Assembly (NCBI RefSeq): GCF_016278385.1
Contig: NZ_JADQBY010000013.1
Span: 62,001 to 126,000, forward strand
Length of the DNA: 64,000 nucleotides
Origin: Methanolobus sp.
GTDB lineage: Archaea > Halobacteriota > Methanosarcinia > Methanosarcinales > Methanosarcinaceae
Direction: 5' to 3'
Position 1 is the stretch's first letter. Each line of letters starts with the position of its first letter. The notes under the pieces are model-generated. The model was given only the letters and a program-made list of their open reading frames with translations, searched no databases and was not told where the DNA came from. A program made the position numbers and the translations under genes. Positions 1 through 64,000 of the stretch are shown one piece after another.

Positions 1-1116
1 GTATGTTTCTGTGATGGTGCAGATTTCAAGAAATTCAAGGATGCGAAACAGGCATGTCCACACAGGGACGCAAGCTCAGAGGATAATCTCGGACATTGGG
101 ATAAGATGCTTTCAGGCGAATATGAGGAAAAATCCGCTGTCCTGCGTATTAAGACAGATATCACTCACAAGGATCCTGCTTTACGTGATTTCGGTGCTTT
201 CAGGATAGTCAAGACCCCTCATCCACGTCCTGAAGTAGGGGACAAATACAATGTCTGGCCATTGCTTGATTTCGAGGGTGCAATAGAGGACCATGAACTT
301 GGTATGACCCATATCATCAGGGGTAAGGACCTGATGGACAGCGAGAAGCGCCAGGGTTATATTTACAAGTATCTGGGATGGGAGTATCCAAAAACAACCC
401 ACTGGGGTCGTGTAAAGATGCACGAGTTTGGCAAGTTCAGTACAAGTGGACTACGTAAAGCAATTGAGGATGGGGAATATTCCGGCTGGGACGACCCCCG
501 TCTGCCAACTCTGCGTGCACTGCGAAGGAGGGGAATCTTCCCTGAAGCTATCCGTAAGTTCATGATAGAAATGGGTGTAGGTGAGACTGATATCAGCCTC
601 AGTATGGATACTCTCTATGCAGAGAATCGTAAGATCCTCGATCCTATTGCAAACAGATATTTCTTCGTGTGGAACCCTGTTGAAATTGAAATAACGGGTA
701 CAGAACCATGCACCACAACTCCTGCACTGCATCCCACTAAGGATAGGGGATGTCGTGAGATCGAAGTGGACAATAAGGTCTATATCTGCAAAGAAGATGC
801 AGAAAAGCTGGAGGAAGGTTCAAAGATCAGGCTCAAGGATCTGTACAACTTGGAAATAACTTCCATGGAACCTCTGCAGGCAAAGTATCTCGGTAACTCC
901 ATCGAGTCTGTGAAAAAGGAAAAGATGAGGATAATCCACTGGGCTCCAATGGACGGAATTTCTGTAAAGGTTCTCTCACCTGATGGCGAGTTTACAGGTA
1001 TTGGAGAACGACAGATCGCTACGGAACTGGACAAGGTCGTGCAGTTTGAGAGATTCGGTTTCTGCAGAATCGATGCTGTGGCCGGAGAAGTAGTGGCTTA
1101 TTATACGCATAAGTGA
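1..1116 (+). CDS. gltX: Glutamyl-tRNA synthetase, C-terminal part (5' end outside window)
   Basis: The frame is open from the first base, so the gene starts upstream of the window and about 371 residues of its C-terminal part are seen. It charges tRNA-Glu (and often tRNA-Gln) in the cytoplasm. The visible part includes a segment typical of archaeal GluRS (CPHRD, then NLGHWDKML), the KMSKS-equivalent region KFSTSGLRK, the following WDDPRLPTLRALRRRG block, and the beta-barrel anticodon-binding region of the GlnRS-like archaeal type. An ATG at 106 lies inside the catalytic core and is not the start. A terminator follows directly. The family assignment is secure. Confidence 0.96.
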   Translation, partial: VCFCDGADFKKFKDAKQACPHRDASSEDNLGHWDKMLSGEYEEKSAVLRIKTDITHKDPALRDFGAFRIVKTPHPRPEVGDKYNVWPLLDFEGAIEDHELGMTHIIRGKDLMDSEKRQGYIYKYLGWEYPKTTHWGRVKMHEFGKFSTSGLRKAIEDGEYSGWDDPRLPTLRALRRRGIFPEAIRKFMIEMGVGETDISLSMDTLYAENRKILDPIANRYFFVWNPVEIEITGTEPCTTTPALHPTKDRGCREIEVDNKVYICKEDAEKLEEGSKIRLKDLYNLEITSMEPLQAKYLGNSIESVKKEKMRIIHWAPMDGISVKVLSPDGEFTGIGERQIATELDKVVQFERFGFCRIDAVAGEVVAYYTHK

Positions 1117-1150
1117 AAAGGGAATGTTGTTATTCCCTTTCTTTTATTTT
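1117..1150 (+). terminator. Rho-independent-like terminator after gltX
   Basis: A perfect 9-bp stem (AAAGGGAAT at 1117-1125, ATTCCCTTT at 1132-1140) with a 6-nt loop is followed by a T-rich tract. It begins one base after the gltX stop codon. Confidence 0.7.
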
Positions 1151-1199
1151 ATCAGTTTCACCCAAAAACTCTTTTTTCTCGCTTACTGTTTAACATATT

Positions 1200-2168
1200 A
1201 TGGAAACTTGTCCTGATTTAAATTTCTCCAGTCCGATCATCGTGATTAGTAAATGTCTTGGATTTGCACATTGTCGCTATAACGGGCAAATAGTTCCATC
1301 TCTTTTTGTGGAAGCAATGAGTCCATTTGTTGAATTCATTGACATCTGCCCGGAGTGTGAGATCGGCCTGGGAGTTCCCAGGGAGCCGATTCTTATGGTT
1401 GATGATGGCAGTAGAAAGCTCATCCAGCCAGCCATCGGACTTGATCTGACAGAGAAGATGACAACATTTTCAAGGTCTTATCTTAAAGGACTGGAAGACT
1501 TTGACGGCTTCATCCTTAAATCAAAGTCCCCGTCATGTGGAATAAGGACCACTAAGGTCTTCATGGATCCTGATAGTGGTAAGTGCTTGTATCATGAAGG
1601 GAATGGATTTTTTGCAGAAACGGTCCTCAGGGATTATCCGGATCTTCCTGTAATTGATGAGAGACAAATTACTGATTCTTTTTTAATGGATCATTTCCTG
1701 ACACGGGCCTTTGCGCTGGCATCTTTCAGGGATGCATCGCTTTCCGGGAAGATTCATACGTTAGTTGAGTATCATACCAGGAACAAGTTGTTGTTCATGG
1801 CATATGACAAAGAGCTTCTTAATGAAATGGGGAATATTGTTGCAAACAGAAACGAGCTTCCGGTTGAGGAGGTTTATGAAAAATACCTGTCACTTTTAAC
1901 CAGGGTGCTATCAAAACCGTTAGAAACCGGTTATGTTGTTAATGCTTTTATGCATGCTTTTGGTTATTTCTCCCGGAACTTAAATGCCGGTGAAAAGTTT
2001 GGTTTCATGCAGAAACTGCAGCAATACCGTGAAGATAGTTCCATCATATTTGAACTGAAAAAATGGTTCATATCCAGAGCAGAGGAATTTAATGTGGACT
2101 ATCTCTTAAAGCAGACCTTTTTCTGTCCGTATCCTCCACAACTGTCTGGTAGTTTGCAGATAGTTTGA
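1200..2168 (+). CDS. DUF523 / DUF1722 (YbgA-like) two-domain protein
   Basis: A 322-residue protein. The N-terminal half (about 10-150) is DUF523, with the cysteine motif SKCLGFAHCRY (Cys19, Cys25), then CPECEIGLGVPRE and SPSCG. The C-terminal part (about 185-305) is DUF1722, with LVEYHTRNKLLFMAY. Known of the family: one DUF523 protein (TudS) is a [4Fe-4S] enzyme that desulfurises thiouracil, and E. coli YbgA has the same two-domain fusion with unknown role. By inference this protein may bind a [4Fe-4S] cluster and act on sulfur-containing substrates. No clear Shine-Dalgarno precedes the ATG, but an AT-rich box lies just upstream, so a leaderless start is possible. Confidence 0.85.
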   Translation: METCPDLNFSSPIIVISKCLGFAHCRYNGQIVPSLFVEAMSPFVEFIDICPECEIGLGVPREPILMVDDGSRKLIQPAIGLDLTEKMTTFSRSYLKGLEDFDGFILKSKSPSCGIRTTKVFMDPDSGKCLYHEGNGFFAETVLRDYPDLPVIDERQITDSFLMDHFLTRAFALASFRDASLSGKIHTLVEYHTRNKLLFMAYDKELLNEMGNIVANRNELPVEEVYEKYLSLLTRVLSKPLETGYVVNAFMHAFGYFSRNLNAGEKFGFMQKLQQYREDSSIIFELKKWFISRAEEFNVDYLLKQTFFCPYPPQLSGSLQIV

Positions 2169-2224
2169 TATGTCTTAAAAATCCATATTATAATGTCGGT
2201 ACAGTGTCCGTCGGGGAAATTCAA

Positions 2225-2473
2225 ATGGAGGATATTGTCGTGGAAGAAAATGATGACGAATTAACGGTTTTTCAGGAAGCAGATGACGAAGAAATGGTGG
2301 AAGTATGTCCTGTATGCGGTAGCCCGGATCTTTACTATGAGGCAGGTGGCACTGAAGGACTCTTCCACTGCAAATACTGTGGTTACATCGGCGGATTTGT
2401 TATCGATGCTAATAAGAAGATGATACAATTGATTCGTGATGAGTATGAGAACAAGTTACGGGTTTCTGAATAA
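2225..2473 (+). CDS. Small zinc-ribbon protein
   Basis: The frame is open from a TTG at 2165 that overlaps the preceding gene. The ATG at 2225 (82 residues) is preferred because it follows a purine-rich GGGGA and gives a compact protein. It has an acidic N-terminus (about 1-30) and then a two-knuckle zinc ribbon, CPVCG ... CKYCG, with 17 residues between the CxxC pairs. The C-terminus is a short helix. Zinc ribbons of this size usually bind nucleic acid or protein partners, and no specific role can be given. It may be co-transcribed with the DUF523 gene. Confidence 0.7.
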   Translation: MEDIVVEENDDELTVFQEADDEEMVEVCPVCGSPDLYYEAGGTEGLFHCKYCGYIGGFVIDANKKMIQLIRDEYENKLRVSE

Positions 2474-2530
2474 AGTCTGAACTACTTTTTCAAATAAAGG
2501 TACAAAGATTTACAAAAAGAGTAAAGAACA

Positions 2531-2556
2531 GGTGGTAAGAACCACCCGATATATAT
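2531..2556. terminator. Hairpin between convergent genes
   Basis: A perfect 6-bp hairpin (GGTGGT at 2531-2536, loop AAGA, ACCACC at 2541-2546) is followed by an AT-rich run. It lies between the convergent zinc-ribbon and eS1 genes and could end either transcript. The T tract is weak. Confidence 0.4.
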
Positions 2557-2567
2557 TTTAACACAAT

Positions 2568-3173
2568 TTATTCTTTTACAGGGACAGTTTTTACAGGGAC
2601 AGTTCTTACTTCTGTCTTCCTGATCTCTACTCTTCTGAGTGGGTAGATAGACTTTGCGTTCCTGTAGATGTTTGCGGAAAGTTTGCCCATGATCGCTTCT
2701 TCGATGAACTGTTCGAAGGTAAGCTCTGCTGCGCGGTCCTTGGTAATCTTAACCATGACTTCCCTGATACCTTTTATCTGGCTTGTCCTTGCCCTTTTGA
2801 CAGTGAAGCAGATAGGCTTTACTCTGATGGAATATCCGTCCTTTGTTTTAACATCAAGGTTCGCATCAATTCTTGAGGTCTGACGCTTTACGATTGAGCG
2901 CAGGTAATCTGTAGTTATCTCGTGACCAAGGAATCTTGTGCTTGCAACGTCACCTGTGACATCACTGATCTCGAGCCTAAGCTTTGTGTTATGCTTTGTG
3001 AAATCGTTAGCAATTTCTCCGACAGTAGTTTCAACAATGCGGCCAACGAGCTGTTCAGGTGTTTCTGCAGGAGTAACCCCTATATTATTTCTACCCATAA
3101 ATTCTGGTATTTCCACGTTGTACCATGTCTTAGACTTCCATTTGTCTAACTTTCTCTGCACTTTTCTTGCCAA
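2568..3173 (-). CDS. rps3ae: Ribosomal protein eS1 (S3Ae)
   Basis: A 201-residue small-subunit ribosomal protein of the archaeal/eukaryotic S3Ae (eS1) family. Family-typical segments include [14 protein letters not shown] near the N-terminus, [11 protein letters not shown] and [19 protein letters not shown]. The start is a TTG (3173) with a strong GGAGG Shine-Dalgarno 6 nt upstream, which decides it over any internal ATG. The last codons hold an exact 15-bp tandem duplication, so the tail reads [11 protein letters not shown]. It is transcribed alone, divergent from thiM. Confidence 0.96.
2575..2604 (-). repeat. Exact 15-bp tandem duplication in the 3' end of rps3ae
   Basis: The 15-mer TTTACAGGGACAGTT (plus-strand reading) occurs twice in direct succession at 2575-2589 and 2590-2604. 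It duplicates five codons of the eS1 tail (TVPVK twice). Confidence 0.9.
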
Positions 3174-3377
3174 GTAATTCCTCCGAATGAGTATGATTTA
3201 ATGATATAATTCTAATGAAATATTGTAAATTGTTCAACGAGCTGTCATATATAATAGTGAAATAAGGTATACACTGATAAATTGGCTCTCTATACTATGC
3301 ATGTCCGTATATAAAGAAATCGGTTAGAATCATAAAAAGTCAATTGAGCGACCAATTGCTTAAAACTAGCTCTAAAT

Positions 3378-3451
3378 CAATTGTCTGGTAGGGTATGAAG
3401 TAACAAAAAGTATTTTAGCGATAAATACTTCATTGTTCCAATTCACAATTG
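3378..3451 (+). promoter_or_regulatory. Structured leader candidate upstream of thiM
   Basis: The 327-nt gap between rps3ae and thiM holds a nested structure. An 8-bp perfect stem (AAGTATTT at 3408-3415, AAATACTT at 3423-3430) is extended across a small internal loop by AACAA (3402-3406) with TTGTT (3433-3437). Outside this TGG/CCA (3386-3388, 3438-3440) and CAATTG/CAATTG (3378-3383, 3446-3451) can also pair. It does not contain the conserved CUGAGA element of TPP riboswitches. The rest of the gap is AT-rich promoter sequence for the two divergent genes. A regulatory role is inference. Confidence 0.35.
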
Positions 3452-3500
3452 TAAATACACTATCACTAAAAGTCTTCCTGACACAAGGAGTATATCATAT

Positions 3501-4286
3501 ATGAATCTTCCACTGAAAACGATAAGAGATACGAAACCGCTGGTACACCATATAACGAACTGGGTAACTATCTACGACTGTGCTAACATGACAAGGGCAT
3601 TTGGTGCACTTCCTGTAATGGCTCATGATCCTGAAGAAGCTGCAGATATGACTGGAATTGCTTCCGCATTGGTCCTCAACATCGGCACCCTCACAAAAGA
3701 GCTCATTGATGCAATGATAATCTCAGCTACTGCTGCAAATGAGAAGAACATACCCGTGGTACTAGATGCCGTCGGAGTGGGTGCTACAAAATTCCGTGAT
3801 GATATGGCAGCAAAGATCCTTGATTCAGTTCGCATTGATATAATCAAAGGCAACTATTCTGAGATCGCAAAACTGGCAGGCGAGAATGCCCAGACCAGAG
3901 GTGTTGAAGCAATGTCCATTGAAGCTGATCCAAGGAAAGTTGCAAAGGAATTCGCAGCTTCAAGGTCGTGTGTTGTTGTTATGACTGGTGCGGAGGACAT
4001 CATCAGTGATGGACAAAAGACCTATGTTGTAAAGAACGGACATGAATCAATGGGTCTGATCGTGGGTACGGGCTGCATGGCTGCATCAGTTATCGGTTCC
4101 TTTGCCGCAGTCAATGAAGATTACTGTGATGCTGCAAAAGATGCTCTGTGCTATTTTGGAATTGCCGGTGAACTGGCATCCGTAAACTCTGTAGGTCCGG
4201 GAACATTCAAGATGAATTTCTACGATGAGGTATTCAATCTTTCAGATGAGAAAACGCAATCGATGGTGAATGTTGAAGAGTGTTGA
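3501..4286 (+). CDS. thiM: Hydroxyethylthiazole kinase
   Basis: A 261-residue kinase that phosphorylates 4-methyl-5-(2-hydroxyethyl)thiazole for thiamine salvage. Family features seen are [23 protein letters not shown] near the N-terminus, [19 protein letters not shown], the GNYSEI segment and the ATP/anion-hole motif GTGCMAAS toward the C-terminus. The ATG follows AAGGAG with 10-nt spacing. It overlaps thiE by 17 bp (ATG at 4270), so the two genes form one transcript. Salvage of thiazole alongside the de novo Thi4 gene in this window is consistent with a complete thiamine pathway. Confidence 0.96.
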
Positions 4287-4941
4287 TCTGACCATGGAAC
4301 ACAAAAGAAAACTGCTGGACATCATTGATTTCTACCTTGTGACAGACTCCAGTCTGTCTAAAAAAGGAACCTTGTCAGACGTGGAGAATGCAGTCGCTGC
4401 CGGATGCAGGATTGTCCAGTACAGGGAAAAGGCCCGAAGTACTAAGGATATGGTCCTTGAAGCAGCACAGATCAAAACTCTATGTGGCAGCGAGGCAATC
4501 TTCCTTGTGAACGACAGGGTGGATGTTGCTCTTGCAGTTGATGCAGATGGAGTTCACATCGGCCAGGATGATATGCCAATTGGCACTGCAAGGCAAATTC
4601 TGGGCAAAGATAAGATAATAGGTCTTACGGTCCATAACATCGAGGAAGCACTGGATGCGGAAAACAGAGGTGCCGATTATGTTGGCCTCGGTCCTATCTA
4701 TGATACTTCTACTAAGAAAGATGCAGGGGATGGAATTGGTCCTGAAAGCATCAAGGCTGTAAAAGATGCAATTGGTATTCCTGTTGTTGCAATAGGCGGC
4801 ATTAACAAACAAAATAGTGAAAGCGTTATTGTGGGTGGTGCCGATAGTCTTGTGGCAATCTCCGCCGTTGTGTGCAGTGATAATGTGGCAAGGGAGACTG
4901 AGGCTTTTATTAAGTTGATTAAGCAGATTAAAGAGATTTGA
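4270..4941 (+). CDS. thiE: Thiamine-phosphate synthase (ThiE type)
   Basis: A TIM-barrel enzyme of about 223 residues that joins HMP pyrophosphate and thiazole phosphate to make thiamine phosphate. It shows the family signatures [41 protein letters not shown] and [17 protein letters not shown]. The start is uncertain: ATG 4270 overlaps thiM by 17 bp, while ATG 4294 would remove eight residues that the family does not need. A second, unrelated thiamine-phosphate synthase domain (ThiN) is present at 16.2-17.6 kb, so this activity looks duplicated. Confidence 0.95.
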
Positions 4942-5027
4942 TCTGCTATTTCTTTCCAATTGAAAAGATTAATTTAACTATATTAAATTATTTTAACTTA
5001 CAAAAGAGCTTTAAAATAGTGCTTTTA

Positions 5028-5252
5028 TCATTCACTTTCAAGTAATTTCGTTTTAAGTCTAACTTCACAATCCTGGATGTATTTGTAATTATGACTTTTT
5101 TCATATCTGGTTAAGTGAAGTTTCATTTTATCGACTTTAAAATCATCTAATATATTAGTCTTTTTTCTTTCACTGATTTGCTCTTCATTTTCAATATTTT
5201 CAATTTGTGTATTCCATCTATCAGCAAACATTTTTACTTCTTCATTCACCAT
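5028..5252 (-). CDS. Hypothetical small protein
   Basis: A 74-residue, lysine- and glutamate-rich, probably helical protein of no recognised family. There is no strong Shine-Dalgarno before the ATG, and base composition is as AT-rich as the surrounding non-coding DNA. It may be a gene remnant or a chance frame. It sits in a 560-nt gap between thiE and the aminotransferase that otherwise holds only AT-rich sequence and the aminotransferase terminator. Confidence 0.3.
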   Translation of the reverse strand: MVNEEVKMFADRWNTQIENIENEEQISERKKTNILDDFKVDKMKLHLTRYEKSHNYKYIQDCEVRLKTKLLESE

Positions 5253-5475
5253 TCATCAACTCATATTTTGCAAAATATACTTCTCATATATTCACTAAAA
5301 TATTTGTGGTTTCATATTTTTATTCATATAATGCAAAATGCTCTTTAAAAATGACAGGTCTTTCAATTCAATATCATTATAATGTACAACCTCTGCAAAT
5401 AATATCACGTTTCAACTAAGCTTGTCGTGATGTGTCTAGAGGTGGTTAATACAAATTCAAATTCAAGCTGCCCTT

Positions 5476-5505
5476 AAAAAAGAAAATTGAAAGCTTACCG
5501 CTTTC
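5476..5505 (-). terminator. Terminator of the aminotransferase gene
   Basis: On the minus strand a 6-bp hairpin (GAAAGC, loop GGTAA, GCTTTC; 5505-5489) is followed by AATTTTCTTTTTT. The stem overlaps the aminotransferase stop codon. Confidence 0.7.
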
Positions 5506-6679
5506 ACAATCCATCCATAAATACCCCTATCCTTTCCAGAGCTATCTCAATTTCTTCTCTGGAAGTTGCGTAGGAGCATCTGAGGAAACCTGTACCAGCT
5601 TCACCAAATACATTGCCGGGGATTGTGACAACCTTCTGCTCGTTCATCAGGCGTTCTGCAAACTCCTCGGAGCTCAGGCCTGTGTTCTTGACAGATGGAA
5701 AAGCGTAGAATGCGCCTTTTGGCTCGAAGCATTCAAGTCCGACCTTATTCAGGCCGCTGATTATGAGGTGGCGGCGACGGTCGTAGTCACGGACCATGCG
5801 TTCCATTTCTTGCTGGCCGTTCTTGAGGGCTTCTATGGCACCGATCTGTGCTGTAATGGGTGCACAGAGCATGGAATACTGATGAATCAGCATCATTGCA
5901 CTGATTATTTTAGGGGATGCCATTGCATAGGCCATCCTGAAACCGGTCATTGCATATGCTTTGGAAAATCCATTTAGCAGGATCGTTCTGTCCCGCATGC
6001 CTTCAAGGGATGCAAAGCATGTGTGACTACCATTATAAGTAAGACAGTCATAGACCTCATCGGAAATGACCATGATGTCATGCTCGCAGACAACATCTGC
6101 AATAGCTTCCAGGTCTTCCTTGCCCATGGTAGCACCAGTGGGGTTGTTCGGGAAGTTGATGATCACAGCTTTTGTTTTTGGCGTGATTGCAGCTTCCAGC
6201 TCCTTAGCGGTCAGTTTAAAATTGTTCTCAAGTTTCGTTGAAACAATAACAGGGACGCCACCTGCAAACATCACGGAAGGCACGTATGCCACGTAGGCTG
6301 GCTGGACGACAATGATCTCATCACCCGGGTTGGTGATAGCTCTTATGGCTACATCAAGGGCTTCGCTAACTCCTGAAGTAACCAGTATCTCTGAATTAGG
6401 ATTATAATTTACCCTATACTTTGTGGAAAAATAACTGGCCAGCTCTTCTCTAAGCTCTATAAGGCCATAATTCGAAGTATATGAGGTCTCACCACATTCA
6501 AGTGAATGAATACACGCTTCCCTTATGTGCCATGGAGTAACATAATCCGGCTCACCTACACCAAGGGATATGACATCTTCTAACCCTGATGCAAGATCAA
6601 AATAGCGGCGTATGCCTGATGGAGGCACCTTGTTCATTACATCCGCTACAAATTTTGAAGGGGTGCATGTTTTTCTCAT
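5504..6679 (-). CDS. PLP-dependent class I/II aminotransferase
   Basis: A 391-residue fold-type I aminotransferase. Motifs seen are ISLGVGEPDY, the substrate-loop TSYTSNYGLIELREELA, the NFPNNPTGA block, ISDEVYD (PLP ring contact) and the Schiff-base region NGFSKAYAMTGFRMAY with its lysine. It resembles the archaeal aspartate/aromatic aminotransferase subgroup, but substrate cannot be read from sequence. It lies 31 bp downstream of an Lrp/AsnC regulator on the same strand, a pairing that suggests amino-acid-responsive control. Confidence 0.93.
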   Translation of the reverse strand: MRKTCTPSKFVADVMNKVPPSGIRRYFDLASGLEDVISLGVGEPDYVTPWHIREACIHSLECGETSYTSNYGLIELREELASYFSTKYRVNYNPNSEILVTSGVSEALDVAIRAITNPGDEIIVVQPAYVAYVPSVMFAGGVPVIVSTKLENNFKLTAKELEAAITPKTKAVIINFPNNPTGATMGKEDLEAIADVVCEHDIMVISDEVYDCLTYNGSHTCFASLEGMRDRTILLNGFSKAYAMTGFRMAYAMASPKIISAMMLIHQYSMLCAPITAQIGAIEALKNGQQEMERMVRDYDRRRHLIISGLNKVGLECFEPKGAFYAFPSVKNTGLSSEEFAERLMNEQKVVTIPGNVFGEAGTGFLRCSYATSREEIEIALERIGVFMDGL

Positions 6680-6710
6680 ACATTATACATCCTTTGTAAT
6701 GTGACCCTTA

Positions 6711-7202
6711 TCAGGGAGTCACCGGTAAACGTGTAACATGGTCCTGTTCATAGAGGATAACACCATCCTCTTTATACGTCTTCAGGACAAAATGAGTTGT
6801 TGTGTGCTGTACCTGTTCGAGGGTTGAGATCTTCTCAGCAACAAAGAAAGCTACTTCTTTCATTGTCTTACCAAAAACGGTAAGTGATAGGTCGTATTGT
6901 CCTGAAAGAAGTCTGGCAGAACGTACTTCGGGGAACTTGTACAAGCGTTCTACAAGAGCCTGATACCCCATTTTCCTTTCAAGGGTCACTTCCAGCTCGA
7001 TAATTGCATAGACGTACTCATCACCCGCAGCATCCCAGTCAATGACTGTCTTATATTTGCGGATCACTCCACTGTCCTCAAGCTCTTTTACCTTTTTGCT
7101 AACTTCATCAACAGTAAGTCCTGTAAGGGCTGCAATCTTTTCATGACCTATTCTTGCATCCTCTTCAAGACATTCCAGAATATGACGTGTTTTATCATCC
7201 AT
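6711..7202 (-). CDS. Lrp/AsnC-family transcriptional regulator
   Basis: A 163-residue regulator. Residues about 1-55 form the winged helix-turn-helix (ILECLEEDARIGHEKIAALTGL, then VKELEDSGVIRKY), and the rest is a RAM ligand-binding domain with ARLLSGQYDLSLTVFGKTMKEV. The ATG follows a GGGG core. It is the promoter-proximal gene of a two-gene unit with the aminotransferase and may control it in response to an amino acid; this is inference from position. The C-terminal tail (VILYEQDHVTRLPVTP) extends past the usual RAM end. Confidence 0.92.
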   Translation of the reverse strand: MDDKTRHILECLEEDARIGHEKIAALTGLTVDEVSKKVKELEDSGVIRKYKTVIDWDAAGDEYVYAIIELEVTLERKMGYQALVERLYKFPEVRSARLLSGQYDLSLTVFGKTMKEVAFFVAEKISTLEQVQHTTTHFVLKTYKEDGVILYEQDHVTRLPVTP

Positions 7203-7241
7203 CTATAGCAACCCCATAACACCAGACACTCAAATTGAAAA

Positions 7242-7268
7242 GAAAAAAGAATGCTCGATTATTCGAGC
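7242..7268 (-). terminator. Terminator of rps8e
   Basis: On the minus strand GCTCGA / TCGAGC (6 bp, 4-nt loop, 7268-7253) is followed by ATTCTTTTTTC. The rps8e stop codon lies in the hairpin, and the structure separates rps8e from the Lrp gene. Confidence 0.7.
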
Positions 7269-7633
7269 AGTATTGCGTTCACTACACCATCCTGACCAGG
7301 ACGGCTTGTAATTCTTGCATTACCAAGAGGAGTCTTGATAACGGAGCCTTTTGTAAGGATGTTACGCCTGACATAGTGCTCGTTTGCATCATTTCCAACA
7401 ACATTCTCAATGCTGGTTTGATGGCTCTTGCCCTGTGTATCTGTTACGTTTGCGACGTTGCACTGGAGAAGTCTTACTTTCCTGTTTCCGCCTCTTGTTG
7501 CAACATTCTTCCTCTTTGTCTCGTGAATGTGAGTGTCAGCTGATTCACGGCCAAGTTCGAATTTCCTCTTACCGCGAGCTCCCTTTACTTTAGCACCTGT
7601 ATATGTTCTTCTAGATCTACCTTGACATTTCAT
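7259..7633 (-). CDS. rps8e: Ribosomal protein eS8
   Basis: A 124-residue small-subunit protein of the archaeal S8e family. It begins [29 protein letters not shown] and carries the conserved [38 protein letters not shown] and [14 protein letters not shown] segments. The length is normal for archaea. It is monocistronic, with its own terminator, and divergent from rnz across a 250-nt AT-rich region that holds both promoters. Confidence 0.97.
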
Positions 7634-7882
7634 GATATATCCTCTTATGATTGTTATTATAAATATGAATGAATTACTTTAATAATTCAGATTTAAATCT
7701 GGTATTTCAAATCTGGTATGATTTATGGACGTTCCTTTAATAATAAGATGCTATATGAACTTTTCGAGTGATGTGTTAAGGAGCGCTTCCAACACAAAAA
7801 CAGAAACCACAACAAAGTCTGCTTTCTATCATAAGCATCATCAGAGACAATTCATAAATAATTCTAACACTTATATAGGTAT

Positions 7883-8803
7883 ATGCTTCGCGTAATATTT
7901 CTTGGAACAGGGGGTTCCCTTCCAACCCCGGAACGCAACCCTTCGGCTGTTATGGTCAACCGTGAGGGCGAGCTTATGCTCTTTGATTGCGGAGAAGGTA
8001 CGCAACAACAAATGATGCGAGCAAAGACCGGGATGAAAGCATTGACATCCATATTCATAACACATTTCCATGCAGATCATATTCTTGGAATTCCAGGACT
8101 CATACAGACTATGTCTTTTCACGGACGAACCGAACCATTGAAAATTTATGGTCCTCACTGGGTGCATGAATTTGCCCGTATACTCAGTGCCCTTGGATAC
8201 TATAAACTCCGCTTTGAAATTGATGCAATAGACTTGAGTCCCGGGGATGTAATTAAAAGAAATGATTATTCCATAGTAGCCTTAAAAACAGAGCACAGTG
8301 TCCCAAGTATTGGATATGCTCTTATAGAAAATGAGAGGAGTGGCAAATTCAACCGTCAGAAAGCTATTGATCTGGGCGTTCCTCCAGGTCCACTATTTTC
8401 AAAACTCCATCGTGGGGAATCTGTGGAGGTAGGCGGCAAAATCGTACACTCGCAGGATGTAGTAGGGGTAGGTCGCCCCGGCAGGAAAATAGTCTACACA
8501 GGAGATACCCGGCCCTGCAAAGCCGTACTTGAAGCCAGTAAAGATGCTGATCTTTTGATACATGATTCCACGCTTGCAAATGATCAGCAGGATTGGGCGA
8601 TCGAATCAATGCATTCAACTGCGCAAGAGGCTGCTTCTCTTGCAAAAGAAGCAAATGTTCTGAATCTTGTACTCACACACATCAGTTCCCGATACTCAGA
8701 TAATCCTGCACAACTGCTGGAGGAAGCAAAAAATGTATTCAAAAAAGTAGTAGTTGCTGAGGATCTGATGGAACTTGACATTCCATACAGGGACCAAAGG
8801 TGA
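7883..8803 (+). CDS. rnz: Ribonuclease Z (tRNA 3' endonuclease)
   Basis: A 306-residue metallo-beta-lactamase-fold endonuclease that trims tRNA 3' trailers. It shows FLGTGGSLPTPERNPSA, the zinc motif THFHADHILGIPGLIQTM (HxHxDH), the GHR-equivalent region, VYTGDTRPC and TLTHISSRY near the end. The length matches tRNase Z-short. It begins immediately after an AT-rich stretch (TTATATAGG) with little leader, so the mRNA may be nearly leaderless. Confidence 0.96.
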   Translation: MLRVIFLGTGGSLPTPERNPSAVMVNREGELMLFDCGEGTQQQMMRAKTGMKALTSIFITHFHADHILGIPGLIQTMSFHGRTEPLKIYGPHWVHEFARILSALGYYKLRFEIDAIDLSPGDVIKRNDYSIVALKTEHSVPSIGYALIENERSGKFNRQKAIDLGVPPGPLFSKLHRGESVEVGGKIVHSQDVVGVGRPGRKIVYTGDTRPCKAVLEASKDADLLIHDSTLANDQQDWAIESMHSTAQEAASLAKEANVLNLVLTHISSRYSDNPAQLLEEAKNVFKKVVVAEDLMELDIPYRDQR

Positions 8804-8833
8804 ATTTTTCTGTGATCTGAATTAAAACAAAAC

Positions 8834-9100
8834 CTACAGGAAGGTCCAATCAAGCCTCTTATCGTTGGCGTCGTAGAGGGAAACTTCCATTGGCATCTCC
8901 TCAAGTTCACTATTAAGGCGTTTAATGCCTATATACAGGATGTCGCCCGGGGCATATTTAAAGCCTTCTGCCTTCACTTTTCCAAAATATACACGACCTC
9001 CGGATTCAACCTCTTCGACAACCACTCCTTTCCAAATGAGGGTGTTAATTACATTAACGATAATGCATTCAAACCGATCAGATTCATTTACCTCAGACAT
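8834..9100 (-). CDS. Conserved-looking small protein, unknown function
   Basis: An 88-residue protein I do not recognise. It has an acidic start (MSEVNESDRF), a beta-rich core (CIIVNVINTLIWKGVVVEEV, GRVYFGKVKAEGF, YAPGDILYIGIKRL) and a polar tail. The pattern suggests a small beta-barrel. The ATG follows GAGGACT, a usable Shine-Dalgarno. It sits just upstream of nothing on its own strand and converges on rnz, with the AAA ATPase gene 39 bp behind it on the same strand, so it may not be in an operon with either. Confidence 0.6.
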   Translation of the reverse strand: MSEVNESDRFECIIVNVINTLIWKGVVVEEVESGGRVYFGKVKAEGFKYAPGDILYIGIKRLNSELEEMPMEVSLYDANDKRLDWTFL

Positions 9101-9138
9101 AGTCCTCGATACATTTGTCAGGTTTAAAAAGATAATCC

Positions 9139-10266
9139 TTAAATGTACATTCTGTCACTATTTGATGGTGCAGGAATATTCTTCAGTTTCTTGACAGAAG
9201 CATAGAGGTCATCTTGGGTTACACTATCTCTGTCCTCAATTATCACATTATGGAGTGCTGTTTTGAGCACTTTTCCTACAAGGTCTCTTCCAGAAAGTCC
9301 CTGTGTCATCTTTGCAATGGCTTTAAGGTCAACATCTTTTGCAGGAATGGGAAAGGTCTGAACGTTTGATTCAAGAATTTCAAGACGCTCTTTTTCATCA
9401 GGTAGGGTAAACTCTATTTCTTCTTCAAATCTACTCCTAACAGCGGGGTCTATGGTGTCAGTACGGTTTGTAGCTCCAATCGTACATACGCCGGGGCGCT
9501 CAACGATACCATCCATTTCCGTAAGGAGTGAATTAACTATTTCCGCAACATCGCCGCGCAATTCCTGATGTCTGCGATCAAGGGCAATGGCATCTAGCTC
9601 ATCAATGAATATGATACATGGGGCCATCTCCTGCGCGCGCTCATACAATTGGTGAATCTGTCTGGCACCCTCACCAACAAATTCGCCTATAAGCTCGGTA
9701 GCCTTCACAGGGATGATTGGGACATGGGCTTTATTTGCCAGTGCCTTTGCAAGCATTGTCTTACCAGTGCCGGAAGGACCGAAGAAAAGTACATTTCGGG
9801 GTGCCCATTTCCCAAATTTATCAGGTGCCTCAAGGAAACGTTCAATGAGTTTACACTTCTTGCGTGCATTTTGCTGACCTATAACATCATCAAAGGTGAC
9901 ATCACTTCTAAACTCAACTGCAGGAACACTGCTTATAGTCGTGTCTTTTACAACAATGTGTGTATTCTGCCCAATGAATGACCCGGGTGGCTCAACATCG
10001 GTAACCTTATAGGCAAAATCAGGATACATGCGATTATCAAAAAGATAATCTCCTTTATGGGCTGTACAGCCTTTCCACTGTTCTCTGGCATAATGTTCAA
10101 AAACACCAGGATCCTCGATTTCGGGATATTCATCAAGTATGCTTGCCATGGGGTAGCCTGCTGGCTCAAGTACAAGGAATTCTGCAGTGCACTCAGCTTC
10201 TTCTGATTTTGTTTCCCTGTTTGATTTAGGGTTTGTTTTCTGGGCAGTCCTTACTATATCTATCAT
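9139..10266 (-). CDS. AAA+ ATPase related to proteasomal / CDC48-type regulators
   Basis: A 375-residue single-ring AAA protein. An N-terminal region (about 1-120) with no clear coiled coil precedes the AAA core: VTFDDVIGQQNARKKC, Walker A FFGPSGTGKTMLAKALA, pore-loop region EFVGEGARQIHQLY, Walker B IIFIDELDAIALDRR, sensor 1 TIGATNRTDTIDPAVRSRFEEEIEF with arginine fingers, and a C-terminal lid ending TQGLSGRDLV. It is the size of the methanogen proteins annotated as putative 26S regulatory subunit homologues, and it lacks the N-terminal coiled coil and C-terminal HbYX of true PAN. The substrate is unknown. Confidence 0.88.
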   Translation of the reverse strand: MIDIVRTAQKTNPKSNRETKSEEAECTAEFLVLEPAGYPMASILDEYPEIEDPGVFEHYAREQWKGCTAHKGDYLFDNRMYPDFAYKVTDVEPPGSFIGQNTHIVVKDTTISSVPAVEFRSDVTFDDVIGQQNARKKCKLIERFLEAPDKFGKWAPRNVLFFGPSGTGKTMLAKALANKAHVPIIPVKATELIGEFVGEGARQIHQLYERAQEMAPCIIFIDELDAIALDRRHQELRGDVAEIVNSLLTEMDGIVERPGVCTIGATNRTDTIDPAVRSRFEEEIEFTLPDEKERLEILESNVQTFPIPAKDVDLKAIAKMTQGLSGRDLVGKVLKTALHNVIIEDRDSVTQDDLYASVKKLKNIPAPSNSDRMYI

Positions 10267-10402
10267 CTCTTTTTTAATTCTACATTTGTAAATGAATTAA
10301 GCAAATTCTTAAACCTAACCCTTAAAGGTTTCGACACATGGGTTATTAAAAACAAAAAATATTAAACGAAGAATAAATATACCAGTCCTGACAATATTAC
10401 CA

Positions 10403-12640
10403 ATGAACATGGCTAATGAAAAGACTATGAAACATGTAAAAATTCCAGGCGTAGTTAATACTGTATTCTTTTTAATAGTCTGTATATTCGGATTCGTATT
10501 ACTCGCACCGTTTGTTATTGCAAAGGATACAAACTCCATAATAATCAGTTCAGCTTTGATAGGGTGTACTTTCATAGCAATCATTTATGCCAGTAGTCAT
10601 ATAGAAAAACAGAGCCGAGAGCTCGAATCAAAAATAGAGGAACTGGAAGGCAAAAGAAAAGGGCTTGAGCAACTTGTAGATCGCAATGCAAAGATTGAAG
10701 ATATGATTTCTTCGCTGGTCTCAATGTTCATTACACCAAAAGACATTGACACAATAATTCTCAAAACACTGGAAAGAACAGCTACACTCTGTAATGTGGG
10801 GAATAGCTACTTGTTCTTGTTTAAAAGTGATGGTAGTGCACATATGTCGCATCACTGGAAAACGGATGAGTTCCAAAATGAAAGCAGTATTTTTGAAAAA
10901 ACATCATTTTCGTATTTTCCCTGGATAGGGGAAAAACTGAACAAAAAAGAAATGATTTTCATATCTGATGACAGCAAACTTCTGAGCAATGCTGACAGGG
11001 AAAGGAAGATATTAAACTCAAACGGCTTACAGTCCATTTTAGTAATACCTGTGGAGGCAAACGGGGAAATCGCAGGATTTGTAAGTGTCGAGAGCTATAC
11101 AGTATCTATAGAATGTTGCCAGGAGTATCTCCAGACATTAAAAGTGGTTTCGGAACTTTTAGGCATGGCTCTGAATCACAAATCGTTCCTTAAGGATCTG
11201 GGACTTTTCAAGGACCTCATAAACAGATCGAATGACTTTATATTCGTTATTGATATGGAAAAAGACAGGATAATAGATGTCAATCAAACCGCATGCCAAG
11301 AACTGGGTTACTCCAGAGAAGAAATCCTTGGCATGGGGAAGCAGGACATTCAATCACTTTTGAACGATGATTTCTGGGAAAATAATTTTAAGGATATGTT
11401 AGGAGATAGGTATTTTGGACCTGACAAGATATTAACAAGAAAAGATGGGAGCACTCTGCCAGCTGAAATAAATGTTACATTTTCCACTCTTGACCAGTAT
11501 AATTATGCTCTTGCAGTTGTGCGTGATATTACAATACGCAAGGGTATGGAAAGTGAAATTGCAAAGACAAAAGAAGTTATGGAGCTGGCACTTGAAGGTG
11601 CAGATCTTGGAATGTGGGACTGGAACCTCAGGACCAATGAAGTAATGTACAATGCCCGCTGGGGTAAAATGCTGGGGTATGATGCAAAAGAGATCAAGCC
11701 AAACATTGAATTCTGGAAACACCTTGTACATCCTGATGATATTAAAATTTTAAATGAAGCCATCGATGAACATCTGACTGAGGAATTAGGTTTATTTGAA
11801 TGCGAATTCAGGATGAAGAACAGCCAGGACAAATGGCAGTGGATACTTGCCCGGGGTAAGCTGACCGAATGGGATAAAATGGGTGAGCCTTTCAGATTCA
11901 CCGGAACCACAATGGATCTCGATGAAAGGAAAAAGGTCGAAGAAGAGCTTCGCCACTCTAACGAGCTAAAAGACCTGTTTACAGATATTATGCGTCATGA
12001 CCTCCTTAATCCTGCAGGAAATGCCAGAGGATTTTCTGATGTACTGCTTGAAATGGAGGAGGATCCAAGCAAAGCAAGGATTCTTAGGATTATGCAGAGA
12101 AGCATCAACAAACTCATCGACATGATAGAGACTGCTGCCAAATTCGCCAAGCTTGAATCTGAAGAGGAACTTGAAGTTATGATGATGGATATCATGGATA
12201 TCCTGAATGATGCGACAGAACAATTCGACCAGCAACTGCAGGAAAAGAATATGGTCATTGAAATGAGGGCAGATGGCAGTTACCCTTCCATGCTTAATCC
12301 TATTGTTGAAGAAATATTTGTAAATTACATATCGAATGCCATAAAGTATAGTCCTGAGAATACAAGGATAATCATCGACATTCAGGATTGCAATTATGAA
12401 TGGAAAGTAAATGTAATTGATTTTGGTGATGGCATTCAGGATAAGTCTAAACCTCTTGTTTTTGATCGTTTTAAGAGGGTAGATAAAAGCGGAGTAAAAG
12501 GAACTGGCCTTGGTCTTGCTATTGTGAAAAAGATAGCTGTTCTTCTTGGGGGGACTGTTGGTGTGGATGACAATCCGGAAGGCAAAGGTAGCGTGTTCTG
12601 GGTCCGGTTGAACAAAGTTCACGACAGCATTGTTGACTAA
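10403..12640 (+). CDS. Membrane-anchored GAF/PAS sensor histidine kinase
   Basis: A 745-residue kinase. Two membrane spans (about 19-40 and 46-64) lead into a short coiled coil (65-95), a GAF domain (about 110-255), two PAS domains (about 262-380 and 390-510), a HisKA-type dimerisation region with phospho-acceptor His532 in IMRHDLLNPAGNARGF, and an HATPase domain (about 625-740; N-box FVNYISNAIKYS, DFGDGI, GTGLGLAIV). It resembles the many methanogen-specific kinases whose signals are unknown. No receiver domain is attached and no response regulator is adjacent; the nearest one in the window is at 30.7 kb. Confidence 0.92.
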   Translation: MNMANEKTMKHVKIPGVVNTVFFLIVCIFGFVLLAPFVIAKDTNSIIISSALIGCTFIAIIYASSHIEKQSRELESKIEELEGKRKGLEQLVDRNAKIEDMISSLVSMFITPKDIDTIILKTLERTATLCNVGNSYLFLFKSDGSAHMSHHWKTDEFQNESSIFEKTSFSYFPWIGEKLNKKEMIFISDDSKLLSNADRERKILNSNGLQSILVIPVEANGEIAGFVSVESYTVSIECCQEYLQTLKVVSELLGMALNHKSFLKDLGLFKDLINRSNDFIFVIDMEKDRIIDVNQTACQELGYSREEILGMGKQDIQSLLNDDFWENNFKDMLGDRYFGPDKILTRKDGSTLPAEINVTFSTLDQYNYALAVVRDITIRKGMESEIAKTKEVMELALEGADLGMWDWNLRTNEVMYNARWGKMLGYDAKEIKPNIEFWKHLVHPDDIKILNEAIDEHLTEELGLFECEFRMKNSQDKWQWILARGKLTEWDKMGEPFRFTGTTMDLDERKKVEEELRHSNELKDLFTDIMRHDLLNPAGNARGFSDVLLEMEEDPSKARILRIMQRSINKLIDMIETAAKFAKLESEEELEVMMMDIMDILNDATEQFDQQLQEKNMVIEMRADGSYPSMLNPIVEEIFVNYISNAIKYSPENTRIIIDIQDCNYEWKVNVIDFGDGIQDKSKPLVFDRFKRVDKSGVKGTGLGLAIVKKIAVLLGGTVGVDDNPEGKGSVFWVRLNKVHDSIVD

Positions 12641-12680
12641 AATAATTAACTTGATCTGGAATGTGATGCAGAACTAAATA

Positions 12681-12727
12681 CAGAGCATGATGCTCTGATT
12701 CATATTAATTGTTGATTTTTTATTTTC
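12681..12727 (+). terminator. Hairpin and T-rich tract after the histidine kinase
   Basis: A near-perfect palindrome (CAGAGCAT, one base, ATGCTCTG; 12681-12697) is followed within 16 nt by GATTTTTTATTTT. It lies 40 bp beyond the kinase stop codon. Confidence 0.5.
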
Positions 12728-12791
12728 CATTAACTTTAATAAAGATAGGTCTTATCAGAACCGTTTGTATCAATTTTGATGAGGAAACAAA

Positions 12792-13577
12792 ATGGAACTT
12801 GATGAGACTATAATTACGAGGGCTATTGTAGAAGAATTTTCAAAGGTTTTTCTGGACTACATTGATGTTGATGTGGCACTTGTAGGGGGAGGACCTGCGA
12901 ACCTTGTTGCTGCCAAATATCTTGGTGAGGCTGGACTGAAAACAGTTCTTTTTGAGAAAAAGCTCTCTATCGGAGGGGGCATGTGGGGCGGTGGAATGAT
13001 GTTCCCTCGTATAGTGGTTCAGGAAGATGCAAAGCACATCCTGGATGATTTCGGTATCAATTACCATGAATATGAAAAAGGTTATTATGTGGCAAGTTCT
13101 ATTGAATCTGTTGGAAAGCTCATTTGTGGTGCAACCGGTGCAGGCGTGGAAATATTCAATCTTATTGATGTGGAAGATGTGATGATCAGGGAAAATGATG
13201 CTGTTTGCGGCCTTGTTATCAACTGGGGTCCGGTTTCAATGGCACGCCTTCATGTAGATCCTCTGGCAATCCGCGCAAAGGTTGTTATTGATGGAACCGG
13301 GCATGATGCAGGTATATGCAGCACGGTCCAGCGAAAGATACCAGGGGCTGATATTGAACTTGGTGTAATTGGTGAAAAGCCAATGTGGGCAGATGTTGGA
13401 GAAAAAATCCTGATGGATACTACTAAAGAAGTATATCCTGGTCTTATCGTTACCGGGATGGCTGCAAATGCCGTTGCGGGAGCACCCAGGATGGGCCCTG
13501 TCTTTGGCGGAATGATGCTGTCCGGTAAAAAAGCTGCTGAAATTGCAATTGAAAAACTGAAACAATTGAAAAACTGA
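12792..13577 (+). CDS. thi4: Thiazole synthase, Thi4 family (archaeal His-type)
   Basis: A 261-residue Thi4 homologue that makes the thiazole precursor (ADP-thiazole or ribose-1,5-bisphosphate branch). It has the dinucleotide-binding [18 protein letters not shown], the [17 protein letters not shown] block, DGTGHDAG and [24 protein letters not shown]. At the position where yeast THI4 has its sulfur-donating cysteine the sequence reads LHVDP, so a histidine replaces cysteine. Known of such methanococcal enzymes: they use sulfide catalytically with iron rather than acting once as a suicide enzyme. It appears monocistronic. A short sequence upstream resembles part of a TPP riboswitch, but the key elements are missing. 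Confidence 0.95.
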
Positions 13578-13647
13578 AACGATAAATAAAATTCTATACA
13601 ATGAATGAGGTCTGATGATGCTGTTCAAAGTTGTTTCAAAGGAAAAG

Positions 13648-13656
13648 ATTTATGTA
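13648..13656 (+). promoter_or_regulatory. Probable box A promoter of tRNA-His
   Basis: ATTTATGTA lies 56 bp before the tRNA. With the usual 22-27 bp spacing, transcription would begin near 13675, exactly where a 9-bp hairpin starts. Confidence 0.5.
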
Positions 13657-13674
13657 AGAAACGGACCTCTATAG

Positions 13675-13695
13675 GGTGCTTTCAAGGAAAGCACC
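13675..13695 (+). other. Perfect hairpin in the tRNA-His 5' leader
   Basis: GGTGCTTTC (13675-13683), loop AAG, GAAAGCACC (13687-13695): nine consecutive base pairs ending 8 nt before the tRNA. By position it would form at the very 5' end of the primary transcript. Confidence 0.7.
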
Positions 13696-13703
13696 TACTT
13701 CGT

Positions 13704-13775
13704 GCCGGGGTAGGGTAGCGGTTATCCTGTAGCCCTGTGGAGGCTACGATTCGAGTTCGATTCTCGATCCCGGCC
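13704..13775 (+). tRNA. tRNA-His (anticodon GTG)
   Basis: The cloverleaf folds completely. The acceptor is GCCGGGG with TCCCGGC (one G-U), the D stem is GGGT/ATCC, the anticodon stem is TAGCC/GGCTA around loop CTGTGGA (anticodon GTG at 13737-13739), and the T stem is TCGAG/CTCGA with loop TTCGATT. The discriminator is C73, typical of archaeal tRNA-His. No CCA is encoded. The base before position 1 is T, so the identity-defining G-1 is not genomically encoded and must be added after transcription. There is no intron. Confidence 0.96.
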
Positions 13776-14013
13776 CTATAATATTATTTTATCATCGTTT
13801 TGGTTTTGTTCTATTAAAACAAGAACACAGAGTTTACTTTTCTCCGTTATTCTAATAATAGCTATTAGTTAGCTCCCTCCTTGTTAGCAAGGATTAGTGC
13901 ATCATTGCATCATGTCGCTAGATTGTAATATAAATAGGTCGTGCAATTTGCTACTATATAATTCTATATGCTTAATGTATAAGTTATGTTTGATGGGGGT
14001 ATACAATCCCTTC

Positions 14014-14047
14014 AAAAAAAAATTAGAATTCGTGCAGCTTTAGCTGC
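14014..14047 (-). terminator. Terminator of purF
   Basis: On the minus strand GCAGC, loop TAAA, GCTGC (14047-14034) lies within the last codons of purF and is followed by a run of nine T (14022-14014). Confidence 0.6.
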
Positions 14048-15438
14048 CTTCGCTGGCAAACAGTTTCGCCTGGAATTTCTACGGGGTAAGCACCTGTGAG
14101 GCATCCTACGCAGAGATCATCTCTTCCAATTCCAATTGATGCTACCAGACCATCAACACTCAAGTATCCTAATGAATCTGCATTGATCACTGCTTCAACG
14201 CCTTTTATTGTTTTGTGGGCTGCTATCAGCTCATCCCTGGATGCCATATCAATACCAAGGTAACATGGTGCTACTATGGGTGGGCTTCCAATGCGGGCAT
14301 GTACTTCTTTAGCACCTGCGTTGCGTACCATGTCGATAATACGGCGCGATGTAGTTCCCCGCACAATACTATCATCGATGAGGACTACTTTTTTCCCATT
14401 GATGTTCGCGTTGATCGTATTCATCTTCAGTCGCACGGCTGTTTCACGCATTGCCTGGCCGGGAAGAATAAAAGTACGACCTATATAGCGGTTTTTCATA
14501 AGACTTTCTTCATAGTCTATTTTTGAACCTCTGGAATATCCTATGGCAGAAGTGATTCCTGAGTCTGGTACCGGGGATACCATATCCGCATCGACCGGAT
14601 GTTCAATGGCCAGTCTCTCACCAATTCTTTCACGTACTCTGTAAACAAGTTGTCCGTCGATTATAGAATCGGGACGTGCAAAATAGACATACTCGAAAAC
14701 ACAATGTGCAGAAAATTTCTCTTCAAAGAGTTGATATGATTCAATTTCTCCATCTCTGAATATGACAAGTTCGCCTGGTTTAACATCCCTTAAAAGTTTC
14801 CCATTCAAAGTATCGATTGCTACACTCTCTGAAGCAACAACATGGCCCGAATCAATTGTGCCAATGCACAGGGGCTTAAATCCTAACGGATCTCTTACAG
14901 CCATAAGCACATCATCGATCATGATGGCAAGGGAGTAAGACCCATTGAGTTGCTTCATCACATTGCGTACAGCTTCAACCGTGCCGTGTTTTAGCAGTTC
15001 TTTTACAAGCAGGTGTGCAATCACTTCAGTATCTGAAGTTGCAACAAACACGTGTCCTTCAGTCTCAAGTTGAGCTCGAAGATCCAGACCATTGACCAGA
15101 TTACCATTGTGGGCAAGTGCCACACTGCCACTCTTATATTTCACAATAAATGGCTGACAATTCTCTATTCGGGAGTCGCCTGAAGTAGAATAGCGTACGT
15201 GGCCAATCCCTACATTGCCTTTAAGGCCCACTAGCTCGTCCTTGTCAAATATTTCCGGGACAAGGCCCATGCCTTTAAGAGTATGGGGCTGTTTGCCATC
15301 ATGAACAGTTATTCCTGCGGATTCCTGACCACGATGCTGCAAAGCATACAGAGCATAGTAGATGCGAAGCGCGGAAGGGACTGCATGTGTTTCTTTAATG
15401 AACTGTACGATCCCTGCAACACCGCATTCTTCGCGCAT
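14023..15438 (-). CDS. purF: Amidophosphoribosyltransferase
   Basis: A 471-residue enzyme for the first committed step of purine synthesis (PRPP plus glutamine to phosphoribosylamine). A four-residue propeptide (MREE) precedes the catalytic cysteine of CGVAG. The N-terminal glutaminase domain shows HRGQESAGI, GHVRYSTSG and LAHNGNLVN. The C-terminal phosphoribosyltransferase has VVLIDDSIVRGTTSRRI. Cysteines in the CVFEYVYFARPDS and DDLCVGCLTGAYPVE segments fit the iron-sulfur form. The 245 nt between its 3' end and tRNA-His hold only small hairpins and an 8-bp tandem repeat. Confidence 0.97.
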   Translation of the reverse strand: MREECGVAGIVQFIKETHAVPSALRIYYALYALQHRGQESAGITVHDGKQPHTLKGMGLVPEIFDKDELVGLKGNVGIGHVRYSTSGDSRIENCQPFIVKYKSGSVALAHNGNLVNGLDLRAQLETEGHVFVATSDTEVIAHLLVKELLKHGTVEAVRNVMKQLNGSYSLAIMIDDVLMAVRDPLGFKPLCIGTIDSGHVVASESVAIDTLNGKLLRDVKPGELVIFRDGEIESYQLFEEKFSAHCVFEYVYFARPDSIIDGQLVYRVRERIGERLAIEHPVDADMVSPVPDSGITSAIGYSRGSKIDYEESLMKNRYIGRTFILPGQAMRETAVRLKMNTINANINGKKVVLIDDSIVRGTTSRRIIDMVRNAGAKEVHARIGSPPIVAPCYLGIDMASRDELIAAHKTIKGVEAVINADSLGYLSVDGLVASIGIGRDDLCVGCLTGAYPVEIPGETVCQRRQLKLHEF

Positions 15439-15462
15439 TTATATTCCTAGTCTAAAAAAGAC

Positions 15463-15633
15463 TTAATATTTGCACTTTGCTTGCCATTTGTAGCTTCTCA
15501 TGCGTGTAGTTTTTCCAAAGCCACATGATGTGCATTGTTTTGTGTGAATGTTAAGTGAAACACTACCGCAGCGCCTGCATTTCAGATGCGTACGCTTTTG
15601 TCTTTTACCCATTGAGGGAGTACCTTTTGACAT
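15463..15633 (-). CDS. rpl37e: Ribosomal protein eL37
   Basis: A 56-residue zinc-ribbon large-subunit protein. The translation begins [19 protein letters not shown] and continues [21 protein letters not shown], then ends KWQAKCKY. The CxxC ... CxxC pairs bind zinc. It lies 111 bp downstream of the Lsm gene on the same strand, which is the usual archaeal Lsm-L37e pair. It ends 24 bp before the purF start codon, so purF may be in the same transcript. Confidence 0.95.
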
Positions 15634-15744
15634 TTATAATCACCTTTTGATTTAAAATTTAATTAATAATAGATTATTTGTAGCCATTAATAGCTCAGAG
15701 TTTACCCTTGATATGGCTAGTAGTTCTTATAGGTTACGTTCGTT

Positions 15745-15978
<234 letters not shown>

Positions 15979-16219
15979 TTAAATAAATTCGAATAGTTAT
16001 ACGCGAGTATTAGCTTGTAAATTTGTTTATTCACTTATACATATTGCGATGCTCCAATGTTGCAGATTCAGTATATAAAACTATCGAAGATAGCAGCTTT
16101 TCAACAAATCTAACGCCCATATCACAAGATATAATAGACTCCGTTAACCAACTGATATATAAATATCAAGGCATTTAAGGGCTTCGTCATACAGGAAATG
16201 AGACCAGAGGAGAGTGAAT

Positions 16220-17566
16220 ATGAGTAAAGTATCAGTCATACTGACCATCGCAGGTTCTGACTCCGGAGGGGGAGCAGGGGTAGAAGCAGATATTAAAACA
16301 ATATCTTCCATGGGACTCCACCCGGCATGCGCTATAACATCAGTAACATCACAAAACACTACAGGAGTGTTAAGTGCTTATGACCTCCCCTGTGAAGTGA
16401 TAAGCAGTCAGGCAGATGCAGTTTGTGATGATATGGATATCAAATGGGCTAAGTCCGGTATGCTCTCGTCTTCTGCGATTATATCAACAGTCGCAGAGAT
16501 TGTGAAAAAACATGGGCTGAAACTGGTAGTTGATCCTGTCATGTCAGCTGAGGCAGGGGGGGACCTGCTTCGAAAAGATGCTGTCTCAACTTTAAAAGAT
16601 GAACTGTTGCCCTTAAGTGAAGTGGTTACGCCGAATATCAATGAGGCAATCATCCTTTCTGGCATGCAGATCCGAAGTGTGGATGATGCTAAGGAAGCTG
16701 CAAAAATAATCAGTTTTACAGGTGTAAGGAACGTTATCGTTACTGGTGGTCACCTGGATGCATCAGATATATTATATCAATCCGAAAATGACACATACAC
16801 TATAATTCCCGGAACCTTTGTCAAAGGTGGAACACATGGCTCAGGATGTACTTATTCTGCTGCACTGGCATCATGTCTTGCACAGGGGTATGGTATAGAT
16901 AAAGCTGCAAAAATGGCAAAGGATTTTGTTGTCGAGGCTATTAAAGGAAGCGTTCATATTGGGAAAGGTGTGGGCCCGGTTAACCAGTTGTCTCATGTCC
17001 TTCACAACGCTGAGAAATATGTTGTTATGGAGGATGTAAAAGAAGGAGTTGGGATACTTAGGAGGTGCAAAAACTTTGCAGGTATTATTCCGGAAGTTGG
17101 GTGTAACATTGCAATGTCACTCTCTGATGCTGCGTCCACTTTAGAAGTGGTTGCACTAACAGGTCGGATAGTCAAAGTAAACGGAGCTCCACAGGTGGTA
17201 GGGGATGTAGAGTTCGGTGCAAGTAGTCACGTTGCCCGCATAATACTTACTGCAATGAAGTATGACTCGAAATCCAGATCAGCTGTGAATATCAGCTATT
17301 CTGAAGAGCTTGTGGATATATGCAGGGAACTGGATCTCAGCATCTCCTCATTTTCCCGAGAAGAAGAACCCGAAGAAACGCATACCATGGACTGGGGGAC
17401 AACGGATTCCATTGAGAGGCATGGTAGTGTGCCTGATATTATCTATGATAAAGGCGGCGTGGGAAAAGAGTCCATGATTCGGGTAATCGGGCACAGCGCC
17501 ACAGAAGTTGCGGAAACTGCTGTAAAAATAGCTGAGATGCATGCCCTAATAATAAATAACGGATAA
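16220..17566 (+). CDS. thiDN: Bifunctional HMP-P kinase / thiamine-phosphate synthase (ThiD-ThiN)
   Basis: A 448-residue fusion. The N-terminal ThiD domain (about 1-260) phosphorylates HMP and HMP-P, with LTIAGSDSGGGAGVEADIKT, VVDPVMSAEAGG, TPNINEAIIL and GTHGSGCTYSAALAS. The C-terminal ThiN domain (about 270-445) is the archaeal thiamine-phosphate synthase, with NIAMSLSDA, EFGASSHVARIIL and HGSVPDIIYDKGGVGKE. The ATG at 16220 lies 7 nt after GAGGAG; a GTG six bases upstream is less well placed. The GASSHVAR segment with its His and Arg is intact, which argues for an active synthase rather than a ThiR-type regulator. ThiE is also present. Confidence 0.95.
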   Translation: MSKVSVILTIAGSDSGGGAGVEADIKTISSMGLHPACAITSVTSQNTTGVLSAYDLPCEVISSQADAVCDDMDIKWAKSGMLSSSAIISTVAEIVKKHGLKLVVDPVMSAEAGGDLLRKDAVSTLKDELLPLSEVVTPNINEAIILSGMQIRSVDDAKEAAKIISFTGVRNVIVTGGHLDASDILYQSENDTYTIIPGTFVKGGTHGSGCTYSAALASCLAQGYGIDKAAKMAKDFVVEAIKGSVHIGKGVGPVNQLSHVLHNAEKYVVMEDVKEGVGILRRCKNFAGIIPEVGCNIAMSLSDAASTLEVVALTGRIVKVNGAPQVVGDVEFGASSHVARIILTAMKYDSKSRSAVNISYSEELVDICRELDLSISSFSREEEPEETHTMDWGTTDSIERHGSVPDIIYDKGGVGKESMIRVIGHSATEVAETAVKIAEMHALIINNG

Positions 17567-17642
17567 TCTCATATCTACATAATACGTCCATACATATTTC
17601 AGATGAAACAAATATTGGTTTCTGTCAAGAGTGGAAAATAAA

Positions 17643-18938
17643 ATGGAAACAGAAGCATTCAACGGGCTTTATCTTTCAAAGGAGATAAGGAAAAGTATTA
17701 AGGAAATGGGGTTCAGGGAACCAACTGAAATTCAGGAAAAATGTATTCCCCTTATACTGGAAGGAAAAGACATTATCGGGCATGCGCAGACCGGAACAGG
17801 AAAAACAGCCGCTTTTGGAATACCTTTAATGGAACTTCTTGATCCTGCTAACAAAAAAGCCCAGGCCATTGTGGTATGTCCGACAAGAGAACTGGCAAAC
17901 CAGGTGTCTGAAGAGCTTGGCAGGCTTGCAAAATATATTCCTGAGCTTAAAGTGCTATCTGTATATGGTGGTTTATCTGTTGATTCCCAGATAAGTGCGC
18001 TTAAAACTGGAGCACAAATAATAGTTGGAACTCCGGGAAGGATTATTGACCATCTCGAAAGGCAGACAATGCAGACTGATGATATTGGTATTGTTGTGCT
18101 TGATGAAGCCGATGAGATGCTCAATATGGGATTTAGGGAAGCTATAGAAGAAATACTTGGTACTATTCCTCTTGGCAGACAGACTTTACTCTTTTCGGCA
18201 ACAATGCCAAAACCCATTCTCCGACTTACAGAACAGTATCAGAAAGATCCCGTCCTGGTTAAGGTGGTTCAGGAAGAACTCACTGTGCCTCAGGTGAAGC
18301 AATATTACTTTGAAGTAAAGGACAATGCAAAACCAGAGGCATTGAAACGTTTGATAGATGCTGAAAATATCAAGTCTGCACTTGTGTTTTGTAATGCTAA
18401 AAAGGAAGTTGACAAATTAGTTATTAAGCTGCGCTCCCGTGGATATCCTGCTGATGCACTTCATGGTGACATAAAGCAGAAGAAAAGAGAACAAAGAATG
18501 GACATGTTCAAAAATGAGGAGATTGGTATCCTTATAGCAACTGACGTAGCTGCAAGGGGTATAGATGTCGATAATATAGAAGTTGTTTTCAATTATGATC
18601 TGCCCCAGGAACTTGAAACATATGTGCACAGGATAGGAAGGACTGCAAGGGCAGGCAGGCCGGGGCTTGCATACTCTTTTGTATCCAGGAAGGAACTTGG
18701 CAAGCTGAATGCTATTACAAAAATAACTAATACAGATATTATTAAAAGAGAGCTTCCAAGCAACAAGGATATAGAAAAAATAAAAGAGGGTCGTATTGCA
18801 GATGATATCAGGATGCAAATTAGACGTGGGCATCTGGATAAATACGATGATTTTGTCTCTGGTATTGCTGATGACACTATCAACTATCGACAAATTGCTG
18901 CAGCACTTGCAAAAATTATACTTAGGAATGAGAAATAG
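17643..18938 (+). CDS. DEAD-box RNA helicase
   Basis: An ATP-dependent RNA helicase of about 431 residues. All core motifs are present: GFREPTEIQ (Q motif), AQTGTGKTAAFGIP (I), PTRELANQ (Ia), TPGRIIDHL (Ib), VLDEADEML (II), FSATMP (III), ALVFCNAKKEVD (IV), ATDVAARGIDV (V) and HRIGRTARAG (VI). A short C-terminal extension follows with no extra domain. The start is ATG 17643 or GTG 17631. It is the type of helicase linked to cold adaptation and RNA turnover in methanogens; here the context is upstream of trmY and pus10 on the same strand. Confidence 0.95.
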   Translation: METEAFNGLYLSKEIRKSIKEMGFREPTEIQEKCIPLILEGKDIIGHAQTGTGKTAAFGIPLMELLDPANKKAQAIVVCPTRELANQVSEELGRLAKYIPELKVLSVYGGLSVDSQISALKTGAQIIVGTPGRIIDHLERQTMQTDDIGIVVLDEADEMLNMGFREAIEEILGTIPLGRQTLLFSATMPKPILRLTEQYQKDPVLVKVVQEELTVPQVKQYYFEVKDNAKPEALKRLIDAENIKSALVFCNAKKEVDKLVIKLRSRGYPADALHGDIKQKKREQRMDMFKNEEIGILIATDVAARGIDVDNIEVVFNYDLPQELETYVHRIGRTARAGRPGLAYSFVSRKELGKLNAITKITNTDIIKRELPSNKDIEKIKEGRIADDIRMQIRRGHLDKYDDFVSGIADDTINYRQIAAALAKIILRNEK

Positions 18939-18959
18939 AACTATAATAGAGGATATTAA

Positions 18960-19556
18960 ATGAAAGATTTTGTAATCATAGGACATAAAGCATTGACAAC
19001 TGGTGATTTTTCACTTAATGACCTGCCCGGTTCGGCCGGAAGGATGGATATCCTGTGTAGGTGTGTCAATTCAGCACTTTTCCTTTCACATGGGATGAGG
19101 CGTGATATCAATGTCTATCTGGTACTTCTTGGAGATCCGGATCCTGGTAAAGTAATAAGGTTTAATGGAGAGAAGCTAAAGTACCTCAATCCCGATGAGA
19201 GAAGTAGCGGTTCCCTAATAAAAAAAGCACTTGAAAGAGATGCTCTTAAATATGAAACCCAATCCACTCCTGGTGTATGGATACGCCGGGCAGGACTTGA
19301 GGAGCTACTTGAAGAATTCAACGATGCAGGCAGGGATATTTATTATCTGAGGGAAGATGGTGTGAATATCCGGGAGTATGACGGTCTTAATACAGATGCA
19401 GTCTTTGTCCTTGGTGACCATATGGGGGTTACTGAAGAAGAAGAGGCCATCATTGATAAAGTGGCAAAACAGACACTTAACATAGGTCCAATTTCACTTC
19501 ATTCAGATCATTGTATGATAATAATTCATAATGAACTGGACAGAAAAGAAGTATAG
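18960..19556 (+). CDS. trmY: tRNA (pseudouridine54-N1)-methyltransferase
   Basis: A 198-residue SPOUT-family enzyme (DUF358) that methylates pseudouridine 54 in the archaeal T loop to m1-pseudouridine. Recognised from FVIIGHKA, GSAGRMDILCRCVNSALFLSHGMRRD, NVYLVLLGDP and the SAM-binding C-terminal VFVLGDHMG ... ISLGP-like ending (NIGPISLHSDHC). Its substrate pseudouridine is made by Pus10, encoded 79 bp downstream, so the gene order follows the modification pathway. It starts 21 bp after the helicase stop codon. Confidence 0.95.
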   Translation: MKDFVIIGHKALTTGDFSLNDLPGSAGRMDILCRCVNSALFLSHGMRRDINVYLVLLGDPDPGKVIRFNGEKLKYLNPDERSSGSLIKKALERDALKYETQSTPGVWIRRAGLEELLEEFNDAGRDIYYLREDGVNIREYDGLNTDAVFVLGDHMGVTEEEEAIIDKVAKQTLNIGPISLHSDHCMIIIHNELDRKEV

Positions 19557-19635
19557 TCAAAAAAGGTTATATTATATAGTATACATCTGTTGGAAATCAT
19601 CCAGAGACATTCAATATAGAGAGAAACGTGATTCT

Positions 19636-20928
19636 ATGAGCATACTTGAAACCGCCAAGAAAATTATCGAAGAAGGCCCTATATGTGACCATTGTATGGG
19701 GAGGCAGTTTGCCAAGCTGTCTACTGGTCTTACTAATGTTGAACGAGGTCAGGCCATTAAATTGAGTATGGTCATGCAGGGGGATGCTTTGTTCAAAGAT
19801 ACCGGTGACGACTCCTTACTTGAAGAACTTGCACATAGCAGTCACTATGCAAGAAAGACCCTAAAGGTCGAGGGTAAAGATGAGAAGTGCTGGGTATGTA
19901 TGGGTGTTTTTGACAATCTTGATGTATGGGCTGACAGAGCAGTTGCAAGCATAGGCGATCAGGAATACTCTACATTTCTTGTGGGCACAAAAGTCAGTGG
20001 CCTTATAGGGGAAAATGAAGAAATACTGTGGAGTGAATGCGGTGTAACGCAGGCCGAGCAGTTCAAGACTGAAATGAACCGTGAGGTTGGCAAGCTTATA
20101 TCAGCACGTACGGGGAAAGAAGTTGAGTTTGAAAGACCGGATATTGTTGTTACTCTGGATATTGCAGAGGAGTCAACAAGCATACAGGTCAAATCACTCT
20201 ATATTCAGGGCAGGTACAGAAAACTAGTGCGTGGAATTCCACAGACAAGGTGGCCATGCAGGAGCTGTGGCGGCAGAGGCTGTGAACAATGCGATAATAC
20301 TGGAAAACAGTATCCTGAGTCTGTAGATGAACTTATCGCTGAAGATGTCATCAAGGCAACAAACGGAACAGATACAAAGTTCCATGGTGCCGGGCGTGAA
20401 GATATAGATGCCCTGATGCTTGGGACAGGAAGACCTTTTGTTGTAGAGGCACTGAATCCGGTTATTCGTAGCATAGATGTCTGGGATCTGGAGAAGAAGA
20501 TAAATGAGTTCGCTAGTGGGAAGGTAGAGGTCGAAGGGCTGAAGATAGTGGAGAAAGGCGTAGTCGAGATTCTGAAGTCCTCAAAGGCGGATAAAGTTTA
20601 TAACCTTAAAGTTACATTCAAAGAGCCTGTTTCCACGGACAAGCTTGAAGGTGCTATAAGTTCTCTTATAGGGGCGCAGATACATCAAAGGACTCCACAG
20701 CGTGTAGCGCACAGAAGGGCGGATCTTGTACGAAAACGATACGTTCATAGCATGCAGCTCAAAGAGAAAACAGATGAGTATGCCATTATAGAAGTTCACT
20801 GTGATGGCGGCCTGTATGTGAAGGAACTAACGTCTGGAGACGATGGAAGAACTGAGCCAAGCCTTACCGGAAAGTTAGGTGTGCAGGCTACAGTGTCTGA
20901 ACTTAATGTTGTCAATGTAGACATTTGA
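19636..20928 (+). CDS. pus10: tRNA pseudouridine synthase Pus10 (positions 54/55)
   Basis: A 430-residue archaeal Pus10. The N-terminal zinc and THUMP-containing region has CDHC (Cys17, Cys20) and CWVC (Cys85, Cys88). The catalytic domain carries the GAGREDIDALMLGTGRPFV motif, where Asp256 is the probable nucleophile, and RTPQRVAHRRADLVRKR plus LYVKELTSGDDGRTEPSL near the end. A central CRSCGGRGCEQCDNTG segment adds further metal-type cysteines. The frame is open from 19531, but ATG 19636 begins the recognisable family sequence. It is paired with TrmY. Confidence 0.95.
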   Translation: MSILETAKKIIEEGPICDHCMGRQFAKLSTGLTNVERGQAIKLSMVMQGDALFKDTGDDSLLEELAHSSHYARKTLKVEGKDEKCWVCMGVFDNLDVWADRAVASIGDQEYSTFLVGTKVSGLIGENEEILWSECGVTQAEQFKTEMNREVGKLISARTGKEVEFERPDIVVTLDIAEESTSIQVKSLYIQGRYRKLVRGIPQTRWPCRSCGGRGCEQCDNTGKQYPESVDELIAEDVIKATNGTDTKFHGAGREDIDALMLGTGRPFVVEALNPVIRSIDVWDLEKKINEFASGKVEVEGLKIVEKGVVEILKSSKADKVYNLKVTFKEPVSTDKLEGAISSLIGAQIHQRTPQRVAHRRADLVRKRYVHSMQLKEKTDEYAIIEVHCDGGLYVKELTSGDDGRTEPSLTGKLGVQATVSELNVVNVDI

Positions 20929-21006
20929 CACACAAAGTACCTATAACAATTACATTTGAACATTCATAAGTTAAACTAATCATTTGATCAATGGAGGAAA
21001 ATAATC

Positions 21007-21300
21007 ATGGCAACATCACACGGCGAAAAACACTGTACAAGGTATAAGTTACAGAAAACCACTAGAGAAAGAGGTCTTTCCCCTATCAGCAAGGCAATTC
21101 AGGAATTCGACAATGGACAGATGGTCCACATCGATATTGATCCAAGCATACAGAAAGGAATGCCAAATGCAAGATTCCAGGGTAAGACTGGAAAGGTTAT
21201 CGGCCAGCGTGGTCGCGCTTATCTCTTGCAGATTAGGGATGGAAACGCTACAAAAGAACTTATATCCCTTCCACAGCACCTTAAACCACAGAAATATTGA
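21007..21300 (+). CDS. rpl21e: Ribosomal protein eL21
   Basis: A 97-residue large-subunit protein of the archaeal L21e family, with the conserved [12 protein letters not shown] start, the [12 protein letters not shown] segment, [23 protein letters not shown] and [13 protein letters not shown]. The ATG follows GGAGG with normal spacing. It heads the conserved archaeal block eL21 - rpoF - DUF655 - rsmA - HemK-like methyltransferase, all on the same strand. Confidence 0.97.
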
Positions 21301-21454
21301 GTATCGGGGACATTCAGGTTTTATAACCTGAATAACCTTTATTTATCGTTAGATATATCTCTATTGCGTGTATTTAACGAAATAAATATATTTTATTGTA
21401 ATCATATCGCCGTCCGAGGATGGCTTAATCAAACAATGCATAGAGTGTATACCA

Positions 21455-21808
21455 ATGATAGTAAAAAAAGTTCTGAGTGAAGAATTGTTGACTCTGGCTG
21501 AAGTAAAGGGTCTGTTGCAAGAGATAATGGAAGAGCGTCTCGAAGATGAAGAAGAACTTGGATATGAACTGCGCAAAGCTATCAACCATGCAGAGATGTT
21601 CTCAAAGACATCCCCTGAAAAAGCAAGGGTTCTTGTCAACAAACTTCTTGAGCTTGAAAAAATGAAGCCTGAAATTGCAATCAGGATGGCTGATATACTG
21701 CCACAGACAAGAGATGAGCTCCGATCACTTTATGCAAAAGAGAGATTCACACTTATTGATGAAGAGCTCGATGAAATGCTAAACCTTGTAGAAGAAGCAA
21801 TGGATTAG
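21455..21808 (+). CDS. rpoF: DNA-directed RNA polymerase subunit F (Rpb4)
   Basis: A 117-residue, mainly helical subunit that with RpoE (Rpb7) forms the polymerase stalk. The family pattern MIVKKVLSEELLTLAEVKGLL, then YELRKAINHAEMFSKTSPEKARVLVNKLLELE and an HRDC-like C-terminus (ADILPQTRDELRSLYAKER) is clear. It is 154 bp after eL21 with its own AT-rich upstream region. The next gene follows after 78 bp. Confidence 0.95.
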   Translation: MIVKKVLSEELLTLAEVKGLLQEIMEERLEDEEELGYELRKAINHAEMFSKTSPEKARVLVNKLLELEKMKPEIAIRMADILPQTRDELRSLYAKERFTLIDEELDEMLNLVEEAMD

Positions 21809-21886
21809 ATTTATATTCGATACATCCCTTTTTTTATTCGAGAAAAGTTGCATAAGTAGCAGCAGGTATGTCACTGGAGGATAAAC

Positions 21887-22480
21887 ATGACAATGAGGGG
21901 AAAGTCACCTGAGAAAGAAGAGTATGCATTAATCCTAGATTATCTTCCATATGGAAGTTCTGATGATAAACGTCCTTCATATCAAAAGAAACCTCTTGTA
22001 CAGGCTGTCGGAGAGATCCATTTCGTTTTAATGGAACTTGTACCAAAAGAAGGAAAAGTACCGGAAATTCAGTCCCGGGTTTATATTGGAGATGGTGACA
22101 GGGATCTTATAGATCATGTGAAACACCGCATACCATACCAGGATCTAAGTCATGGTGCCCAGCTTGAGCTACCTTATATTCTTGAAAAGATTGTAAAAGA
22201 TAATGAAGAGAAATTTGTCAAATTCTTCAATGATGCACATCCGATCACAAACAGGTTACACATGCTTGAATTACTCCCGGGAATTGGGAAGAAACTCATG
22301 TGGGCCATCATAGACGAGAGGAAGAAAGGACCTTTCAAGACCCTTAAAGAGCTTCACGAAAGAGTCGGAGGAGTACACTCACCTGAGAAGACTGTTGTTA
22401 ACAGGATCATAGATGAACTAAAGGATGACGCTATCAAGTACAGACTCTTTACAATACCTCCACGTCGTCAACGCAACTAG
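21887..22480 (+). CDS. DUF655 family protein (OB / helix-hairpin-helix)
   Basis: A 197-residue protein of the archaeal DUF655 family. The N-terminal half (about 10-110) begins EYALILDYLPYG and looks like an OB-type beta domain; the C-terminal half contains a helix-hairpin-helix, LELLPGIGKKLMWAIIDERKKGPFKTLKEL, suited to nucleic-acid binding. The biochemical role is not established. Its fixed position between rpoF and rsmA in archaea suggests a role in RNA or ribosome biology. A GGAGG lies just upstream of the start. Confidence 0.93.
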   Translation: MTMRGKSPEKEEYALILDYLPYGSSDDKRPSYQKKPLVQAVGEIHFVLMELVPKEGKVPEIQSRVYIGDGDRDLIDHVKHRIPYQDLSHGAQLELPYILEKIVKDNEEKFVKFFNDAHPITNRLHMLELLPGIGKKLMWAIIDERKKGPFKTLKELHERVGGVHSPEKTVVNRIIDELKDDAIKYRLFTIPPRRQRN

Positions 22481-22497
22481 TAAAAGGTGTTTATTTT

Positions 22498-23307
22498 TTG
22501 GTTTATGATATTTTAAGGAAATATGGTGTCCGTGGTGGATACCATGACCAGCATTTTTTAATTGATAAGCGAATCCTTGACAGGATTGTAGATGCTGCTG
22601 ATATCAAGCCCGATGAAACTATACTTGAAATTGGTGCAGGGATTGGTAATCTTACTGAAAGGCTCATGGACAAGTCTGCCCATGTAATTGCCATAGAAAG
22701 AGACCCTGAACTTGTTGATGTCCTGAAGGACCGTTTTGGAGATTCAGACAAACTTACCATAATCCATGGAGACGTACTTGAAGTTGATTTTCCACCTTTT
22801 GACAAGGTCGTTTCAAACCTCCCGTATTCCATATCTTCCGAGATAACATTTAAGTTATTCAGATACAATTTCAAACTCGGAATACTCATGTACCAGTACG
22901 AGTTTGCACAGAGACTGGTAGCACATGCTAATTCAAAAGACTACAGCCGCCTTTCTGTGAATGCACACTATTTTGCAGATACTTCAATGGTCATGCAAAT
23001 TCCAAAAGGAGCTTTTTCCCCACCACCTGAAGTCCTTTCTGCTGTAGTAGAAATTATACCCAGACCCGCGGACTTTGAAGTACTGGATGAGAAATATTTC
23101 CTCGATTTCGTTACTGCAGCTTTTGGGCAGAGACGTAAGAAGATGAGAAACTCCATACTCAGGAACAAGAAACTACTTGGCATTGATGATATGAAAGAAT
23201 TCATAAATGAATTGCCGGAAGAACTGCTTAACCTGAGGCCCGAGAATCTTGAACCGGCACAATTTGCCCAACTTGCCAACACGATGCTCAGGCACAAACA
23301 AAAATAA
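22498..23307 (+). CDS. rsmA: 16S rRNA (adenine-N6,N6)-dimethyltransferase
   Basis: A 269-residue KsgA/Dim1 enzyme that dimethylates two adenines in helix 45 of 16S rRNA during small-subunit assembly. Motifs are GQHFL-like YHDQHFLIDKRIL, the SAM motif ILEIGAGIGNLTERL, AIERDPELV, HGDVLEVDFP and the catalytic SNLPYSISSEI. The start is a TTG at 22498, with AAAGGTG upstream; no ATG lies before the conserved motifs. The gap to DUF655 is only 17 bp, so co-transcription is likely. Confidence 0.96.
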   Translation: MVYDILRKYGVRGGYHDQHFLIDKRILDRIVDAADIKPDETILEIGAGIGNLTERLMDKSAHVIAIERDPELVDVLKDRFGDSDKLTIIHGDVLEVDFPPFDKVVSNLPYSISSEITFKLFRYNFKLGILMYQYEFAQRLVAHANSKDYSRLSVNAHYFADTSMVMQIPKGAFSPPPEVLSAVVEIIPRPADFEVLDEKYFLDFVTAAFGQRRKKMRNSILRNKKLLGIDDMKEFINELPEELLNLRPENLEPAQFAQLANTMLRHKQK

Positions 23308-23321
23308 CTCATTTTTTGACT

Positions 23322-23939
23322 ATGATTACAATCAAACATCGCAATGCAATGGTCAGGCTCTCTGAGCATGTATACGAGCCTGCCGAAGATTCCTATTTAC
23401 TTGCCGATACAGCCCTTGAATTAGTCAGTGATGGTATGAATGTCCTGGAAATTGGTACAGGCACAGGTTTCGTATCTGCAGTCCTGAAAGCCAACCGTAA
23501 TATCAGGCTTGTGGGAACAGACATAAGTCCTCTGGCTGCAAGCTGTGCAAAATCCAATGGTATCGATGTTATCAGGACAGACATGTTCACTGGGCTTAAA
23601 GCCATGCATCAATTTGACTTTGTAATATTCAACCCTCCATATCTTCCAACATCAGAAGATGAAAAGGTTCCAGGGTGGCTGAATTATGCCTTTGACGGAG
23701 GTGTTGACGGTCGCAAGGATATCAAGTCATTCATGGAACAGGTGTGTGACTACCTGAAACCCGATGGGATAATCTTGTTGTTAGTTTCCTCTCTCACAGG
23801 TATAAATGAAGTTATGCAGGAAGTGGAACAATCTGGTTTCAGTTCACAAATCATTGCAAGGGATAAATGCTCTTTTGAAGAACTGGTTGTTATTGAGGCA
23901 AAAAGGCTCAATGTATCTGAAAATAACTTTTTAAACTAA
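23322..23939 (+). CDS. HemK/Mtq2-like protein methyltransferase
   Basis: A Rossmann-fold methyltransferase of about 205 residues. It starts with the HVYEPAEDSYLLADT segment typical of the archaeal/eukaryotic release-factor glutamine methyltransferases, has the SAM motif VLEIGTGTGFVSA and the catalytic NPPYLPTS that contacts the target glutamine. By family it should modify aRF1, probably with a Trm112-like partner. It follows rsmA by 14 bp and ends the ribosome/RNA-polymerase block. ATG 23322 is preferred over TTG 23316. Confidence 0.9.
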   Translation: MITIKHRNAMVRLSEHVYEPAEDSYLLADTALELVSDGMNVLEIGTGTGFVSAVLKANRNIRLVGTDISPLAASCAKSNGIDVIRTDMFTGLKAMHQFDFVIFNPPYLPTSEDEKVPGWLNYAFDGGVDGRKDIKSFMEQVCDYLKPDGIILLLVSSLTGINEVMQEVEQSGFSSQIIARDKCSFEELVVIEAKRLNVSENNFLN

Positions 23940-24056
23940 TATCCAAAAGCAACTGGGTCATGATTTAATAATCTATTTAAATGCAAAGATTAATATAATT
24001 GCACTTTCTGTTTATTTGTTAATCATTACTTTATTACCCCATAATAGAGGAAACAT

Positions 24057-26720
24057 ATGACAGTACCAGTCCTCCTCAACCATACCAAAATCGATTCGTT
24101 TAAGCTGAAAAACGATCTTCAGGATATCTGCAATAAGATTTCTGTGCACCACTTAGACCACAGCACCCATACAGAGACATGTCTCTTTGAAAGATCTATA
24201 TTTTTTTGTAAAACTGAAAAAGACACTAATGTGGACATTGTGGAAAAAGCAATGAGAATATCCTCAGAAAGTGACTCGACTATTTTGTTCATCATATCAG
24301 AGCCAGATGAGAGTTTTTTTGACATAATCTCCACTTCGGATAAGGCATTGTATATCAAGGAGCCTTATACGCGAGATGAACTCAAATATAAAATTAAAGA
24401 GGCTTCAAATACCCTGAACAAAAGCAATGATAATTTTCACATGATCGCCGATAGTATACATGACATTATCTTTACAATGGATACCTCAGGTAAATTTTTT
24501 TATGTCAGTCCTTCTGTAAAAAAGATTACAGGCTTTACGCAGGAGGAAACACTGAAAAAGAATATGAAAGAACTGGTAACAAAGCAGTCTTTTGAACATA
24601 TTAATAGTCTTATGGGCACTTTCCTTTCTAAACTTCAAAAAGGCCTACCTATCAAAGCTCCGGTAATTGAAATGGAAATCTTATGCAAGGATGATTCAAC
24701 ATTATGGACAGAGTTGACCGTAAACCCTGTTTTTGATGAAGATCAAAAATTCAAGTCGTTCACCGGAGTTATCCGCGACATCAATGACCGCAAAAAAGCA
24801 GAAGAGCGTTTCAGGATTGCAGCCGAATGTACAAGTGACCTTATCTATGAATGGAACATAAAAACTGACCATCTGGAATGGTACGGAGACATAGATGAAG
24901 CCCTTGGTTACAACCGAGGAGAAGTTATGGGAAGCCTCGAGGCCTGGTTAGAGAAAGTACATCCGGACGACCTGCAAGAAGTTATGGAAAAAATAGAGAA
25001 CTACCGCAAAACAGGCGACCTATTTCATGCTGAGTATCGCATACTTACAAAAGATGGCAAAATAAAGTATTGGAAAGAGCAGGGAATACCCATATTTGAT
25101 GATGTTACAAAGGAAGTAGTTCGAACAATTGGAGTTTGCTCGGACATTACTGAAAGAAAAAAAGCAGAAGATTCCTTAAAAGAAAGCGAAGAGATGTTCC
25201 GTCTGATAGCTGAGAATGCAAATGACGTAATATGGATGCTTGATGCAAGAGGTAATACTCTTTATGTCAGTCCTTCAGTTGAAAACTTAAGAGGATTTAC
25301 TCTTGAAGAATTGAAGAATTTACCTACCGAAGAAAGATTTACACCCCAATCATTCCAGGACTTGATGAAACTATGGAATGCTTTCTTCAGTACATTCAAA
25401 AAAGGATTTCTTCCCGAGGTACCACGCACCATAGAACTAGAACAGCCATGCAAAGATGGTTCTACTTTATGGGTAGAAATGCATATCAATCCGGTCCTTG
25501 ACAATGAAGGCAACTTTAAATTTTTCCTGGGGATTAGCCGTAATATTGATAAACGCAAAAAAAATGAGCTTGAACTTGAAAAGCAGGCAAAGCTGCTAGA
25601 TACTATTTTTGATCTTGCCCCCATACCCATGGTACTTGTGAACAGGAATGGAATTGTTGAGAACATAAACCAGGAATGTATGGAAATAACAAAGTTAGAG
25701 AAAGAAAAATCTATTGGTAAGAAACCTGGAGAAATATTCTCCTGTGTTAATGCGTCAAAAGGGAATGGGTGCGGAACCAATGAAAAATGTACCAGATGTA
25801 TCTTCTATACTGCTGCCATAGAGACATTAAAAACACGAAATAATATTCATAAAAGAGAAGGAATCACCACAATAAAATTACCCGATGGTTCACAGCTTGA
25901 ATTGAACATACTGGTTTCAACTGCCTGCATTGACCTACATGATGATGTGAAAATAATATACAGTGTCGAGGACATAACAGAAAGGAAAAGAGCAGAGAAA
26001 GCAATTCTCATGTCTAAAATGGAAGCTGAAGAAGCAAATCGTACAAAGAGTGAATTCCTTGCAACCATGAGCCATGAACTGAGAACGCCATTAAATGCCA
26101 TAATAGGCTATTCTCAAATGTTGCAGGAAGATACTTTTGGAGAACTTAACACTAAGCAGAATAGATTTGCAAACAACGTATCTTCAAGTGGAAAGCATTT
26201 GCTTGAACTGATAAATGACATACTGGACCTTTCAAAAGTAGAAGCAGGAAAAATAGAGCTGCACTTTGAGGAATTTGATGTCAATGACGTCATGAGAAAT
26301 GTATACAACATAATAAGTCCTCTTGCAAGGAAAAAACATATAGATATCAATTTCCAGGTTTTAAAGAATACGAGAATATATGCCGACAAGACTAGGTTCA
26401 AGCAGATATCATATAACCTCATAAGCAATGCTGTGAAATTTACCCCGGAAAAGGGCCATGTAGAAGTTTCAGTAACAGTTGAGGACAAATTATTGCAGCT
26501 CTCCGTAATTGATAATGGAATAGGAATGGACAAAGAAGAACAGGATAAACTTTTCACGCCATTCTATCAGGTGGATTCATCAATGACAAGAAAATACCAG
26601 GGAACAGGACTTGGACTATCAATTGTTAAAAATATAGTTGAACTTCACAAAGGGACAATTGAAGTGAAAAGTGAAGCAGGAAAAGGCAGCACATTCACTA
26701 TCAAATTACCCAGAAAGTAA
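24057..26720 (+). CDS. Multi-PAS sensor histidine kinase with a cysteine-rich PAS
   Basis: An 887-residue soluble kinase. An N-terminal region (about 1-125) of unclear fold, perhaps a degenerate receiver, precedes PAS domains at about 130-250, 255-375, 380-500 and 505-630. The first and third are close to each other (both FYVSPSVKKI/LYVSPSVENL). The fourth carries C-x8-C-x5-C-x2-C (Cys563, 572, 578, 581). HisKA follows with His673 in ATMSHELRTPLNAIIGYSQML, and HATPase with NAVKFTPEKG and GTGLGLSIV. No membrane span is seen. The cysteines may sense redox or metal, which is inference. Confidence 0.93.
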   Translation: MTVPVLLNHTKIDSFKLKNDLQDICNKISVHHLDHSTHTETCLFERSIFFCKTEKDTNVDIVEKAMRISSESDSTILFIISEPDESFFDIISTSDKALYIKEPYTRDELKYKIKEASNTLNKSNDNFHMIADSIHDIIFTMDTSGKFFYVSPSVKKITGFTQEETLKKNMKELVTKQSFEHINSLMGTFLSKLQKGLPIKAPVIEMEILCKDDSTLWTELTVNPVFDEDQKFKSFTGVIRDINDRKKAEERFRIAAECTSDLIYEWNIKTDHLEWYGDIDEALGYNRGEVMGSLEAWLEKVHPDDLQEVMEKIENYRKTGDLFHAEYRILTKDGKIKYWKEQGIPIFDDVTKEVVRTIGVCSDITERKKAEDSLKESEEMFRLIAENANDVIWMLDARGNTLYVSPSVENLRGFTLEELKNLPTEERFTPQSFQDLMKLWNAFFSTFKKGFLPEVPRTIELEQPCKDGSTLWVEMHINPVLDNEGNFKFFLGISRNIDKRKKNELELEKQAKLLDTIFDLAPIPMVLVNRNGIVENINQECMEITKLEKEKSIGKKPGEIFSCVNASKGNGCGTNEKCTRCIFYTAAIETLKTRNNIHKREGITTIKLPDGSQLELNILVSTACIDLHDDVKIIYSVEDITERKRAEKAILMSKMEAEEANRTKSEFLATMSHELRTPLNAIIGYSQMLQEDTFGELNTKQNRFANNVSSSGKHLLELINDILDLSKVEAGKIELHFEEFDVNDVMRNVYNIISPLARKKHIDINFQVLKNTRIYADKTRFKQISYNLISNAVKFTPEKGHVEVSVTVEDKLLQLSVIDNGIGMDKEEQDKLFTPFYQVDSSMTRKYQGTGLGLSIVKNIVELHKGTIEVKSEAGKGSTFTIKLPRK

Positions 26721-26737
26721 TAAATTATGATCAATGG

Positions 26738-27592
26738 TCAGACGAAACCATCGATCAACTCATTCACTAATTCGGTCTTAGGGACATTCTTATAGAGAGG
26801 ACCCTGAGCGAGTACATCAAGATTATCCTCAAAACTTTGTTTCTCATTTACATAGAAAACACCCAGGGGTATTCTGTCGCCCCATTCCAGCGATTTCTCA
26901 AAGGCCTTAACACGATCATTTAATTCATAGCCCGTTTCTTCCATATCATAAACCCTTTCGGAATACCACTTAAAGGTATTCAGCTTATTGAAGGAAACAC
27001 ATGGCTGGAGTACATCAACAAGGGAGAGACCTTTGTGTTGTATGGCTTTTTCGATAAGTTTGGTCAGGTGAGGGATATTACCGGCATACCCACGGCTTAC
27101 AAAGGAGCAATCAAGAGATATAGCCATTGATAACGGATTAAGCGGCATGTTGAACACACCATGTGTCTGGATTTTAGTTTTCATACCCACTTCACTTGTG
27201 GGTGATGCCTGTCCTTTTGTAAGGCCGTATATCTGGTTGTCGTGTACTATCATGGTTATGTCAGGGTTCCTTCTGACTGTGTGCAGGAAATGGTTGCCTC
27301 CTTCACCATAACAATCCCCGTCTCCGGTAACAGCAAGAACGGTTAGTTCATGGTTGGCAATCTTGACCCCGGTGGCAGGCGGCAATGAACGACCATGTAA
27401 TCCGTTGAAAGCATTGCACTTTAGGTAATGAGGTAGTTTACTTGATTGACCGATACCTGAAGCTATGAATACTTCATGTGGCGAACGACCCAGATTCACA
27501 AGTGCCTGTTTAATGGCTTTAAGGATACCAAAATTTCCGCATCCCGGGCACCATGCAGTTTCATATTTTCCATAGTCCTCTATACTGACCAT
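26738..27592 (-). CDS. korB: 2-oxoacid:ferredoxin oxidoreductase, beta subunit (TPP-binding)
   Basis: A 284-residue catalytic subunit that binds thiamine pyrophosphate. Seen are the cluster-region ETAWCPGCGNFGILKA, VFIASGIGQSSKLPHYL, the TPP/Mg motif VTGDGDCYGEGGNHFLHTVRRN with DNQIYGLTKGQASPTS, and Cys in LQPCVSFNK. The start codon abuts the korA stop (no gap), so the two are co-translated. The subunit pattern fits 2-oxoglutarate or a related 2-oxoacid rather than pyruvate; the exact substrate is inference. No separate ferredoxin (delta) gene is adjacent. Confidence 0.9.
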   Translation of the reverse strand: MVSIEDYGKYETAWCPGCGNFGILKAIKQALVNLGRSPHEVFIASGIGQSSKLPHYLKCNAFNGLHGRSLPPATGVKIANHELTVLAVTGDGDCYGEGGNHFLHTVRRNPDITMIVHDNQIYGLTKGQASPTSEVGMKTKIQTHGVFNMPLNPLSMAISLDCSFVSRGYAGNIPHLTKLIEKAIQHKGLSLVDVLQPCVSFNKLNTFKWYSERVYDMEETGYELNDRVKAFEKSLEWGDRIPLGVFYVNEKQSFEDNLDVLAQGPLYKNVPKTELVNELIDGFV

Positions 27593-29320
27593 TCAGATCA
27601 CCTCTTTTTCCTTAAGAACAGCAATTATGAATTCAGGACTGAATGGTTTACCATCGTACCTGAGCACATGCTCTGTGACATTTATACTGGCATCTACTTT
27701 CAAAAGGCGTGAGAATTGCCCTGTGGAATTGTTTTCAACACAGACTGTTTTTTTGGCTTTTGATAGTAATTTCTGAGTAACTTCAACAGGAAGCGGATGT
27801 ATATGAGTAAAATGAACGAGGTTCACAGATTTACCTCCTTTAGTTAGTATATCTACAACTTCTGCAAGAGGGCCATACGTAGAACCCCAACCTATCAGCG
27901 TAATGGATGCATCCGGCTTTCCGTATACTTTCGCTGCAGGCATCTCTTCCCTGAGCACTTCTAGTTTATGCATACGTTTATCGTTCATCTTTATGCGATT
28001 GTCCGGAGTTTCATTGATGTGCCCAAACTCATCATGCTCATCACTGTCAGCAACAACAAGTACTCCTTCCTGGCCCGGCAGGGCCCGTGGAGAGATTCCT
28101 ATTGGGGTAAGCTTATAACGTTTGTATTCTTCTTTTTTAGTTCTCAATTCCTTATCTGATAAAAGATGTCTTTCAACTTTTACTTTTGAAGTATCAAATC
28201 GTGGCAGCGTAAATAGTGAGTCTGCTAGGTACTGATCACTCATGACAAAGACTGGAATCTGGTATTTATCTGCGATATTGAAGGCTTCTGTCGTGAGATG
28301 GAAACATTCCTCCGGTGTGCCTGGTGCAAGTATGCACCTTGGGAACTCACCCTGGGCAGCGTTAAGTGCAAACTGCAGATCTCCCTGCTCTGTCATTGTC
28401 GGAAGGCCGGTGGCAGGTCCCGGACGCTGACAGAGGAAAATAACGGCAGGTGTTTCTGTGATGCTGGCAAGCCCAAGAGCCTCAGCCATAAGGGAAAAAC
28501 CTCCTCCGGACGTTGTTGTCATTGAACGTGCACCTGCAAAAGAAGCACCAAGGATCATATTCAATGCTGCTATTTCATCTTCTGCCTGTTCAACCACTAC
28601 ATTGAACTTGTCTGCATTTGCAGCCACATAGGTCATTACACCTGTTGAGGGGGTCATGGGGTATGCTGCAAGGAACTGTACACCTGCGGCAAGTGCTCCA
28701 AGACCGACTGCTTCATTTCCATTAACAAGCATCATATTTTTATTTTCACCGGGCTCTTTGACTGTGAACTTGCACCCTCCAGGGTAGTTATCCTTCGTGT
28801 AGTTGTAGCCTGCACGTGCAGCATCAATATTCTTCTGTATGATCTCTTCTCCCTTCTTTTTGAAGGTTGCTTTTAGTATGAATTCAAGGTCTGCTAGCTC
28901 CATGCATAATAGTCCAATAACTGCCCCCATTGAAACTGAGTTTGAATATATTTTGTCCCCGCAGACATCCTTGGCTATTTTCAACATTGGGACATGGAAA
29001 ATAGAATCGATGCTCTCTTTTACCTCTATCGAGTCAGTATCCACAACCACCACGCCATCTCCAAGTTCTGGTAAGTGCTTATCTATGGATTCACTATCTA
29101 AAGCAAGAAGTAAGTCTATGCTCTCTGTCATTGCAAATACGGGAGAGTCACTAATGCGTATCTGGAATGTATTATGTCCTCCACGAACTCTGGAAAGATA
29201 ATATTGAGTAGCAAACACGTGAAATCCACTTTTCTTTAGCGTCTTGGCAAGTGCCATTCCGGTGGTTTGCAGCCCCTGCCCTGCCGCACCCCCAATTTTC
29301 AAGTTAAGATCAATATTCAT
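27593..29320 (-). CDS. korA: 2-oxoacid:ferredoxin oxidoreductase, fused gamma-alpha subunit
   Basis: A 575-residue fusion. Residues about 1-190 are the gamma domain (KIGGAAGQGLQTTGMALAKTL, RVRGGHNTFQIRIS), and 195-575 the alpha domain (NGNEAVGLGALAAGVQFLAAYPMTPSTGVMTY, TTTSGGGFSLMAEALGLA, QRPGPATGLPT). With KorB it oxidatively decarboxylates a 2-oxoacid to the acyl-CoA and reduces ferredoxin in the cytoplasm; in methanogens it also runs in the biosynthetic direction. The enzyme depends on the TPP whose synthesis genes are elsewhere in this window. It is divergent from the KaiC-like gene across a 373-nt region. Confidence 0.92.
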   Translation of the reverse strand: MNIDLNLKIGGAAGQGLQTTGMALAKTLKKSGFHVFATQYYLSRVRGGHNTFQIRISDSPVFAMTESIDLLLALDSESIDKHLPELGDGVVVVDTDSIEVKESIDSIFHVPMLKIAKDVCGDKIYSNSVSMGAVIGLLCMELADLEFILKATFKKKGEEIIQKNIDAARAGYNYTKDNYPGGCKFTVKEPGENKNMMLVNGNEAVGLGALAAGVQFLAAYPMTPSTGVMTYVAANADKFNVVVEQAEDEIAALNMILGASFAGARSMTTTSGGGFSLMAEALGLASITETPAVIFLCQRPGPATGLPTMTEQGDLQFALNAAQGEFPRCILAPGTPEECFHLTTEAFNIADKYQIPVFVMSDQYLADSLFTLPRFDTSKVKVERHLLSDKELRTKKEEYKRYKLTPIGISPRALPGQEGVLVVADSDEHDEFGHINETPDNRIKMNDKRMHKLEVLREEMPAAKVYGKPDASITLIGWGSTYGPLAEVVDILTKGGKSVNLVHFTHIHPLPVEVTQKLLSKAKKTVCVENNSTGQFSRLLKVDASINVTEHVLRYDGKPFSPEFIIAVLKEKEVI

Positions 29321-29616
29321 GATTATTCCCTTTGTTTCAATATGTTTGATAACATCAAATACAGGTTTAAGATTATTCTAAAAGCCTGTAAGTATCTATT
29401 TAGTCTCACTTATTTTCCAGTTATTTCCTGTCTAAAATAATGGAAGCTAGTATCCCTTTCCCTACTTATTTTTTGAGACTGAATCTATATAATAGTATTC
29501 GTAAGACAAAATCAATAAATGGCATGGTAAAATTGGATTAAGAAAGCGAATAAATAATGATATTTTTTATATGTTGTTTTATACTAGGTGTGTATGGGTA
29601 TGTGAGCAAGAATATG

Positions 29617-29650
29617 TTTATATAATATATTATCATCAATATTATATAAA
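29617..29650. repeat. 12-bp perfect inverted repeat before the KaiC-like gene
   Basis: TTTATATAATAT (29617-29628) and ATATTATATAAA (29639-29650) are exact inverted copies separated by 10 bp, ending 43 bp before the GTG start. Both arms contain TATA-like sequence, so it could be a promoter with an operator, or paired promoters facing both ways. The remaining 29321-29616 is AT-rich and shows no gene. Confidence 0.6.
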
Positions 29651-29693
29651 TCCGCAAAAGTAGATTTAAAATAGAGTTGAACTCAGGCTTGAC

Positions 29694-30500
29694 GTGATAA
29701 AAATGGAAAGAATGCCTACAGGAATAGCAAATTTGGATAAAAAAATTAGTGGTGGTTATCCTAAAGGAAAAGGAATTCTCATCACAGGTGTTCCAGGTGC
29801 TGGTAAAACCATATTTGGGTTGCATTTTTTACATAAGTCCTGCATGGATGGAAAAAAATGCATAATGGTAGCAACTGAAGAGACGCCTGAAGACTTGCTT
29901 GAACAAGCAGCTATGCTTGGGCTTGGGCTTGAGTCTTTTATAGAGAAGGGACTGCTGCAGATCAAACAGGTTATTGAGTTTAGAACCAGATCAATTGCCA
30001 GGGAAGCTCGCCTTCTAGATGACTATAGTGATATTGAAATTGATATTATTGAGGAAACCCATCTTGACAGGCACATCAGGCCGGACCAGGAAGGATTCAA
30101 CATTGAGGAGATTGATCTTCTTGACCTTGTGAGGTTAATACCAGAAGGTTCTGATGTGGCAGTGATTGACAATATAGGTGTTCTTGCATTTGGTATGGGA
30201 CCTAAGGAATTCAGAGATAAATTTGATACTCTCAATCGTTTGCTTGCAAATCAAAAAACAAGCACTTTGTACATAATGGATGAAGCAGCCTATGAGATGA
30301 CGCATAAAATTGCAGATTATTCTACCTATGGTGCTGTCAAATTAATGGTAAAAGAGAATCCATATACTGGCAAAAATGAGCGTTTTTTGAGTATACCAAA
30401 GATGCGTAGTACAAAAATATCTCTTGATATTAATGTTTTTGATATTACATCTGCAGGTATAAGCCTGAAGGGTTCAAAAGCCAAACTTGTGGAACTCTGA
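29694..30500 (+). CDS. KaiC-like RecA-superfamily ATPase (single domain)
   Basis: A protein of about 268 residues with one KaiC/RadB-type domain. It shows PTGIANLDKKISGGYPKGKG, Walker A GVPGAGKTIFGLHFL, the KaiC-typical VATEETPEDLLEQA, an acidic central insert and Walker B VAVIDNIGVL. Archaeal KaiC-like proteins act as signalling ATPases; no DNA-binding or kinase domain is attached here. The start is GTG 29694 (AGG 6 nt upstream) or ATG 29703. The response regulator 200 bp downstream is a plausible partner, an inference from position. Confidence 0.88.
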   Translation: MIKMERMPTGIANLDKKISGGYPKGKGILITGVPGAGKTIFGLHFLHKSCMDGKKCIMVATEETPEDLLEQAAMLGLGLESFIEKGLLQIKQVIEFRTRSIAREARLLDDYSDIEIDIIEETHLDRHIRPDQEGFNIEEIDLLDLVRLIPEGSDVAVIDNIGVLAFGMGPKEFRDKFDTLNRLLANQKTSTLYIMDEAAYEMTHKIADYSTYGAVKLMVKENPYTGKNERFLSIPKMRSTKISLDINVFDITSAGISLKGSKAKLVEL

Positions 30501-30701
30501 AGTATAATTTCAAATCTCCTTTCTTTTTTATTAATCGGGTTCATATATTTAGCGTTAGCTATGGATGAAAATATGTGGGATGTTGGTTGCAATAGTGGCA
30601 TTATGTATATATAATAAAAAAGTAATTATATAATTATATACTAACTAAATCATTATCATACAGTTAAAAACGTATCATATCAGCAGTAAGGAGTTTTTAC
30701 C

Positions 30702-31565
30702 ATTACATCTTTTACAACAAATCCAAAAATTCTCGTCGTTGACGATGAGATTATGAATATAGAGTTGCTTAAGGCATATCTTGAAGAAAAATATGATGTT
30801 GTGACTGCCATAAATGGGAAGGATGCTCTTGAACTTGTGCCTTATGAAAAACCTGATATCATTCTTCTTGATGTTATGATGCCTGATATTAATGGTTATC
30901 AGGTATGTGAAACACTTAAAGCTGATTCTGAGCATAAATTTATTCCTGTTATTATGGTGACTGCTCTTTCAGGCAGGGATGACTGGATAGCCGGCATAGA
31001 GGCAGGGGCTGATGAATTCCTCACAAAACCTGTCAATAAAATGGAACTTCTTACGCGTATTACATCGCTACTCAAACTAAAGAAAATGCATTATGATCTT
31101 CTGGCAGAAAGGGACAAGCTCGACTTGCAGAACAAGATCCGATCAGTGCTCACACAAATAATTCCTACTTTACTTAGGACATTACCAGCCGAACAGAAAA
31201 GTATTGTTATACACCAGATGATAAATATGGTCGTAGAGGCAATTCTGGAAAACACTGATCCTGAAAGTGATGTAATCGGCATTGAGTGTATAGGCGATAT
31301 TTGCTGTCAGATAATAAACCAGCTTGGAGCCGATTTTGAATCAGAGATGAAGGCAGAAGGAAATTCTGTTTTTACAATTCATGGAAACACCTGTCCGTGG
31401 GGAAAAGAAGAAGCACAATTAAACCCTATACTCTGTACTCTGTCAAGGGGAATTTTCTCTCGAATTCTGGATATCTATGGGCAGGATATGGAAGTTGATG
31501 TGCTCGAAACCATGGGTAATGGGGACGAGCAGTGTACATTCCAGTTCGTTAAAATAGATTACTGA
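30702..31565 (+). CDS. Response regulator with methanogen-type output domain; probable AUU start
   Basis: A protein of about 287 residues if read from the ATT at 30702. The receiver domain then is complete: acidic pair Asp14-Asp15 in KILVVDDE, phospho-acceptor Asp57 in [11 protein letters not shown], the Thr of VTALS and the Lys of FLTKPVN. The first ATG (30753) would delete the acidic pair, and TAA lies upstream at 30687. GGAG at 30690-30693 is 8 nt before ATT. The C-terminal half (about 130-287) is an uncommon output region with CPWG, a LCTLSRGIF helix and a [10 protein letters not shown] ending that resembles V4R or MetOD1 domains; this match is tentative. Confidence 0.85.
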
Positions 31566-31948
31566 ATCAGATCAAGTATTCTTATTGCAAGATATGCTGC
31601 GTTTGCTCCGTTGTCGATACCTACGCTTGCCACCGGTACGCCCGGTGGCATCTGAGCAGTTGAGAGCAGAGCATCAAGTCCCATCATTTTTGCACTAACA
31701 GGAACTCCTATTACTGGTTTTTTTGTTTTGGATGCTATGACTCCCGGAAGTGCAGCAGAAAGACCTGCTATGGCAATATATACTTTTGAGTCGCTTTGTG
31801 CGACATACTCATCAAGCTTGTCAGGATTTCTGTGGGCAGATATGACTTGTACATCATACGAGTAATCAGTGCTATCAAGAACGCCTGTTGCTCTGTTTGC
31901 CACTGCGCGGTCAGATTCCGATCCCATTACTATTGCAATGTCAACCAT
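31559..31948 (-). CDS. purE: N5-carboxyaminoimidazole ribonucleotide mutase (PurE)
   Basis: A 129-residue PurE enzyme of purine synthesis. It has [15 protein letters not shown] (phosphate/substrate loop), [15 protein letters not shown] with the catalytic His, [27 protein letters not shown] and [28 protein letters not shown]. The ATG follows GGAGAGGTAAA. It overlaps the convergent response regulator 3' end by 7 bp and is 10 bp downstream of the chorismate mutase gene. Length is slightly short of the bacterial family, normal for archaea. Confidence 0.95.
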
Positions 31949-31958
31949 TTTACCTCTC

Positions 31959-32246
31959 CTAAGGAAGATTTCCTTCGCCTCTTAACTCTTGCTGGCGTTC
32001 TATGTTCATCGTGATCAGTATGTTAAATATCTCTTTAACAGCAGAAACATCAAGATTCAATTCAACTGCAGTATCTGCTGCACGATCCAGAACCACTGAG
32101 TTCTGGGATGGATCATTAATGTTTATCGCTTCTTTTTTCTTGGCTTCAAGTACCTTTGCAGCCATGCCAACCCTTTTATGAATAAGTTGTATGATCTCGC
32201 TATCAATATGTTCTATTTCTTCACGTACTTCTTTGATAGTGGACAT
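31959..32246 (-). CDS. Chorismate mutase (AroQ class)
   Basis: A 95-residue all-helical AroQ-type mutase that converts chorismate to prephenate for phenylalanine and tyrosine synthesis. The opening helix [34 protein letters not shown] carries the catalytic Arg and Lys positions, and [10 protein letters not shown] ends the third helix. It is between shikimate kinase (49 bp upstream) and purE (10 bp downstream), all on the minus strand, so a short operon is likely. Confidence 0.93.
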
Positions 32247-32295
32247 GTGTTCCCCGCTAAAATCTACATATAAATTAACTTAAATGAACTTAAGG

Positions 32296-33159
32296 CTATA
32301 TCTTACTTGCACCTTTATTATCTACTTTTGTCTTTATCACGTTTCCGCTGATACCACAGTCATTCCATGCATTTTCAAGCTCTTCTGCCTGTTGCTCATT
32401 GACCAGTGCCACATACGAAGGTCCGGTGCCTGAAAGCGTGACTCCCTTAACTCCTATCTCAAGTGCACGGAGGAGGAATTCGGTATCATATCCAAGGGCA
32501 CTGCAATATAAAAAACCATTCTGTGTCATGGCTTTTTCATATTCTCCCTTCATGGATAATTCATAAGCAATATCTACCCATGGAGCTATCAGTCTGGAAC
32601 GCGAAACATTGGTTTTGGAACTAAATGATCTTGCATCGGGTGCAAATATCATTACATCATATTCCTGTTCTGTCTGTTTTAAAAGCTTCATTTCTTTGTT
32701 GTCAGTAACGACAAACCCTCCATAAAATGAAGCACATGCGTCATCCAGAGCTCCTGTTATGGTTACTCCTGCATCCAGGGCTGCCCTTACACCAATCTTT
32801 ATTGCTTCAAATGAATCGAGCTCCTCGTCAATGGCTGCAAGTGTTGCGAGCACAGATGCATTTGCTGCGGCACTGCTGCTTTTTAGACCACTTGCAAGGG
32901 GGACTTCTGATCTTGTAGTTACAGTTCCTCCCATCTCAACGCCGAAATGCTTGAGTACATAAGATACTGATTTTTCAATAAGGGTTGTATCAGCATTCGG
33001 CATGCCTTCGATAGTTCCGTTTATGACGGATGCATCAGAGCTTAGTTCTACATCTGCAAATGTTTTCAGATCGATACCAAAAGCCGCACCTTTCCATGTG
33101 GCTATTGCGTTAATGACTGTACCGGCACCAAGTGCGTAGGCATTTCCCTTTAAGACCAT
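32296..33159 (-). CDS. aroK: Archaeal shikimate kinase (GHMP family)
   Basis: A 287-residue GHMP-superfamily kinase, the archaeal replacement for bacterial AroK. Signature pieces are GNAYALGAGTVINAIATWKGAAFGIDL, the ATP loop EVPLASGLKSSSAAANASVLATL, the GALDDACASFYGG segment and GVTLSGTGPSYVALV near the end. It phosphorylates shikimate in the route to chorismate and is upstream of chorismate mutase in the same direction, which links two steps of aromatic amino-acid synthesis. Confidence 0.95.
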   Translation of the reverse strand: MVLKGNAYALGAGTVINAIATWKGAAFGIDLKTFADVELSSDASVINGTIEGMPNADTTLIEKSVSYVLKHFGVEMGGTVTTRSEVPLASGLKSSSAAANASVLATLAAIDEELDSFEAIKIGVRAALDAGVTITGALDDACASFYGGFVVTDNKEMKLLKQTEQEYDVMIFAPDARSFSSKTNVSRSRLIAPWVDIAYELSMKGEYEKAMTQNGFLYCSALGYDTEFLLRALEIGVKGVTLSGTGPSYVALVNEQQAEELENAWNDCGISGNVIKTKVDNKGASKI

Positions 33160-33255
33160 TCAGATATCCCTGTAATTTTACCCATACCAGTACTATAAAC
33201 TATTAAAGAATGATGTTTAAAAGAATGAAGATAGAAATTGCTCACATGGCATCTT

Positions 33256-33804
33256 TTAATTTGCCTTAGGTGTTAATATCAGGTCTTTAAGTCTATTATA
33301 GCAGGTTCTGTATTTTTGAATGAGTTCAGGAGTGTGTTCTTTCTTATTATTTGTGTCTGGGACACAGTCACTGACTTTTTCCCCGTATTTTGTGTTTTCT
33401 GAAGATAAACGCTCAATAAAAAAATGGCGAGTATGGAAGTCCAGGGTCGCATCCTCAAACATTCCCCTACAAGGGTTATCGAACATAAGGATGCCATTAG
33501 AAACAGAGCCATAGAATTTGATCTTTTCATCAGTCTCTTTCTTCATGTGCTGCGGTGACTTGAATGAATTTACATCCTGAAGGGTTACTAGTACATTAAA
33601 GTCTTTACTTTTCTTCAGACCATAGGGAATGGTTTCCGGAAATAGCACTTTTGGTTTCAGACCTATTTGCCTAAGGTCTGATACAAGTTCTGATGATTTG
33701 GCATCCCCCATTACAAGAAGGTGTTCTATCGTCCCGTCCTCGGCTAGTAATTTCACGATTTCCTTTTCAAATTCAGTGCAACCAATTATACTCATCAAAG
33801 GCAT
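33256..33804 (-). CDS. Uncharacterised protein (possible DUF1638 relative)
   Basis: A 182-residue protein read from ATG 33804, which has GGGAG 8 nt upstream; the frame extends to a TTG at 33825 without support. The beginning MPLMSIIGCTEFEKEIVKLL and the alternating pattern GTIEHLLVMGDAKSSELVSDL recall DUF1638-type proteins of methanogens, but I cannot confirm it. It has three scattered cysteines, no membrane span and a basic C-terminal end. It may lead the aroK operon: the gap is 96 bp. Confidence 0.65.
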   Translation of the reverse strand: MPLMSIIGCTEFEKEIVKLLAEDGTIEHLLVMGDAKSSELVSDLRQIGLKPKVLFPETIPYGLKKSKDFNVLVTLQDVNSFKSPQHMKKETDEKIKFYGSVSNGILMFDNPCRGMFEDATLDFHTRHFFIERLSSENTKYGEKVSDCVPDTNNKKEHTPELIQKYRTCYNRLKDLILTPKAN

Positions 33805-33889
33805 TTTCCCATCTCCCGTTAGCAAAATGAAACAAATTAAAAATTGTTAGTATAAATAAAATGAGTCTTTTAAGACCTTACTATAATAC

Positions 33890-33904
33890 CCCATATAATA
33901 TGGG
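33890..33904. promoter_or_regulatory. Palindromic operator candidate upstream of the fwd operon
   Basis: CCCATATAATATGGG is a 7-bp perfect dyad with one central base. It ends 11 bp before a strong box A (33916-33924) and is about 440 bp before fwdF. The position is that of an activator or repressor site next to the TFB recognition element. Confidence 0.5.
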
Positions 33905-33915
33905 ATATGTACTAG

Positions 33916-33924
33916 TATATAAAA
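33916..33924 (+). promoter_or_regulatory. Box A promoter candidate of the fwd operon
   Basis: TATATAAAA is a close match to archaeal TATA boxes. Transcription would start near 33945 and give a leader of about 400 nt. A second box A-like TTTATAA lies at 34029-34035. Confidence 0.45.
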
Positions 33925-34041
33925 TCACCGAATAATTTTAACAGTTACTATATATTCTATATGTTGCCGGCAGTACTAATATACAAGTGCAAGGTATGCA
34001 AACAACAACAGTAGATATAAACGATACTTTTATAACAAATA

Positions 34042-34290
34042 CGTGTCACTATAATTACAATTCTCTTGTCCATCGGATATGGGGATATTCACGTATAGTG
34101 ACGCGATCATTGAAAATCAAGATTGTAAGCAGGCTACCCTGAATGACTTTTTGTCATGAGGCAAAGCTTGTTAAAAAAGGCGTATTCATGCCCGCAACAC
34201 ATTAGAATGCTCGATTACTAAATGTTCTTTAGCAGACATCAGTATCAATTTCTGCAAACGATTCGCAGAGCTGCTGTATATCATTTGCAG
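34042..34290 (+). ncRNA. Structured 5' leader candidate of the fwd operon
   Basis: Three helices can form in series. CGTGTCACTATA (34042-34053) pairs with TATAGTGACGCG (34094-34105), 12 bp with a single G-U, around a 40-nt domain that itself holds CCAT/ATGG. ATGAC/GTCAT with flanking CCT/AGG forms a second hairpin (about 34138-34161). CTGCAAA (34252-34258) pairs with TTTGCAG (34284-34290), enclosing GCAG/CTGC. The 539-nt stretch before fwdF has no gene. Whether it acts as a cis-regulator is inference; it does not match any riboswitch I can recognise. Confidence 0.4.
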
Positions 34291-34343
34291 GACATCTACC
34301 TGGAAGCATTTGTATTCATAGGCAGGATTACGGAGAAGATCAG

Positions 34344-35363
34344 ATGAACGAAGTAGTGTTTGGAGTAAAAGGCGACAAGCAACTGTTATACACATCAGAA
34401 AAGTGTATCGGTTGTGGAACGTGCGTTATGGCATGTCCTAAAGGTTCATTAGTTATCGGTTCAGTAGGAGCCGTAGCAAGAGGACTCATAGACAAAGATT
34501 TCCTCGAGAACCAGACAGAACTCTGCATTGTATGTGGAATCTGTGCTAAGACATGCCCAACAGGTGCACTTGAACTGGAACAGGCCGGAGAGTCTGTAAA
34601 TGACAATAGTTACATAAGTGTTGCACTTAAAGACACAACTGTCAATGACAACTGTGTTCACTGTGGACTTTGCGAGCAGATTTGTCCTCAGGGGTGCATT
34701 GAAGTAAAACAGTGGCTTGCAAACGATGGAACAGCAAGTGTTGACGGTGAGACTAAGATTGACACCGAATGTTGCATACACTGTGGATGGTGTGAGGCTG
34801 TCTGTCCTGCTGAAGCTATCAGTGTTGAGAAGCCATTTGAAGGTACATGGTTCAGGGATGAAGATACATGTACTGCCTGCCGCAGCTGTATAGACACATG
34901 TCCATGTAATGCTCTTTTTAACCCTGACTGGGAAGCCGGTGAGAGAGTCGATAAGGTAGCACAGCGTGCTGATGCATGTATATACTGTGGTGCATGTGAC
35001 ATGGCCTGCCCTGTCAAAGCAATTACTGTTACAAAGACAGCCATAATTCCTGAAGTTGATAAGAAAGCACTTCTTGAGAAGAAACTTCTCAATGTTGAAA
35101 TGAAGAGACCTACACTTACTTCCACCCTCGTCATAGATGAAGATGCATGTCTTGGATGTGGGAACTGTGTTATCGTCTGTCCTGTTAATGCAACCGATGA
35201 AAATGTAGGAGCAGGATACCTTAACGAGGTTGATGCCAAGAAGGTTCTTGAAGTAAGGAACGGTGTAGCACAGGTCGTTAACCAAGACCTCTGTGGCTCA
35301 GATGGTGCATGTGCAATGATCTGTCCTGTAAGTGCCATCACACTTGAGAGAAGGGAGGAATAA
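34344..35363 (+). CDS. fwdF: Formylmethanofuran dehydrogenase subunit F (polyferredoxin)
   Basis: A 339-residue polyferredoxin with eight [4Fe-4S] motifs, the first CIGCGTCVMACP and the last LCGSDGACAMICP (slightly divergent spacing). It wires electrons between ferredoxin and the FwdA/FwdB catalytic core for CO2 reduction to formyl-methanofuran, or the reverse oxidation in methylotrophic growth. GGAG is 8 nt before the ATG. It is first in a tight F-A-C-D-B operon, the order known from the molybdenum-type fmd operon of Methanosarcina, though fmdE is absent here. Confidence 0.96.
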   Translation: MNEVVFGVKGDKQLLYTSEKCIGCGTCVMACPKGSLVIGSVGAVARGLIDKDFLENQTELCIVCGICAKTCPTGALELEQAGESVNDNSYISVALKDTTVNDNCVHCGLCEQICPQGCIEVKQWLANDGTASVDGETKIDTECCIHCGWCEAVCPAEAISVEKPFEGTWFRDEDTCTACRSCIDTCPCNALFNPDWEAGERVDKVAQRADACIYCGACDMACPVKAITVTKTAIIPEVDKKALLEKKLLNVEMKRPTLTSTLVIDEDACLGCGNCVIVCPVNATDENVGAGYLNEVDAKKVLEVRNGVAQVVNQDLCGSDGACAMICPVSAITLERREE

Positions 35364-35365
35364 AA

Positions 35366-37120
35366 ATGGCAGGAACTATTGCAATCAAGAACGGTTACGT
35401 TTATGATCCCCTCAACGAGATAAATGGGGAAATTATGGACATCTTCATCAAAGACGGAAAGGTCGTAACTCAACTTTCCGCTGCAGACATGAAAGATGTA
35501 AAGGAAATTGATGCAAAGGGCAAAACCGTCATGCCCGGTGGTGTTGACTCGCACTCTCACGTAGCTGGAGCAAAGGTCAATACAGGTAGGATGATGAGAC
35601 CTGAGGACCACTACAAACATTACCAGAAGAGAACACCACTCACACATTCCGGTTCAGGATACACTGTACCTTCAGTTTACCTTGGAGGATATGAGTACTC
35701 CAAAATGGGATACACAACTGTTTTTGAGGCAGCTGTCCCACCAATGGAAGCACGTCACACACACGAGGAAATGCGCTCAACCCCTATGCTGGACATGGGC
35801 GGATATCTTGTACTGGGCAACAACTGGTTCCTCATGAGATATCTCAAGGAAGGAGATGTCGATAAGGCAGCAGCATACATTGCATGGATGATGAAGACAC
35901 ACAAGACCTATGGTATAAAATGTGTTAACCCAGGTGGAGTAGAGAACTGGGGCTGGGGACAGAACGTAAGTGCTCTTGACCAGGCAAACATTCACTTCGA
36001 GGTCACACCGGAAGATATGATAAAGAGCCTGTCAGAACTGAACGAAAAGCTCGGAATCCCAATGCCTGTGCACCTGCACGCAAACAATCTTGGTCATCCT
36101 GGATGCTGGGAAATTACAAGGGATTCACTCAAGATACCAAAGAGTGTCAAGGCAAAGCCAAACACAGATGTTGAGTGGGCAGAGACAAAAAGAAATGCAA
36201 AGAGGCATGAGTCAGTTTACCTTACGCACTGCCAGTTCAATGCTTTTGGCGGTACATCGTGGAGAGACTTTGAGTCCGGTGTAAAAGGAATCACTGACTA
36301 CGTCAACAGCAATGATCACGTTGTAATGGACAGTGGCTGTGTACCTTTCGGTGATGCAACAGTCATGACTGGTGATGGTCCTGCAATCCACGACCTCTAT
36401 ATGCTTACCGGTCACAAATGGTCAAACACAGATGTAGAATGTGAATGTGGTTCTGGTGTACTTCCATTCGAATACCTGAAGAGCAACCCAATACACAGTT
36501 CACAGTGGGCAATGGGTCTTGAAGTACTTCTCTACGTCAAGGACGCATGGAAGAGCATCATGACAACCGACAGCCCCAACGGCGGACCATTTACAAAATA
36601 CCCACAGGTCATTGCATGGCTTATGTCCAACAAGGCAAGAGAGGACACATTCGCAGAATGTCATAAATGGGCACAGGACAGAACTGGCCTGGGCGGTGAA
36701 ACAAGGGAAATGACACTTAACGAGATTGCCATTCTTACCCGTGCAAATCCTGCAAGGACAATTGGAATGTCATACAGAAAGGGTACCCTTGGTGTCGGTG
36801 CAGACGGTGATGTTGCTATCTACAACATCGATCCAAAGAAGCTTGAGGTCAACGATTATGAGAGCATCATAAGAGGCTTTGAGAACGCCGCATACACCAT
36901 CAAAGCAGGAGAGGTTGTATCCCAGATGGGTGAGATCGTAGCAATTCCTGAGAAGAACACTTTCTACACTGACATTGCAACAGATGCAGATGATGAAAAG
37001 AGAATGCTTGATGATGTAAAGAAGTGGTTCAAGTACTACACACTTGGTTTTGACAGATATCCAACACCAGAAAAGTACCTGGCAAACCCAACACCGATCC
37101 AGGTCAATGCGGAGAAGTGA
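35366..37120 (+). CDS. fwdA: Formylmethanofuran dehydrogenase subunit A (amidohydrolase)
   Basis: A 584-residue amidohydrolase-fold subunit that condenses formate with methanofuran at a dinuclear zinc site. The metal motif GGVDSHSHVAGAKVN, RMMRPEDHYKHY, HLHANNLGHPGCWEI, THCQFNAFGG and the MDSGCVPFGDATVMTGDGPAIHDLY block with the metal-binding Asp are present. It starts 2 bp after the fwdF stop codon. The length is typical of the family. Confidence 0.97.
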   Translation: MAGTIAIKNGYVYDPLNEINGEIMDIFIKDGKVVTQLSAADMKDVKEIDAKGKTVMPGGVDSHSHVAGAKVNTGRMMRPEDHYKHYQKRTPLTHSGSGYTVPSVYLGGYEYSKMGYTTVFEAAVPPMEARHTHEEMRSTPMLDMGGYLVLGNNWFLMRYLKEGDVDKAAAYIAWMMKTHKTYGIKCVNPGGVENWGWGQNVSALDQANIHFEVTPEDMIKSLSELNEKLGIPMPVHLHANNLGHPGCWEITRDSLKIPKSVKAKPNTDVEWAETKRNAKRHESVYLTHCQFNAFGGTSWRDFESGVKGITDYVNSNDHVVMDSGCVPFGDATVMTGDGPAIHDLYMLTGHKWSNTDVECECGSGVLPFEYLKSNPIHSSQWAMGLEVLLYVKDAWKSIMTTDSPNGGPFTKYPQVIAWLMSNKAREDTFAECHKWAQDRTGLGGETREMTLNEIAILTRANPARTIGMSYRKGTLGVGADGDVAIYNIDPKKLEVNDYESIIRGFENAAYTIKAGEVVSQMGEIVAIPEKNTFYTDIATDADDEKRMLDDVKKWFKYYTLGFDRYPTPEKYLANPTPIQVNAEK

Positions 37121-37125
37121 TTTTA

Positions 37126-37935
37126 ATGGCAGACGTAATTCTTAAACCAATAGGAAATTTCGACCTTACTGTAGAGGCAGAGGTTGTCACACCTGACAAC
37201 TTTGCCGGAAAAACTGCCGATGAGATTGGAAAAGTACTCGTGTGGCAGGGACCTGCAGAGTATCCCCTTACAGATTTCTTTACAGTTGAAGGAAACGGTG
37301 GTAGCTCAGCAGAAGATACCACTATCATCGTAGATGGAGAGATTCCAAGGGTAAAGCGTATCGGACAACAGATGACAGCCGGCAAGGTAATTATCAAAGG
37401 CAGTGCAGGAATGCATGTAGGTTCTGCGATGGAAGGCGGCGAAATCATTGTTGAAGGTGACGCAGACTCATGGGTGGGAATGGAGATGAAAGGCGGATCC
37501 ATTCTTATTAAAGGAAACACAAAGGACCACCTCGGTTGCGCATACCGCGGTAGCTGGAAAGGAATGACTGGTGGACGCATCACCGTTGAAGGAGATGCAG
37601 TAAGCCAGGTTGGTGGCGGTCTTAGTGGCGGCGAGATAATTATCAATGGTAATGTCAAACACTTCTGTGGAATCCGCATTAGTTCTGGTCTTATCGTTGT
37701 AAAAGGAAACGCTTTCAGAACCGTTGGAGCAGAAATGACCGGTGGTACTATCGTTGTCGGTGGAAATATTGAGAGATTCACACCAGGATTTGAACTTGTA
37801 GACATTGAGTCTGACCTTAAGTTCAACGACATCGAATGCCCTGGAGAATACAATAAGTTCACAGGCGATTATGCCATCCCGCAGAAAGGAAAAGGCACAT
37901 TGTACGTTTCCTGTGATAACAACGAGTGTCTGTGA
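37126..37935 (+). CDS. fwdC: Formylmethanofuran dehydrogenase subunit C
   Basis: A 269-residue right-handed parallel beta-helix related to the C-terminal domain of glutamate synthase. Repeated G-G-x-I/V-x-V-x-G turns are obvious (AGKVIIKGSAGMHVG, EGGEIIVEGDADSWVG, KGGSILIKGNTKDHLG, SGGEIIINGNVKHFCG). It packs the FwdABCDFG complex together. ATG 37126, with GGAG upstream inside the fwdA end, is preferred over GTG 37117. Confidence 0.96.
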   Translation: MADVILKPIGNFDLTVEAEVVTPDNFAGKTADEIGKVLVWQGPAEYPLTDFFTVEGNGGSSAEDTTIIVDGEIPRVKRIGQQMTAGKVIIKGSAGMHVGSAMEGGEIIVEGDADSWVGMEMKGGSILIKGNTKDHLGCAYRGSWKGMTGGRITVEGDAVSQVGGGLSGGEIIINGNVKHFCGIRISSGLIVVKGNAFRTVGAEMTGGTIVVGGNIERFTPGFELVDIESDLKFNDIECPGEYNKFTGDYAIPQKGKGTLYVSCDNNECL

Positions 37936-37945
37936 GGTAATATTC

Positions 37946-38335
37946 ATGCAAGCATTACTCAATACAGGAAGTACGATCAACGAAGGAAGACTTGCCAAAG
38001 GCGGCAACAAGTATTCCGAAGATTACACAAAGGAATGTGCAGTCTGCTGGATGTGTGCAGAGGACTTTACATCTCTGGGATGCCCGGAGAAGGTATCAGT
38101 AACATCAAGAGACGGAAAGCACACAGTTGCAGTTCGCTCAAAGGTAACTGAGGCAATGAGGTCAGGACAGGTATTCATACCAAGGTCAATATGGGCTAAT
38201 GTTGTCGTTGAGCCTGACACATTCTCAACAGGTTCACCACGTTATAAGGGAGCTCCTGTTTCCGTAGAACCAACTGATGAAGAGGTCCTCGGTGCCGAAG
38301 AAATAGTCCTTACACTGTACATGGGAGGTGAATAA
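37946..38335 (+). CDS. fwdD: Formylmethanofuran dehydrogenase subunit D
   Basis: A 129-residue molybdopterin-guanine-dinucleotide-binding subunit, the partner of FwdB and equivalent to the C-terminal beta-barrel domain of formate dehydrogenase. The start ATG 37946 follows GAGG with 8-nt spacing; the open frame upstream is within fwdC. Conserved SGQVFIPRSIWANVVVEPDTFSTGSPRYKGAPVSVEP is present. The N-terminal half contains a cysteine-rich stretch, CAVCWMCAEDFTSLGC, richer in cysteine than I expect for this family. Confidence 0.94.
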   Translation: MQALLNTGSTINEGRLAKGGNKYSEDYTKECAVCWMCAEDFTSLGCPEKVSVTSRDGKHTVAVRSKVTEAMRSGQVFIPRSIWANVVVEPDTFSTGSPRYKGAPVSVEPTDEEVLGAEEIVLTLYMGGE

Positions 38336-38336
38336 A

Positions 38337-39650
38337 ATGGTTTTTAAGAACATTATCTGTCCTGTTTGTGGAGGTTCATGTGACGATGTCCAGGTAAATC
38401 TGGACACTAAGAACCGTACAATCGATGTACAGAATGCATGTAAGATGGGTAACGCTAAGTTCCAGGAAGTTGTGAGCTCACACAGAATCTTAAAGCCAAC
38501 CATCAGAGAGAACGGTAAGGTAAAGGACGTAAGCTGGGAAGAAGCACTTGAGATGTCAGCAGATATCCTTGTCAACGCAAGACGCCCATTGTTCTTCCTT
38601 GGAAGTGAGACATCATGCGAAGCACAGGAAGTAGGACTTCACATAGCTGAGTACCTTGGTGCACCTGCAGACTCCAACGCAACTATCTGCCACGGACCAA
38701 CTGTCATGGGTATCCAGGAGTCCGGTATGGTAGGAGCTACCGCCGGTCAGGCAAAGAACAGGGCTGACATGATCGTTTACTGGGGTGTCAACGCACTTGA
38801 ATCAATGCCAAGACACATGTCAAAGTACGGTGTGTTCCCAAGAGGTTACTGGACCAAAAGAGGAAGGTTCGACAGGACAATGGTCACAGTGGACCCAAGG
38901 GTAACCCCTACAGCTGTTGCATCAGACATGCACCTGCAGCTTAACCCAAGCTCAGACTACGAACTTCTTAGTGCAATGTTTACAATCCTTAACGGAAAGG
39001 AACCACATCCATCCGTTGAAGAGATCACTGGAATCCCTATTTCAGTGATGAAGCAGACCGTTGAAATGATGAAAGAATCAAACTTCGTAGCTATATACGT
39101 TGGTCTTGGTGTCTCATCCTCATACGGAAAACACAGGAACATTGAGATCGCACTGAACTTCGTCAAAGAGATGAACAATTACACCAAGTGTAACATCGGA
39201 GCTCTTAGAGGTCACTGTAACGTAGCAGGATTCAACCAGCTTGCATCCTACCTCTACGGCTATCCATTCGGTCTTGATTTCATGAAGGGATACCCAAGGT
39301 ACAACCCCGGAGAGACCACAACAGTGGACCTGCTCAGGGAGAAGGATGTTGACGCAGCGTTCATCATGTCCGCTGACCTTGTGAACCATATTCCTGCAGA
39401 CTGTGCAAAGTACCTTGCAGATATACCAATGATCTGCCTTGACATTGCACCATGCCCATCAACCACAGCAGCAGATGTAGTTCTGCCTGGTGTAATAGAT
39501 GCTATGGAATGTGATGGTACATTCTACAGGCTCGACAATGTGCCTGTATACTTCGAACCATTCACAGAATCACCATTCTCTGAAACAAAGAGCAATGAGG
39601 ACACCCTCAAGCAGCTCTTTGCAAAGATAAAGGCCAAAAAGGAAGCATGA
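38337..39650 (+). CDS. fwdB: Formylmethanofuran dehydrogenase subunit B (Mo/W active site)
   Basis: A 437-residue catalytic subunit of the molybdopterin oxidoreductase family that reduces CO2 to formate. The N-terminal CPVCGGSCDD binds a [4Fe-4S] cluster, and Cys118 in NATICHGPTVMG is at exactly the position of the metal-coordinating cysteine of the structurally known tungsten enzyme. ATG 38337 has GGGAGGTGA upstream. It overlaps fdhD by 4 bp (ATGA). Metal choice (Mo or W) cannot be read from the sequence; gene order favours the Mo-type operon. Confidence 0.97.
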   Translation: MVFKNIICPVCGGSCDDVQVNLDTKNRTIDVQNACKMGNAKFQEVVSSHRILKPTIRENGKVKDVSWEEALEMSADILVNARRPLFFLGSETSCEAQEVGLHIAEYLGAPADSNATICHGPTVMGIQESGMVGATAGQAKNRADMIVYWGVNALESMPRHMSKYGVFPRGYWTKRGRFDRTMVTVDPRVTPTAVASDMHLQLNPSSDYELLSAMFTILNGKEPHPSVEEITGIPISVMKQTVEMMKESNFVAIYVGLGVSSSYGKHRNIEIALNFVKEMNNYTKCNIGALRGHCNVAGFNQLASYLYGYPFGLDFMKGYPRYNPGETTTVDLLREKDVDAAFIMSADLVNHIPADCAKYLADIPMICLDIAPCPSTTAADVVLPGVIDAMECDGTFYRLDNVPVYFEPFTESPFSETKSNEDTLKQLFAKIKAKKEA

Positions 39651-40474
39651 GTGAGAACTGGTACTCAGAAAGGAACAGGAAGACTGAAGTCTTCCGAAAG
39701 GATGAGGAAAACATTTCCTCTCCCTTTTACGTCTCCATGAAGTGCCTGGAAATCACTGACAGTAATAAACAACACATCAATGTGGATGTTATTGTAGAGG
39801 AAAGGTTCGACCTTTTCGTGAATAACATCCATATAACTACTTTTTTTGCAAGCCCTATGGAACTCGAGGAGCTTGCACTGGGATTTCTCGTATGCGAGGG
39901 GTTCATTGAACCTGATACAAAGGTTGATTCGATAGGAATGGAAGATAGATCCATTTTTTGCGAAATTGAAATTAATACTCCTGAACTGGAAGAATTAACA
40001 CATCTTGAACGATGCGGGACAACATCATACCGCAAGGATGCTGTTAAACACAACAATTCTAATACTAAATTCACCAGCGATGCTATCATCCGTGCAGTAG
40101 GACAATTAAAAGAGGTTGGACGGATATGGCACAGGACTGGTGGAGCTCATACGTCAGTTATTTGCGATAATCAGGGAGAAGTGCTCTTTTTCTGCGAGGA
40201 TGTTGGGAGGGCGTGTTCAGTGGACAAGGTTGTTGGCAAGGCTCTGATGAACGGCACTGACCTGTCCGAATGTGCTCTTGTGACCACTGGGAGACTGGCA
40301 TCTACAATGGTGTCCAAGGCTGTGAATGCAGGTATTCCTCTTGTTGCAAGCAAAGGTGCCACTGTGTGTGAAGCTGTGGAAATGGCGGAGAAGGCAGGGA
40401 TTGCGCTGGTGGCTTTTGTGAGGGGGAGGAATCTGTATGTGTATGCTGGAGAAGAACGAGTCCATAATAAATGA
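39647..40474 (+). CDS. fdhD: FdhD-type sulfurtransferase for molybdopterin enzymes
   Basis: A 275-residue member of the FdhD family, which transfers sulfur to the molybdopterin cofactor before insertion into formate dehydrogenases. Seen are VNNIHITTFFASPMELEELALGFL, the cysteine region RCGTTSYRKD, HRTGGAHTSVICD, FCEDVGRACSVDKVVGKAL and TTGRLASTMVSKAV. The E. coli CxxC is reduced to a single cysteine here. Its start overlaps the fwdB stop (ATGA), so it is translationally coupled to formylmethanofuran dehydrogenase, suggesting that this enzyme is its client. Confidence 0.93.
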   Translation: MSENWYSERNRKTEVFRKDEENISSPFYVSMKCLEITDSNKQHINVDVIVEERFDLFVNNIHITTFFASPMELEELALGFLVCEGFIEPDTKVDSIGMEDRSIFCEIEINTPELEELTHLERCGTTSYRKDAVKHNNSNTKFTSDAIIRAVGQLKEVGRIWHRTGGAHTSVICDNQGEVLFFCEDVGRACSVDKVVGKALMNGTDLSECALVTTGRLASTMVSKAVNAGIPLVASKGATVCEAVEMAEKAGIALVAFVRGRNLYVYAGEERVHNK

Positions 40475-40601
40475 ATTGTCACACCGTTACAAATGCAAAT
40501 CATACAAAAAACATTATATCCCATAACTACCCTACTACCCCCTGCATAGTAACACAAATACTATTGATATTATTACTATATTTTACAAAGAAGGTTACAT
40601 T

Positions 40602-40997
40602 ATGAGTGAAAAAATCGGAATTTTAGCTATTGGACACGGCAGCAGATTACCATACAACAACCAGGTAGTTACCGAGATCGCAAACATGATCTCAGAGAAC
40701 CACCCAGAGTACATTGTAAAGGCAGGATTCATGGAGAACAGCGAGCCTACTGTCGAAGAGGCACTCATGTCCTTTGAAGGCACAGGAGTAACAACCATCG
40801 CTGCAGCACCTGTATTCCTTGCATCAGGCATCCACATCACAAAGGATATTCCTGGAATCCTCAAACTGGACCCTGAAACAAACGAAGGTGAGATAGAGTT
40901 TAATGGACAGAAGGTAAAGATCGTCTACGCAAAGCCTCTTGGCAGTGACGAGCTCATTGCAGACCTCATCTTCAAGAGAGCACAGGAAGTCCTTTAA
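40602..40997 (+). CDS. cfbA: Sirohydrochlorin nickel/cobalt chelatase, copy 1
   Basis: A 131-residue CbiX-short/CfbA chelatase that inserts nickel (for F430) or cobalt (for cobamides) into sirohydrochlorin. The two metal-binding histidines are in [13 protein letters not shown] and [14 protein letters not shown]. As a single-domain protein it works as a homodimer. AAGG lies 7 nt before the ATG. It has its own promoter region and a terminator. A second copy follows 295 bp downstream. Confidence 0.95.
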
Positions 40998-41027
40998 ACT
41001 GTGTCATTGACACAGTATTCTTTTTTT
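40998..41027 (+). terminator. Terminator of cfbA copy 1
   Basis: ACTGTGTCA / TGACACAGT (9 bp arms around one central T, 40998-41016) followed by ATTC and seven T. The same design follows copy 2. Confidence 0.8.
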
Positions 41028-41291
41028 ATTAGCAAATCCAGTTTTTGCAATATCTCATTTGACCTTATAACGAACGATTATTGTACTTTTGATGGATACT
41101 CATCAAAGTAAAAACCCTGAGCCATAATCATGGACAGGAATTTTGAACCTAGTCCAATAATCCTTTTATGATGCTGCTAAAAATTACAATATTTTGCAAC
41201 ATATATAGTAAAAAATATCGATTCACGCGTGTTAATTTTGCAAAGACATATATACCTTATTGCTAATGATATTTTAGAAGGAAGTAATATC

Positions 41292-41687
41292 ATGAGTGAA
41301 AAAATTGGAATTTTAGCTATTGGACACGGCAGCAAATTACCTTTCAACAATCAGGTGGTCACTGAGATCGCCAACATGATCTCAGAGAAGCATCCAGAAT
41401 ATATTATAAAAATTGGCTTTGTGGAGCACAGTGAACCTACAGTAGAGGAAGCACTTCATTCCTTTGCAGGCACAGGTGTTACAAAAATAGCTGCAACACC
41501 TATATTCATGGCATCCGGAGTCCACCTCACCGAGGATATTCCGGGGTTCCTTAAGCTGGACCCTGAGACAAACGAAGGTGAGATAGAGTTTGACGGACAG
41601 AAAGTAAAGATCGTCTACGCAAAGCCTCTTGGCAGTGACAAGCTCATTGCAGAGCTTATTTTCAAAAGAGCACAGGAAGTAATTTAA
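41292..41687 (+). CDS. cfbA: Sirohydrochlorin nickel/cobalt chelatase, copy 2
   Basis: A 131-residue paralogue, collinear with copy 1 without gaps and differing at scattered sites (for example GSKLPFNNQ for [20 protein letters not shown] for [11 protein letters not shown]). Both metal-binding histidines are kept, so it should be active. ATG 41292 follows GAAGG; the frame upstream to 41229 is not coding. Separate upstream sequences and terminators suggest separate regulation. The copies could serve nickel and cobalt branches respectively, which is speculation. Confidence 0.94.
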
Positions 41688-41711
41688 GTTGTGTCATTTA
41701 CACAACTTTTT
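41687..41711 (+). terminator. Terminator of cfbA copy 2
   Basis: AGTTGTGT (41687-41694) and ACACAACT (41700-41707) form an 8-bp stem followed by TTTT. It overlaps the last base of the stop codon. Confidence 0.8.
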
Positions 41712-41914
41712 ATTAAACACAGAACCAGTCAATCAAATTTCACACGCGATTCAGAAAGAGCTGGTTTTGTCAGGACCAGTTTTTTAATGATATCCGCAGG
41801 GTAATTCCATTAAAGATTCTGACAGCCCTAAAGATTGTGAACCTACTTATTTAGCTATTTATTTAATCATCACCGAGACCAATTATTCATATTTCCAAGT
41901 GACAGTATAAAGGA

Positions 41915-42319
41915 TTATATCAATCCTATGGCTCTCCGATATGCCCGGTTTTGGACTCTATGAAAATGGTTTTCCGGAGAATTAGGACCTTCAAGCTTCT
42001 CAAGAATACCGTCTTTGTAAGCTTGTACTGCATCTGCAACCGAGCCTGCAGTAAATATCAGATTCTCGATGCCTTTTGAATGCAGGATTGAGAAAACATT
42101 TGATCCAACAAATCCTGTTATAAGTATATCGATCTCCTTTTTGATAATCAACTGAGCTGCTTGGATACCCGCGCCATTTGAAGCAGAAGTGCTTTTGTTT
42201 TTAAGAATTTCAAACTTCATAGAATCTGTATCAACTATCACAAAGTACAAGCATCTTCCAAAATGAGGATAAATGGGAGCATCAAAACTAGCCGATGTAG
42301 CGGTCACGCATAATTTCAT
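41915..42319 (-). CDS. NifX/NafY-like (dinitrogenase FeMo-cofactor biosynthesis) domain protein
   Basis: A 134-residue protein of the NifX / NifB-C-terminal superfamily: MKLCVTATSASFDAPIYPHFGRCLYFVIVD, then SNGAGIQAAQLI and DILITGFVGSNVFSILHSKGI. Small stand-alone members bind metal-sulfur or tetrapyrrole-type cofactors or are of unknown role in methanogens. No nitrogenase genes are in the window. Position after the two cfbA genes (convergent) is suggestive only. A basic C-terminal tail (HRVQNRAYRRAIG) follows the domain. Confidence 0.85.
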   Translation of the reverse strand: MKLCVTATSASFDAPIYPHFGRCLYFVIVDTDSMKFEILKNKSTSASNGAGIQAAQLIIKKEIDILITGFVGSNVFSILHSKGIENLIFTAGSVADAVQAYKDGILEKLEGPNSPENHFHRVQNRAYRRAIGLI

Positions 42320-42584
42320 TTAATTTCCTCTGTGTTAATGAAGTTTTTCTTAATATCATATATAAAGGCCATTCAACTAACAAAATAAACAATTTACACG
42401 TATATAAGTTCTCATGTAAAAGCATTGCGCAATATTTTATATATTTAATCTCAATAGAGCAAAAAACTATTATTAAAAGAGACCAATACCGATATTGAAC
42501 AAATAGTTATCAGCATGACTAAATTAGAAAGATAAATATTCTACTAAAACAATTTTCATCATATAATTTCAAGAAGTTGATCAC

Positions 42585-43283
42585 ATGAACAATGCTGAAA
42601 TATCAGAGAAACTAACTGAAATACTCGAACTTAGATATGCACCAGTTGCTGTAAAGATAATAAAGAAAGGAGAAAAGATTCCCGACGGATTTGATGAACC
42701 TGACAGTAACATAAGACACTGCCAATCTATCATGAGGGCAAAAAATGGAGAATCATTTGTTATTCCTGCCGACAAACATGCTTGCGTGGTTGGTGCTTCC
42801 AGTCTGGGACTTGTGCCAACCCCACCTAAAGTGAAAACCGGTGATTTCCATGCGAACATAGGTATGTTCGAATGCGCCGATGCTGCTGCAAATATGGTAT
42901 CCCAACGCAGCGAACTGGAAGAAGGTAGTACAATTGCCACAGTCGTTGGTCCATTGAAGGACTTTGAGATAGAGCCTGATGTAGTGATCCTGGTAGATGT
43001 TCCTGAAACCCTTTACTGGCTTGTTCCTGCAGCGACCTTCTTTGAAGGAGGCAGGCAGGCTTTCAGCACAGCAGCTTTCCAGGCTACATGTGTGGATTCT
43101 ACAATTATTCCTCTTCTCACAGGGAAAATGAACATGAGCCTTGGATGTTTTGGATGTCGCAGGGCAACAGATATCAAAAACGATGAAATGGTAGCAGGAA
43201 TTCCTTACAAAAATCTGGAAAAAATGATAGAGGCTCTTGAAAAAATACACGAAGGTCCAATGCAAAAAGCAAGACTAAAATGA
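42585..43283 (+). CDS. DUF169 family protein, copy A
   Basis: A 232-residue DUF169 protein. It has the characteristic opening LELRYAPVAVKIIKKGEKIPDGF, RHCQSIMRAKNG, KHACVVGASSLGL, and the C-terminal FQATCVDSTIIPLLTGKMNMSLGCFGCRRATDIKNDEMVAGIP. Conserved cysteines (HCQ, ACVVG, LGCFGC) suggest metal or cofactor binding, but function is unknown. It leads a run of four same-strand genes (DUF169, DUF1847, MBL, radical SAM). A second DUF169 gene closes the cluster on the other strand. The 265 nt upstream are AT-rich with no gene. Confidence 0.9.
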   Translation: MNNAEISEKLTEILELRYAPVAVKIIKKGEKIPDGFDEPDSNIRHCQSIMRAKNGESFVIPADKHACVVGASSLGLVPTPPKVKTGDFHANIGMFECADAAANMVSQRSELEEGSTIATVVGPLKDFEIEPDVVILVDVPETLYWLVPAATFFEGGRQAFSTAAFQATCVDSTIIPLLTGKMNMSLGCFGCRRATDIKNDEMVAGIPYKNLEKMIEALEKIHEGPMQKARLK

Positions 43284-43398
43284 CCTTCAACCTTTTTTAA
43301 AGCAGACGGGTTTGACACAGCACCCACACATTTTATCTCATATGAGGGAATATACCCACCTAATACGACCCATCTTAGGTCACCTTGGAGTTTTCTGA

Positions 43399-43980
43399 AT
43401 GAAATGCGCACACTGTGATGACAAAATGTGCCGGGAAGGCAAGGATTGTGCAGGCATAACTGACGATATCAATTATGAAGGAAATGAACTTGAATCAATG
43501 AAAATCTCTGCTGCCATCGAAGCCCGGTACTATATGCAAAAAACAAGACTTGAGGAAATAATCCTGTACGCAAAAGAAATGGGCTACACAAGACTGGGGC
43601 TTGCTTTTTGTGTGGGTCTGGAAAAAGAAGCAAAAATAATTCAAAAAATACTGGAAAAGCATTTCGATGTTTATTCTGTGTGTTGTAAGGTTTCCAGTAT
43701 AGGTAAAGAGGATTATGACCTTGAAAAACTACATCCTGACACCTTTGATCCTACCTGCAATCCCCTCGGTCAGGCAATGTTGCTTAAAAAAAAGAATACT
43801 CAAATAAACATCATTATAGGCCTGTGCATTGGCCACGATATATTATTCACCCAGAACTCAGATGCTCCGGTCACAACTCTGATAGTTAAAGACCGGGTAC
43901 TTGCACATAATCCTGCAGGTGCCATATATTCAGGCTATTACCTCAAAAAAAGGTTCGGAATTACAAGTGATATAAATTGA
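43399..43980 (+). CDS. DUF1847 metal-binding protein
   Basis: A 193-residue protein. The cysteine-rich start MKCAHCDDKMCREGKDC marks DUF1847, followed by EARYYMQKTRLEEIILYAKEMGYTRLGLAFCVGL and a C-terminal FDPTCNPLGQAMLLKKKNTQINIIIGLCIGHDILF. At least seven cysteines are placed to bind metal. The family is common in anaerobes and has no assigned reaction. It is 115 bp downstream of DUF169 copy A and 9 bp upstream of the MBL gene. Confidence 0.9.
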   Translation: MKCAHCDDKMCREGKDCAGITDDINYEGNELESMKISAAIEARYYMQKTRLEEIILYAKEMGYTRLGLAFCVGLEKEAKIIQKILEKHFDVYSVCCKVSSIGKEDYDLEKLHPDTFDPTCNPLGQAMLLKKKNTQINIIIGLCIGHDILFTQNSDAPVTTLIVKDRVLAHNPAGAIYSGYYLKKRFGITSDIN

Positions 43981-43989
43981 TGTGACCAT

Positions 43990-44652
43990 ATGAAATTAAC
44001 CGTTATTTATGACAATGAAACAAAAAATGGCCTGGAAAGTGGATGGGGATTTGCCTGTTTTATCGAAACAGAAGATCACAACATACTCTTCGATACCGGA
44101 TGGGATGGACACGTACTTCTGAAAAACATGGACAAATTATCCATCGATCCGGAAAACATAGACATCCTTGTGCTTTCCCATCAACACTGGGACCACATCG
44201 GAGGTGTGACAACTTTCCTGAACCGAAATCCTGATGTCGATATATATGTCCCTTCAAGTTTTTCATCCAATCTCAAAAGAGAGATTGCATCAAAAGGAAA
44301 AGGAAAACTGTATGGAATAAAGACTCCTCAGGAAATATGCAATAATATCTACACCACAGGAGAACTTGGGAGTGAGATAAAAGAACAATCTCTGATACTA
44401 AAATCTGAAAAAGGTCTTTATGTTCTTACCGGCTGTGCACACCCAGGCCTTTCCTCAATAATTGAAGTTGCATCTTCTTTTGGTGATGTAACTGGTATTT
44501 TTGGTGGTTTGCATGACAGCCAGGAATATGGATTATTCAAAGATATGCAGCTGATAGGTGCAGGACATTGTACATCGCATAAAGATGCCATCAGGAAAAT
44601 GTACCCGAAAAAGTTCCTAAAGATATATGCAGGATACTCCGTTGAGCTTTAA
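43990..44652 (+). CDS. Metallo-beta-lactamase-fold protein (COG1237-like)
   Basis: A 220-residue MBL-fold hydrolase: WGFACFIETEDHNILFDTGWDG, the zinc motif VLSHQHWDHIGG, LTGCAHPGLSSIIEVA and FGGLHDSQEYG. The arrangement matches the group that includes the archaeal dihydropterin-methyl-ribofuranosylaminobenzene-phosphate synthase-like proteins of methanopterin synthesis, but such annotations are often over-extended. It is 9 bp after DUF1847 and likely co-transcribed. Confidence 0.88.
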   Translation: MKLTVIYDNETKNGLESGWGFACFIETEDHNILFDTGWDGHVLLKNMDKLSIDPENIDILVLSHQHWDHIGGVTTFLNRNPDVDIYVPSSFSSNLKREIASKGKGKLYGIKTPQEICNNIYTTGELGSEIKEQSLILKSEKGLYVLTGCAHPGLSSIIEVASSFGDVTGIFGGLHDSQEYGLFKDMQLIGAGHCTSHKDAIRKMYPKKFLKIYAGYSVEL

Positions 44653-44687
44653 TAAACCATAAACCCCTAGGTACAGGAAGCTTTCGC

Positions 44688-45671
44688 ATGAGAAAAAGAA
44701 TCATCTATGGTCCGATCCTTTCAAGAAGACTTGGAAGGTCCCTTGGAATTGATGTAATTAAAAATTCCGACACAAAAAAGAACTGTAACTTTGATTGTGT
44801 TTATTGCCAGCTTGGACATGCAGATAACAATATTACAGGACCAGAGGACGTTAAAGGAGCAGTCAGAACCGAAGAGGTCATTGAAGACATCAGCTCATAT
44901 CACAAGAACATCGATCACCTTGATTACATAACTTTTTCCGGTACCTGTGAGCCCACACTAAACCTTAGACTTGGAGAAATGATAAAGGGAATTAAGGAAA
45001 TCAGCGAGCATCCGGTTTGTGTGATAACTAATTCTTCTCTTGTTGAAAGAGATGATGTACGCTCAAATATTGCTGAAGCTGACTTTGTGGTAGCAACTCT
45101 TGTATCCGGTTATGAAGATACATTCAGAGCAATCAACCGGCCTGTTGATGGTATCAGACTTGAGAATATTATCAACGGGTTGAAAGCCATAATGGACATG
45201 GAAAAACGCCCAAAGCTCGGGATTGAAATAATGCTTGTTGATTCGACAACAAATTATCCTGTGAACTGCACGGACAGAGAAATTGATAGACTACTAGAAG
45301 TCCTCAAGACAATTGGCCCTGATGAAATAGAAATACTTACGGTTAGTAGGCCACCTGCAGAGGAATATATTATTCCTGTATCAGATACCAGACTAAAGGA
45401 AATTGCCTTCAGATTCGATGAAGAGTTTGGGAGGGGTCGGGTGAAACTGGTACTTAAGGGTCTTAAAAGAAATCGTTCAAGCATGAAACATGAGAACATA
45501 GAAGAAGAGGTCTACGACCTTATACTAAGGAGACCCTGCACTTTTAAGCAAATATGTGCATCCCTTGGAGTCGATAGTGTGGAACTTGAACCCATTATTG
45601 AAAAACTGATGTTATCAGAAAGTGTAATTGAGATTGGGAATGTAGAAGAAAGATATTATAAAACATCCTGA
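44688..45671 (+). CDS. Radical SAM protein (COG0731-like) with C-terminal winged-helix-like tail
   Basis: A 327-residue radical SAM enzyme. It starts YGPILSRRLGRSLGIDVI, has the cluster motif CNFDCVYCQLG (CxxxCxxC), TFSGTCEPTLN, VITNSSL and a partial TIM barrel to about residue 235. The last 60 residues (YDLILRRPCTFKQICASLGVDSVELEPIIEKL) read like a winged helix. COG0731 contains the wyosine-base enzyme TYW1 and uncharacterised relatives; the DNA-binding-like tail points to the latter. It is 35 bp after the MBL gene. Confidence 0.88.
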   Translation: MRKRIIYGPILSRRLGRSLGIDVIKNSDTKKNCNFDCVYCQLGHADNNITGPEDVKGAVRTEEVIEDISSYHKNIDHLDYITFSGTCEPTLNLRLGEMIKGIKEISEHPVCVITNSSLVERDDVRSNIAEADFVVATLVSGYEDTFRAINRPVDGIRLENIINGLKAIMDMEKRPKLGIEIMLVDSTTNYPVNCTDREIDRLLEVLKTIGPDEIEILTVSRPPAEEYIIPVSDTRLKEIAFRFDEEFGRGRVKLVLKGLKRNRSSMKHENIEEEVYDLILRRPCTFKQICASLGVDSVELEPIIEKLMLSESVIEIGNVEERYYKTS

Positions 45672-45790
45672 ACTCAGGATTATTCAGTTCGGTATATGAT
45701 ATTGCGCTGATATCACACTGAAAATTCATTTATACTTGAAAAATGAGCAATTCAGTACATTTGACAGTACTGAATTGTATATTAAACGAT

Positions 45791-46486
45791 TTAACAGGCG
45801 TAGCTGCCAAACATGGATTTCGCAGATTCTACCAGATTAGACAACATATCCACTGGCACGCTCATAATCATTTCTTCATCCTGTATCTCAGTATATTTCC
45901 TGCTTCCACTGCATCCAATGGTTACTCCTGCCTCACCTGTAAGGTATGGATAGGCAACACCGTCTGCACAGACACTCTGCTTACCTGCAAAGCCTGCGTT
46001 CACACGTCCTCCTGTCTTGTGGAGCAGTGCCTGTGATAGCTCCATTACCTGTTTAGGCTTAGCGATAATGAGAACTACATCTGGTGCGAATGTAGCTTTC
46101 TCAAGAGGGGAGTAAACAACAGCTTTAATTGAGTTTGCTTCTACCATCGGAACTCTTTCCATGGTTGACTTTGCAGAATCAATGGTTGCAAAGTGGTTCA
46201 GGTTGAAATAAACTTCACCGGATTTAAGCTTAGGACTCATCTCAGTTAATCCCATGACTGCAGCTCCACCTTTACACATCTGATCATCAAGCAAAGCATA
46301 GAAAGGAGCACCCAGTCTTCTTACGTTGTCTACCATCTGGCAGTGTCTTGTATTTTCACCTATATGAGGGATTCCTGCAGGAATCTCTTCACCGGTCTTT
46401 ACCAGATAGACAGCAACTGGAGAAGTATTCATTTGAAGTATTTCTATGAGCTCTTTACCGAATCTCTGAATGTCATCGTTGTTCAT
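45791..46486 (-). CDS. DUF169 family protein, copy B
   Basis: A 231-residue DUF169 protein starting at ATG 46486, which has AGGAG 8 nt upstream; the frame reaches 46564 without support. It shares with copy A the SPVAVYLVKTGEEIPAGI start, RHCQMVDNVRRLG, and GKQSVCADGVAYPYLTGEAGVTIGCSGSRKYTEIQDEEMIMSVP ending. It lacks copy A's second cysteine of LGCFGC. It is divergent from the Fsr-like gene and convergent with the radical SAM gene. Function unknown. Confidence 0.9.
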   Translation of the reverse strand: MNNDDIQRFGKELIEILQMNTSPVAVYLVKTGEEIPAGIPHIGENTRHCQMVDNVRRLGAPFYALLDDQMCKGGAAVMGLTEMSPKLKSGEVYFNLNHFATIDSAKSTMERVPMVEANSIKAVVYSPLEKATFAPDVVLIIAKPKQVMELSQALLHKTGGRVNAGFAGKQSVCADGVAYPYLTGEAGVTIGCSGSRKYTEIQDEEMIMSVPVDMLSNLVESAKSMFGSYAC

Positions 46487-46602
46487 TGTGATGTCTCCTA
46501 TCAAAAAAAATTGAGTTCTCGGATGTGCACATAGTACACACAACTGGTATATCAAACTTACCACTCGTTTAGTGAGAAACAGGACATTTCAACATGAGTA
46601 TT

Positions 46603-46634
46603 TAACATCCGTTAACATCATAATAAATTATTAA
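46603..46634. promoter_or_regulatory. Direct repeats and palindrome between DUF169-B and the Fsr-like gene
   Basis: TTAACATC occurs at 46603-46610 and 46613-46620, a period of 10 bp or one helical turn, followed by the palindrome TAATAAATTATTA (46622-46634). It lies 117 bp upstream of the DUF169-B start and about 300 bp from the Fsr-like start, within a 452-nt divergent intergenic region. A box A-like AGAATTATATCT near 46830 probably serves the Fsr-like gene. Confidence 0.45.
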
Positions 46635-46938
46635 GATCCATAGGGATCCTTTGGCGAAATTATACATGGCAATTACTTATAAACCACAATTCTGGATATT
46701 TACGCTCACGTTTACAATTCTATATTTAAATTTATTGGATTGGCTTTTTATATTTTCTCTCACATGTGTATTATATACCTAAAATAAGTTCGGTTTTGGA
46801 AGCTTCTGCTAACCTCATTCTGGAAATCTTTAGAATTATATCTAATACAATATAGAAACAAAAAACCCCCATTTATTGATAGTATTAGTGAACTAAGAGG
46901 TGGCAGTTAAAAATTACATCAGCACGACCTGTCAATAA

Positions 46939-48900
46939 ATGTTAAAAACTGCTTCCAACGAAAAAGAAGAAAAGACGAAGAGTGATTTTATGTCAGATAA
47001 TTACAAATGGTTCCTAAAAGATGCAGTTGTAGATAAAGCCATGTGTACATTTTGTGGTGCATGTGCTGCAGTTTGCCCATATGATATCGTTGAGTTTGAT
47101 GATAATGGTGCCAAAATAAAGGACGAATGTTACAGAAATGGTGAAGGTGCATGTAAGGATGTCTGCCAGAGAGTAATGACAGATGCAGCGCGTATCTCTA
47201 TGAATGTATTCAATTTCAAAGCAAAGCCACCAACACTCATTGGCCAATATGAAAGAATCGTTGCTGCACGTGCAATGGACTCTCATATACTGGAAAATGG
47301 ACAGGATGGAGGTGCTGTTACAGCCTTTCTTGCATACTGCTTTGATAATGAGCTTATAGATGGCACTTCCATCATTGCTGGTTTATCTAAACCCAGCGTT
47401 AGAATTGTAACTGGCAAAGATGAACTGTTGCAATCCCAGGGTGCCAAGTACTCAACAATACCCGTTATGAGTGCTCTTCGAGATATAGGGAACGAACTCA
47501 ACAATGTTGCAATGGTAGGTTTGCCCTGTCAAACCTATGGAGCAAGAAGAACACAATTTTTCAATGGGCTTAATGTTCACCCTATAGAAGTTGGAATGAA
47601 CGGGGAAAAGGCATCTCTGCCAAATATACCTTACGTCATAGGTCTTTTCTGTATGGAGAATTTCAATTTTGAAAAGTTATCATCCTACCTCATAAGTGAA
47701 GGTGTGGATATGAACAAGGTTAAAAAGTATGCCATACGCCTGGATGAGCTCATAGTGACCACAGATGAAAGTGAAATTAAGTTCAACATAAAGGATCTGC
47801 ATGATTGCGTATGGGAAGGCTGCCGCGTATGTCGTGATGCAGTTTCAAAGGTAGCAGACATTTCAGCAGGTTACGCTGGCAGCTCAATGGGCTGGACAAC
47901 TCTCATTGCAAGAAATATGAAAGGACTGGAACTTCTTGAGAAGGCAGAAAAAGCAGGATATATTGAAACCTCGGAAGATATTGATACTGATCAGATTGAA
48001 GAATTTGCCAGCATTAAAATGGAAAGGTTCAAGAAAGAACTCAAAAAACGTCTTGAAGCTGAGATTCCGGTAAACCATTACTGGGTACGGGATTACCCCG
48101 GTGTGCAACCTGAAGTGAATGGAACGAACTTTGTCAAGATCAAAACTAATTCAGGTATAGTGAATCATGCTTATATGGCTAAAGTTACAAGACTTGCCGA
48201 GAAATATGGAGATGGCACTCTTGAACTTACCACGCGAAAAAGTATCGAGATACAGGGCGTAAAAGGTGAGAATGTAGACGATCTTATGAACGAAATATAT
48301 TCAAGCGGCCTGACCACCATAGGAATGGGTTATGCAACAGCATGTCCGGGTAATACATATTGTCCTGAAGGTCTTGTCAATACTAAAGACCTGGCTAATG
48401 AGCTCACAATGCTGTTCGCTCAGAAAAACATGCCACATAAAATGAAGATTGGTGTGGCGGGTTGTCCCAATAACTGTGTTCGTGCACATAACAATGATAT
48501 TGGTATCATAGGTCAGCTCTACCCTACAATAGATCTGGATAAATGCACCGGTTGTGGTAGATGTGAAGAACTGTGCAAGGTTAATGCTATCTCCATTGAA
48601 AATGGTAAATCTGTAATAGACCGTGATATCTGCATCAATTGCGGATGGTGTATCAGGGGTTGTCCGCACGAGGGTGCCATTGAAGGTCAGCGTGGATTTT
48701 CCGTATGGATTGGTGGCAATAGCGCAAGAAGACCTACAGATGGAATACTTCTGAAATCATTCTGCACTCCCAAGGAAATTCCTGAAATCGTTGAGAGTGT
48801 ACGCTTACATTTCGTCAAACACAGAACACAACCAGGTAAAGAACGCCTTGGCAATATTATGGAAAAAGTAGGAAAGGGAGAATTTGTAAGCACGATGTGA
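46939..48900 (+). CDS. fsr: F420-dependent sulfite/nitrite reductase-like fusion (Fsr family)
   Basis: A 653-residue fusion. The N-terminal half (about 20-340) has two ferredoxin-like clusters (CTFCGACAAVCP) and an FrhB/FpoF-type F420-binding region (LPCQTYGARR, GLFCMENF). The C-terminal half is a siroheme sulfite/nitrite reductase, with CPGNTYC (C-x5-C) and CPNNC (C-x3-C) for the coupled [4Fe-4S]-siroheme, and an inserted ferredoxin (CTGCGRCEELC, CINCGWCIRGC). Known Fsr reduces sulfite with F420H2 in methanogens; a Methanosarcinales/ANME-type group has been reported to act on nitrite instead. Start is ATG 46939 or 46990 (MSDNYKW). Confidence 0.92.
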   Translation: MLKTASNEKEEKTKSDFMSDNYKWFLKDAVVDKAMCTFCGACAAVCPYDIVEFDDNGAKIKDECYRNGEGACKDVCQRVMTDAARISMNVFNFKAKPPTLIGQYERIVAARAMDSHILENGQDGGAVTAFLAYCFDNELIDGTSIIAGLSKPSVRIVTGKDELLQSQGAKYSTIPVMSALRDIGNELNNVAMVGLPCQTYGARRTQFFNGLNVHPIEVGMNGEKASLPNIPYVIGLFCMENFNFEKLSSYLISEGVDMNKVKKYAIRLDELIVTTDESEIKFNIKDLHDCVWEGCRVCRDAVSKVADISAGYAGSSMGWTTLIARNMKGLELLEKAEKAGYIETSEDIDTDQIEEFASIKMERFKKELKKRLEAEIPVNHYWVRDYPGVQPEVNGTNFVKIKTNSGIVNHAYMAKVTRLAEKYGDGTLELTTRKSIEIQGVKGENVDDLMNEIYSSGLTTIGMGYATACPGNTYCPEGLVNTKDLANELTMLFAQKNMPHKMKIGVAGCPNNCVRAHNNDIGIIGQLYPTIDLDKCTGCGRCEELCKVNAISIENGKSVIDRDICINCGWCIRGCPHEGAIEGQRGFSVWIGGNSARRPTDGILLKSFCTPKEIPEIVESVRLHFVKHRTQPGKERLGNIMEKVGKGEFVSTM

Positions 48901-49262
48901 TCTTATGATCCTTTTTTTTTGAATCTCAAAAATGAATCAATTAAAGACAAGTTAAAATCCAGTAAGATTAGAGGAAAGAAGGTTTATTGATGCTAAGAGA
49001 TGGAGCTACAAACATAGGATAAATATGATTTTATGCAAAGTCCTCATTGATTAATTTGGAACAAATCCTTGTTTGTCGATATGGTGAAAAGACTATCCTT
49101 AAAAAGAACTGTTTACATTTTGTGAAGATTCCGGTAGTTATTTAGGTAGTTTTATCTCATATAATAGCATATATTGAATATTCCTAATTATATATAACTT
49201 TAGAAATAGCTCTGGCGATTTATATAATCTGATTGAAAAAAGTATATTGGGTGGTTGGAAAA
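48901..49262 (+). other. AT-rich intergenic region before the ATP-grasp array
   Basis: This 362-nt stretch begins with a run of nine T right after the fsr stop codon (48912-48920), a probable terminator. It ends with the first ATP-grasp promoter (box A-like AATTATATATAAC near 49187-49199). No gene or strong structure is seen between. Confidence 0.5.
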
Positions 49263-50489
49263 GTGAAAAAACTTATGATTCTAGGAGCTGCCAGAACACA
49301 AGTTCCAATAATTAAATTAGCTAAGGAACGTGGCTTTGAAACAATCGTGGTAAGCTGCAAGGGTGGTTATCCCGGTTTAAAATTTGCAGATAAGATATAT
49401 GAAGTTGACATTTGTGATAAAGAAAAAGTATTGGAAGTTGCTATAACAGAGCATGTTGATGGGATAGTTACAGATCAACTTGACTTTCCGGTTCCAACCA
49501 TTGCTTATGTAACTGAGAAATTAGGCCTTCCAAGTATTGGCTATGATTGTGCACTAAAGTTCACTAACAAATTCTTAATGAGGAATGAAAGCACTAAATT
49601 AGGAATAAAGAATCCTAAATACTATAAGATTTCAACCCTGGAAGAAGCCAGGGAAAAGTGTTTGGACATTGGTCTTCCAGTAATAATAAAACCTACAGAT
49701 AGCGCTGGCAGTAGGGGGATTTCAGTGATAAGAAATCTCACTGACCTAGAGGATGTATTCGAGCCTGCAATTGCTTTCTCTAAAGAGAATTGCTTAATAA
49801 TGGAAAAGTACATTCAGGGAGAAGAATATGTAATTGCAGGCTTTGCTTCAAATTACAAGTTCACAAATTTAGCAATTGGGAAAAGGCAATTATTTGATAT
49901 TCCAGGTGTATTTATTCCCAATGTAACCCTTTACAGTTCATCTCCTGAAAATTATATTGAAGAGCAGATGTTAAAGACTAATAAATATTTGATCGAGGGG
50001 TTTGGTTTAAAATTCGGTGTTACTCACTCTGAGTATATAGTTGAAGAAGGAACAGGGGATATATATCTTGTAGAATGTGCTGCCAGAGGTGCTATATGTG
50101 CCTCATCTCACTTGGTACAATTAGCTACGGGCATTGATGTAAATAGTCTATTGCTTGATGTTGCCGTGGGGGATGTAGAGGAAATTGAAATTCAAGATAT
50201 AGAGAGCAATGTATCTGGATATTTATTGTTCACGTTGCCAAAGGGCTTTGTTAAAGAGATTAGAGGTATCGATAAAATACAGTCAGTACCAGGTGTCCAG
50301 AAAGTGTATATTGAGCCTATCTATATAGGGATGGAAACAAAAGTCATGACCGATAAAGGTAACCGTATGGGCCCGATTCTCATCAAAGGTAAAACTAAAG
50401 AACAATGTGAAAATACAATAAATGAAATAAAGACATTGTTTGAGATCGATGTAGAAACCTCTGAAGGAATCAAAGGTATAATATGGTAG
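49263..50489 (+). CDS. ATP-grasp ligase, tandem copy 1
   Basis: A protein of about 408 residues. The GTG at 49263 gives MKKLMILGAARTQVPII, matching copy 3; the frame upstream to TTG 49233 is not conserved. A pre-ATP-grasp Rossmann-like region (1-100) leads to the ATP-grasp core (about 105-300: LPVIIKPTDSAGSRGISVI, MEKYIQGEEYVIAGF, LVECAARGA) and a C-terminal domain (about 310-408) that resembles the LAL_C2 region of L-amino-acid ligases (VPGVQKVYIEPIYIGM, then GNRMGPILIKG). Such enzymes join a carboxylate to an amine via acyl phosphate. Relative to copies 2 and 3 one residue is missing after ECAARGA. Substrate unknown. Confidence 0.85.
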   Translation: MKKLMILGAARTQVPIIKLAKERGFETIVVSCKGGYPGLKFADKIYEVDICDKEKVLEVAITEHVDGIVTDQLDFPVPTIAYVTEKLGLPSIGYDCALKFTNKFLMRNESTKLGIKNPKYYKISTLEEAREKCLDIGLPVIIKPTDSAGSRGISVIRNLTDLEDVFEPAIAFSKENCLIMEKYIQGEEYVIAGFASNYKFTNLAIGKRQLFDIPGVFIPNVTLYSSSPENYIEEQMLKTNKYLIEGFGLKFGVTHSEYIVEEGTGDIYLVECAARGAICASSHLVQLATGIDVNSLLLDVAVGDVEEIEIQDIESNVSGYLLFTLPKGFVKEIRGIDKIQSVPGVQKVYIEPIYIGMETKVMTDKGNRMGPILIKGKTKEQCENTINEIKTLFEIDVETSEGIKGIIW

Positions 50490-50504
50490 GGATGTACTGA
50501 AAAG

Positions 50505-50569
50505 ATTGGGTTTTTAGAAACCCAATTTTCTATTAAAATGAGTCTATGTAGAAATCCTCATTTTAATAG
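50505..50569 (+). terminator. Double hairpin after ATP-grasp copy 1
   Basis: ATTGGGTTT, loop TTAG, AAACCCAAT (9 bp, 50505-50526) is followed by TTT. Then CTATTAAAATGAG (50530-50542) and CTCATTTTAATAG (50557-50569) form a perfect 13-bp stem with a 14-nt loop. Weaker forms of the first hairpin (TTGGTTT...TAGAAA) follow copies 2 and 3, so gene and terminator were duplicated together. Confidence 0.7.
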
Positions 50570-50633
50570 TAGTATAATTTTGATAAAGATATCAGGATTA
50601 TTTATGATATTTATATGAATTAATCGGTAATTT

Positions 50634-51913
50634 CAGTAATTTGCTAATTCTCCCTTCGATTCACTTCTTCCTGTTATCATTCTACCTCAAACACTGCACA
50701 ACCAACTGAATCCTTAGCTTTCTCCTAAGCCATTCTCCAACAAACAGGATATATCTATCAAATCTGAATTTATCCTCATCAATTATCGGAGGACCTTGTT
50801 TTACAATCGTGAAATGCTTTTTCTGAATTCTCAGCCATGTATTTCTAAGCAGGAACGATACCAATGCAAAGAAGTATCTTAGAGTAACGTTTATTGTAGA
50901 TGTTTTGGGTTTGACTATATTTCTCATCCTGTAAGACGATTCAATAGCAAACTTCCTTCTGTATACATTGCTGATCCTCCTGGGTTTCCATTTAATTCCA
51001 TACACTACAAAACCAAGATTTTCACACCCTGTTTTATTCCTTTTACCTTTCAGGTACTTGACATCGAGAACAATATCCAACCTAACCACTTTCTTCTGAG
51101 GATTCTTCATTATATCTTCAGTATATCTCGCGTTTCTACCGATAAGTAGTCGCTTGATTTTGTATCCTCTTCTTACTACAGGTGTAATATGAGCAATCCC
51201 TTTGTTCTGTAAGAACTCAAAGACATCAACAGAATAAAACCCTCGGCCCAAACAAAGAACCTTGGTCTTTAAACCTAGATCATTTATCATATCAAGAAAA
51301 TAGTTGAGGTAATAGACCGTTGTTTTACTTTTTTCTACTGGAAGAACAGATATAGTGAACCTCTCATTCTTGTTTATTATAGATAATGAAATATATGAAT
51401 AGAAAGAGTTTGTTGACTTTTTTGCCTGTCCACGTATCACATAGTTTTCATTGGATTGATCAGTTCTTCCATAATAAGGGTCATTTGTAAAGTCGATAGC
51501 AAACTCATACTTTTTCTCTGGATTAAGTGTGGCAATAGGATCTTGGAGCAGGATATTTTCGTTTAGGTGGATAAGTTCTTCAAGATCAAGTTTATTGAGA
51601 TGATGTCTTGTAGATGTTTCACAAGAAATCTTTTGATAGTGTTTTGACATGGAATGAATCGAACTATTATCTACTGCCATACAAATGGCAGCATAGAACA
51701 GGTCTTTACAGGTAAGTGAACCATTGATAGTAATGATGATATTATCCGTAAGGGATTTTAGAACAGTATCAATGCATTCTTTAGGTCTTAATTCGACTTT
51801 AGCACAGGCGTTTGGATTAGATGCTAGAAGAGACATATGGCGGCGTTTCCGCAGCTTATAAAGCTATCTAAAGGCATTGATGAGCTCAAATGGATTAAAT
51901 TAGCAAAGTACTG
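50634..51913 (-). mobile_element. ISH3-like insertion sequence, 1280 bp, with inverted repeats and 5-bp target duplication
   Basis: Terminal inverted repeats: CAGTAATTTGCTAATT (50634-50649) and, read inward from the right end, CAGTACTTTGCTAATT (51913-51898), 15 of 16 matching. AATTT flanks the element on both sides (50629-50633 and 51914-51918), a 5-bp target duplication. Size, repeat length and duplication length fit the archaeal ISH3 family. It sits between ATP-grasp copies 1 and 2 and holds a single transposase gene on the minus strand. Confidence 0.9.
50682..51836 (-). CDS. ISH3-like DDE transposase
   Basis: A 384-residue transposase filling the insertion sequence. Motifs include FAIDFTNDPYYG (first catalytic Asp region), RGFYSVDVFEFL (second Asp region) and YRRKFAIESSYRMRN (catalytic Glu region, the YREK-type signature). 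In the second region, the codon before RGFYS is GGC (51248-51246), giving LGRGFYS where DDE transposases of this type normally have Asp-Arg. A single GAC to GGC transition would explain it and would probably inactivate the enzyme. The frame is otherwise intact. Confidence 0.88.
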   Translation of the reverse strand: MSLLASNPNACAKVELRPKECIDTVLKSLTDNIIITINGSLTCKDLFYAAICMAVDNSSIHSMSKHYQKISCETSTRHHLNKLDLEELIHLNENILLQDPIATLNPEKKYEFAIDFTNDPYYGRTDQSNENYVIRGQAKKSTNSFYSYISLSIINKNERFTISVLPVEKSKTTVYYLNYFLDMINDLGLKTKVLCLGRGFYSVDVFEFLQNKGIAHITPVVRRGYKIKRLLIGRNARYTEDIMKNPQKKVVRLDIVLDVKYLKGKRNKTGCENLGFVVYGIKWKPRRISNVYRRKFAIESSYRMRNIVKPKTSTINVTLRYFFALVSFLLRNTWLRIQKKHFTIVKQGPPIIDEDKFRFDRYILFVGEWLRRKLRIQLVVQCLR

Positions 51914-52041
51914 AATTTGTTTATATCTAATAATTTTTATTAACAAGTATACTTATATAAGGTTATGTGCGTTGTACGTAGGTGTATATACAACAAGTAG
52001 GCACCTATTTACCTGTATATATATATCTTTAACTATGTTAT

Positions 52042-52069
52042 AGGAGTTTGCATTCATGAAAAAGTGATG
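52042..52069 (+). promoter_or_regulatory. Disrupted or coupled start of ATP-grasp copy 2
   Basis: AGGAG (52042-52046) is followed, as in copy 3, by ATGAAAAA (52056). Here a TGA occurs at codon 4 (ATG AAA AAG TGA), overlapping GTG 52064 and ATG 52067. Copies 1 and 3 read on in frame (MKKLM). Either one A was lost from the A-run, or a three-codon leader couples translation to the downstream start. Confidence 0.7.
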
Positions 52070-53284
52070 ATCCTTGGGGCCGCTAGAGCACAAGTTCCAA
52101 TAATCAAACTAGCTAAAAAACGTGGCTTTGAGACAATTGTTGTAAGCCCTAAAGGTAATTATCCCGGCTTTAAACTTGCAGATAAGACCTATGAAGTTGA
52201 CATATATAATAAAGAAAAAGTCCTGGAAGTTGCTAAAATAGAGCAAGTTGATGGAGTAGTTACAGATCAGCTTGATTTTCCTGTTCCAACCGCTGCTTAT
52301 GTGACTGAGAAATTAGGCCTGCCAAGTATTGGCTATGATTGCTCACTAAAGTTCACTAATAAATACTTAATGCGGAATGAATGTTCTATATTAGGAATAA
52401 AGATTCCTGAATACTATAGGGTTTCAACCCTGGAAGAAGCCAGGGAAAAGTGTTTGGACATCGGTCTTCCAGTAATAATAAAACCGACAGATAGCGCTGG
52501 CAGTAGGGGTGTATCAGTGATAAGAAATATCACAGAACTGGAGGATAAATTCGAGTCTACAATTGCTTTCTCTGGTGATCATTACATACTAGTAGAAAAG
52601 TACATTCAGGGAGAAGAGTACGCAATTGAAGGTTTTGCTTCAAATTATAAGTTCACAAATTTGGCTATTGGGAAAAGGCAATTCTTTGATATTCCCGATG
52701 TATTCGCTCCCAATGTAACTATGTTCTGTTCATCTCCTGGAAATCATATTGAGGAGCAGATGTTAAATATTAATAAATATTTGATTGAGGGTTTTGGCTT
52801 AAAATTCGGTGTTACTCACTCTGAGTATATAGTTGAAGAAGGAACAGGGGATATATATTTTGTAGAAAGTTGTGCCAGGGGTGCTGCGTCTTGTATCTCA
52901 TCTCATCAAATACCATTAGCTACGGGCATTGATGTAAACAGTCTGTTGCTTGATGTTGCTGTGGGTAATGTAGAGGAAATTGAAATTCAGAATATAGAGA
53001 ACAACGTATCTACATATTTGCTGTTCACGTTGCCAGAGGGCATTGTTAAAGATACAAGAGGTATTGAAGAAATTGATTCAGTACCAGGCGTCTATAAAGT
53101 ATATATCGACCCTATCCCCAAAGGAATGGAAACAAAAACAATGGTGGATAAAGGTAACCGTAGGGGTCCGATCATCATCAAAGGGGAAAATAAAGAACAA
53201 TGTGAAAAGACAATAAATGAAGTAAAGGCTTTGTTTAAGGTCGATGTGGAAACCTCTGAAGGGATCAAAGGTATAATCTGGTAG
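52064..53284 (+). CDS. ATP-grasp ligase, tandem copy 2
   Basis: A 406-residue paralogue of copy 1 with the same domains: LPVIIKPTDSAGSRGVSVI, VEKYIQGEEYAIEGF, VESCARGAASC and a C-terminal LAL_C2-like part ending VETSEGIKGIIW. It is the most divergent copy (VESCARGA for VECAARGA; VYKVYIDPIPKGM for VQKVYIEPIYIGM). The original start has been lost, and translation must begin at GTG 52064 or ATG 52067, 17 nt or more from the Shine-Dalgarno. The IS element ends 150 bp upstream. Confidence 0.82.
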   Translation: MMILGAARAQVPIIKLAKKRGFETIVVSPKGNYPGFKLADKTYEVDIYNKEKVLEVAKIEQVDGVVTDQLDFPVPTAAYVTEKLGLPSIGYDCSLKFTNKYLMRNECSILGIKIPEYYRVSTLEEAREKCLDIGLPVIIKPTDSAGSRGVSVIRNITELEDKFESTIAFSGDHYILVEKYIQGEEYAIEGFASNYKFTNLAIGKRQFFDIPDVFAPNVTMFCSSPGNHIEEQMLNINKYLIEGFGLKFGVTHSEYIVEEGTGDIYFVESCARGAASCISSHQIPLATGIDVNSLLLDVAVGNVEEIEIQNIENNVSTYLLFTLPEGIVKDTRGIEEIDSVPGVYKVYIDPIPKGMETKTMVDKGNRRGPIIIKGENKEQCEKTINEVKALFKVDVETSEGIKGIIW

Positions 53285-53501
53285 GAATTTTGAAATGATT
53301 GGTTTTGTAGAAACCCTATTTTCTCTAAACATTAGTCTCTGTACATCGATATATTATACACATGTATATACATTAACAAGATTATTATATTTTACACGTA
53401 CACGTATATATAGGCATATATTTATAGGTAGTTGTACGTTATTGCAGTAGATTTCTACTTGCTTTGGTATATATCTTTAAATATATTACAGGAGTTTGTT
53501 C

Positions 53502-54731
53502 ATGAAAAAACTTATGGTCCTTGGAACAGCTAAAACACAGGTTCCAATAATTAAATTTGCAAAGAAACGCGGCTTTGAAACGATCGTTGTAGGCTGGGAG
53601 GGTGATTATCCTGGTTCAAAATTTGCAGATAAGGCCTATGAAATTGACCTATATGATAAAGAAAAAGTATTGGAAGTTGCTATAACAGAGCATGTTGATG
53701 GGATAGTTACAGATCAACTTGATTTTCCGGTTCCAACCGTTGCTTATGTAACTGAGAAATTAGGCCTGCCAAGTATTGGCTATGATTGTGCACTAAAGTT
53801 CACTAACAAATTCTTAATGCGAAATGAATGTACTAAATTAGGAATAAAGAGTCCTGAATACTATAAGGTTTCGACCCTGGAAGAAGCCAGGGAAAAGTGT
53901 TTGGATATTGGTCTTCCGGTAATAATAAAACCTACAGATGGCGGTGGCAGTAGGGGTATATCGGTGATAAGAAATATCACTGAACTGGAGGATAAATTTG
54001 AGCCTTCAATTGCTTTCTCTAAAGAGAATTGCTTAATAATGGAAAAGTACATTCAGGGAGATGAATATGTAATTGCAGGCTTTGCTTCAAATTATAAGTT
54101 CACAAATTTAGCTATTGGAAAAAGGCAATTCTTTGATATCCCGGATATATTCATTCCCAGCGTAACCATGTTCTGTTCATCTCCTGACAATTATATTGAA
54201 GAGCAAATGTTAAAGATCAATAAAACTTTGATCGAGGGTTTTGGTTTAAGATTCGGTATTACTCACTGCGAGTACATAGTTGAAGAAGGAACAGAAGATA
54301 TATATCTTGTAGAATGTGCTGCCAGAGGTGCTGCTACCTGTATCTCATCTCATCTAATACCATTAGCTACCGGCATTGATGTAAACAGTCTGTTGCTTGA
54401 TGTTGTCGTGGGGGATGTAGAGGAAATTGAAATTCAAAATATAGAGAGCAACGTATCTGGATATTTACTGTTCACGTTGCCAGAGGGTTTTGTTAAAGAA
54501 ATTAGAGGTATCGATAAAATACAGTCAGTACCCGGTGTCCAGAAAGTGTATATTGAGCCAATTTATATAGGGATGGAAACAAAAGCCATTACTGATAAAG
54601 GTCATCGTCATGGTCCAATTCTCATCAAAGGTGAAAATAAAGAACAGTGTGAAAAGACAATAAATGAAGTAAAGGCATTATTTGAGATTGATGTGGAAAC
54701 CTCTGAAGGGATCAAAGGTATAATCTGGTAG
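53502..54731 (+). CDS. ATP-grasp ligase, tandem copy 3
   Basis: A 409-residue paralogue. ATG 53502 has AGGAG 7 nt upstream, and gives MKKLMVLGTAKTQVPII. It has the ATP-grasp pieces LPVIIKPTDGGGSRGISVI, MEKYIQGDEYVIAGF, LVECAARGAATC and the common C-terminus VETSEGIKGIIW. Over long stretches it equals copy 1, more than copy 2 does. Differences fall in the glycine-rich loop (DGGGSRG here, DSAGSRG in 1 and 2), so nucleotide or substrate handling may differ. The upstream 216 bp resemble those of copy 2 (TTAACAAG, GTTGTACG, TATATATCTTTAA). Confidence 0.85.
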   Translation: MKKLMVLGTAKTQVPIIKFAKKRGFETIVVGWEGDYPGSKFADKAYEIDLYDKEKVLEVAITEHVDGIVTDQLDFPVPTVAYVTEKLGLPSIGYDCALKFTNKFLMRNECTKLGIKSPEYYKVSTLEEAREKCLDIGLPVIIKPTDGGGSRGISVIRNITELEDKFEPSIAFSKENCLIMEKYIQGDEYVIAGFASNYKFTNLAIGKRQFFDIPDIFIPSVTMFCSSPDNYIEEQMLKINKTLIEGFGLRFGITHCEYIVEEGTEDIYLVECAARGAATCISSHLIPLATGIDVNSLLLDVVVGDVEEIEIQNIESNVSGYLLFTLPEGFVKEIRGIDKIQSVPGVQKVYIEPIYIGMETKAITDKGHRHGPILIKGENKEQCEKTINEVKALFEIDVETSEGIKGIIW

Positions 54732-54854
54732 GGATTATATTGGGATGATTGGTTTAGTAGAAATCCTACTTTTTATTTTAGCACAACAATTTAAAACAGC
54801 ATAACTTTTCTAATTATTACTTGCCACAAAAAACACAAATGAGATAATTGTGTT

Positions 54855-54879
54855 TGTTCCAGACTTTTAATCTGGAACA
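54855..54879. terminator. Hairpin between ATP-grasp copy 3 and the transporter remnant
   Basis: TGTTCCAGA (54855-54863) and TCTGGAACA (54871-54879) form a perfect 9-bp stem with a 7-nt loop between convergent genes. No strong T run follows on either strand. Confidence 0.4.
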
Positions 54880-54983
54880 TACTTCATAATTCATTAAAAG
54901 ATTGTGCTTATTCTTCAAACAAGGATTTCTACAGAGCCGCGATAATACAAAATAATTAAAATAAGCGCAGTGCAAGGTAGATC

Positions 54984-56012
54984 TTACTTTCTAGGATAGA
55001 TCTTCAACAATTCATTGTAGAACTCCGTCAATATCACTTTATACACGATGTAGATCGGAATCGCAAGGATATACCCAGGGCGCCCAGCATATCTGCAAAA
55101 ATGAGTATCATAAGTATACTAAGCAAAGGGTTCACTGCAACTTTTCCTGAGATCATATAAGGGATCAGGTAAAGGTTGTCAACAAGCTGGGCAATGATAA
55201 CTATGATGATTTCAAACAATGCTGTGGGTAGGGCTTACTATGAAACCAACGATAACTGCAGGAATAGCTCCGTCCACCGGACCGATATATGGTACAATGT
55301 TGAGAAGTCCTGCAATAAATCCAAGGAAAAACCAGCCATTAATCCCTGCAAGATAGAATCCGATAGAGCATATAGTACCTACAATAGCACTTTCCAGGAT
55401 CTTGGCAGAGAAGAAATCACCGAGTCTTCTTCCTATATCAGATATTGATGAATCAACACATTCCTGATATTTTACAGGGAAGAACTCAATGCCCTCATTA
55501 GCTATCACGTTCTTCTTTGAGAAATACATGCGGAACATCATTGGTATGATGAGCAGGCCGGTGAAAAGGAAAAAGGATAACTTGGATATCAATGAAGAGA
55601 AGAAACTGAATATGTAATCACCAATTGATCTCATATCCTCTCCTGTGATCATGGGTGCTGCAGTTCCGTTAGTTACTCCCGGGTCAGCAGGCATTTTGCC
55701 ATTTCTGGTGGGATCTGCGAACGTAAAGAACTCACCATAAGTGGAAAAGAGAGTCGTTATGCCGGATTCATACTCTTCCTGCGAATCTACAAGTGAATTC
55801 ATGTCTGACAACTGGCCTGCCATGAGCAGAGATACCAAAAAAATGGCGAGAACAATTAATATCAGAGCATAGATTCTTTTTGTTCACAATGATTTATTTC
55901 CAAAGTGTTTATTGAAGGCTATCAGTATCCTGTCTGTCACAAGTACCATAATGCTTCCGATTGTAAGTACAATGAGGAGATCCTCAAAATGGAACCGGAT
56001 AATGAAGAACAC
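54984..56012 (-). pseudogene. AI-2E / PerM-family membrane transporter, decayed
   Basis: The AI-2E signature can be read across three lesions. From the 5' side: GSIMVLVTDRILIAF, an in-frame TGA at 55886-55884, then TKRIYALILIVLAIFLVSLL and a long good frame to GLLNIVPYIGPVDGAIPAVIVGF. Near 55225 a one-base insertion shifts the frame; removing it gives VALPTALFEIIIVIIAQLVDN. Near 55080 a second shift separates ADMLGALG from YILAIPIYIVYKVILTEF, which then runs to a TAA at 54986. All three would have to be errors for the gene to be whole, so it is called a pseudogene. It lies downstream of the TrmB gene. Confidence 0.85.
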
Positions 56013-56026
56013 CGGGATAAAGATAA

Positions 56027-56833
56027 TTAGACAGGGTTATAGTTCTCTGAACTCTCCCATTTAGCATTGAGGAGATGGGATATCGTGTGCGAGAACTCCT
56101 CGGCACTAGCCCATACGGCCATAAGGTCAGCTTCCCCCTCATCCTCTTTCAGTATCTCAACGATCATCTCGTTGGCATCCACAACTACTACGAAGCTTTT
56201 GAGGTCCATACACGTGTCCTTCACAGAATTCACTTTGACAGATGCGAGGGGGACCAGATCAGAGAGTCTCCTTGCCTCATCCTCGTGTGAACTGATAAAC
56301 CTTATACTGATACCTTCATTAGTGATCTTCCTGTTGAATATGCCAATAATCGTAGTATGGTCCTTTTTGAGGGAAGGATACTTTTCTGCAAGTGTACGGA
56401 AAGGTGTTAATGAACTCATCACCAGTATGTCCTTTTTAGCACCCTCGATCATTTGTATGAACTTATCAGTGACATTTCTGGTACCTTTGAGGGTCCAGAT
56501 GGGCCCTTCGTCTCCGCCACAGGAACAGACACCATACATCTCTTTAAGCTCTGTGAGGACCGTATCACATTCTTCTTCATAGTCACGTTTCAGTTTTGCT
56601 ATAGCTTCTTCAGGAGGAAGACATCTGTAACGCATTGGTTTTGTATTCTGGTATTCGATGATACCTCTTTTTTCCAGTTTCTTGAGAGAGCCATAGATAG
56701 CAGAATTAGGAACACCGGAATCAAGATGTAGGGCGGATACTGTTGCACATTCGTTTTTTATAAGAGCAATAAATACCTTTGCCTCATATGATGTGAGGCC
56801 GAGGTTCTGGAGAGATGTTAGAAGTATTGTAAT
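56027..56833 (-). CDS. TrmB-family transcriptional regulator; probable AUU start
   Basis: About 268 residues if translation starts at ATT 56833. The winged-helix domain is complete (NLGLTSYEAKVFIALIKN, SGVPNSAIYGSLKKLEKRGIIEY), followed by a coiled coil (PEEAIAKLKRDYEEECDTVLTELKEMYG) and a TrmB effector-type domain. No ATG, GTG or TTG exists in frame between the TAA at 56848 and the ATG at 56635, which would lose the whole DNA-binding domain. GGGG (56845-56842) lies 8 nt before the ATT. It is divergent in role from, but on the same strand as, the exporter operon upstream, and probably controls it. Confidence 0.85.
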   Translation of the reverse strand: MTILLTSLQNLGLTSYEAKVFIALIKNECATVSALHLDSGVPNSAIYGSLKKLEKRGIIEYQNTKPMRYRCLPPEEAIAKLKRDYEEECDTVLTELKEMYGVCSCGGDEGPIWTLKGTRNVTDKFIQMIEGAKKDILVMSSLTPFRTLAEKYPSLKKDHTTIIGIFNRKITNEGISIRFISSHEDEARRLSDLVPLASVKVNSVKDTCMDLKSFVVVVDANEMIVEILKEDEGEADLMAVWASAEEFSHTISHLLNAKWESSENYNPV

Positions 56834-56896
56834 GATATCAACCCCTTAATTAGAAGAAAAACACATAAATAAACAAATAAAAAAAAGAGAAGAAAA

Positions 56897-57994
56897 TCAA
56901 TTGTCTCCTTCTTTTTTACCCATATATTTTTTAGCAACTACAAAAACAGCTCCAAGGGCAATCAGAACTACTAAAATTCCGATGTACATACCCATACCTG
57001 ATCCAGAAGAACCTGCTGGAAGAGTTTCTGTCTCTATTTTTATAGTGTCCGATATCTGACTATGTCCGTCGGTATCCTCGTACTTGATCTCACTGTTGAT
57101 GGCATAAACTTTTGATACTGCTGTTTCATCAACCTTTAGTTTGAATACTGCCTCTGTAGTCTCACCAGGTGCAATTGAACCAAGGAAAGACTGGTCATCA
57201 GTTGTGCTGAACGGATCACCAGCACTTATCCTGACCGTGGCATCCTTCACAGCCTCTTCGCCTGTATTTTTGTACACAACACGCAGAAGTCCTTCAGAAC
57301 CAGCTTCAAGTTCACCGGTCACGTTAACAACTTCAAAATCAGCCTCTTTCTCTACAACGACTGAGATGTTCTGCATCTGTTGCCCGACTGCATACCACAA
57401 TCCAACTTCCATGTTAGTGATACCGAGGTCAGTTTCATTGTCACCATCAATCTGGACATTCTCCTGGTATCCATAGTATAATTGCAGGTTGAGAGGATAT
57501 TCGCCAGCGGGAGCATTCTTGGATACTTCGATGTTAAACTTTACAGGATCCTCTACCTGCTCACCAGAGACAAGAGTGCCTGCTTCCTGCGGTCCTGACT
57601 TTACCCTGATATTTGGGTCTTCTGATACAAGAATAGCAACTATTCCGATGGCAGTTGTCCTCTGAGCTTCATAACCCATTTCTGTTTGCTGTATTTTCTG
57701 CTCAAGGTCTGATGAATCATCTGCTTCGTCCTCTGATTTAAAGCCAGTCACAACACCTTTGTTCATCAGGTTGAGATTGAGAGTTACCTCATCACCACGA
57801 TAAAATTCATTGTCACCTACAAGGGTTGCGGTTACGTCCGGCCCACCGTAAACTGTATAATAGTTATCATCAAAATTGAAAAATTCCGGAAGCTCCAGGC
57901 TTGTTGTTGTCATTTCAGCATGTACAGGAAGTGCAAGCAGCATAATTAGAATAATTGATACCGGAATTATTTTTTTAGTATTAATTGTTTTCAT
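56897..57994 (-). CDS. Exported COG1361-type (S-layer-like / CARDB) protein, copy 2
   Basis: A 365-residue membrane-anchored surface protein. ATG 57994 follows GAGAGGG with 6-nt spacing. A signal peptide (KKIIPVSIILIMLLALPVHA) precedes beta-sandwich domains, including a C-terminal CARDB-like part (GEEAVKDATVRISAGDPFSTTDDQSFLG, then SIAPGETTEAVFKLKV), and a C-terminal membrane helix (MYIGILVVLIALGAVFVVAKKY) with a basic tail. It is paralogous to the next gene upstream (shared YYxxYGxPDxxAxxxGDxEFxRG start). The two and the RND exporter form one operon. Confidence 0.88.
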   Translation of the reverse strand: MKTINTKKIIPVSIILIMLLALPVHAEMTTTSLELPEFFNFDDNYYTVYGGPDVTATLVGDNEFYRGDEVTLNLNLMNKGVVTGFKSEDEADDSSDLEQKIQQTEMGYEAQRTTAIGIVAILVSEDPNIRVKSGPQEAGTLVSGEQVEDPVKFNIEVSKNAPAGEYPLNLQLYYGYQENVQIDGDNETDLGITNMEVGLWYAVGQQMQNISVVVEKEADFEVVNVTGELEAGSEGLLRVVYKNTGEEAVKDATVRISAGDPFSTTDDQSFLGSIAPGETTEAVFKLKVDETAVSKVYAINSEIKYEDTDGHSQISDTIKIETETLPAGSSGSGMGMYIGILVVLIALGAVFVVAKKYMGKKEGDN

Positions 57995-58007
57995 AAGCAT
58001 CCCTCTC

Positions 58008-59117
58008 TTATTTATTTGATTTCTTCGATCCATTTTTTCTGGTATTTTTGATTATCAGTACTATTCCCACAATTACAAGTCCTGCAAGAGCAAGACCGGT
58101 TACATTGACCTTTCTTTCAGGCTGTTTCAGGAAGACATTGACTTTCATATTGTTTGAGTACGCATCTTCACCGTCTACGTCTGTATATTTGATCTCACTG
58201 TCAATGCCGTAGCTCTTTTCAACAGCCTGGAAATCAGAAGCAATGTCAAATGATACGGTTCTGCTCTCACCAGGTTGCATCGTACCAAGTGATTGTATAG
58301 GGCGCCCAGCACTCAATGGTTGCATCATTATCAACCTTGCAACTGCATTTTCTGCAGGAAGTTCTCCGATATTGGTATAGGTTATATTGAGGGTGTTAGC
58401 GCTACCTGCTGTAATATTTCCTGAAACACTGCTTACCTCAAATTTAGCTTCAGGTACTATAATAACAGGAATCTGGATCGTTTGCTCAACTGTTTCATAA
58501 TAAGTTGCGTGATCCAGGTCCGGCCTTCCAAGTATTATAGATTCACCGGCTGTCATCCTCACGTCTTTCGGATATTCATAGTTTAGTGGCATTTCAAGAA
58601 GATATGTTCCTGCAGGAGCATTTTCTGAAATAGTAACCGTGAAGACAAAAGGATTCTCCGATAATTCACCGGCAAGCAGTTTCTCCATTGTTTTGCTATT
58701 TGTGGCTGCATCTATCTCTATCAGATCAGTTGAAGATACAAGATGTGCCTTTATTCCATATGCTGATGTTCTCTGAGTTTCGTACTGTAGCTCCGTAAGA
58801 GATAGCTGGTGAGCATTTCCTGATGTTTCAACAAATGTGCCTGGTTTGAAACCGTACAATACACCTTTGTTGGATATCATTATTCTTATCTGAGCGGTTT
58901 CACCGCGTTCGAATTCGGTGTCTCCGAGAACTGATGCGTATATATCAGGTTCTCCGTAAGCCTTGTAGTAATTGTTCGTATATTCATAGGTTGGGGATAT
59001 GTATTCCTTTGCAGTTGCCGAAGGCATCAGCAGAAAAGTAGCTGCAAGAAGGATACATATCAGTAAGGGGATAAAATATAGTTTTAATTTGTCAACTTCA
59101 TTGGATGTGCCATTCAT
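58008..59117 (-). CDS. Exported COG1361-type (S-layer-like / CARDB) protein, copy 1
   Basis: A 369-residue surface protein with an N-terminal hydrophobic signal or anchor (LYFIPLLICILLAATFLLMPSATA), beta-sandwich domains (GEPDIYASVLGDTEFERGETAQI; FEVSSVSGNITAGSANTLNI; RPIQSLGTMQPGESRTVSFDI) and a C-terminal helix (VTGLALAGLVIVGIVLIIK) plus basic tail. It overlaps the RND exporter gene by 4 bp (ATGA), so both are co-translated. It is placed outside the membrane, and could be the periplasm-side partner of the exporter; this is inference from coupling. Confidence 0.88.
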   Translation of the reverse strand: MNGTSNEVDKLKLYFIPLLICILLAATFLLMPSATAKEYISPTYEYTNNYYKAYGEPDIYASVLGDTEFERGETAQIRIMISNKGVLYGFKPGTFVETSGNAHQLSLTELQYETQRTSAYGIKAHLVSSTDLIEIDAATNSKTMEKLLAGELSENPFVFTVTISENAPAGTYLLEMPLNYEYPKDVRMTAGESIILGRPDLDHATYYETVEQTIQIPVIIVPEAKFEVSSVSGNITAGSANTLNITYTNIGELPAENAVARLIMMQPLSAGRPIQSLGTMQPGESRTVSFDIASDFQAVEKSYGIDSEIKYTDVDGEDAYSNNMKVNVFLKQPERKVNVTGLALAGLVIVGIVLIIKNTRKNGSKKSNK

Positions 59118-61492
59118 GTGGTTATGGCCTCCGGAATAGTTTTTGATTCATGTGTATCTATGATTTTGGTCCCACGACCTATTGGTGCATGTGCTCTTCT
59201 TTTCTCTCTGAATTTATCAAGTGTGACAATTACAGGAGGGAAGATCACAAACGTAGCCAGCAGAGCTAGGAATACATCTATAACTGTTATCAGGCCAAAA
59301 TTGCTGGTAATACTGAATGGTGATGCGATCAACGCAGAAAAACCAAACACAGTGGTTGCACCGGATGTGACGATGGCTTTTCCAATCTTTACACTCGCTT
59401 CCTCCATTGCCTGCTCGGGGTCAGCACCCTTTTCCTTTTCCTCGAAATAGCGTTCCATCATAAGGATTGCATATTCAGAGCCTACTCCAAGGATAAGTGC
59501 GCCAAGGGTCGCGGTCATTGGTGTGTATTCCAGACCTGTATAATACATGAGGCCTCCAGACCAGCCGACTACCATTATCATAGTTATCACTGGAGTTAAA
59601 GCCTTCAGCAGATCACGGTATATCACAAGCAGGCCTCCAAATACCAAAATAATTCCCAGCATTGTCATCATGGTTCTGCCAGAGGTCAAAGCGGTTATAA
59701 CTTCGACAAAGACAACTGAGTTCCCGGTTATGGTTACTTCAGTTCCGGGAGGAGGTGCCATCCACAGGATATCTTCTTCTACTACATCGGTGAGTTCTCC
59801 GATACCCATAAGTCCAAGCTCGCCCATTGCATTTCCTATTTCAAGATTGACCAAAAGTATGGAATTTCCGTGAAGATAGCTGTCCTTCTGGACTTCGGGT
59901 AACTGATCATACAATGCTGCAACCTCTGCCGAACTGTCTGGGATTTCTCCTCCGTTTTGGGATTTAATGAGATCAACAATGCTATTTGAACCATAGATAT
60001 GGCTCCTTCCTTTGACCTCATGCTGTGAGAACTCATCTATCCATTCAAGTAGTGCCGGATCGTTGTTGTTGTCCGTCTTTACTATCAGGTTTAATTGATC
60101 CTCTCCACCCAGAATTTCACCCATGTGTTTAAGATCTATCAATGCAGGAAGATCCTGAGGTACAAAGGTTTCCGTATCAGTCTGGATAGAAACCATTGTA
60201 TCTGCAATAAGTCCACCAATACAAAGAGAACCTGCGATAGCTAGAACAAGTACTGAATGCTTCATTGAAAAACCAGATATGCTTTTAAGCGACTTTTCCA
60301 GGAAATCCGGCTCATGTTCAGATATCCCCGTCGAAGATACTTTTCGCTTAGAAGATGGCTTTTTAAGTCCTATCTTTGAGAGAATGTTTTTTTCTGAAAT
60401 TTTATGGAAGCCATATAGTACTGTTACTCCTACAAATAATGAAGATATGAAGCACATCACGATACCGATCATCAGGAGTTTTCCGAAATCCTGTATCATT
60501 GGAACAGTTGATGTAAACAATGAAAAGAAACCGAGAGCTGTTATTATCAGAGCGATCAGAACTGCAGGACCGGTGTGTTTGATAGTATTTATTACTGCGT
60601 CTTCATCACTGCTACCATGTTCCAGTTCTTCTTCAATCCGGTTATGGAATTGGATGGCATAATCTATACCAAGTCCTATAAGCACGGGGAAAGCAGACAT
60701 TGAAACCATTGTCATTGGAATATCCAGATAACCCATGGCTCCAAATGTGAAAATTATACCAAGTATGACTATTGGAAGCGGAAGCAATCTCCACCTTACA
60801 TGTTTGAATACAAGATACAACACAACCATCATAAGAAGAATTGCAATCATGAGCAATGTACCCATACTGGTATTCATTGCTTCATTCATTTCTGCCGAAA
60901 AAGCAGGATCTCCCGTTACGATTACATTATAATCTCCCGGAAAATCAGCCATTTCAATAGATGTTCGGGTTTCCCTTAGTATTTCCGTTTTCGTGTTATC
61001 TGAAGTGGTAGCTTCAACGATTACCGACATGATGGCATGGGTTTCATCAGGAATATAATATGTCGGAACCGATGAACTGATAATTTCATCGAGAACTTCT
61101 GCATCATCTGGGATTTCACTCCGTCCCATCATCTCATAATTAGCATCTTTGATAATAGACGATGGGGAATTAACTTGAATTACTCCCGGGATATTGATTG
61201 TAGACTCGTATGCCCTGTCCATTGCTTTGAGAAGTTCAGGATTTGTTATATCACTACCCTCAACCATTATTACAATGGATTCAGTACCAAAGAGATTCTG
61301 GTAAAGGTGATCAAAATCCTGGTATAGTTGAGAGTTCTTGTTTACAAAGGTATCAGTCCCTGATGCCATCCCTATATACTGAGCACCCTGAAATGAAATA
61401 ATCACGAGAAGAAGCGTGATTAACATAATAGGAATCGTATTGTCTTCGATGAAGACACCCAGTTTTTCAAAGATGTTTTTTATGATAAACAC
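59114..61492 (-). CDS. RND-superfamily exporter (MMPL / HAE3 type)
   Basis: A 792-residue exporter with 12 predicted membrane spans in two halves. Each half has a large external loop (GTDTFVNKNSQLYQDFDHLYQNLFG; DTETFVPQDLPALIDLKHMGEILGG) and an RND core (FPVLIGLGIDYAIQFHNRIEEELEHG; TATLGALILGVGSEYAILMMERYFEEKEKG) with the proton-relay Asp/Glu region. Substrates of this group are lipids or hydrophobic compounds. The start given is GTG 61492, but GGAG overlaps it; an AUA at 61483, exactly 8 nt past GGAG, gives the family-like KNIFEKLGVF start. It is first in the three-gene operon. Confidence 0.92.
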   Translation of the reverse strand: MFIIKNIFEKLGVFIEDNTIPIMLITLLLVIISFQGAQYIGMASGTDTFVNKNSQLYQDFDHLYQNLFGTESIVIMVEGSDITNPELLKAMDRAYESTINIPGVIQVNSPSSIIKDANYEMMGRSEIPDDAEVLDEIISSSVPTYYIPDETHAIMSVIVEATTSDNTKTEILRETRTSIEMADFPGDYNVIVTGDPAFSAEMNEAMNTSMGTLLMIAILLMMVVLYLVFKHVRWRLLPLPIVILGIIFTFGAMGYLDIPMTMVSMSAFPVLIGLGIDYAIQFHNRIEEELEHGSSDEDAVINTIKHTGPAVLIALIITALGFFSLFTSTVPMIQDFGKLLMIGIVMCFISSLFVGVTVLYGFHKISEKNILSKIGLKKPSSKRKVSSTGISEHEPDFLEKSLKSISGFSMKHSVLVLAIAGSLCIGGLIADTMVSIQTDTETFVPQDLPALIDLKHMGEILGGEDQLNLIVKTDNNNDPALLEWIDEFSQHEVKGRSHIYGSNSIVDLIKSQNGGEIPDSSAEVAALYDQLPEVQKDSYLHGNSILLVNLEIGNAMGELGLMGIGELTDVVEEDILWMAPPPGTEVTITGNSVVFVEVITALTSGRTMMTMLGIILVFGGLLVIYRDLLKALTPVITMIMVVGWSGGLMYYTGLEYTPMTATLGALILGVGSEYAILMMERYFEEKEKGADPEQAMEEASVKIGKAIVTSGATTVFGFSALIASPFSITSNFGLITVIDVFLALLATFVIFPPVIVTLDKFREKRRAHAPIGRGTKIIDTHESKTIPEAITT

Positions 61493-61649
61493 TCCTTGTG
61501 ATTAATTATAATAATAAAAAAACTCCTTTCTAGTTGTTTTGAATACTGGCATTAATGTTTTATTGCATATATAAAGGTTTTACCCTTTAATAAACTAGTA
61601 ATGAGTTAAAATCAATTAATAGCTAATAATTGGAAAGCAAAATGAGTAT

Positions 61650-61770
61650 CGAAAAAAGATAATAGGGTATGAGACATCCCGGAAAGGATGTCTCGTTGGG
61701 GGTTGGATAGGGTTGTACTAACATACACGATAAGCGTGTTGTTAATGGTACACACCAGTACAACTGTATT
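61650..61770 (-). ncRNA. Candidate structured small RNA
   Basis: This GC-richer island lies in an AT-rich 508-nt gap. On the minus strand GTTGTACT (61764-61757) pairs with AGTACAAC (61719-61712), enclosing a GGT/ACC mini-hairpin and a CACG/CGTG hairpin, as in a three-way junction. A C-rich linker (CCAACCCCC, 61706-61698) follows, then a perfect 9-bp hairpin GAGACATCC/GGATGTCTC (61694-61671) and, 13 nt on, CTTTTTT (61658-61652). A box A-like GATATATAG near 61798-61790 would start transcription near 61770. No coding frame fits. It is not a family I recognise. Confidence 0.5.
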
Positions 61771-61897
61771 ATTAGTAGATAAACCTTTCTATATATCGTC
61801 AAGTATGGTTTATTTCCTATAGATTCGACTATAATAATTAGAAATTAAAGATAAGTTTACAGCTACAAAGTATAGATTAAAAACACGGCTGAGTACT

Positions 61898-61913
61898 TTT
61901 AAACTAGTTTAAA
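61898..61913. promoter_or_regulatory. 16-bp perfect palindrome
   Basis: TTTAAACTAGTTTAAA reads the same on both strands. A related AAACTAGTAA lies at about 61592-61601, upstream of the RND operon. Both are between the exporter and the second TrmB gene, so they are candidate operator sites. Confidence 0.4.
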
Positions 61914-62000
61914 GTGCTAGAATGCCTGGAATTGATATGTACAAATAACATATTGCAGGTTTGTACTCTCAAAAAAACAGGTGAACTGTAATATTCTAAA

Positions 62001-62198
62001 TTAATGGTCTTTCAGGGTTCCGGAAACATATCCTGGACAAATTCCCGGTTTTCTGTCTTCCATAAGTGAGCTAAGGTTTACTTTATTTCCCTTTATCCAA
62101 TCAGTATCAAGGTTCCTGATGGGCAGCTCTTCGATATGAGCTTTTAATATTTCAACGGAAGATATTTGTCTTTTATGATTTTCTGAATTTGATTCCAC
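62001..62198 (-). CDS. Small protein of unknown function
   Basis: A 65-residue hydrophilic protein. The GTG start at 62198 has a strong AAGGTGG Shine-Dalgarno with 6-nt spacing, which is the main support for it being translated. It has a helical first half (SSVEILKAHIEELPIRNLDTDW) and a CPGY motif near the end with its single cysteine. No family is recognised. It is divergent from the TrmB gene at 62.4 kb. Confidence 0.6.
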   Translation of the reverse strand: MESNSENHKRQISSVEILKAHIEELPIRNLDTDWIKGNKVNLSSLMEDRKPGICPGYVSGTLKDH

Positions 62199-62395
62199 AA
62201 TAAACCACCTTTAATATGTGTAGTTACAAACATCTGGTGATGAATGTCAGGCATGCTGATGTTTAGGGATAGCATAAAGATGCTCCTGTGAAAATTACTA
62301 AAGGAACATATTCATTAAAAACATCTATATAGTTGTTTTAACTTACATATTAATAAGCATTTCACCCGCAAAAAAACAACTTAACAGTGAAAAAC

Positions 62396-63256
62396 ATGGA
62401 CCGAGAAAGTTTACTAAGAGATCTGGGACTTACAAAATATGAGGCATCCGCATATGCAACCCTCCTTAAGGAAGGGATTATAGGTGCACAGGAACTCTCA
62501 CGTAAGTCCAACATACCAGTGGGAAAGATATACGAAGTGCTCTCCAACCTCAATAATATGGGACTTGTGGAGTTCCAGAGGTCAAGACCCCGAAAGTACA
62601 GGGCGATAAAACCGGGAGTTGCTCTGGATAATCTTTTTACTAAAAAAGAAGAGGACACTAAAAGCGAACTTGAGACATTCAAACTGAAGGTTTCAGAACT
62701 CAAGGACAATTTTTCCGATAGCAATTACCCTGACCACGCCGAGATCAAGTTCTGGTCAACACTCATCGGCGAAGATGACATAGTCAAGAACATTAAGAAC
62801 ACACTGGACGAAACCGAGAATGAGATACTGCATGTTAAATCCCTGAAGATTAAAGAGGCACTGGAAAAGAAGGTCAACTGCAATAATGATATTAACCCTG
62901 ATACCATCCTCACTCTTGTGACTGATGAGTTCATCAAAGCTGCAACATCCGGCATCAAGATCAGAATGATCCTGCCTGCAAGTTTCTTTGTAGACCACCT
63001 GAATAAAAAATACTCCACGATAAAGGATACCGATGTCAGGAATATGATTGCAAAAAATCTTGAAGTAAGAATCCTTGAATGCAATTATGATTTTGTGATC
63101 ATCGACGATAATGTGGTGTACATCCCCATCCCCAACCCCCTGAATCCGCATGGTATATTCGGAGAAATGAAGATGTTCGATAAGGAGTACGCAGGAAAAC
63201 TAAGGGAAAAGTACGATGAACTGTGGGCAAAGGGGAAGAGGACTGTGCTGGAGTGA
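62396..63256 (+). CDS. TrmB-family transcriptional regulator
   Basis: A 286-residue regulator. The winged helix is DLGLTKYEASAYATLLKEG ... NIPVGKIYEVLSNLNNMGLVEF, followed by a short coiled coil and a C-terminal effector domain with a phospholipase-D-like pattern (LKIKEALEKKVNC, IKIRMILPASF, NYDFVIIDDNVVYIPI). It shares architecture with the regulator at 56.0-56.8 kb, so the exporter operon is flanked by two TrmB genes. ATG 62396 is chosen; GTG 62387 is possible. No clear Shine-Dalgarno is seen. Confidence 0.9.
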   Translation: MDRESLLRDLGLTKYEASAYATLLKEGIIGAQELSRKSNIPVGKIYEVLSNLNNMGLVEFQRSRPRKYRAIKPGVALDNLFTKKEEDTKSELETFKLKVSELKDNFSDSNYPDHAEIKFWSTLIGEDDIVKNIKNTLDETENEILHVKSLKIKEALEKKVNCNNDINPDTILTLVTDEFIKAATSGIKIRMILPASFFVDHLNKKYSTIKDTDVRNMIAKNLEVRILECNYDFVIIDDNVVYIPIPNPLNPHGIFGEMKMFDKEYAGKLREKYDELWAKGKRTVLE

Positions 63257-63467
63257 TGGTTGGGAGTTGTTACTAGCGTGAGTAGATTTTATAACTCCAA
63301 TCATTTCGTTATTTTAGATTTAAGTTACGTCTGTCGCACGTAAGTTTGGGGATATAGGTAAGCAGAAAAAACGGAACTCTGTATATAAAATAAAATAATA
63401 GGGATATTATATACAAAATTTGAGCAAAGTCTAATAATAAATTGTAGCATTCAAAACAAGTTAACAA

Positions 63468-63878
63468 CTATGTGGTAGTAAGCTTCTCTAACTTGTATCC
63501 TTTTGAAATAATCTCAACATAATAGTCTCCTAGTCCTATTATATAATGATGCATATTATCCATAATATGCCTATATCTTCTTGTTTCAGGGTCAGTATAT
63601 TTTGAATTGTCTTTCAGTTGAGATATCCAATCCGAATTTACAATTTCATACATCATTCCATAGTATGGAACCTCAGGTATAATGTTCCATCTGGCACAAT
63701 CTTCTGCAGTTACCCTTAAACCATTGTAATTTTCAAAATCAATTTTGTATCTGATTTCATTTTTATCATCAAATTCAATGTATAATTTATTACCATTTTT
63801 GTTGTCACAAACAATTTTTTCAAATGGCACATCATGAACAGTTATGTGGGGTTCAAACACTCTTACTACCGTTATCAT
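63468..63878 (-). CDS. Hypothetical protein
   Basis: A 136-residue protein of unknown family read from ATG 63878 (GGAG 12 nt upstream); the frame extends to a TTG at 63926. It is polar, with VVRVFEPHITVHDVPFEKIV at the start, LYIEFDDKNEIRYKIDFENYNG in the middle and a tyrosine- and histidine-rich end (YRHIMDNMHHYIIGLGDYYVEI). No membrane span, repeat or catalytic motif stands out. Base composition is more AT-rich than the core genes, as in transferred or orphan genes. Confidence 0.55.
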   Translation of the reverse strand: MITVVRVFEPHITVHDVPFEKIVCDNKNGNKLYIEFDDKNEIRYKIDFENYNGLRVTAEDCARWNIIPEVPYYGMMYEIVNSDWISQLKDNSKYTDPETRRYRHIMDNMHHYIIGLGDYYVEIISKGYKLEKLTTT

Positions 63879-63929
63879 ACTTTCCACATCTCCAACCTTT
63901 TCCTTACATGAGCATTCAGAAATCAATCT

Positions 63930-64000
63930 TTAATCTCTAATACATTGTCCATATGTTTCTATTTCATTTTCTCTTATTGCGTTGCATATTTCAAGAAATA
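63930..64000 (-). CDS. C-terminal end of a gene running off the window (uncertain)
   Basis: The minus strand is open from the window edge for about 23 codons (LEICNAIRENEIETYGQCIRD) to a TAA at 63932. It would lie 51 bp upstream of the hypothetical gene. Too short to identify. Confidence 0.3.
   Translation of the reverse strand, partial: FLEICNAIRENEIETYGQCIRD

Follow-up and report, generated by a model that had tools for sequence, protein, structure and literature searches.

The window analysed here, a stretch of 64,000 nucleotides from Methanolobus sp., carries on its minus strand a predicted sRNA gene that sequence comparison shows to be conserved, covarying and separately promoted; its exposed strand hardly varies, and it has siblings. 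We infer that it is transcribed, very probably as an autonomous sRNA gene, and its membership in a family of sibling RNAs is also likely. The explanation that we prefer, to which we give about even chances, is that of a free-standing, trans-acting sibling sRNA that would pair through its C-rich strand with a set of mRNAs.

A predicted sRNA gene and its promoter

The features of the locus are given in Table 1. The sRNA would start at GUGUACC, around position 61753, and the centre of the TATA box lies about 27 nt upstream of this probable start. The preliminary description of this DNA had placed a box A at the right distance upstream of a small RNA: the BRE and the TATA box are indeed kept in all 16 aligned Methanolobus orthologs. 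The conserved box that precedes them reads CTGTCTATTTATCG or CTGTCGATATATCG in other orthologs. The genome of the window holds no second full match to the sRNA promoter, and the sRNA unit itself is present there as a single copy. Letters that this promoter has in common with Methanoperedens genes were set aside as generic BRE and TATA elements.

Table 1. Predicted features of the sRNA locus and its surroundings, and two sibling RNAs of the same genome. Positions are those of the window unless a contig is named.
Feature	Position	Strand	Basis
Conserved box before the sRNA promoter, TTGACGATATATAG	61789..61802	-	Alignment of 16 Methanolobus orthologs
BRE (AGAAAGG, 61784-61790) and TATA box (TTTATCTA, 61776-61783), sRNA promoter	61776..61790	-	
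sRNA gene, about 102 nt	61652..61753	-	Conservation, covariance model R1, fold z-score, pair counts
5' hairpin	61712..61753	-	Closing GUGUAC/GUACAAC (bulged); double changes in inner stem
Exposed C-rich linker CCCUAUCCAACCCCCAAC, core element	61695..61712	-	Nearly invariant in 15 close orthologs
3' hairpin GAGACAUCC..GGAUGUCUC, 9-10 bp	61671..61694	-	Paired cells and double changes
T run, probable 3' end	61652..61657	-	Sequence; U-rich tract after the hairpin in orthologs
Separate promoter of the exporter operon, AAGGGTAAAACCTTTATATA	61567..61587	-	Conserved; palindrome over the TATA box
MMPL/RND-type exporter gene, first of the neighbouring operon	59114..61492	-	PF03176, 5.5e-60
Sibling L285	G000:C2:43148-43213	+	R3, E 2.2e-9
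Sibling L305	G000:C24:2668-2739	-	R3, E 3.1e-9

Fold and covariation

The 161 nt delimited at the outset have a minimum free energy of -37.6 and a z-score of -3.8, and none of 200 shuffles is as stable, which bears out the proposal of a structured island on the minus strand. Trimmed to 105 nt, the RNA reaches a z-score of -6.0, and eight orthologs range from -4.0 to -4.8. The proposed succession of a C-rich single strand, a hairpin of 9-10 bp and a T run can also be read in the sequence. The proposal fails on the 5' side: the closing helix of 8 bp, GUUGUACU/AGUACAAC, forms its eight pairs only here, seven of them in G116, the nearest relative of the window genome, and 0 to 6 of them in 14 other aligned orthologs, so that it does not belong to the conserved fold; moreover, the bases of its 5' strand come before the inferred sRNA start. 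The 5' helix conserved across orthologs is GUGUAC with GUAC(C/A)AC, and the inner stem of the 5' hairpin, AACA..ACACG/CGUGU..UGUU, has a conserved fold.

Sequence variation among the 15 close orthologs is low. When five diverged members are included, 94.5% of the cells of the resulting alignment of 20 sequences are paired, and double changes occur in 8 of the 26 pairs; shuffles give 2.4, and slid structures 0-3. These figures lean towards the paired result because the alignment was fitted to the covariance model. The 3' hairpin is paired in 99% of its cells over these 20 sequences, with double changes at three pairs: in G138, GACAUCC/GGAUGUC becomes GACACCU/AGGUGUC, and the compensation is plain by eye.

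The RNA keeps its first description as unassigned, since it has no match in Rfam: searches around the element, at the gathering threshold and at E<=10, returned only chance matches below threshold, and no family of C/D or H/ACA guides, SRP, RNase P or riboswitches reached its gathering score. The possibility of a common genomic terminator repeat, with hairpin GCATCC/GGATGC, was rejected: this hairpin is rare.

Distribution of the orthologs

BLASTN and R1, a covariance model built from 15 sequences, locate orthologs of the sRNA in 20 of the 27 Methanolobus genomes; conservation and compensatory changes, which had been suggested as a check of the structure, are both found. BLASTN yields copies with 77-89% identity in 14 other Methanolobus genomes, and R1 adds the five diverged members, at E-values from 1e-5 to 6e-7. 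The ortholog loci include those of M. vulcani, M. bombayensis, M. psychrotolerans, M. profundi and M. halotolerans. Beyond the 20, G126 holds a recognisable but degenerate copy (E 0.5). Two Methanohalophilus genomes, G110 and G107, give weak matches with R1 (1.3e-4 and 0.0097), and values of 6.5e-6 and 0.0084 with R2, the model of all 20 sequences. Weak matches of either model in Methanosarcina, in Methanoperedens and at G116:788530 were discarded as coding sequence or lone hairpins.

The exporter neighbourhood

In 18 of the 20 genomes, the sRNA is followed on the same strand, after 120-400 nt, by an MMPL exporter and two CARDB/NEW3-type proteins, and is preceded by a divergent TrmB-type regulator. 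In most Methanolobus genomes, the sRNA also adjoins a conserved reading frame of 65 amino acids (window 62001-62198, minus strand), with no Pfam match, which in many of them lies between the sRNA and this regulator. Every exporter-linked genome that was inspected has a strongly conserved promoter, GGGTAAAAYCCTTATATA, between the sRNA and the exporter. A palindrome, AAGGGTAAAACCTT, at window positions 61574-61587, covers this exporter promoter and is kept in the exporter-linked genomes; the divergent TrmB-type regulator may use it as an operator.

The two remaining genomes differ. G124 keeps the sRNA together with its promoter and the small reading frame (64 amino acids), but has no exporter nearby, and exporter homologs are found on other contigs. 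In G125, the contig ends 440 bases from the element, and linkage to the exporter cannot be judged. Since the exporter has its own conserved promoter, and since the RNA persists exporter-less in one genome, we take the RNA to be free-standing and not a leader.

Further observations concern the same neighbourhood. In genomes with a longer gap (loci L075, L078 and L080), a second copy of a box, TGTCGATATATAGTCAG, lies between the sRNA and the exporter; it resembles the one that precedes the sRNA promoter. A second TrmB-type regulator gene (window about 56027-56850, minus strand), located immediately after the exporter operon, has no in-frame ATG, GTG or TTG near its conserved N-terminus here, so it may use a non-standard start or have a broken start codon. 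In Methanohalophilus G110 and G107 (loci L218 and L219), the related element stands directly before an operon, the same in both genomes, that encodes an ABC ATPase, a CARDB/NEW3 protein and a MacB/FtsX exporter, with no obvious second promoter before it. A link with exporters is thus seen in two genera, with the MMPL type in Methanolobus and the MacB type in Methanohalophilus, and points to a possible function under envelope or export stress.

Sibling RNAs

The search with R2 revealed a second RNA in G116, in which GUACCACC is accompanied by a C-rich strand and by a terminator hairpin that covaries. We then searched 112 Methanosarcinaceae genomes for the pattern of GUACCACC with CCCCC no more than 14 nt behind it. 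Besides the orthologs, 21 further matches were inspected, 16 of which are intergenic, outside long open frames, and 5 of which are in genes. The siblings are intergenic, combine GUACCACC, a C-rich strand and a hairpin scaffold, and are also found in Methanococcoides, Methanohalophilus and Methanomethylovorans. They come in two scaffolds: in one, seen in Methanolobus, the C-rich strand runs between two hairpins; in the other, seen in Methanolobus G114, G129 and G130, Methanococcoides and Methanohalophilus, a long helix closes a large loop that contains it. Fold z-scores are -2.6 to -5.1 for the two-hairpin type and -4 to +1 for the others, the scores of the large-loop siblings often not being significant. 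Among siblings of the two-hairpin type, all cells of the 3' hairpin are paired (100%) and 4 of 10 pairs show double changes; these siblings have no same-strand gene close behind.

The constant part of the family is GUACCACC: siblings differ in how long their C-rich part is and in its letters (CUAUCCAACCCCC, CCCCCAAACCCCC, AACAUAUUCCCCC), while GUACCACC is fixed. The copy in the window genome itself reads GUACAACC, which is not an exact GUACCACC, and its orthologs read GUACCACC. Sub-groups of sibling promoters are conserved between genomes. Searched against the Rfam RNA families, the sibling loci have no match except a neighbouring tRNA.

A third covariance model, R3, was built from six two-hairpin siblings and includes no window ortholog. 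It recovers several window orthologs in whole genomes, as weak matches with E-values of 0.003-0.1, and finds two siblings in the window genome (Table 1). Both are intergenic and carry GUACCACC, a short C-rich strand and a hairpin ACCGAU..AUCGGU, and their promoters are conserved in other Methanolobus genomes. The other occurrences of TACCACC..CCCC in the window genome, 7 against 11 for a reversed control, were rejected as further siblings: nearly all are in long open frames, with no sRNA features.

The closing helix of the Methanococcoides RNA covaries, and GUACCACC is invariant in the main copy of this RNA. This structured RNA is genus-wide (loci L202-L209, L216 and L217), with GUACCACC and CCCCC in its loop, and lies about 60 nt before a gene for a surface protein with a cohesin domain; the paralog at L216 and L217 has no same-strand gene behind it.

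Mode of action

According to the explanation that we prefer, the sRNA's own promoter would drive a stable transcript, about 102 nt long, with the terminator-like 3' hairpin at its end, and the two hairpins would present the nearly invariant C-rich strand as a single strand. The siblings would bring different promoters and hairpins to a common "GUACC + ACC + C-rich strand". The sRNA would act in trans, after transcription, and a limited set of mRNAs would offer G-rich segments with which its C-rich strand can pair. Whether base-pairing is the main mode of action is, in our estimate, an even call.

Two definite targets had been proposed in the preliminary description: the linker, through CAACCCC, would repress a TrmB gene at 56.8 kb and an Lrp gene at 7.2 kb by covering GGGGTTG in their Shine-Dalgarno regions. 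The complementarity of 7 nt exists, and both GGGGTTG sites either overlap the start regions or precede them by a few bases. However, the match is a weak one: about 5 such matches per window are expected by chance, and GGGGTTG occurs 10 times in this window against 5.4 expected. Among the 12 genomes examined, the TrmB gene has the site in two, this one and its closest relative; in the ten other Methanolobus genomes the TrmB start is without GGGGTTG, while the linker is nearly invariant. Nor is GGGG a preferred motif at Methanolobus starts: upstream of 160 of them, GGGG occurs at 0.5 times and GGTGGT at 0.9 times the coding background, compared with 8.8 times for GGAGG. Because GGGG and GGUGG are not enriched at starts, the sRNA does not mask ribosome-binding sites in general, and repression of these two genes seems to us highly improbable. 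A search for complements of the extended linker (18 nt, at most 3 mismatches) gave none elsewhere in the window genome. Duplexes of the linker with mRNAs of the locus were also scanned, with a query that took in the 5' hairpin as well; no target at a start site recurred, and no conserved target of the sRNA was found.

With pairing as first choice, its main rival is the titration of a C-rich-binding protein: GUACCACC and the C-rich strand would be a binding site through which the siblings recruit, or titrate, an RNA-binding protein with a preference for C-rich single strands, in place of pairing with mRNAs. The variable C-rich part of the siblings, loosely constrained next to a fixed GUACCACC, also suits protein binding, as do the several copies per genome and the lack of an extended complementary site. 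However, no protein candidate was identified, and in close orthologs the linker is invariant nearly letter for letter, beyond the need of a loose C-rich site; we regard this reading as rather unlikely. The tight operon link in 18 of 20 genomes could also mean a role in cis, as a leader or attenuator of the exporter operon, with termination at the 3' hairpin or read-through into the exporter genes. The Methanohalophilus elements directly before the MacB-type operon (E 6.5e-6 and 0.0084) and the Methanococcoides element before the cohesin-domain gene point in this direction; such a role is nevertheless improbable, given the separate conserved promoter in between, the exporter-less copy of G124, the two-hairpin siblings with no close gene behind them, and an alternative antiterminator pairing that was not seen. 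Finally, a reading frame of 59 amino acids with a TTG start overlaps the element, but the indels of the orthologs are not multiples of three, the stems covary and there is no protein family match: a small protein-coding gene, or a chance structure in AT-rich DNA, is the least credible of these readings.

Returning to sibling sRNAs, we propose tentatively, and with slightly less than even confidence, that the methylotrophic Methanosarcinaceae possess a multi-copy sibling-sRNA regulon, in which distinct and separately conserved promoters would lead to one common effector, and of which the window RNA would be the exporter-linked member. The effector would consist of a hairpin with a GUACC closing and, after it, a single strand rich in C. 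Two hairpins would flank this strand in one form; in the other, a long helix would close a large loop that displays it.

Comparison with known systems

To our knowledge, a function has been assigned to few archaeal sRNAs. The sibling RNAs have no entry in Rfam, and their family was previously uncatalogued. It offers a handle on the question: a common exposed effector element, promoters whose signals may differ, and known genomes that are free of the element. The use of sibling sRNAs in archaea as in bacteria, and the ligand of the C-rich strand, become testable.

The closest characterised archaeal sRNAs are those of Methanosarcina mazei: sRNA154, sRNA162 and sRNA41 are intergenic and trans-acting, and sRNA41 and sRNA154 act on ribosome-binding sites (PMC5867862). 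Like the window RNA, they belong to the same archaeal family and are intergenic, with their own promoter and stem-loops. The R1 and R2 searches gave no credible match to the window family in Methanosarcina genomes, and the NrpR operator GGTA-N6-TACC, carried by sRNA154 (PMC3177094), was not seen by eye at the window sRNA.

Within the genus, Methanolobus psychrophilus R15 has intergenic sRNAs, nine of which are conserved, cold-induced and preceded by a "cold box" (PMC5378194). They come from the same genus as the window RNA and, like its orthologs, have among themselves a shared box upstream of the promoter. If they are the siblings described here, transcription of the family has already been shown, and its existence is partly known.

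The nearest analogues by way of working are bacterial. The C-rich anti-Shine-Dalgarno sibling sRNAs of bacteria, among them the UCCC-motif sRNAs of Staphylococcus, come in several copies per genome, with different promoters and a common unpaired C-rich stretch between stem-loops. The closest is a rhizobial family with CCUCCUCCC, for example NfeR1 (PMC10746234). The window family belongs to another domain of life and carries GUACCACC and a C-run instead of CCUCCUCCC; unlike in anti-Shine-Dalgarno sRNAs of the CCUCCUCCC type, the complement of its core is not a preferred start-site motif here. By this analogy, the proposed regulon would be an archaeal counterpart of the bacterial sibling-sRNA networks.
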